Both the position numbers and the translations under genes were made by a program. The notes under the pieces are model-generated. The model was not told the DNA's origin. It saw nothing but the letters and a program-made list of their open reading frames with translations, and ran no database searches. A stretch of 25,723 nucleotides of DNA from IMG/VR virus record IMGVR_UViG_3300035137_000091, positions 1-25,723 of that record; one strand, 5' to 3'. Each line of letters starts with the position of its first letter. Within the stretch, counting starts at the first letter, position 1. Below, piece by piece: positions 1-25,723 of the stretch. Origin of the DNA: a virus.

Positions 1-381
1 TTGACGCTCTACCCACGTAATTCCATCGGAGGAAGTCCAGACACTATCATCTTCCGTTCCAGCTACAAAAAGACCATTCCCATAAATCAGGGAATACACA
101 TTCCCATCCAGGGTTTGACGTTCGGTCCACTTTATTGTGGACATAAGCACACCGAGAAACATTCCCAATATGGAGGTTTGCGGATTTGAAAATGTTTTCT
201 CTCCCGTGTCAACCGTTTGAACCTGGCTAATCTGGACCATATCATCCTTCAGATCACTCCATGTAATCTTCCGGTCCTTGGCCTCCGGAGTAAGCCCACT
301 GGGGCGCACAATGTAGAAGACATCTTCATCCGTAATATCCGGGGTATTCGTAAAATCTGTTATTCGTTTAAACCCTGCCAT
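1..381 (-). CDS. Tail fibre/tip protein, N-terminal part (runs off left edge)
   Basis: The first 127 codons of a gene that continues past the left edge. It starts at an ATG (379-381) behind an AGGAGG site located just after the gpJ stop. The first ~60 residues (ITDFTNTPDITDEDVFYIV, then KITWSDLKDD) have the style of phage tail-fibre N-termini that attach to the baseplate. From about residue 78 there are WTERQ / VYSLIYGNGLFVAG / VWTSSDGITWVERQ segments, i.e. about one and a half copies of a beta-propeller (Asp-box/BNR-like) repeat with the SSDGITW turn. Its place after gpJ fits a receptor-binding or fibre protein. The family is inferred from sequence style; the C-terminal tip, which would decide specificity, is outside the window. 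Confidence 0.72.
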   Translation of the reverse strand, partial: MAGFKRITDFTNTPDITDEDVFYIVRPSGLTPEAKDRKITWSDLKDDMVQISQVQTVDTGEKTFSNPQTSILGMFLGVLMSTIKWTERQTLDGNVYSLIYGNGLFVAGTEDDSVWTSSDGITWVERQ

Positions 382-391
382 TTCAATCCTC

Positions 392-1858
392 CTATGGATC
401 CTGCACTACAATGCGAGTCTCATCAAACTCGGCATATTCATTTCCGGCAACTGTAATATTGGTCTCAGAGTAAGATGGAGGATCTCCCGGACTGGCAGTC
501 GCATCCAGCTCCACAGTAATATCCCCAATCCCAGGCACTGTGTAGATCGGAGTATTCAATCTTTGTCTTATCACGTCATCTCCAATCTGCAAATTTTCTT
601 CTGCCCATTCAACAATTGCTTCCTTAATCAGGTCATCCCCATCCACGGGGTACGTCTCTTCTGTATTATAGGCCCTGGTGATCCTGGCCCATGCATACAG
701 CGGAGTCGGACGGCTGAATTTCACTGTTTGGGTATTCCCACCAGCGTCCGTAACATTCACTGTCTCTGTCCCATGGGATTCTATTCCGGCAGGCATATTA
801 TCCCAAATGACTTGTCCGATATCAGCATTTTCACCACCAGACACCACCGCTTCAAAGCTTTTCGGCGGCCTGCCATCTCCATCGGTGAGCATTGTACGAT
901 TACTTTCAACTGACACGGAAATAACTCCATCCACTTCTTTCAATGCATTTTCAATCCCGTCTTCAGTTGAGGTCTTTGTCTCTAGGTTCTGCTCCCTCCG
1001 GAGCCGAAGGCTCTCATCACTTTCGGCACCTCTTCCAGTATCTCCGGCAGTAGGATTATTTACATCATCCCAGCCGGACACGGAAGTAACAATTTCAGTC
1101 AGGCTATTGGCCGGAGCAGGAATGGCTCCGGTTTCATCACAGGCAAAAGATCCCCCTGAGCCCAGAAGGTCTATGGTCCAATTAGCACTTTCAACTACAT
1201 TATAGTTGAGGATCCCCCCGAACAGCCGGAGCTGAGTTGTTCCGACTTTGGAAGGCTCCATATCCTGAGTAGGATCCGCTTCAATCAGGGCAATAATAGC
1301 ATCCACCACCGCCTCTTCATCATCAGCCCCTCCCCCATCAGTCACATAGGAATAAGGAGTGCCGTCTATAGTGATGGTGAATGTCTCTGAGGATCCGGGG
1401 GGATCCGGGGTCAGGTAGATATCAATACATTCTGCCTGAAGAATATATTGGGAGGTCTGAAGTGAAAACAGTACAGGATTATTCGGATCATCTTCAAAAC
1501 TCTCATCCCTTTTGATCTGCTTTCCTGCGGAAATCAGAGTTCCTTCGGTGCCGTACAGCACCACCCCTTCCACCTGGGTTGCCGCAGGAGACAGGCGGTC
1601 CGTTCCAGTTTCTCGGGAAATAAAATCCAAAGACTGCCCCGTGGAATTATCCGGATCCCGGCTCTTCCACACTTCTTCCAGGGCATCCCACTGATTGGCT
1701 TCCCTCTGGGAAAGGATCCCCACAATCTGCCCAAATGGGCTTTCAGCATCTAGGTCAATGTCATTGCCAAAAGATGCCTTGAAAATAGTTTCTATTTCAA
1801 TCTTGATTTCCGGAAGGGTCTTTTTCTGTAGCCCTTCCGTTGTCACATAAGTACCCAT
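392..1858 (-). CDS. Baseplate wedge protein, gpJ-like (Baseplate_J family)
   Basis: 488 residues. The N-terminus (ESPFGQIVGILSQREANQWDALEEVW) and the central run VTSVSGWDDVNNPTAGDTGR, followed by a charged SDESLRLRREQ helix, are typical of P2 gpJ/Mu gp47-type wedge proteins, which link hub to fibres and drive baseplate opening. The C-terminal region (YPVDGDDLIKEAIVEWAEE, then PIYTVPGIGDITVELDA) also fits the family. Residues ~146-235 form an extra beta-rich module (FTITIDGTPYSYVT) inside the family fold. The ATG at 1858 lies 12 nt after a GGAGG. It directly follows the gp25-like gene, the usual order. I am confident of the family; the boundaries of the extra module are approximate. Confidence 0.9.
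   Translation of the reverse strand: MGTYVTTEGLQKKTLPEIKIEIETIFKASFGNDIDLDAESPFGQIVGILSQREANQWDALEEVWKSRDPDNSTGQSLDFISRETGTDRLSPAATQVEGVVLYGTEGTLISAGKQIKRDESFEDDPNNPVLFSLQTSQYILQAECIDIYLTPDPPGSSETFTITIDGTPYSYVTDGGGADDEEAVVDAIIALIEADPTQDMEPSKVGTTQLRLFGGILNYNVVESANWTIDLLGSGGSFACDETGAIPAPANSLTEIVTSVSGWDDVNNPTAGDTGRGAESDESLRLRREQNLETKTSTEDGIENALKEVDGVISVSVESNRTMLTDGDGRPPKSFEAVVSGGENADIGQVIWDNMPAGIESHGTETVNVTDAGGNTQTVKFSRPTPLYAWARITRAYNTEETYPVDGDDLIKEAIVEWAEENLQIGDDVIRQRLNTPIYTVPGIGDITVELDATASPGDPPSYSETNITVAGNEYAEFDETRIVVQDP
1154..1423 (-). other. Extra beta-rich module inside gpJ
   Basis: Residues ~146-235 of the gpJ-like protein. It shows TFTITIDGTPYSYVT, an acidic helix (EEAVVDAIIALIEAD), then strands ending in ANWTIDLLG. 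The strand-helix-strand pattern resembles the insert shared by the sheath and cement proteins (IVFTINGTA, TMAALETEIE, TRTLDIS), but I see no DNA-level identity, so common origin is an inference. Confidence 0.5.
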
Positions 1859-1859
1859 A

Positions 1860-2216
1860 TTATATAGTCACCTCCATTTCCAATGTTTCACCATTCACGG
1901 CAACAGAAAAAGTGATAGAGTACGTCCGCTCAGATGGATCATACTCCCCTTCATAACTGATTAAGTAATCTACTCCCTCAGTATTCAAAATCTCATCTTG
2001 AAGAATCGCATCTACCGCACTGAAATCCGGACCCTTTTTCAAAATGTCTGTGTAATAAGGCATCCCGGCTTCCTTATCCAGGAACCACTCCCCTTCAAAC
2101 AATAGTAATCGGCACAGGATTTTTTGCCCAATAGCGGCGGTACCAGTAGCAATTTTTAGGTTTCCCTGCTCAATGACCAGGTCATGGGTTTCCGGACTCA
2201 GGTACAAGTTCTTCAT
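1860..2216 (-). CDS. Baseplate wedge protein, gp25/gpW-like
   Basis: 118 residues, the usual size for the T4 gp25/Mu gp46/P2 gpW family that nucleates sheath assembly in the baseplate wedge. The pattern IGQKILCRLLLFEGEWFLDKE, then GMPYYTDIL, a helix with VDAILQDEILNTEGV, and final alternating strands (YSITFSVAVNGETLEMEVTI) fits the family. Start ATG at 2216 overlaps the spike gene's TGA (ATGA) and follows an AGGGGG. Its position between spike and gpJ is the standard one. Function is assigned from family and gene order. Confidence 0.85.
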   Translation of the reverse strand: MKNLYLSPETHDLVIEQGNLKIATGTAAIGQKILCRLLLFEGEWFLDKEAGMPYYTDILKKGPDFSAVDAILQDEILNTEGVDYLISYEGEYDPSERTYSITFSVAVNGETLEMEVTI

Positions 2217-2800
2217 TTTAGCAACCCCCTAAATTGTAATTTGTAAGCCTCCAATTGAGTAATAGATCCTGCACTGAGAGCCTTGAAATCCACAGTCTGA
2301 ACTCCTTTGATCACGTCAATCAATCCTTCAATCAATTCCAACAGGTTCTTTGAGGTGTTTTCTATCTCAAACAATCCGTTATCTATCCGGATCCTGGCCC
2401 GACCGTTGGGAGCCTTTCCCCCAGGCCATATTCCGGGCATACAAAAAGCATCAGTCAGAGCATGCCGGGCAGCATCATCAGCATCCACTACTTTTCCCAA
2501 CTGGCCTTTAATCCATTTGCCTATTCCGACCTCAGTAAAGAACAAAGCCACTTCATCATCTTTTCTCAGCTCCCACTCCAAAGAAAAATTATATCCAGAG
2601 GGAAAGCAGACGGGGACGTTTTGAATAATAGGCAATTCCACAACCTTATTCCGACTGGTTAAGGTTCGGACTGCTGGCTTAATAACAGCCAGTCGCTTTC
2701 CAGCAGAATAACTTTGTACTATGCCAGGCAGGGAGGTATGAAGCTGCTCAAAGCGGAAATCTATAAAATCATTCAACACGTCCACAATCTCCTTTTTCAC
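2213..2800 (-). CDS. Baseplate spike / membrane-piercing protein (Gp138 N-terminal-like)
   Basis: 195 residues. The N-terminal part (LPGIVQSYSAGKRLAVIKPAV, later FPSGYNFSLEWELRKDDEVALFFTE) resembles the OB-fold domain of phi92 gp138-type spikes. It continues with RARIRIDNGLFEIENTSKNL and a short helical tail. Such proteins trimerise below the hub and puncture the host envelope. No obvious HxH iron-binding apex motif is visible, so either the tip is a different design or another protein caps it. Starts with GTG at 2800 (GTGA overlap with the hub gene stop), behind GGAGAGG. Confidence 0.75.
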   Translation of the reverse strand: MKKEIVDVLNDFIDFRFEQLHTSLPGIVQSYSAGKRLAVIKPAVRTLTSRNKVVELPIIQNVPVCFPSGYNFSLEWELRKDDEVALFFTEVGIGKWIKGQLGKVVDADDAARHALTDAFCMPGIWPGGKAPNGRARIRIDNGLFEIENTSKNLLELIEGLIDVIKGVQTVDFKALSAGSITQLEAYKLQFRGLLK

Positions 2801-3648
2801 GCTATTGCCTCTCCATTCAACCGAAAATCTCCCCCAAAATTATTGCCCCGGTACACTGTTTTTTCAACCAGGTATGACCCATCCAATGTGTCTTCACCCT
2901 GAACAACTATCAGACCATTGGGCTGAATAGCCGGATTGATCAAGCTCTGAAACTCTATGATCTTCTTGTCTTCCACAGCTGCATCACCATTATTACTATC
3001 ATCAATCTTTTCCTTCACAAAAATAAGCCCAGACTGCTTGGTGAGCAGGACTCCACGGAACCGGCTGTCCACATTTCCCTTACGGAATATAACTATTTCC
3101 GCGTTGTCCTGATACAATCCTACATTGTAGGCCTTGAGTCTTTTTTCCAAGTCCATAAGAGCCTGTCGGGCGGTTCCGGCAAAACACCAGCCGTTATCCA
3201 AAATAACGCCTCCGGCATTTTCCACCCCCAACAACACCACTCCTAATGATGTGGCTATGGCTCTCAAAGGCTGGGAAATTGAAACTCCAGGTCCATAACT
3301 GAGAGAAACTGTCAGGTGCTCAAAAGGCTGATTCAAGGACCTTAAGGACAAAGCGGAAATGGAAGTCACCCATTCAGCATTCTTCTGAACAGAAACCACC
3401 TCATCAATATTCCCTATGAAAATAGTTCCAGTTCCTTCATCCTGATATCCCACAGCCAGATTCACATTATTGCCCCGCTTGAGTACGTTCTTCCTTGTGC
3501 TCTCCTTGGCATTGTATATTGTCAGGCGGCAAGTATTGAGTTCAAAAGTGTTGGACCGGCTGACCTCAAACTCTATATCCAAATCACTGATCAACAGCCC
3601 CTGGCCTCTCTCCCCAATTTTCAATTCCACCACTCTATCAAAGGCCAT
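2797..3648 (-). CDS. Baseplate hub protein (gpD-like)
   Basis: 283 residues from the ATG at 3648. I prefer this start to one nine codons upstream because GGGAGG lies just before it (3655-3660), within the end of the plug gene. The protein starts with a beta-rich region (VVELKIGERG, DLDIEFEVSRSNTFELNTCRLTIYN) and has LAVGYQDEGTGTIFIGNI, typical of hub proteins of the phage 'protein D'/late control family that form the central ring under the tube. The later part (GIEFQSLINPAIQPNGLIVV region) holds the second hub domain. Gene order plug-hub-spike-wedge supports the call. Confidence 0.78.
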   Translation of the reverse strand: MAFDRVVELKIGERGQGLLISDLDIEFEVSRSNTFELNTCRLTIYNAKESTRKNVLKRGNNVNLAVGYQDEGTGTIFIGNIDEVVSVQKNAEWVTSISALSLRSLNQPFEHLTVSLSYGPGVSISQPLRAIATSLGVVLLGVENAGGVILDNGWCFAGTARQALMDLEKRLKAYNVGLYQDNAEIVIFRKGNVDSRFRGVLLTKQSGLIFVKEKIDDSNNGDAAVEDKKIIEFQSLINPAIQPNGLIVVQGEDTLDGSYLVEKTVYRGNNFGGDFRLNGEAIA

Positions 3649-3997
3649 TGGATTCCTCCCACCATTCGACTTCATCCGAAGTCATCCAAAACAAATCCCA
3701 GCCATTCCCGAAATTATCATAAGTGATTTCATTTTCCACGCTCTCATTGGTTCTCAGGCAGATAAGGGACCCCTCAAAAGGATCCAGCAAAGCCTTGTGT
3801 GGACGGAACAGAGGAAAGCTCTTCACAACCTTAATACCTGTGAGACGGCGGCCAGAGGACTGCTCTTCAAATTCATTGATCATCCAATACTGACTCCGCA
3901 CGTTCCAAGTGAGCCGGATAGATACAGTATATTCCCCCAGCGTGACAACCTGTGTAAAGTCTGAAGATTTATCCTGCCAGGTCTTGATCTGTAACAC
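3638..3997 (-). CDS. Baseplate plug protein (Pam3 gp18-like)
   Basis: 119 residues. The N-terminal half shows the strand pattern VVTLGEYTVSIRLTWNVRSQYWMINEFEE, then a GIKVVKSFPLF stretch and an acidic, aromatic-rich tail (DLFWMTSDEVEWWEE). This matches the small plug/DUF6983-type proteins that close the tube at the baseplate in simple contractile tails. Starts with GTG at 3997, sharing one base with the stop of the Dit-like gene (TAGTG), behind GGAGGGG. Ends 11 nt inside the hub gene. Family call rests on pattern and position. Confidence 0.65.
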   Translation of the reverse strand: MLQIKTWQDKSSDFTQVVTLGEYTVSIRLTWNVRSQYWMINEFEEQSSGRRLTGIKVVKSFPLFRPHKALLDPFEGSLICLRTNESVENEITYDNFGNGWDLFWMTSDEVEWWEESNGL

Positions 3998-4611
3998 TAC
4001 ACTACCCCTCCGCTGGCCACAGAAACTATCACTGAATCGGGGACTCCAGCCAGCTGCTCTACCGTATAAGTTTCTTCAGGAACCGTCCGACCCACATCTA
4101 CCGTAGGAGCGGCCTGCTGATCTGCCGGTTCTTCAAACTCAGTTATATTCACTGTAGCCTCTATGGCCACTGACTTTAACTCCACTTTGTTGAACTCACG
4201 GAAAGTGACAGAGAAATTAACGGATTCCCCGTCTCCCTGGTTCCGTCCGGTGGACATATTAGTAATGGCTACATTTTTGTAGAGCTTTAATCCGGTAATA
4301 ATGGTAACCAATTGCCGAGCCTTCCATATTCGCTCAAACAGGTCAAAGGCTTCCTGTGCCCGATTGCTAGTTATTTCCCCTTTTTTGATACTGAAATTGG
4401 TTACCAGGCCATTCAGTCCCCCCTGAAACAAGTTATTTTGAATATGATCAGAGATATTCACCCCATTTTCCACTGGATGAGTAGTGATTACGTTTGACCT
4501 GGTATGATTTTCACTAAGAAGCAGGTCAAACGTGACTATATTCAAACCATCGCCTATGGTATATTTGCGGTTTGAGTTGTAAAATAATGTCATTTTCTTC
4601 GTTGTGGCCAT
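3997..4611 (-). CDS. Dit-like distal tail protein
   Basis: 204 residues. It opens with MTLFYNSNRKYTIGDGLNIVTFDLLLSENHTR and carries PVENGVNISDHI, GLVTNFSI and a later SVNFSVTFREFNKVELKSV. 'Specify target, perturb with S-D-H, then measure LxxY' is a layout common to Dit-like/gp-LysM-region proteins that form a ring joining tube and hub. The last ~45 residues (from EEPADQQAAP) are low-complexity with a valine/serine end. Located directly downstream of the tape measure. ATG at 4611 follows an AGGG element two bases after the tape-measure stop. Confidence 0.68.
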   Translation of the reverse strand: MATTKKMTLFYNSNRKYTIGDGLNIVTFDLLLSENHTRSNVITTHPVENGVNISDHIQNNLFQGGLNGLVTNFSIKKGEITSNRAQEAFDLFERIWKARQLVTIITGLKLYKNVAITNMSTGRNQGDGESVNFSVTFREFNKVELKSVAIEATVNITEFEEPADQQAAPTVDVGRTVPEETYTVEQLAGVPDSVIVSVASGGVV

Positions 4612-4612
4612 C

Positions 4613-6463
4613 TTATAACCCTGTCTCCACCAAAACTTTCCTCAATTCGATGGTGAACGCCGCACGTGCGGCCGCCTGCATAACGGATCCCGCCGCTGCC
4701 GGATCCGATAGGTCCCCAGAGGATCCGGGAGGCATGTTAATTCCCACATCCGCCTGCATATTGATATTGGTATTCTGCTGATTTTGCTCAATCTGCCGTT
4801 GCATCTCAGCTTCAGAAGCGGCCGCCTCTGTACTTTCAGGCACGCTGAAATCAATCCCGGGGATCTTGTTCAGCCATTCCAGCAATCCTGTGAATTTCTC
4901 CTTGATGGTGTCTAGTATATAATTGACTGCTCCCATCACGCCCTCTTCAAACAACGCCCGGATGGCCCCACCAATGGACAAAAATATCTCCAGCACAAAA
5001 TTCTTCATCTTGGTGAACCATACAATAACATCAATCACCCACTGAATCACCACGGCAATTCCATTGGCAATTTTGTCTATGAAAATGATGAGCTTATCTA
5101 ACCACTGCCCTCCAGTCAGTCCCCATTTTTCAAACAGGGCAGTAACAAATTCAATGAGTGGAGAGAGTCTCTGACTGATTAGTTCTATTATAGGCATCAA
5201 TCCGGCCATGATTCCCTGCAACACGGCCCAAATAATTTTGAATAAGGTGGTTTTGAAAAACAGCTTAATCCGGATCCACAGCATATAGAATTTCAATACC
5301 ACCCGAATAATGGGCATTAGCATTTGAAGAACCATAGAGAGTATTTCAGCCAAATCCATTATGGCGGGCATCATGGCCTCTATCATATCCATCAATGCCT
5401 CTCCAAAGGCTTCCCCCATCATAATCCCAATTTCAACCACAATATCAATCAGTTGCTCAAAAACAGGCTGTAAAATTTGAAGCACCTGTGCCAACATATT
5501 GAATATAGCCAACACCGGCTTGAGTATAGGAAACAGGGCTCCCACAACACCCAGAGCCTGAGAAATTATTGAGAACAGAACAGTGAAAATCTCAGCCAAA
5601 GGGGCTACAGCTTTGAAAACTTCTTCTAACAATTGGGAAACCATTTCCAACACTGGTCCGAGTCCGGATACAAGTGCTGAGATAAGATCCCCAAGGGATC
5701 CCTGAACCAGAGTTGTAAGCATTCTGATCAATTTTCCTGCTACCGGGAGGAGCTCCCCACCGATGGCAGCCAAGAGGAGTTTGATGTTGTCCTTCAAAGT
5801 ACTCATAATACCATTGAAGGTCTGAGACTGCATTTCCATGCCCTGAAAAAACATTCCGCCCTCTGAGGTCAGGGTCCGAAAAGCTTGGGTAACATCGTCT
5901 GCAGTAACTTTTCCGGCAGATACCATTTTGAAAAACTCTTCCCGGGTAACTCCCAACTGCTGAGATAAGATATCAAAAATGGGAAGCCCCCGTTCAGCCA
6001 TCATGTTAAGCTCTTCCAATGATGCCTTGCCCTTAGTTTGCACTTTCCCATAGGCCAAAACAAGAGTATTCAATTTTTCAACATTGCCCCCAGCCGTATC
6101 CCCCAGCATTCTCATAACGTCAATGACATTCTCTTCAGCCACCCCAAAAGAAAGAAGATTCTGGGTTCCTTTGGACAGGTCTTCCAAGGCAAACGGAGTA
6201 GTGGCGGCAAATTCATTCAGCTGGTCCATCAGGGCTTCCGCCTTTTCAGCGGACCCCAACATGACCTCAAACTGGGTGGTGAGCATTTCCATGTCAGCGG
6301 CGGCCTCTATGGCTTTCCAACCAATAGCGGCCACAGCAGCCCCCACCCCAATAGCAATATTTTTGAGATTTTTCTTGAAGTTGCTGACCCGCTGTTCGGA
6401 TTCATTCAGTTGTCTTTCATCAACATCAAATCCGATACGGTTGATCAATTCCCGGACAATCAC
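4613..6463 (-). CDS. Tape measure protein
   Basis: 616 residues, longest gene in the window. The N-terminus has a charged coiled segment (RQLNESEQRVSNFKKNLKN) followed by a small hydrophobic Gly/Ala segment (residues ~37-55). The block ~58-225 (MEMLTTQFEVMLGSAEKAE, FAATTPFALEDL, GKASLEELNMMAERGLPIFD) is the conserved tape-measure domain. Residues ~228-500 are long hydrophobic helices, expected to line the tube lumen and later form a channel in the host membrane. At roughly 0.15 nm per residue the tail would be near 90 nm (inference). Starts with GTG at 6463, overlapping the TAG of the frameshifted chaperone by one base, behind AGAGGG. Confidence 0.9.
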   Translation of the reverse strand: MIVRELINRIGFDVDERQLNESEQRVSNFKKNLKNIAIGVGAAVAAIGWKAIEAAADMEMLTTQFEVMLGSAEKAEALMDQLNEFAATTPFALEDLSKGTQNLLSFGVAEENVIDVMRMLGDTAGGNVEKLNTLVLAYGKVQTKGKASLEELNMMAERGLPIFDILSQQLGVTREEFFKMVSAGKVTADDVTQAFRTLTSEGGMFFQGMEMQSQTFNGIMSTLKDNIKLLLAAIGGELLPVAGKLIRMLTTLVQGSLGDLISALVSGLGPVLEMVSQLLEEVFKAVAPLAEIFTVLFSIISQALGVVGALFPILKPVLAIFNMLAQVLQILQPVFEQLIDIVVEIGIMMGEAFGEALMDMIEAMMPAIMDLAEILSMVLQMLMPIIRVVLKFYMLWIRIKLFFKTTLFKIIWAVLQGIMAGLMPIIELISQRLSPLIEFVTALFEKWGLTGGQWLDKLIIFIDKIANGIAVVIQWVIDVIVWFTKMKNFVLEIFLSIGGAIRALFEEGVMGAVNYILDTIKEKFTGLLEWLNKIPGIDFSVPESTEAAASEAEMQRQIEQNQQNTNINMQADVGINMPPGSSGDLSDPAAAGSVMQAAARAAFTIELRKVLVETGL

Positions 6464-7154
6464 TATTTCAAGCCCTCTATCTTGTACTCCTGGAATGAAT
6501 CATATGCTGTTTTGTAATCACCTTTCATATTCAATATCTCACAGCACCGATATATATCATCCAGACTCCACTCCATCACCTCAGACAGTGGCTGTCCCCC
6601 TTCCAGCACACATCTCCAAAATGGAAATTCATCCTCAACATCAGAGCTTAACTCTCCGATTTCTCCGATTCTTTTCCAGACTTTTTCTGCCCGGACTGTT
6701 CCTTTTTGAAGCCAAGCATTGCTCCTATTCCGCCTCCACCCCCCACCAGCGCGAAAGGGGTGAATCGGTTGAACCTCATCACCTCAAACAATAGTCGATA
6801 CAAATCAATGAAATTCCTATTGAATAACGCATCAAATTGAGACAGGACCGGAATAGCCTGATCACCTGCTCCACGGGTGAAGGTCTGCGATAACATCTTA
6901 TTAACAAAACTGTCAAACTCTTCCTCTCCCAACAGGCTCAGGCTGTCAGAAATCCCGCGTCCAATCATACCGAAATTGATTTCAGCATCCAGCAGACTTT
7001 TTCCCTTCAATTCTTTTACTCCATCCAGCCCGCTCAATGCCGGGGCCAGGATCCGGAGAACCTGCCTGTCCAGCCTTAAGGCCGTCCGGCCGTCGAACAG
7101 ATTGATATAGAAAGTATGGGATCCAACTACCACTTCTTTTGTTGTGTCACTCAT
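6463..7154 (-). CDS. Tail assembly chaperone, -1 frameshift (G-T type) product
   Basis: Predicted long form made by a -1 ribosomal frameshift in the chaperone gene. The zero frame stops at 6648, but the -1 frame is open to a TAG at 6463-6465 and encodes a well-formed extension. Its recognisable part reads EDEFPFWRCVLEGGQPLSEV, then MEWSLDDIYRCCEILNMKGD, and ends just before the tape-measure GTG. The best slip site is G GGG GGT at 6738-6744, in correct phase (codons GGG GGT). From the start at 7154 the product would be 230 residues. In the lambda G/GT model both forms coat the tape measure while the tube polymerises around it. The extension is seen directly; slippage and the exact site are inferred. 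Confidence 0.8.
6648..7154 (-). CDS. Tail assembly chaperone, short form
   Basis: 168 residues from the ATG at 7154. An ATG nine bases upstream touches the AAGGAGG directly, so the second, with a 9-nt spacer, is the better start. The protein has an N-terminal strand pair (KEVVVGSHTFYINLFDGRTAL), helices with LGEEEFDSFVNKMLSQTF, and a hydrophobic region (NFIDLYRLLFEVMRFNRF). It then passes into a glycine run and a Lys/Ser-rich tail. Its position between tube and tape measure is diagnostic for tail assembly chaperones. The Gly-rich stretch is encoded by the slippery sequence; the Lys/Ser tail is what the frameshift replaces. Confidence 0.85.
   Translation of the reverse strand: MSDTTKEVVVGSHTFYINLFDGRTALRLDRQVLRILAPALSGLDGVKELKGKSLLDAEINFGMIGRGISDSLSLLGEEEFDSFVNKMLSQTFTRGAGDQAIPVLSQFDALFNRNFIDLYRLLFEVMRFNRFTPFALVGGGGGIGAMLGFKKEQSGQKKSGKESEKSES
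6738..6744 (-). promoter_or_regulatory. Candidate -1 frameshift slip site (GGGGGGT)
   Basis: Read on the minus strand, G GGG GGT fits the X XXY YYZ heptamer in the zero frame of the chaperone (codons 138-139 from the 7154 start). Both tRNAs can re-pair after moving back one base (GGG GGG). Downstream C AAA AAG and G AAA AAG stretches are weaker alternatives because the P-site tRNA would mispair. Confidence 0.6.
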
Positions 7155-7185
7155 CTCATCCATCCTCCTTAAGTGACTTTTTTTC

Positions 7186-7623
7186 TTACAGCACGTTTCC
7201 GCCGATGAACTTTTCCATCAGTCCCGTGTCAAAAATCCATTCCCGGTTGCTGAGAGAATCAGCAAGATCGGGATCCGGATCCTTGGCTATCCAAGCTTGG
7301 GCCGCAAATACAACTGTGGTTCCCAACTTGTCTGTGATCGTCAGCGGGTACTTACCCGTATTGGACAACAGATCCTGCTCCGCAATAAGAGACAGCTGAT
7401 CATTGGTGCGGGAAGTCTGTTTCAAAGTAATAGTCACCCGTCCATCCCGTGCATTCTTGTTCACACGGTCCACTGATCCATCAGCTCCCCGGCTTTTCTC
7501 AAACAGATCCCCATTTCTGGCCACATTGACAAACGTACCTTCAGCAAATCCGGAGATAATCACAGGGCCAAAAGTAACTGTAACAAATTTAGGGTCATAT
7601 GTCCTTGCTATTAAGTCAACCAT
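7186..7623 (-). CDS. Tail tube protein (DUF3277 type)
   Basis: 145 residues, typical tube-protein size. The sequence has the tube layout: N-terminal strands (FVTVTFGPVIISGFAEGTFV), a loop with RNGDLFEKSRGADGSVDRV, strands with GRVTITLKQTS, then NDQLSLIAEQD, TITDKLGTTVVFAAQAWI and a final helix region. The NGD/GADG loop and the 'ITLKQTS-N' strand are characteristic of DUF3277 tube proteins that stack as hexamers inside the sheath. ATG at 7623 follows AAAGGAGG. It sits directly after the sheath, the canonical myovirus order. Confidence 0.88.
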   Translation of the reverse strand: MVDLIARTYDPKFVTVTFGPVIISGFAEGTFVNVARNGDLFEKSRGADGSVDRVNKNARDGRVTITLKQTSRTNDQLSLIAEQDLLSNTGKYPLTITDKLGTTVVFAAQAWIAKDPDPDLADSLSNREWIFDTGLMEKFIGGNVL

Positions 7624-7635
7624 TTCATTCCTCCT

Positions 7636-9009
7636 TTACAGCGTCAGCGTGCCGTTGATTTCAACTTTGTGAATTGCCCCGGAAAGAGTGGCCGTGAAGG
7701 TTACATCCGGCAATGTTCTGGCAGCTTTATCAACGGTTGAGATGTCCGCCGCATCCGGAGCGGTCACCACAATAGAGTCTACATCAATAATTTCCTGATC
7801 AGCCGCATCTACCAACACACCCCGAACCAGTCCAGTTATGACTTGAATCCCTCCATCATTAAGAGGGATTTTCCGAAGGTTCACCAGTTCACCAAAAATG
7901 GTTTCCTGCATGGTAGCCACAATCCAGTCAATCCCGCGAATCACGTCAATATATTCCCCAGAGGCAACAGTGCCATTGGAAGTGATGCTCACTCCGGCAA
8001 CAGGAGTATAGATATTTCCACTTTTGTCATATATGGCATTTTCCTGAGCTGAAGTCAGTACATAAGAAGGCACTCCAGTAAGAGTCTTAAACTTCCAAGT
8101 CTGGGATCCGGCATCATAAGGCAGGGCTTCTCCCGGCCATGCAGCATGAATATACTCTCCACTCTCCGCATCATCCGCATTTGTTGTGGGATCCAAATAG
8201 AAGACTCCAACGGACCGGTCATAATTCTGATCCTGCATGTAGGAAAAAATATCATCTGTCACTGCCGGGTTGTAGGCGTCTGTATCTGTACTGAAATAGA
8301 AAAAGATTTTCACCTGAGTTTCTGCCCAAGCTGCGGCTAACTTCTCATTGGCCTCAGAGACCAGTCCCTGAAAAGTGATGGTCTCATCAGGCTGCGAAGC
8401 CCCACCAGTAATAACCACAGAGCAACTCTGTACTCCGGTTCCGGGGATTGAAATGTCCAGGGTTCTAGTATTCGTGTCCCCAGCATCAATTGTGACCACA
8501 GCATCAGTAATGTCTGACTCAATTTCAGTCTCCAATGCTGCCATAGTTTCAGCCTGACCAGTAACAAAAGCCACAGGATCCACGGCAGTGCCGTTGATCG
8601 TGAAAACAATCGAATTACTGGCCACAAAATCAGCATCAAATACGACCTTGGCTGTCTGCTCACCTAAGATGATGAAAGCATACCATTCTCCGGAAGCAAT
8701 CTGAATTGCCGTAAGAGCAGCAGTCCAATCTGCATCTCCTGAATCTTTTCTTCCCACAAAAACTTCATCCACGGCCGGATTCTGAGAAAATACCGCCGCG
8801 GCGGCCAAATACACCGGATCCGTAGTTGCCCAACCATCTGCAACCATCTCAGTCAAGCTGGCATAAGTGCGATAACGGTCAAAAGTAGTTGAGGTCTTGT
8901 CTGTGTTGAACTCACTGATTATCCCGAAAGTGCCAAAATTAGCAGTCTGGATAGAGGCCGTCTGCCGGGATATCGTGACTTCAACAATTCCATCCAAAGG
9001 ATTACCCAT
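7636..9009 (-). CDS. Tail sheath protein (DUF3383 type) with inserted domain
   Basis: 457 residues. The start is the ATG at 9009, with AGGAGG seven bases upstream; a longer open frame upstream lacks a site and would overlap the terminator gene. Residues 1-117 (IVEVTISRQTASIQTANFGTFGI, later PAVDEVFVGR, SGEWYAFIIL) and 217-457 (EKLAAAWAETQVKIFFYFS, DVIRGIDWIVATMQETIF, FTATLSGAIHKVEINGTLTL) form the sheath fold. Residues ~119-216 are a foreign-looking module that interrupts it. Contracts around the tube at infection. The C-terminal strand would complete the inter-subunit mesh. Followed closely by the tube gene. Confidence 0.88.
   Translation of the reverse strand: MGNPLDGIVEVTISRQTASIQTANFGTFGIISEFNTDKTSTTFDRYRTYASLTEMVADGWATTDPVYLAAAAVFSQNPAVDEVFVGRKDSGDADWTAALTAIQIASGEWYAFIILGEQTAKVVFDADFVASNSIVFTINGTAVDPVAFVTGQAETMAALETEIESDITDAVVTIDAGDTNTRTLDISIPGTGVQSCSVVITGGASQPDETITFQGLVSEANEKLAAAWAETQVKIFFYFSTDTDAYNPAVTDDIFSYMQDQNYDRSVGVFYLDPTTNADDAESGEYIHAAWPGEALPYDAGSQTWKFKTLTGVPSYVLTSAQENAIYDKSGNIYTPVAGVSITSNGTVASGEYIDVIRGIDWIVATMQETIFGELVNLRKIPLNDGGIQVITGLVRGVLVDAADQEIIDVDSIVVTAPDAADISTVDKAARTLPDVTFTATLSGAIHKVEINGTLTL
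8362..8655 (-). other. Inserted domain in tail sheath, shared with cement protein
   Basis: Residues ~119-216 of the sheath. Landmarks are VVFDADFVASN, VFTINGTA, TMAALETEIES, DTNTRTLDIS and GGASQPDETITF. The cement protein carries the same landmarks in the same order (IVFDADFEASN, DTDNRTLLI, GGSGQPDGTITY). DNA at 8615-8645 matches 12793-12823 at 29 of 31 bases. The flanks GEWYAFIIL and AAAWAETQVK read as one sheath segment split by the module. Confidence 0.8.
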
Positions 9010-9010
9010 A

Positions 9011-9607
9011 TTATTCTCCTCCTGTCTCGAATGTATAATCCCAGTCCACGGTATCAATCCAACTAAGTCTCTCAGTAGCTTTGACCGCAAACCCGAATTG
9101 AATATCCAACATTTCAATCAGGTCCCATTCCCCTCCCCTTTCCTCTGGGGATGCGGAAATACCCAATTCTGTAAGGAAAGCAACCTGGTTAGTGGCCCCA
9201 AGCTGCTGAATCTCTTCCTTTTCTATGCTCATAAGCAGTTCCTGAAGGAACCGGCCATCTCCCCCATTGGGGACTCCAGTAGATTCATTCCGACTGCCTA
9301 TTTCTTTCAGTGTTATTGTAGCCTGGAAGTCCTGGACCATTTCCTGTACTCCATTTTCTCCTGGGGCTATCGGATCCCCCTCTTCATCAATAGGAATCCC
9401 TGAATCATTGACCTTGATCCCACCTTTTGTTGCCCGACCAATTGGATGAAACCCAAAAGGATTCGATATAGTCAAATACGGTGGATCAGGGCGGGGTGCG
9501 CTTTGGTACTCCTCAATTATTTTTAGGTCCCTTGCTGGTGTAGCCTCCGTATTAATCACCTTATTTATCCAACTATATACAAAATCCATCAATTCGGTAG
9601 GAGTCAT
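9011..9607 (-). CDS. Tail terminator (neck gp12-like / LIC_12616 type)
   Basis: 198 residues. It begins with a helix (TELMDFVYSWINKVI), a proline-rich segment around RPDPPYLTIS, then MVQDFQATITLKEIGS and a long helix (DGRFLQELLMSIEKEEIQQL). It ends in AVKATERLSWIDTVDWDYTFE, the strand pattern of terminator proteins capping the tube and sheath. Located immediately before the sheath, as expected. Overlaps the head-closure gene by ATGA at 9604-9607. Family assignment comes from pattern and position; the sequence itself is divergent. Confidence 0.68.
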   Translation of the reverse strand: MTPTELMDFVYSWINKVINTEATPARDLKIIEEYQSAPRPDPPYLTISNPFGFHPIGRATKGGIKVNDSGIPIDEEGDPIAPGENGVQEMVQDFQATITLKEIGSRNESTGVPNGGDGRFLQELLMSIEKEEIQQLGATNQVAFLTELGISASPEERGGEWDLIEMLDIQFGFAVKATERLSWIDTVDWDYTFETGGE

Positions 9608-9963
9608 GCTGGTACAGGCCCCCTATATTCCACAACATATTCATAATGGGGGATAATATTATTTTGCCAAGACCTCAATGCTATTACTTCCCACCGATCC
9701 TCTAGCCAATAGATCATATCCCCTTTGTTTTCTGTTCCCTGTTCAGCCACTTTTAATTCCGTGTCGGTAAACAATTTCATTTTGCCCAGATTGTCTTCGC
9801 CCACATTAAGATTTTGGGCCTCAAATCCACTGAGGGGCTGAACTGATCCCTCAATAAACACATCTCCGCTTGGAGAGGCAACCCACAATCGGCCTACATA
9901 GGCCCCAGTTTTGTTCTCACCAGAAATATTACTGTGAAATTCAGCAAACTCTTCATATCCCAT
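9604..9963 (-). CDS. Putative head closure (head-tail joining) protein
   Basis: 119 residues. A beta-rich protein: VGRLWVASPSGDVFIEGSVQPLS, GKMKLFTDTEL, KGDMIYWLEDRWEVIALRSW, then PHYEYVVEYRGP. The WLEDRWEVI... W...HYEYVVEY end resembles the small barrel of head-closure proteins. Its place between the gp10-like neck protein and the tail terminator fits that role, closing the connector and receiving the tail. Start ATG at 9963 overlaps the previous TGA by one base. The call is mostly from position and strand pattern, so a general neck role is safer than a specific one. Confidence 0.55.
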   Translation of the reverse strand: MGYEEFAEFHSNISGENKTGAYVGRLWVASPSGDVFIEGSVQPLSGFEAQNLNVGEDNLGKMKLFTDTELKVAEQGTENKGDMIYWLEDRWEVIALRSWQNNIIPHYEYVVEYRGPVPA

Positions 9964-10421
9964 CAGACTTCATCCTTGTGGGTGACAGAGTTTCTCATGA
10001 TGGCTGTATCAATCAGAGGTTTGGAACTTCCCTTCATCAAAATGGTCCTGGGTTTCAACGGGAGGAATGTTCCAAATGAAATAGACCGCTTGATATAATA
10101 CACCATCTTTTCTCCTGTCAATGCAATCAACCTTGCTGGGGACAATCTCCCATCCAACATGGTTCCATACTGACTGTCAATAAAATCATAAAACTTCCTT
10201 TGATTCGCATCAAAAGCATTTCGGGTGAAGGGTCTTTGGGGAATGTTCCGCCGGGGGGATCCCAATTCATGAACAGCCCCTCTGGCTGCCACGTCCGTCT
10301 CCGGGGATCCCCCATGACCAAAAAGGCCCACCTCAGTAACAGCCCCGTTGAGCTTCAACAGATCTTTTTTGATCTGTTCCCACCCCAAATCTTTCTCAAT
10401 GACCTCACTGTGTACAGGCAA
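9963..10421 (-). CDS. Neck/tail completion protein (HK97 gp10-like)
   Basis: 152 residues. It has EVGLFGHGG, RGAVHELGSPRRNIPQRPFTR, a helix, and PLKPRTILMKGSSKPLIDTA followed by MRNSVTH. The 'HELG...IPQRPF' and 'KPLIDTA-M-NSV' signatures define the gp10/virion morphogenesis family that acts at the head-tail joint. No ATG lies near the front; the start is TTG at 10421, six bases after AGGAGG. Overlaps the end of the DUF4054 gene by 17 nt. Confidence 0.78.
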   Translation of the reverse strand: MPVHSEVIEKDLGWEQIKKDLLKLNGAVTEVGLFGHGGSPETDVAARGAVHELGSPRRNIPQRPFTRNAFDANQRKFYDFIDSQYGTMLDGRLSPARLIALTGEKMVYYIKRSISFGTFLPLKPRTILMKGSSKPLIDTAIMRNSVTHKDEV

Positions 10422-10761
10422 CTCCGCCTCCTGTCAATCCTACTGCCGGAATATTCCCATTGATCAATCCTTCCAGCTGCCGACCATAGTGGGTCTGGCC
10501 CAAATCTGCATCACCGCCCTGGGCTTGGGAATAGCTGATGGCCAGTCCTCCTTCCCTCTTGCTAGAAGCAGCCCCGGGGGAACCTGACCGGCGGTCCCTG
10601 AGGGTCATCATATGTGCCGCCCTCAGAGCAACCGCCAGATCATAATTGACTCCAAAGAAACATGAGGACGTACGGCCGGCCGCCAAGCTCAGAAAGGTTG
10701 TCTTTCCAGCATCAGAGGCGAACTGAGGAGCAATAGCATCCAAAACTGTACTAGCACTCAT
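10405..10761 (-). CDS. Head-tail connector protein (DUF4054 type)
   Basis: 118 residues. Signatures VLDAIAPQFASDAGKTTFLSL, FFGVNYDLAVALRAAHMMTL, SSKREGGLAISYS and GQTHYGRQLEGLI fit the DUF4054 family, an adaptor that sits under the portal (gp6-like connector role). Start ATG at 10761 overlaps the upstream TAA (TAATG). The family is clear; the connector role is from family context and synteny with the neck genes that follow. Confidence 0.85.
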   Translation of the reverse strand: MSASTVLDAIAPQFASDAGKTTFLSLAAGRTSSCFFGVNYDLAVALRAAHMMTLRDRRSGSPGAASSKREGGLAISYSQAQGGDADLGQTHYGRQLEGLINGNIPAVGLTGGGVACTQ

Positions 10762-11258
10762 TATTCCATTTCCACCTTGGGTGAAGCAACCTGAGTGGCC
10801 TTATTTGTTTTGCTTTCCTCTTCTTTGGTTTTGGCCTTCTCCGTCTGGGCGCCCATCTTTTTGTATTCCTTCTCCAGCTCATTCTCACGGGCGCGGAGAA
10901 TAGTCCGGGATTCGTCACCCTTGGCCTGTTCCAGCATTTTCCTTAATGAGTCCAGGTCATATGTCTCCCGGGCCAAACGTTTCACCTGGGCCGGATCCAT
11001 CAGATCAATAGTGGCCGAAATCTTTTTCCCATCCTTCTCCACGGTATAGGCTTCAATCTGACCACTTCTGATCTTACCTTCCAAAATGCCTTCAATGTCC
11101 TGATAGAACTGGTCCGGGACATAGTTCACTCCGGGCTTAAGGATAACCTTACCAACCTTCCGGCCAGCAACTTTCTGTCCCTTTTTGTTGGTGACTCCAC
11201 TAGCTTTCTTCATCCGCGGAACGATCAGGATCCGATTTTCTTTCCATTCCAAAAACAT
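10761..11258 (-). CDS. Unrecognised charged protein after major capsid gene
   Basis: 165 residues, not recognised. The N-terminal third is compact (LEWKENRILIVPRMKKASG, VILKPGVNYVPDQFYQDIEG). It then becomes a long helical, highly charged region (QVKRLARETYDLDSLRKMLE, RARENELEKEYKKMGAQTEKA) with Lys/Glu/Thr low complexity and a valine/proline end. It starts at ATG 11258 behind GAGGAGG and lies between capsid and connector genes, a slot that often holds small head proteins. A head-assembly or fibrous accessory role is possible, but nothing in the sequence shows it. Confidence 0.7.
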   Translation of the reverse strand: MFLEWKENRILIVPRMKKASGVTNKKGQKVAGRKVGKVILKPGVNYVPDQFYQDIEGILEGKIRSGQIEAYTVEKDGKKISATIDLMDPAQVKRLARETYDLDSLRKMLEQAKGDESRTILRARENELEKEYKKMGAQTEKAKTKEEESKTNKATQVASPKVEME

Positions 11259-11288
11259 TTCCTTTCCTCCTCTTCCTTTTGTCTTGGA

Positions 11289-12224
11289 TTAGATACCATC
11301 TGCGTAAGACACAGACAGTGGATAGTATACAATCACGCCGCCGGAGCGGGAGTGAATAGGCACAACAAACTCCATGTTGTGCTGCTGGGGAGCAAATTGC
11401 TCAATGGTCTGGGGTACTTCATAAGTCAGGTTCATGGGATCTTTTTTATACACCATCATCCGATCATTGGAATCATCAGCAGATCCGGCATCAGCCAGCT
11501 CAACCAGCCAGTCAATTGTCTTGATGTGGGGGTTGTTCTCCAAGAAGTATTTCATAATGGTTCTTTCAGTGTCCCCAGTCATACGGGTATTCGCAATCAA
11601 TTCATACTGATCGATAGGCAGCAGCATGGTATCCGGAACTTCCCGACCATTGGTGGAGTCTATAATGCCCGTTACAATGCCGCTCATATCCGCAATAATC
11701 TCATCGGGAGTTTTGCTGGCCCAGTCAGTGGTCCCCGCGTCTCCATCAGGCAAGGTGTACTCAGTAATACCGGGATAGTCGATGAAGCCCTGAAGTCCAA
11801 AACTATCATCGCCATTCCACGCAATATCATTGTGTTTTTCTTCCTGCGCCCTTCGGGCAGCGTCAGCCCTTCTCTGATCCAGGTTCTTGCCAGCCATCTG
11901 GCTTTCCCGGATTTCCTGAATGGAATATCCAAAACTGTTACCGATAGACCGCACCTTCTGAGTCACTTCTTCCCCGTACACATCCGCACGCGGAAAGTCA
12001 TTGGCATAATCAGCCACGATCTTCGCAAAGCCAATTTTGGTATATCTCTGGTAAGTGATCTCCCTGGCTCCGGAATTGGCTTCAGTGGATACCGGAATGA
12101 GTGCAGCATACTTCAGGTCTTTGTACTTAGTGTCATAAGACCGGGCCTTGATGTACTTCAACTCCCTGTCAAAAAAAGCAGACTCATTAGCATCCAGCCG
12201 GAAAGGGTCATTGTGTTTCTTCAT
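11289..12224 (-). CDS. Major capsid protein (DUF2184 type)
   Basis: 311 residues. The N-terminal arm (FFDRELKYIKARSYDTKYKD) leads to AALIPVSTEANSGAREITYQ and YGEEVTQKVRSIGNSFGYSI, then a long helix (RRADAARRAQEEKHNDIAWN) and GLQGFIDYPGI. The HK97-fold axial part includes PDTMLLPIDQYELIANTRM and the end SRSGGVIVYYPLSVSYADGI. This is the DUF2184 capsid pattern. ATG at 12224 follows GAGGAGG. Flanked by the cement protein gene upstream, consistent with a head operon. No N-terminal scaffold (delta) domain is visible; the scaffold is supplied by the protease fusion gene. Confidence 0.9.
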   Translation of the reverse strand: MKKHNDPFRLDANESAFFDRELKYIKARSYDTKYKDLKYAALIPVSTEANSGAREITYQRYTKIGFAKIVADYANDFPRADVYGEEVTQKVRSIGNSFGYSIQEIRESQMAGKNLDQRRADAARRAQEEKHNDIAWNGDDSFGLQGFIDYPGITEYTLPDGDAGTTDWASKTPDEIIADMSGIVTGIIDSTNGREVPDTMLLPIDQYELIANTRMTGDTERTIMKYFLENNPHIKTIDWLVELADAGSADDSNDRMMVYKKDPMNLTYEVPQTIEQFAPQQHNMEFVVPIHSRSGGVIVYYPLSVSYADGI

Positions 12225-12239
12225 TTCTTTCCTCCTCTT

Positions 12240-12995
12240 TTAAGCAAAAGCAATTTCGCCATAGGTCATAGGGGCCTGGCCCTGAACCCGGAGCTCTGCA
12301 TTGCCTGCGGTAGCCACATCTTCTGTATAGTACCCTGTAAGTTCCTCACCGGAAGTGCTGAACTTACCAAGGTTGGCTCCCTCAGTAGTAACTACATAGG
12401 GAGTTCCATTGACACTTACAGCTGCAGCCGTCTCTCCCCTGATCCATCCGTCCACCATAACATTGACCGCGTCCTCTGCATCATACGCAGCAGAACTGTC
12501 ATAAGGCATTTTTTGAGTGAACAGAGATACGCCCAGGAATATCTGTCCTGAACCATAAGTGATAGTTCCGTCCGGCTGTCCGGACCCACCTACAACGGCC
12601 TCAGTCACAGCTGCAGTCTCACCCTTCACACGAATGAGCAGGGTCCGATTATCCGTATCTGTAGAGTCCAGAGCAGCTTCCACCCCCTCCAAAGCCTGTA
12701 CTGCAGCCAATAACAGGTCCATAGTATTATCATGGCTAGAAGCGTAAGTAACATCATCTGCAGCAACGGTATTCACCGTAATGGTGATGACGTTACTGGC
12801 CTCAAAATCAGCATCAAAAACGATTTTGCCCACATCGTTCTTGTACCCCCAACATTTGCCGTCCTCACCAATATAGCCAAAGACAGGCAGGCCAAAGGCA
12901 ATCTCTTCCTGAGCAACTTTGCTCTCTACCCGGGAATAACTCCCAGATTTCATACCGGGGATCCCCCGGTCCATGTCTCCATAAGCTGCCATCAT
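12240..12995 (-). CDS. Capsid cement/decoration protein (Gp24-like) with inserted domain
   Basis: 251 residues, long for this family; removing the insert leaves about 156. The flanks, residues 1-55 (GSYSRVESKVAQEEIAFGLPV, FGYIGEDGKCWG) and 151-251 (IFLGVSLFTQ, DAVNVMVDGWIRGE, AELRVQGQAPM), fit Gp24-type cement proteins that stabilise capsid hexamers from outside. The interrupting module (~57-150) is shared with the sheath. Two adjacent ATGs are possible: 12995 (ATGA overlap with the scaffold stop) or 12992, which has a better spacing from AAGGAGAG. Confidence 0.82.
   Translation of the reverse strand: MMAAYGDMDRGIPGMKSGSYSRVESKVAQEEIAFGLPVFGYIGEDGKCWGYKNDVGKIVFDADFEASNVITITVNTVAADDVTYASSHDNTMDLLLAAVQALEGVEAALDSTDTDNRTLLIRVKGETAAVTEAVVGGSGQPDGTITYGSGQIFLGVSLFTQKMPYDSSAAYDAEDAVNVMVDGWIRGETAAAVSVNGTPYVVTTEGANLGKFSTSGEELTGYYTEDVATAGNAELRVQGQAPMTYGEIAFA
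12546..12827 (-). other. Inserted domain in cement protein, shared with tail sheath
   Basis: Residues ~57-150 of the cement protein. Landmarks: IVFDADFEASN, VITITVN, TMDLLLAAVQ, DTDNRTLLIRVKG and GGSGQPDGTITY. The order and spacing match the sheath insert, with roughly a third of residues identical and a nearly identical N-terminal block at DNA level (12793-12823). The predicted split is between GYKNDV and IFLGVSLF, which would otherwise join as ordinary cement-protein sequence. Confidence 0.8.
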
Positions 12996-13558
12996 TTCTC
13001 TCCTTTCCAGCGACCGCTAAGTTCTTTTTCATATTCATCACGCTTGGCATCCAGGTTCAATTCCGGATCCGGCTTTTTGGAGTCCAGAACGGTCTGAATA
13101 TTTTGGTCAGCCGCCGCATCAGTCTTTTCCAAATCTTCCCGAGCAATGTCAAAACGGACATTGATATATGTCTCATCTTTTTCATCCAGGTTCAGATCGG
13201 GGTTGGATTTTCCGATAACTGCTTTTTTGATATCCAGATCAGACATACTATCCTGGACCTCCACGCCAGCTTTCTCTGCTACCCGGAGCAGATCCAGTCT
13301 GGCCTTGACAGCTGCGTCAATCCGTTCCTGGTCGTCAGCAGCATCCTTGGCTTCCTTCAAGTCTTTTTCAGCTTTTTCCAGCTTGGCCTTGAAGTCATCC
13401 CTTTCAGCTTCCAAGGTGGATATCTGTTTGACAGTATCCTCCTTGTAGACGTTAAATTCATCAGTTTTCGCTTTCAGGTCTTTCTGCGCTTTGTCCATTG
13501 TTTCAATGACCTTGGCCTCTGCCTGATAATCCACGCCATCAATTCTGGTCGTTTTCAT
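12992..13558 (-). CDS. Nested scaffold protein from internal start
   Basis: An in-frame ATG at 13558 (residue 275 of the fusion) is preceded by GGAGG at 13564-13568 with a 5-nt spacer. It lies exactly at the linker between protease and coiled-coil scaffold. It would give a separate 188-residue scaffold beginning MKTTRIDGVDYQ. Nested protease/scaffold genes of this kind are known from lambda C/Nu3. The site is seen in the sequence; its use is inferred. Confidence 0.6.
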   Translation of the reverse strand: MKTTRIDGVDYQAEAKVIETMDKAQKDLKAKTDEFNVYKEDTVKQISTLEAERDDFKAKLEKAEKDLKEAKDAADDQERIDAAVKARLDLLRVAEKAGVEVQDSMSDLDIKKAVIGKSNPDLNLDEKDETYINVRFDIAREDLEKTDAAADQNIQTVLDSKKPDPELNLDAKRDEYEKELSGRWKGEK

Positions 13559-14380
13559 ATGGTCCTCCATATTATTTATTTCACCAACGCAGAAAGCGTC
13601 AGCAGAATCCATTCTCATGCGGGCAGCATCTCCCGCCCGGGCCCGATCAACGGCAGCAACATGGTTGTACCGGATCCGCCTCTGTATCCCATCATAGGGG
13701 ATCCCACACCAAACCCCAGGGGTGGGATCGTACACCATAGAATAACCGGCAGACAATTCCTGACGACCATCCATGATATCCTGAATTGTGTCCGGATCCG
13801 TCCAGGTCAAATCATTGGCCAGGTTGTATCCATCACTCAATTTTTTCCCGTTCATGTATTCAGGATTCTTGGGCATCATGTCTTCCCAATTGGCCGGGTA
13901 TGAGGGATTGTCCCCAGTCATTCCCTTCCCGTACTTGGCAATGTTCTCTGCGGTCACTCTTTCAGGGGGGTGCATATTGGTCAGAGGGATCCCCTTCAGT
14001 GAAGCAATGGAATCAGGGTGGAATACCTCAGAGGGGTGCCGCAATTCCCGGCAGACAGAGCCGTCTTTGTTCTGGTACAGGAAAACCCCCACACAGGTGA
14101 TAACCGCCCTGCCTTTCAGATAGCCGTCATCAGTAAGATCAAACCGGGAGGTCATCCAATCAGGAGCCTCTATGCGGTCAAACCGGGTTTCCTCAGGGAG
14201 CCCCTTCAGATCCGCTGAAAAAGAAGGGGTCAACTCATCGGTCCGCTCCGGTCCGGACCCGGGGTTGGTTTCATCAGCAGAATCCTTCTTCTTTTTCTTG
14301 GTTCCGCATTTGTCCTCTTCTTCAAGTTCCTGATCTTCTTCCTCCGGGATCTCTCCGGCAACTCTCTTTTCTTCTTTCAC
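12992..14380 (-). CDS. Prohead protease (DUF2213 type) fused to scaffold
   Basis: 462 residues. A charged leader (~1-60) precedes the protease domain at ~80-258: DDGYLKGRAVITCVGVFLYQ, RELRHPSEV, PLTNMHPPE (H137), QELSAGYS (S210), YNHVAAVDRARAGDAARMRM (H240). H137 and S210 are candidate catalytic residues. From ~275 the sequence is a long coiled coil (STLEAERDDFKAKLEKAEKD and following), typical of a scaffold. The protease would cut scaffold and capsid arms during maturation. Starts with GTG at 14380 (GTGA overlap with the LamG gene) behind AGGAGG. Confidence 0.88.
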   Translation of the reverse strand: MKEEKRVAGEIPEEEDQELEEEDKCGTKKKKKDSADETNPGSGPERTDELTPSFSADLKGLPEETRFDRIEAPDWMTSRFDLTDDGYLKGRAVITCVGVFLYQNKDGSVCRELRHPSEVFHPDSIASLKGIPLTNMHPPERVTAENIAKYGKGMTGDNPSYPANWEDMMPKNPEYMNGKKLSDGYNLANDLTWTDPDTIQDIMDGRQELSAGYSMVYDPTPGVWCGIPYDGIQRRIRYNHVAAVDRARAGDAARMRMDSADAFCVGEINNMEDHMKTTRIDGVDYQAEAKVIETMDKAQKDLKAKTDEFNVYKEDTVKQISTLEAERDDFKAKLEKAEKDLKEAKDAADDQERIDAAVKARLDLLRVAEKAGVEVQDSMSDLDIKKAVIGKSNPDLNLDEKDETYINVRFDIAREDLEKTDAAADQNIQTVLDSKKPDPELNLDAKRDEYEKELSGRWKGEK

Positions 14381-16176
14381 TCATTTCCTCCTGGTAAGAT
14401 ACAATCATTGAAGGACTGATAATCAGTATTCTCAACTAAGAATTTTCTTGTTCTCAGTGGAAACCTAGCTTCATAATATGATCCAGATTCCATATCATCT
14501 GTTGGGATCAAAGGTTGTTCCCAATATCCATTTGCTCTGGGGGTAACAATTGTTTTTGGAATATTACGTACCAGATTTACCGTAGGATATTTCACCGCAT
14601 CATGATATAACACAATATCAAAAGGTTCTGTCGATGGAGTTCCGTCAATATTTCTGGCCCATCCATACACAACAGTTATGGGAGGAGCATCTTCGGTCCC
14701 TACAAAATCATACTCCAATGTCAAACTCTCAAATGCTGGGGTGGAGTTTCCATCATCCGAATACAGATATACTTTTGTAGTCATAACTACCGGAAAACCT
14801 TCAATTGTGAAAGATGCTTTGGCCGCTTCAGCTTCAGCTATTGTGTTAGATTGAGGATACCCACTAGACACAACCCAATCTGATGTGTCAAAATAATAAT
14901 CAACCGTTCCTTTTGAAAAGGTAAGTTCTACATCATCTGAGCCAGTTTGTTCCACAACACCGGAAATATTTTCCAATCCTTCATGCAAGATTGTTTCAGA
15001 AAAAATAATTACCGGGTTGTCTGTCGGATATCCTATATCCACATTCATGTTAGCAGTAAGTTCATCAACAATACATTGAATATTTGTATCCGGAAATATA
15101 ATCATGAATTGTCCATATTCTTCCCCATCAACAGAGAGACTTCCACAATTTGAATTAAAGGTTGTTACGTCATTTGCTTGATCATATGTTTCATCTGAGA
15201 CAACCCAAGCTGATCCAGACCAATATAAATAATCTCCGGATCTTCCTATCTGAATAACATATCTCGGAGATCCTGACTCTATGATTGAAAAAGAATTGAA
15301 AAGCTTAATTGTTCCAACTCCAGTATGTTCCATTTCTGGCAAGATTATAGATGACCCTAAATAAATTGTATTATAAACATCCGACCAATCCGGAGTATAA
15401 TTTGATGTATGTTGGACAGTATCAAAAATTAAAACACTATCAATGTAACTGTCCATTCCAGAACTGGCACCAATCCTGAAAAGATTATTTTCCGTTCTTG
15501 TACCTGTATTTGAATCTGAATCTTGTAATTGCCCATCAATAAAAATACGGGCAATCCCAGCAGTAGCATTAAAATTAAGTTCTACTTCGTAATATTTTAT
15601 TGTAGAAGGTGTCCATACAAAACTCATATTAAAAAGTAGAACTCCTGAAGAATTATATACATAACATTGGAAAAAATTAACATTATGACGTAAATGAATT
15701 CTGTCTACTGTACTTATATTTGATTGAAAAATCTCTTGAATAGCAGGAGCATTGCCTGTATAATTTGGTTTCCACCTAATTCTGATACATCCTTCCTGAA
15801 TCATTGATACCAAATTATCGGTATTGTATTCAACGTTAGCATCCCCGCCTGTAAGATCAAGTTCGCCACCAGAAACAGAAGCATTTCCATTTAATGTTCC
15901 ATTGAGAGTACCTTCTCCCCAATTTAGATTTTCATCCAAATTAAAAGAGGCATAGGCAATAGCATTCGCAGGACGTTTATCTATTTGTTGAACTTGCCCG
16001 CCTGGGAATTCTGCCAAATTAGAATCATAGGTAAACCCTGTATCATCAGCAAAATCCTCAGTAAAATCAATATCATCCTGCTGGAGTTTAAGTTGGAATT
16101 TATCCCCAACAATTTCAATCTTATCTGTGTTATAAACTGCCGTATCTAAAATTGTATACGTTTTAGGAATCCCCAA
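14377..16176 (-). CDS. LamG-fold (concanavalin-like) structural protein
   Basis: 599 residues. Residues ~75-275 have the laminin-G-like jelly-roll pattern: GGELDLTGGDANVEYNTD, SMIQEGCIRIRWKPN, TIKYYEVELNFNATAGIARI, FIDGQLQDSDSN and SGMDSYIDSVLIFDT. The rest is several further beta domains (FMIIFPDTNIQCIVD; TTKVYLYSDDGNS; a final GWARNIDGTPSTEPF barrel). Such proteins can decorate virions or bind glycans. Its place between minor head protein and protease suggests a head-associated accessory. Start is TTG at 16176, six bases after GGAGG. The DNA is visibly more AT-rich than its neighbours and has no GGATCC, so it looks acquired. Confidence 0.75.
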   Translation of the reverse strand: MGIPKTYTILDTAVYNTDKIEIVGDKFQLKLQQDDIDFTEDFADDTGFTYDSNLAEFPGGQVQQIDKRPANAIAYASFNLDENLNWGEGTLNGTLNGNASVSGGELDLTGGDANVEYNTDNLVSMIQEGCIRIRWKPNYTGNAPAIQEIFQSNISTVDRIHLRHNVNFFQCYVYNSSGVLLFNMSFVWTPSTIKYYEVELNFNATAGIARIFIDGQLQDSDSNTGTRTENNLFRIGASSGMDSYIDSVLIFDTVQHTSNYTPDWSDVYNTIYLGSSIILPEMEHTGVGTIKLFNSFSIIESGSPRYVIQIGRSGDYLYWSGSAWVVSDETYDQANDVTTFNSNCGSLSVDGEEYGQFMIIFPDTNIQCIVDELTANMNVDIGYPTDNPVIIFSETILHEGLENISGVVEQTGSDDVELTFSKGTVDYYFDTSDWVVSSGYPQSNTIAEAEAAKASFTIEGFPVVMTTKVYLYSDDGNSTPAFESLTLEYDFVGTEDAPPITVVYGWARNIDGTPSTEPFDIVLYHDAVKYPTVNLVRNIPKTIVTPRANGYWEQPLIPTDDMESGSYYEARFPLRTRKFLVENTDYQSFNDCILPGGNE

Positions 16177-16187
16177 TTCATTCCTCC

Positions 16188-16249
16188 AAAAATAAAAAAA
16201 GGTCAGATCCAGGAATATGCCAATTTGGCTTTTCCTGAACCTGACCTTT
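16188..16249 (-). terminator. Rho-independent terminator before the LamG gene
   Basis: Minus-strand RNA forms a 9-bp stem AAAGGTCAG/CTGACCTTT (arms 16241-16249 and 16198-16206). Inside it are a 6-bp stem CAGGAA/TTCCTG and a 4-bp GCCA/TGGC tip, followed by a T-rich run TTTTTTTATTTTT (16200-16188). The ribosome binding site of the LamG gene (16183-16187) directly abuts the T run, so the terminator sits inside the 5' leader of that gene. Confidence 0.8.
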
Positions 16250-16314
16250 GTTCCTCAATCAGTCAGATTTGGTAATCACAACACAACTGGGAAGGGTTTG
16301 TGATCACTATCTTA

Positions 16315-16343
16315 ATAATAACCCTTTTTTTAAACTACGTCTA
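16315..16343 (-). promoter_or_regulatory. Candidate sigma70-like promoter for the capsid operon
   Basis: On the minus strand TAGACG (16343-16338) and TATTAT (16320-16315) are separated by 17 bp, 4/6 and 5/6 matches to TTGACA and TATAAT. Transcription would begin near 16308, directly at an imperfect dyad (GTGATCACAA at 16307-16298 with TTGTGATTAC at 16281-16272), then reach the terminator. Weak prediction. Confidence 0.35.
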
Positions 16344-16364
16344 CCCCTTCGCATATCTTTTTCC

Positions 16365-16670
16365 TCAAGCTGGACATGGTACGTGAGGAAACCGCTTGCG
16401 CCGCTCAGAAAATATTTCAGGGGATCCAGATTCATTATCAATTTGAATAGTCACCCGGCCAAACTCCACCTCCTGAATCTGAGATCGAATCCAACTTACT
16501 TGCTGCTCAGATAAAATACGGTACCTTTTCCGGCTAGCATCGTTAACCAAAGCCTTGGTCACCACGTCAGTTTTATTACTTGTAGCTGATATCTCAATGG
16601 TCACTGTTCCACTCCGTAAATATTCAGCCTCATCAATAAGATATCTCATCAATTCTTCCCTGATCTTCAT
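16365..16670 (-). CDS. Small protein of unknown function (YezD/DUF2292-like pattern)
   Basis: 101 residues. Two copies of a short pattern are visible: LRSGTVTIEI near residues 19-28 and VEFGRVTIQIDNE near 68-80, the second followed by SERRKRF. The 'FGxVTIxI-D-G...EKR' style resembles YezD/DUF2292 proteins, but the match is weak. ATG at 16670 lies nine bases after GGAGG and one base after the stop of the MuF-like gene, so it belongs to the terminase-portal operon. The terminator starts about 115 bases after its stop, making it the last gene of that unit. Confidence 0.65.
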   Translation of the reverse strand: MKIREELMRYLIDEAEYLRSGTVTIEISATSNKTDVVTKALVNDASRKRYRILSEQQVSWIRSQIQEVEFGRVTIQIDNESGSPEIFSERRKRFPHVPCPA

Positions 16671-16671
16671 A

Positions 16672-17736
16672 CTAAGCAGCCTCCCTGATCATCTGATCAG
16701 CTTCTTCAATAAGAGTGGACCAGTTCGGGAGCCCCGTACACCGACATTGGATTGGTTCCCCCGGATGCTCCTTAGGCATTCGGCCGGTTCTCTTCACCCA
16801 CTTGCCCTTCCAATACACAGTGGAATCATCCCACCGGCAGATTTCTCCGCTCATGATATAATGAGATGGCACGGCTCTTTTGAAAGGCCCTGCCGGGTTC
16901 CCCCTCACTCTCTCATCTCCAGCCGTAGTCCAGATATAAGTAGAAATTCCGACATTCATCTGCCTTTGACGGTTCAGCACTCCATTCAACTTGCCTATCT
17001 GATCACGGGCAAGACGATCAACCTGATACCCCTTCAGGTTCCTATCCAGGGCATGGATTTTCTGGGACACGCTCTGTGACGTTTCCCCACGTTGTACAGC
17101 ATCCAGTATTATCTGATTCAGGTCTTTGATATATCTCTGCTCCAGGCTCCGTATAAGCTCATAATTCCTCATGGCCCAGGCCTCTACAGCAGAGGATATA
17201 AACGGATCGGTCATATCATAGGGAGTTCCCAAAATCCTTTTTGTCTGTTTTTTCCACTCTTTACTGTTGAAGGATTCAGCACGGATCCCATATCGTTTCA
17301 CCTCACTTTTGGTATTCCGCCCTCCAGATCCGGAAAAGAACAACAGATCCAAAGCTCCAAAAGCCAGGAAGACCTCTGCTATCTCTTTCAATACAGCGGT
17401 CTCTCCTTCATTCTCTTCCACATCTGTTCTTAAGCCATCCTGATTCTCATCCAACCAATACTTCAGATTGGGCAATATCTCCTTTTTTGTCAGATCGGTA
17501 AAGGAAATCATCATATTCCGAACATAATCCCGGTATGCTCTTTCCACCGCCCACGGATAAAGCCAGGGGAGCGGAGCGGGAGCCTTGGTGCGGGCCCGGT
17601 TCCCAGCATTCATCTGCTTCCTTTTCATGGCCAGGAGAGTGAGAAATGCTTCCTTATTCGAGGATTTCTTTAGCTTCACTGATGAAGAAGCTTCCAAAAG
17701 CTGTCCCGCATCAGATCGGAACACGGCTGAATTCAT
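16672..17736 (-). CDS. Minor head protein (MuF-like head morphogenesis)
   Basis: 354 residues. The C-terminal third carries the MuF signature: RLARDQIGKLNGVLNRQRQM, YIWTTAGDERVRGNPAG, then WDDSTVYWKGKW, HPGEPIQCRC. The Cys-rich HPGxPIQCRC end probably binds metal. The N-terminal region is helical and rich in Lys/Arg (MKRKQMNAGNRARTKA). Members of the family are packaged in the head and affect capsid assembly or DNA ejection. Start ATG at 17736 overlaps the portal TGA (ATGA). Immediately downstream of the portal, as in Mu-, SPP1- and DUF1073-portal phages. Confidence 0.88.
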   Translation of the reverse strand: MNSAVFRSDAGQLLEASSSVKLKKSSNKEAFLTLLAMKRKQMNAGNRARTKAPAPLPWLYPWAVERAYRDYVRNMMISFTDLTKKEILPNLKYWLDENQDGLRTDVEENEGETAVLKEIAEVFLAFGALDLLFFSGSGGRNTKSEVKRYGIRAESFNSKEWKKQTKRILGTPYDMTDPFISSAVEAWAMRNYELIRSLEQRYIKDLNQIILDAVQRGETSQSVSQKIHALDRNLKGYQVDRLARDQIGKLNGVLNRQRQMNVGISTYIWTTAGDERVRGNPAGPFKRAVPSHYIMSGEICRWDDSTVYWKGKWVKRTGRMPKEHPGEPIQCRCTGLPNWSTLIEEADQMIREAA

Positions 17737-19088
17737 TCTTCTTCCTCTTCCTCACCCAACATAGAAGGGGCTTTCTTTGGCGGAGTCTTTGCCGGTTCCA
17801 TTTCTTCTTCCGGTTCCTGAAAGGGCTCCACCTCAGTCTCAAAAGAATACCCATCCACAAATCGGCTTGTGAATACCTCTTCCGGAGTAAGCACCGCTTT
17901 TTCCAAATAAATATTGTCGATATCAGCCTGAAGTTTTCTCATTTCCAACATTTCTTTCTGAGTGGGCTGGTACAAGGGGTTGAACTCAATAATGGGATCT
18001 GCTATTTTCAACACTTTAGCAATAAAGCCCACCAGCATCTGCAATGGCCTTTGCAGCTTATTTTCCTGAACTGAGGATACCATATCATAGTAGTTCCTCA
18101 TATCAAATTCACCTGTGGCATTCTCCCCGGCAGGACTACGGCCGAAAAGCTTGGTAACAGGGATCCCTGATACCCCAGCCAGAAACATCATCAACCGATC
18201 CAACACATCTGCCAGCCCTCCCATATTGGCTGAGTCCCGGGTATAATCCTCATTTTCCCCCAATAGCACCGCATTTATCAAGCTCTTACCCATATTAATC
18301 AAAGTCAACCGGCGGATAACCTCATTCTCTCTTCCCTCTGCCAGCATCTTGGCCAGGTTCTCCAGCTTATACTTGCCAACAATAAACTCCAACATGATAT
18401 TGGACACACCCTGCTCCGCAGCCCCCAGGTTGCTGATCCGATCCCATATAGGCTGCAACACACTCATACCCCAATAATGATTCCAGTTATCTTCTTTAGC
18501 ATAATTTGGCACCATTTCCCCTTTGAACACCAGGCACCGGGACCGGTGGACCCGAAAAGTCCGGCCATATTTTGGCTGGATATCAAAATACTCAGGCTCC
18601 CCAAAATTGGGGTCATTTGGGTCTCCTATCAAATTAGTTTCAATTAGAAACACTTGGTCCCGGGAATAGACCTGCAGGAAGTCAATACTTTTGATACTCC
18701 CTTCATTCAAAGGGTCATCTAAGTTTCCGCCATCCCGATACCCCGCAACTATCAAAGATCCTCCATACAGCCTCATCCAACACAAGGCTTCATGGAAGGC
18801 ACTCTTGGCATGCAGCTGATGAAGGGCATCCAATATCTTTTCAGAGGGATCCCCCGGAACGGTAATCCATTTCCGCGTCATATCATCGGCCACAATCTTG
18901 ACTATTCGATTCCCCAACCCATCTCCCATCCACAAATCTGTTAATGTCTGATTAGACAAAATCCGATAGTCAGCTGTAGTAGTATATAAGCTCTTGTCGT
19001 ACTGACCACCTATTCCAGCAAACACATTCATCCAGCCATCGGACCGATTGACCGACACGCTCCATTCATCCCTTTTTTCTTCTTCCAT
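17733..19088 (-). CDS. Portal protein (DUF1073 type)
   Basis: 451 residues. Landmarks: YRILSNQTLTDLWMGDGLGN, RIVKIVADDMTRKWI, FHEALCWMRLYGGSLIVAGY, RTFRVHRSRCLVFKGEMVPN, WGMSVLQPIWDRI, and MFLAGVSGIPVTKLFGRSPA followed by FDMRNYYDMV. The 'GIPVTKLFGRSPAG-N-TGE-D-RNYYD' block is diagnostic of DUF1073 portals, which form the dodecameric channel for DNA. Some family members carry a fused anti-CBASS Acb1-type region; here the C-terminus is only an acidic, Pro-rich tail (EEEMEPAKTPPKKA), so no such domain is present. Start ATG at 19088 follows GGGAGAAGAG. Confidence 0.92.
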   Translation of the reverse strand: MEEEKRDEWSVSVNRSDGWMNVFAGIGGQYDKSLYTTTADYRILSNQTLTDLWMGDGLGNRIVKIVADDMTRKWITVPGDPSEKILDALHQLHAKSAFHEALCWMRLYGGSLIVAGYRDGGNLDDPLNEGSIKSIDFLQVYSRDQVFLIETNLIGDPNDPNFGEPEYFDIQPKYGRTFRVHRSRCLVFKGEMVPNYAKEDNWNHYWGMSVLQPIWDRISNLGAAEQGVSNIMLEFIVGKYKLENLAKMLAEGRENEVIRRLTLINMGKSLINAVLLGENEDYTRDSANMGGLADVLDRLMMFLAGVSGIPVTKLFGRSPAGENATGEFDMRNYYDMVSSVQENKLQRPLQMLVGFIAKVLKIADPIIEFNPLYQPTQKEMLEMRKLQADIDNIYLEKAVLTPEEVFTSRFVDGYSFETEVEPFQEPEEEMEPAKTPPKKAPSMLGEEEEEE

Positions 19089-19100
19089 GTTCTCTTCTCC

Positions 19101-20417
19101 CTATGCGGTGTATAGGGCATCAGAATACACTGAGCCCCCTTCTTTCCACTCTCTCAGGAGTGACGCAACTGAATCAGGGGCATCATCGGGCTCCTGTCCA
19201 GCAATCCATTCAGTGACCTGGGCCATGTATTCCTCATCGGTCTCATCCTCATCCCAAATTATATCTTTCCAATACTTGTACAATACTATAGATATTTTGG
19301 CCATTTTGTTCATAGATTCATCGTACCGCTCTACGCTCATCCCCACATCAGCAGCCTCCAGCATATCAGCAGTGAATCCTTTGTCAGGGTTGGTTTCATT
19401 ATACATACATTTGACATGATATTTGTTATACCACGCGCTGAGGTGCTGCTTCCAGTCTTTCACATTTCCGGAATACACTTTGCCAATGCCCTGAATCTTT
19501 CCGTCCAGTCGATCCTGAAGGATTGTGAAGGCATTAGTGTGATCCCCATCAAACGCAGCATCCAGGTGAGAAACGGGGGCGGACGGGTTGGTGCGCCAAT
19601 CCCATTTGCCCATCACGGGATCCTTGAACAACGCATCCTCACTGGCTACGTGCTTCAGGAGATGGTTAATTGCATACAGGGCTGGGGTGGTGAGTTTCTT
19701 CTTGAGTTCCAATTCCTCCAGGGAGAGGATCTGACAATCTTCATGATAGTATTTCCTGGGCTCCGGCAGGACTTCCCAAGCATCCTTTTTGTGCCACGGA
19801 GTCCCCGTGGCCATGATGGGCTGACCCGGTTCCAGAACATTGGTCTGCAACTCCCGGATCCCGTTCTTCACTCTTTCCCGTTCCGCCCTGCTCCACCTGT
19901 CTTTTCTGGTAATAACATCATCCACCAGAATCTTCTCATAATGCTTTCCTGTATAGTTCCCATCAATACCGTACCCATCAATATTTCCCTCAGGGGTCAC
20001 AGTTCCCTTGAAATTGAATATCAACTTATTGTCTCTGTCAATTTGGGCATAAGGAAGAATGCCATGAGCGTATTGAAATATGCATTGGATTTCAGGCAGC
20101 TTCACCACTGCTGAAATTGTCTTTATTATGTCACGGGCATCTGTGGCTGTTTTTCGTATGATAGCAATACGATCATTGGGGTGAAATAACAACCACCAAA
20201 TCGGGCCTACAATATCTAGGGCTGTCGTTTTGTAGGTTCCGCGGGGAGCCTGAAGGGCAACAGATGTATAGGATTCCCACATATAACGGATCCACTCTGA
20301 ATGAAGCTCCTTGAGGCGGGTCTTTCCTATCGTATGTCCAAGCAAATGAGGCCACTTTCTGATTTTCAGCAAAATATCATCATTCATTTGAAACACGTGG
20401 AAATGTTCCCCCTTCAT
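19101..20417 (-). CDS. terL: Terminase large subunit
   Basis: 438 residues. Walker A is APRGTYKTT (~57-65), Walker B KILVDDVI (~162-169), and the coupling motif MATGTPWH (~202-209). The nuclease part has HLDAAFDGDHTNAF (D286, D290), then YNETN and a late acidic AQVTEWIAGQEPDDAPDS with the third metal ligand candidate. It pumps DNA into the prohead and cuts it. The start I give (ATG 20417, GGGGAGAG directly before) overlaps terS by 38 nt; a second ATG at 20387 is possible but has no site. Confidence 0.93.
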   Translation of the reverse strand: MKGEHFHVFQMNDDILLKIRKWPHLLGHTIGKTRLKELHSEWIRYMWESYTSVALQAPRGTYKTTALDIVGPIWWLLFHPNDRIAIIRKTATDARDIIKTISAVVKLPEIQCIFQYAHGILPYAQIDRDNKLIFNFKGTVTPEGNIDGYGIDGNYTGKHYEKILVDDVITRKDRWSRAERERVKNGIRELQTNVLEPGQPIMATGTPWHKKDAWEVLPEPRKYYHEDCQILSLEELELKKKLTTPALYAINHLLKHVASEDALFKDPVMGKWDWRTNPSAPVSHLDAAFDGDHTNAFTILQDRLDGKIQGIGKVYSGNVKDWKQHLSAWYNKYHVKCMYNETNPDKGFTADMLEAADVGMSVERYDESMNKMAKISIVLYKYWKDIIWDEDETDEEYMAQVTEWIAGQEPDDAPDSVASLLREWKEGGSVYSDALYTA

Positions 20418-21105
20418 CTCTCCCCGGAGTCACGTTGCGGGGCTCTTGTGAAAAAATGGATCCCAGCTTGTCTGCTGTCTCCTGGGTTATCCGATGCTCA
20501 TGAACAGAAAACTCCTTGAACATAGTCATATATTTACCCAGTGTGTCCAGAGCCTTCTCCCGATTGGCCAATTTCATCACTGTGGTTTTGACATCGGCAT
20601 CCTTGCCATAGTACCTATCTTCAATTCCGTCTATGCAACAATGCCACTCCCGGGGGATCTTGTTCAGAGGAAGAGCCTTGCGATTGTCGTCAAAGAAAAC
20701 ATCCAATGGATAAAAGGCCCTACGATAGTACACATCAATGATTTCCTTCTCCATTTTCTCTTTCTTTTCATCCAGCCAACGCTCAAACCACCTGCGCACG
20801 GCTTGTTGAATCTTATCACTTTTTAACCACTGAGAAGCCAACACAGCAGCGGAATTATACGTATATCTCCCTTCAGGCATTACAGATAATATGGCCTGAG
20901 TACCATTGTGGCCATTGCTCACATATTCAGCGCAGAATCGGATTTCACGGGGTTTCAATCCCAATTCTTTCCAATTATCAATGAGTTTCTTGCAATATGA
21001 CAGGGGAGCTTCTTGTTTTTCGGGCGGGAGTGGTGTGTTATTGGTGGTACTTATACCTTTTATATTATCCATACATGGAAAAGTATATCGCTTTTCCATG
21101 GACAC
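20380..21105 (-). CDS. terS: Terminase small subunit
   Basis: Up to 241 residues. The block at ~48-110 (ELGLKPREIRFCAEYVSNGH, TQAILSVMPEG, AAVLASQWLKSDKIQQAVRR) is the DNA-binding HTH region of Terminase_2-type proteins. A coiled helix (DEKKEKMEKEIIDVYYRRAF) and oligomerisation part follow (KLANREKALDTLGKYM). It recognises the packaging site and loads TerL. The start is uncertain: GTG 21105, ATG 21099 and ATG 21072 all lack a Shine-Dalgarno site, unlike nearly every other gene here, and the first two lie in a 10-bp hairpin. Confidence 0.85.
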   Translation of the reverse strand: MSMEKRYTFPCMDNIKGISTTNNTPLPPEKQEAPLSYCKKLIDNWKELGLKPREIRFCAEYVSNGHNGTQAILSVMPEGRYTYNSAAVLASQWLKSDKIQQAVRRWFERWLDEKKEKMEKEIIDVYYRRAFYPLDVFFDDNRKALPLNKIPREWHCCIDGIEDRYYGKDADVKTTVMKLANREKALDTLGKYMTMFKEFSVHEHRITQETADKLGSIFSQEPRNVTPGRDEGGTFPRVSNE

Positions 21106-21198
21106 GTCTATAGGGAAGGATTATTTGTTTTTACATGGAAGCGGTTGTCAGTTCGACAGATTCAGGCATTTACGAATTCCCATGAGATTACATGGAAG
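21073..21198. repeat. Repeated TTACATGGAAG-type motifs upstream of terS
   Basis: TTACATGGAAG occurs at 21131-21141 and 21188-21198 in identical form, with a third related copy (ACATGGAAAAG) at 21073-21083 and an inverted one at 21091-21100. Spacing is 57-60 bp. The 136-base gap between terS and the 45-codon gene holds only these motifs and very short open frames with no good support. Confidence 0.6.
21074..21100 (-). promoter_or_regulatory. Perfect inverted repeat over the terS start region
   Basis: CATGGAAAAG and CTTTTCCATG are perfect 10-bp arms separated by 7 bases. In the minus-strand RNA this hairpin would include the ATG at 21099 and end just before the ATG at 21072. It may control terS translation, or be a DNA site for a protein. 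Confidence 0.5.
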
Positions 21199-21240
21199 GA
21201 CTGGACCCCCACAGGCCAGCCTCCTCCTAATCCGGACGGG

Positions 21241-21378
21241 TCAACGGATCCTGTCAATTCCCCTATCCTTCCGCTGCCGGATATACAGGGGAATAAAACC
21301 AAATAAAAACCAGCCTTCCCAATAGGTTTTGACCAACCCACCGTTTGAAACCTTTCTCCACTGCTTGTAAACAATCAT
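21241..21378 (-). CDS. 45-residue small protein, possible membrane segment
   Basis: A short gene with ATG at 21378 overlapping the TGA of the zinc-motif gene (ATGA). It reads MIVYKQWRKVSNGG, then a hydrophobic aromatic core (WEGWFLFGFIPLYI) and a basic end (RQRKDRGIDRIR). The 14-residue core is short for a full transmembrane helix but could insert in a membrane or pack in a small fold. The 4-base overlap with the upstream stop and the sensible composition argue that it is real. Function unknown. Confidence 0.6.
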   Translation of the reverse strand: MIVYKQWRKVSNGGLVKTYWEGWFLFGFIPLYIRQRKDRGIDRIR

Positions 21379-21677
21379 ATACCGATCCTCCATGCAGGCA
21401 GATTACAAATGAACCAATCAATTGCCTGCTTTCCTCTGAAAATAATCATATTGTCAAACACAATATAGGCCTGATCCACTTCCCCATGGCCACAACAGGC
21501 AAACTTCACCCCGGGGATCCGGCCTAGACATCCATCATGTAATTCTTTGGTGGGCTCTTTCCCACACACAGGACAAGGCCGTTTTCCAACCTCCAACACC
21601 TTCTCCTTTGTATCAGCATAAACCCATTCTCCCTCTACCCAAATTATTTGGTGGCCGTGATATTCGCTTTTAACCAT
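21375..21677 (-). CDS. Small protein with cysteine zinc-type motif
   Basis: 100 residues. It has HGHQIIWVEGEWVYADTKEK, then RPCPVCGKEPT (C35, C38), HDGCLGRIPG (C50) and KFACCGHGEVDQAYIVF (C61, C62, H64). This looks like a zinc-binding knuckle pair seen in small phage proteins of unknown function. The last part (MIIFRGKQAIDWF) is a short amphipathic helix. ATG at 21677 follows GGAGGTCAG. It overlaps the preceding coiled-coil gene by 34 bases. Possible nucleic acid or protein adaptor; no direct evidence. Confidence 0.75.
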   Translation of the reverse strand: MVKSEYHGHQIIWVEGEWVYADTKEKVLEVGKRPCPVCGKEPTKELHDGCLGRIPGVKFACCGHGEVDQAYIVFDNMIIFRGKQAIDWFICNLPAWRIGI

Positions 21678-21937
21678 CTGACCTCCTCTTCCAATTTTTC
21701 AATTCGATTTTCCAAACGCAGAATATATCCAGTCAAAGCCAATCTCCCAGGGATCCCCAATTCAAGTCCTTTCTTTTCCAAGGCATCTAATCTGGCACTT
21801 TCCCATTCAACTTCTTTCTCATATCTATGAGCCAGGAGCTCATCATAATGCTCTTCAAACCCGGGGGTGTCCTCCAGATCCCAATGAGGATCTGCCTCCC
21901 ACCCTTTCTTCAATTCCTCAATCTCTGTTCTGTCCAT
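21644..21937 (-). CDS. Small coiled-coil protein of unknown function
   Basis: 97 residues from the ATG at 21937, which has AAAGGAGA five bases upstream; an open frame extending nine codons further would run through a GC hairpin. The sequence is acidic at first (DRTEIEELKKGWEADPHWDL), then helical, ending in a leucine-rich coiled coil (GYILRLENRIEKLEEEVRWL). Probably oligomeric. Overlaps the next gene by 34 bases. The ribosome binding site lies in a small CCTTT/AAAGG dyad next to the larger hairpin upstream. Confidence 0.7.
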   Translation of the reverse strand: MDRTEIEELKKGWEADPHWDLEDTPGFEEHYDELLAHRYEKEVEWESARLDALEKKGLELGIPGRLALTGYILRLENRIEKLEEEVRWLKANITATK

Positions 21938-21956
21938 ACTTTTCTCCTTTGAAAGG

Positions 21957-21986
21957 GGGCCCATCCCCGGTCTGAGGGACGGGCCC
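21957..21986 (-). promoter_or_regulatory. Strong GC-rich hairpin in a leader region
   Basis: Arms 21957-21967 and 21976-21986 form an 11-bp stem with an 8-base loop. The only imperfect pair is G-U on the minus-strand RNA but A-C on the plus strand, which favours a minus-strand RNA structure. No T run follows, so it is not a simple terminator. A weaker 7-bp hairpin (arms 21997-22003 and 22016-22022) lies just upstream. The ~165-base gap holds otherwise only a 19-codon open frame at 22020-22079 that I do not call. Confidence 0.5.
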
Positions 21987-22101
21987 GAATCTGTCTTAAC
22001 ACAAAAGCCTATAAATGTGTTAGCGTTTCAACCCGGACACCTCCTTTACCAGCTGTTGTAATTTGCTGGATTTGTTCATTCTTATTGGGACTACTTCCGA
22101 T

Positions 22102-22530
22102 CTATCCGGAAGGCTTGCTCAAATCCAGACGTGCCAGAATCCGCTTTTTCCTGGAGGAGGATGTCCTGCATGGGTGCTGATTGATAAATGAAAACTTATT
22201 TATCCATTTTTCAAATTTAGCACGTGACGGCTGTATAAAAGGCCGTTCGGGTAGGAGCACCTCTCCATTTATTATTCGGTGCCAGCATGGGGCTTTCATA
22301 TCGAAGACCCATTCTTCAGGATTATTATAAACCACTCTTTCAAAGTGGTCTCTCTCCACCGGAGGAAATCGGGACAGGAATGACGCCACATCAAGTGTAT
22401 TCCAATTGACGTAACGGAGAATCCCATTATCAACTAATTCACAACAACAGACCCCCGGATTGTATCTGAGGAAAGTCTCCAAAGAGTAGGAAAAATCAGG
22501 GGGGGAACGATCTATGACCTTTGTTGTCAT
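22102..22530 (-). CDS. Protein of unknown function
   Basis: 142 residues from ATG 22530, about ten bases after AAGGGA; upstream in-frame starts would run into the previous gene. It has a CCC cluster (YNPGVCCCELVDNG), LRYVNWNTLDVASFLSRFPP, PEEWVFDMKAPCWHRI, then PFIQPSRAKFEKWINKFSF and a basic Ser/Arg/Lys tail (RTSSSRKKRILARLDLS). Not recognised. The aromatic/cysteine content and the basic end suggest a small soluble, perhaps nucleic-acid-associated protein. It is in the early-type small gene cluster between primase and terminase. Confidence 0.65.
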   Translation of the reverse strand: MTTKVIDRSPPDFSYSLETFLRYNPGVCCCELVDNGILRYVNWNTLDVASFLSRFPPVERDHFERVVYNNPEEWVFDMKAPCWHRIINGEVLLPERPFIQPSRAKFEKWINKFSFINQHPCRTSSSRKKRILARLDLSKPSG

Positions 22531-22549
22531 CACAGTAAGATCCCTTAAT

Positions 22550-22846
22550 TTAGGCACCCAGAACCTCCTCCTGATTCTCAGCATTCAGCTTGATCAGGTC
22601 ATCAACGTCTCTCAGTTCCTGCTTAATCTCAGCCAGCTTCTTGATAGAATCCAGATTCCCAGATACAACCTGTTCCTGGGCTTTTTCCAGTTTTTCCTCC
22701 AGCTCAATCTTTTCCTTGTTGAGCAGGGCGGTCATCTGATTGAAGTTCTGCTCAACCAGTCGGCGTGTACGTCCCTTCTTCCGTTTCAATTTCGGATCTT
22801 CTTCCTGATTATACAGTTCCTCAAATAGTCCTTTTTCCTTTGCCAT
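22550..22846 (-). CDS. Small charged coiled-coil protein
   Basis: 98 residues. After a basic stretch (KLKRKKGRTRRLVEQNFNQM) it is a continuous heptad coiled coil (LNKEKIELEEKLEKAQEQVV, IKKLAEIKQELRDVDDLIKL). ATG at 22846 overlaps the TAA of the basic 48-residue gene (TAATG) and follows AGGAGA. Likely a small dimer or oligomer, perhaps DNA-binding at its basic front; not recognised. Confidence 0.75.
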   Translation of the reverse strand: MAKEKGLFEELYNQEEDPKLKRKKGRTRRLVEQNFNQMTALLNKEKIELEEKLEKAQEQVVSGNLDSIKKLAEIKQELRDVDDLIKLNAENQEEVLGA

Positions 22847-22992
22847 TATTTTCTCCTGTTTATCCGCCGGGATTCCTTAATCATCCGGCATTTTCTTTTC
22901 CGGGATTTCTTCCCGGGTCTGCGCTTTTTGGTATCCCAGCGATCCCGCAAATAGGTCATCACCCAGCCAATCTGCTTTCCCCGCCTATTCAT
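22846..22992 (-). CDS. Very basic 48-residue protein
   Basis: Starts at ATG 22992 (MNRRGKQIGWVMTYLRDRWD) and ends at 22846, where its TAA overlaps the next gene's ATG (TAATG), so its end carries that gene's AGGAGA site. About 45% of residues are Lys or Arg (KKRRPGKKSRKRK). No clear Shine-Dalgarno site; it starts 32 bases after the previous stop and could be made by reinitiation. The frame is open upstream over the previous gene, but that part is a shadow. Possible nucleic-acid-binding peptide; unrecognised. Confidence 0.5.
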   Translation of the reverse strand: MNRRGKQIGWVMTYLRDRWDTKKRRPGKKSRKRKCRMIKESRRINRRK

Positions 22993-23023
22993 TACAGCCC
23001 GGGCACGGCTCTGGGGATATGGT

Positions 23024-23545
23024 TTATTTTTCGGGGTTGGTCCCGTCTTCTGACGGGGCTCCAGGTTCGGCACTTTCTTTTGGCTCACTGGATTCCTCCT
23101 TTTCCTTGGATTCTTCCCTGGCTTTTTTCTCAGCTTCAGCAGCTTTCTTCTTGGCCTCCAGGATAGCCGCATGCGCTGCCTGAATCCCCTTCAGAACGGC
23201 GGACAGGGCTTCTGTGGTCACCTTTCCCTTCAGATTCCCCTTGGCAGCCTCCTCCAGGTCTTTCCTCCACTCCTCATTTTCCTTGGCTGCAAGAGCAGCA
23301 TTGTATACCCCGGGAGCTCTCCGGCCCCAGGATATGAGGGCATCAGCAAGAATGGCCATAATCATTCCACCATTCACCATTTTGTTTTCCAACAACCACA
23401 GGACCCCTTCAGCTGCATTGTTGGTCTGGAGCACTACCAGAGTCAACAAAGCGGTCAGCTTCTCTGAGCTTGTCCCGAATGACTGAAAGAAATCAGGAGC
23501 ACTTTCATCATAAGTATACTCCAGATTCAACACACCTTTCTTCAT
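23024..23545 (-). CDS. Helical protein with charged C-terminal tail, unknown function
   Basis: 173 residues. It begins VLNLEYTYDESAPDFFQSFG, then has a helical core (KLTALLTLVVLQTNNAAEGV, LWLLENKMVNGGMIMAILAD). It continues with amphipathic helices rich in Ala/Lys (AALAAKENEEWRKDLEEAA) and ends in a low-complexity Glu/Lys/Ser/Pro tail (EESKEKEESSEPKESAEPGA). ATG at 23545 follows AAGGAGAG. The pattern is that of a small oligomeric phage protein. No family recognised. Confidence 0.72.
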   Translation of the reverse strand: MKKGVLNLEYTYDESAPDFFQSFGTSSEKLTALLTLVVLQTNNAAEGVLWLLENKMVNGGMIMAILADALISWGRRAPGVYNAALAAKENEEWRKDLEEAAKGNLKGKVTTEALSAVLKGIQAAHAAILEAKKKAAEAEKKAREESKEKEESSEPKESAEPGAPSEDGTNPEK

Positions 23546-23547
23546 CT

Positions 23548-23955
23548 TTACTCTCCTTTATACAAACACAACAATGCATGTCTTTTGGCTTCATCTTCAT
23601 TGCTATGTAATTCCATATCTGGCTCCTCCGGATTCCTCCGAAAATAAAATGAGGTTCTGACTACCTTGTTGAAAGGAAACAGGCCCCCATGAGTGGAGGG
23701 AGAAATCCAGATACAATAATCATTCTGATATATCTGAGTGCCTGTAGCCGGGTCGCTGGATTCTTTGTTGATCCCCTCAATGGCTCTCTGAAACAACAGA
23801 GGGAGAAGACACTTGGTCCAGGCAGTACATGAGTTCAAATCTTTTATGGAAAACACCCTGCCGTCCGGAAGACTGATGTTGTGACGGTCTACAATAGCAA
23901 AACCCTCAGCCCAGTTGACCAACCAAGTCAAAAACTGTTTGTCTGCCCGCTTCAT
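23548..23955 (-). CDS. Protein of unknown function
   Basis: 135 residues. Compact globular composition: ADKQFLTWLVNWAEGFAIVD, PDGRVFSIKDLNSCTAWTKC, LFQRAIEGINKESSDPA, NDYCIWISPSTHGG, KVVRTSFYFRRN, then DEAKRHALLCLYKGE. Starts at ATG 23955 seven bases after GGAGG, overlapping the 38-residue gene by ATGA. It stops two bases before the next gene. Not recognised; mixed alpha/beta is likely. Confidence 0.72.
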   Translation of the reverse strand: MKRADKQFLTWLVNWAEGFAIVDRHNISLPDGRVFSIKDLNSCTAWTKCLLPLLFQRAIEGINKESSDPATGTQIYQNDYCIWISPSTHGGLFPFNKVVRTSFYFRRNPEEPDMELHSNEDEAKRHALLCLYKGE

Positions 23956-24068
23956 GACTGATCCTCCAACACAGCTCTCCGTACGGCCTCATATAGGGGC
24001 AAATGCCAATATTCTCTCTTCAGGCAAAGGAACCCCATATTGCAATATTTGTCATAATTAATCTTCAC
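23952..24068 (-). CDS. 38-residue small protein
   Basis: GTG at 24068 preceded by AAGGAGG with a 6-base spacer, one of the best ribosome binding sites in the window. Sequence: KINYDKYCNMGFLCLKREYW, HLPLYEAVRRAVLEDQS. Its TGA overlaps the next gene's ATG (ATGA). The coupling and the strong site make it a real gene despite its size. Two cysteines and many aromatics; function unknown. Confidence 0.68.
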   Translation of the reverse strand: MKINYDKYCNMGFLCLKREYWHLPLYEAVRRAVLEDQS

Positions 24069-24126
24069 ATCTCCCTCCTTAAAACTCAAAATTGATTTGC
24101 TCCGGGAATGGGGATAGGAATAAAGC

Positions 24127-24144
24127 ACTTAATATCCGTTAAGT
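24127..24144. promoter_or_regulatory. Operator-like dyad ACTTAA-N6-TTAAGT
   Basis: A perfect 6-bp inverted repeat with a 6-base spacer in the 78-base gap after the primase stop and before the 38-residue gene. It could be an operator or chance; no convincing promoter surrounds it. Confidence 0.25.
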
Positions 24145-24146
24145 AT

Positions 24147-25040
24147 TTATCCAACTCCCAACTCCTTTTTCATTCTCACTGCTTCTGAGAAGGACATATC
24201 AGCAGGATCCCCGGAGGAAAGGTTGATCATCTCAACTTCCTTTTTGAGAGAAGCTAATTTCAATGCAATCTTCCGTGCCTTCTTTTGGGCAGCAGGTTCC
24301 GGGTCAAATAACAGGAAGATCCTATCAAATACCGCCATCTCCTTCACTTGCTGATCCGGAACAGAGGTGCCGAAAGTACACACAGCCCCATCCCCCAACC
24401 TCCACACATCAAAGACCCCCTCCACAACCAGGATCCCGGAACCTTCACAATTGTTAATATTGTAGAGAGCGTGCTTGTAATGGGACACTGATTCATCCAG
24501 TCGAGCTCCCTTGTATTTCACAGGGGAGTCAATCACTGTCCGGCCCTGATAGGAAATCAGCCGACCTGCTCTGTTATAGATGGGTATAATGATTCTGTAT
24601 TTATAATCCCCTGATACGGTTCCCCTAATGTGATATCTGTCTTCCAAATACCCCGGATCAAATCCTCTTTTCTTCAGGTATTTCTTGTGTATGGGTTTCA
24701 GATCACCCCCGGGGAGATCCACATGGGTTGCTGTTCCGAACCGAACCGAACCGGATCCAGAGGCCTGCGTTCCAGAGGAAATCCCCCAATAGGAGTTCAT
24801 CAACTCCTTGGCCTGAGGAACCCCGATGGACAGCAGCTGAGAGAGCACCCATGACATGGAAGCTCCTCCACAATTCCAACAACTGTAATATCCTTTGTCT
24901 AAATTGAAACCCCCATACCAGCCAGAGTGGCCGCAGAGGGGACAATGAACCCCAATCCAACCTGGGAAGACTTTGTTGCCGTCCGGTTGCTTGCAAGGGA
25001 TAGAATAATCATTTAACAATCTAACTATGTCAATTTTCAT
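24147..25040 (-). CDS. DNA primase (CHC2 zinc ribbon plus Toprim)
   Basis: 297 residues. The zinc ribbon is CPLCG (C33, C36) and CWNCGG (C54, C57). Toprim_N-like strands follow (YRIIIPIYNRAGRLISYQGR, ~149-167), then the Toprim core ILVVEGVFDVWRLG (E207, D211) and IFLLFDPEPAA (D246, E248). It would make RNA primers for phage DNA replication. No helicase domain or DnaG-type C-terminal helicase-binding domain is present; it is a minimal form. ATG at 25040 is within the end of the repeat gene (11-base overlap), with only a weak GGAA/GAAG upstream. Confidence 0.9.
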   Translation of the reverse strand: MKIDIVRLLNDYSIPCKQPDGNKVFPGWIGVHCPLCGHSGWYGGFNLDKGYYSCWNCGGASMSWVLSQLLSIGVPQAKELMNSYWGISSGTQASGSGSVRFGTATHVDLPGGDLKPIHKKYLKKRGFDPGYLEDRYHIRGTVSGDYKYRIIIPIYNRAGRLISYQGRTVIDSPVKYKGARLDESVSHYKHALYNINNCEGSGILVVEGVFDVWRLGDGAVCTFGTSVPDQQVKEMAVFDRIFLLFDPEPAAQKKARKIALKLASLKKEVEMINLSSGDPADMSFSEAVRMKKELGVG

Positions 25041-25723
25041 TATTTACTTCAATTCCAGTTATTCCTTCAAAAATCTTCTTATCAAATTCGGGAAGAGAAG
25101 CCAAATACTCAACAGCAACCTTCGGCATGTCTTTCCATGCTTCTTCTTTCTGTACTTCTTCAGCCTTCGGGATTGGAGTCTTTTTCCATTCTAATCCACT
25201 TTTTAGATATAAATATTTAAGATTATTAAATTCAGGATGCCATCCATTCAATCTCCTATACAATTTCAATTGGATTTCTTCCCACCGTTCTTTCTTCACT
25301 TTTTTGTTGAACAAATAATATTCATTCTTTTTGTTCAAGCAAAAAAGTCCTTTTGATATTCCAACAGAATTTAAAATTCCATAGGACGAATTGACTCCGT
25401 GGGAATCATTGACTCCGTCGGACCAGTTGACTCCGTGGGACAAGTTGACTCCGTCGGACCGGTTGACTCCGTCGGACCAGTTGACTCCGTCGGACCGGTT
25501 GACTCCGTCGGACCGGTTGACTCCGTCGGACCGGTTGACTCCGTCGGACCGGTTGACTCCGTCGGACCGGTTGACTCCGTCGGACCGGTTGACTCCGTGG
25601 GACAAGTTGACTCCGTCGGACAAGTTGACTCCGTCGGACAAGTTGACTCCGTCGGACGAATTGACTCCGTGGGACAAGTTGACTCCGTCGGACCGGTTGA
25701 CTCCGTCGGACGAATTGACTCCG
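25030..25723 (-). CDS. Hexapeptide-repeat protein (runs off right edge)
   Basis: Open to the right edge, so the true start is unseen; an apparent TTG start inside is only a repeat unit. At least 18 full hexapeptide units of the form (R/L/S/W/D)-S-(D/H)-G-V-N are followed by decayed ones ([14 protein letters not shown]). The unique C-terminal domain of ~110 residues ([40 protein letters not shown], then [20 protein letters not shown]) is charged and helical. The repeat could form a beta solenoid with Val inside. Upstream of the primase, overlapping its start. Function unknown. Confidence 0.8.
25391..25723. repeat. 18-bp tandem repeat, 18 complete units to the window edge
   Basis: Plus-strand unit TTGACTCCGTCGGACCGG in tandem without spacers. 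Units 6-11 are identical. Variation is nearly confined to one internal base (C/G, giving Asp or His) and the last three bases (giving Arg, Trp, Leu, Ser or Asp). The array continues past the right edge. Confidence 0.95.

Follow-up and report, generated by a model that had tools for sequence, protein, structure and literature searches.

The window (the whole stretch of DNA analyzed here, 25,723 nucleotides) is a piece of a contractile-tailed phage; an IMG/VR contig of 62,463 bases includes all of it at 99.98% identity. Of particular interest are two structural genes, both on the (-) strand: a tail sheath gene at 7636..9009 and a capsid cement gene at 12240..12995. The initial annotation had named both correctly: the sheath ORF matches DUF3383 (PF11863; E 2.4e-23) and PHROG 205 (E 3.4e-83), with the PF11863 and PHROG 205 match spanning sheath sequence on both flanks of the segment described below, and the cement ORF matches PF22758 (Phage_cement) with an E-value of 8e-13 and 49.2 bits, against a curated cut-off of 27. 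Translation of the sheath is likely to begin at the ATG at 9009 rather than at the TTG of the longest ORF; the ATG start reproduces the residue numbers used earlier.

Several other features of this phage deserve mention. A 599-aa protein (14377-16176, (-)) adjoins the capsid protease gene and weakly resembles a concanavalin-like lectin domain (Laminin_G_3; E 1e-4, under the curated cut-off); it is possibly another surface-binding protein. A tandem repeat with an 18-base unit occupies 25384-25723 and encodes SDGVNR-like six-residue repeats in the ORF at 25030-25677 (-); its DNA gives multiple self-matches at the end of the contig. Beyond the window, adjacent ORFs of the 62-kb contig (L017, 14847-17797) resemble pieces of an Mre11/SbcD nuclease and a Rad50 ATPase, a possible phage recombination system. 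The same phage also carries, outside the window, a type IV CRISPR-Cas effector set (L018, 7752-11692; about 47752-51692 of IMGVR_UViG_3300042731_008138), with matches to Csf1/Cas8 (E 5e-75), Cas11 (3e-54), Csf2/Cas7 (8e-100) and Csf3/Cas5 (3e-37); a CysH-like protein adjoins the set, and Cas11 and CysH together suggest type IV-B.

Comparison of the sheath and cement proteins by BLASTP gives a single strong match, in which 35 of 93 residues are identical (38%; 63.9 bits, E=4e-16): as first proposed, one domain is present in both. The sheath copy, supported by BLASTP, profile and predicted fold, lies at 8371-8649 (-) and comprises residues 121-213 (KVVFDADF...TITF); the cement copy, supported by BLASTP, profile and predicted elements, lies at 12555-12827 (-) and comprises residues 57-147 (KIVFDADF...TITY). 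These limits agree with those of the initial annotation (∼119-216 and ∼57-150), and each host protein has relatives that are free of the segment, which is therefore a genuine insertion in both, as that annotation claimed. Henceforth we refer to the segment as the module. At the 5′ end of the sheath copy the DNA at 8615..8645 (-), which encodes the hallmark VFDADFVASN, matches that at 12793..12823 (-) in the cement copy at 29 of 31 bases, exactly as reported before. A profile built from six sequences, both window copies among them, detects these two copies and no others in the 62,463-base contig; their E-values are 2e-37 and 4e-34, and that of the best remaining ORF is about 2.

The sheath module, predicted with AlphaFold2 from 74 aligned copies, has a pLDDT of 97.8 and the element order strand-strand-helix-strand-strand-strand-strand. 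The cement prediction gives the identical order at matching positions (the model of the whole cement protein is poor, with a pLDDT of 60, and was used for the module only). The module is thus predicted to be a compact folding unit, beta-rich with one helix. An Ig-like fold was considered and rejected because the predicted arrangement of two strands, a helix and four strands includes a helix. Foldseek searches of the PDB returned modest, consistent matches to the sheath chains of A-1(L), phiTE and Bas63, and also to T7-type nozzles, FliD and flagellin, with probabilities up to 1.00, query-normalised TM-scores up to 0.72 and no E-value below 0.001. Among predicted viral structures there was one strong match only, to a 773-aa protein (E 9.5e-6) equal in length to the sheath of Rhizobium phage RHph_I42. 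According to PMC12846349, the lateral sheath domain of phage Adele and its relatives has a fold that recurs in nozzles, auxiliary capsid proteins, FliD and flagellin. Virion proteins with this fold have therefore been described before; what is new, with respect to the open-licence PubMed Central text that was searched, is the module's sequence family and its behavior.

IMG/VR was searched with the module consensus, which returned 17 loci, and with sheaths, which returned 79, some of which overlap. With an iterated profile the number of distinct full-length copies rose above 70, and almost all of them come from uncultivated phages; they occur singly or in tandem, and their consensus is roughly [KT]IVFDADFVASNSI..TVNGTAV..VTFATDHDTTM..L...IE....V.A..D..D.DNRT..I.......V...VTGGASQP.GTI. 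(counts are non-independent, the contigs being partial and related). A Pfam and PHROG scan of 74 copies gave nothing convincing: all matches were weak and no family was common to more than three copies, the weak match to Flagellin_IN (PF07196) in three of the 74 having a best E-value of 0.016. Searches of cultured phages by tblastn with the cement protein or the module returned Rhizobium phage sheaths or nothing, so the family is known mainly from uncultivated phages. In bacterial genome contigs the scans yielded a single match: a cement protein from a metagenome-assembled bin. Contig L034 (1-2109) opens with a truncated module that continues directly into a portal-like ORF. The junction may be a genuine fusion, or repeated sequence may have led the assembly to join two pieces there; as a possible join the contig was excluded from the module tree.

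Presence and absence of the module in sheath and cement proteins were scored with module-free profiles. Stripped of their modules the sheaths align well, and the reference residues at which insertions occur are 75, 95, 128, about 157-166 and about 191-197 (numbering that counts a 36-residue upstream extension). Every site is in the N-terminal half: placement is constrained rather than free. The module is present in 41 of 70 placeable sheath ORFs and absent from the other 29. Most DUF3383 sheaths possess a lateral domain of ∼90 residues, and its common position, site 128, is found in three states: empty (22-26 residues), filled by the usual lateral domain (about 90 residues), or filled by the VFDADF module (about 20 contigs, the window not among them). 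The alignment of relatives proposed in the initial annotation turns up sheaths in which only 22-26 residues stand in place of a domain present elsewhere. The window sheath itself has just 23 residues at the usual lateral site, which is thus empty, and carries the module some 30 residues beyond it. Profile-profile comparison of the module with the usual lateral domain (hhalign) gives an E-value of 6e-4 at a probability of just 28%, and the PDB profile match to the sheath 9zdk_S falls at the usual lateral domain with an E-value of about 0.1; the two may share a deep common origin. A 631-aa sheath (L105, 2082-3974) combines, at one site, the module and two apparent tandem copies of the usual lateral domain.

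Of 41 cement-like proteins identified with the module-free cement profile, 30 contain the module, at two or more sites: mostly near residues 60-80 and sometimes near 120-134; one (in L028) carries two copies. The 11 without a detected module are mostly short (151-170 aa), which supplies module-free relatives on the cement side of the same alignment check; the cement of L111 may hold a more distant version. In the 44 contigs with both genes the module is in neither gene in seven, in the sheath only in seven, in the cement only in ten and in both in 20; its presence in the one is statistically independent of its presence in the other (Fisher p=0.33).

The module is also hosted by baseplate wedge (J-like) proteins, tail terminators and other capsid decoration proteins, by PHROG 939 (a protein of head or neck) and by a second family of sheaths, PHROG 23; in all it moves among five or more kinds of virion protein. 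A single contig, L087, has it in four kinds: cement, PHROG 939, sheath and baseplate wedge. In the cultured Rhizobium phage RHph_I42 the sheath (773 aa, Phage_sheath_1 family; L015, 11152-13479) contains two copies. The baseplate J protein of the window (392-1858, (-)) has extra sequence at residues about 147-260 (TFTITIDGTPYSYV...), with a pattern resembling that of the usual sheath lateral domain. The module profile finds no third copy there and hhalign to the module gives a probability of 4%; the extra sequence is a possible distant relative.

Copying between genes is seen in a relative of the window phage. In L046 a stretch of ∼78 bp in the sheath module is identical to the cement copy of the same contig. 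Its sister L045 is 96.5% identical to it; the two differ at 21 of the 78 tract positions and at 33 of the 1,266 positions in the rest of the sheath gene (Fisher p=8e-14), and at every one of the 21 the L046 sheath has the base of the L046 cement. The same tract is found in L047, which is 99.8% identical to L046 and comes from a different metagenome. The simplest reading of these alignments is gene conversion from cement to sheath. In L028 the three copies (two in cement, one in sheath) are each other's nearest. Across 20 related contigs, which are not independent, cement and sheath modules are on average more alike within a genome (43% identity) than between genomes (35%; permutation p=5e-5).

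The window phage itself is different. Its cement module is 70-73% identical to the cement modules of L024, L027 and L029 and its sheath module 57-65% identical to the sheath modules of L027 and L029, whereas the two window modules are about 37-38% identical to each other; cement-sheath similarity is not in excess (rank 6 of 20). The initial annotation took the 29/31 match as a sign that the copies were recently exchanged or kept alike by recombination. Since each window copy is nearer to the same gene in other phages, the match is no evidence of recent exchange; moreover it lies within the range of between-genome comparisons, 48 of 4,608 such pairs (some of them close relatives) reaching 29/31 or better. 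The idea of recombination keeping copies alike does hold for L046 and L047. On the module tree and these comparisons the copies in the window phage are old. That a sheath-cement exchange took place recently in this very phage is accordingly a reading to which we give very little weight: the identity at the 5′ ends of the modules and the demonstration of the process in L046 speak for it, but the tract is the conserved hallmark in commonly used codons and is no better than matches between genomes, such as the 36 of 38 bases shared by the window sheath copy and the L024 cement copy. A short, old conversion limited to about 30 bp may nonetheless have occurred.

Together the above analyses point to both segments being copies of one accessory virion domain that acts as an in-frame mobile module. 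We regard this as probable, a judgment that covers the mobile-domain reading as a whole and is separate from any assignment of function. The module is present or absent in both host families, lies at several positions in each and at times in tandem, and copies in one genome can overwrite one another; it would have spread by duplication and gene conversion. The window copies would both have been in place before the split from L027, L029 and similar relatives. The insertion sites appear to be loops on the outside of sheath and capsid that keep clear of the contacts made with the tube and within the lattice, and outward display of the module is plausible. From position, mobility and conservation we infer a surface role. 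The most likely use, by analogy with phage Ig-like domains and lateral sheath domains, is weak adhesion or shielding: the module would make weak multivalent contacts at the particle surface, adhering to cell envelope, polymer or particles, or would cover it, as proposed for phage Ig-like domains. Surface contact or shielding holds about half of our confidence as to function; structural reinforcement and near-neutral spread are each unlikely, and some other use is less likely again.

A rival to mobility takes the sheath segment to be the usual DUF3383 lateral domain, vertically inherited, and the cement copy to be a one-off transfer from the sheath. That most DUF3383 sheaths have a ∼90-residue lateral domain, onto which the 9zdk_S match falls (E about 0.1), that the profile-profile E-value is 6e-4 and that solved phage sheaths show what looks like the same fold are all as this explanation expects. 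We nevertheless consider it improbable: the profile-profile probability is only 28%, the usual site in the window is empty with the module about 30 residues beyond it, the module occupies at least five places in sheaths, and cement copies are too widespread (30/41) for a one-off. The possibility foreseen in the initial annotation, that the segment is an ordinary part of DUF3383 sheaths, thus holds in so far as most sheaths carry an extra domain and fails on its site and sequence, which are other than those of the module.

The remaining alternatives concern what the module does. It might clamp adjacent subunits and so stiffen sheath and capsid, binding nothing outside; capsids are indeed stabilised by cement proteins, and an extra sheath domain has been proposed, in the discussion of PMC9230969, to stabilise the sheath disc. 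We think this unlikely, for host lattices differ, positions vary within one host family in a way that makes contact with one neighbor improbable, and many relatives lack the module. A single bridging contact is likewise disfavored because a single sheath family offers several sites and the host proteins differ in geometry. Spread might instead be near neutral, the module being tolerated and copied by recombination with no benefit of its own. This accords with the independence of sheath and cement presence and with the conversion and tandem copies observed, but its standing is as low as that of reinforcement: pure neutrality is disfavored because the hallmark is conserved at the protein level, its residues persisting across very diverged copies as codons vary; each copy costs about 280 bp, and cement copies are still 70% identical between phages. 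A further suggestion is that the module serves as a virion-wide tag, one adhesive or shielding domain displayed on head, neck, sheath and baseplate and kept alike with the help of conversion. We hold this to be unlikely; were it true, the whole particle would show one matched surface to hosts or environment.

The module represents a promiscuous virion domain that forms a new sequence family, distinct from the Ig-like class, and one phage has been caught with its tail gene apparently converted by a capsid gene. In two structural proteins that are well understood, naturally empty and filled sites map positions in sheath and cement that tolerate a 90-residue insertion. Together these findings make it testable why phages carry extra sheath and capsid domains, and RHph_I42, with its two sheath modules, offers a laboratory system.

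Among known systems, comparable in behavior are phage Ig-like domains (Fraser et al. 2006, as cited in PMC9230969), which are likewise accessory on diverse phage proteins, horizontally exchanged, dispensable in many relatives and thought to make weak surface contacts. The module departs from them in its predicted fold, which has a helix and resembles FliD and flagellin domains, in being embedded at several sites within the cores of sheath and cement proteins, and in the gene conversion between head and tail. Flagellin_IN (PF07196) and the D2/D3 domains of FliD appear by Foldseek to have the same general fold, but show no significant sequence match and belong to flagella rather than virions. 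A survey of domain mosaicism in phage proteins (PMC10684548) describes ongoing shuffling of fragments between functional classes, as seems to apply to the module; it stresses tail fibres, spikes, endolysins and polymerases, and a search of its main text turned up neither sheath nor decoration proteins. Another close system is the lateral domain of type 2 sheaths (Adele, phiTE and Bas63), which appears similar in fold by Foldseek and, like the module, is extra to the conserved sheath core (PMC12846349 and PMC9230969); lateral sheath domains lie away from the tube, according to PMC9230969. The usual lateral domain, however, has one site and a distinct sequence, whereas the module has its own signature and occupies several sites and hosts.
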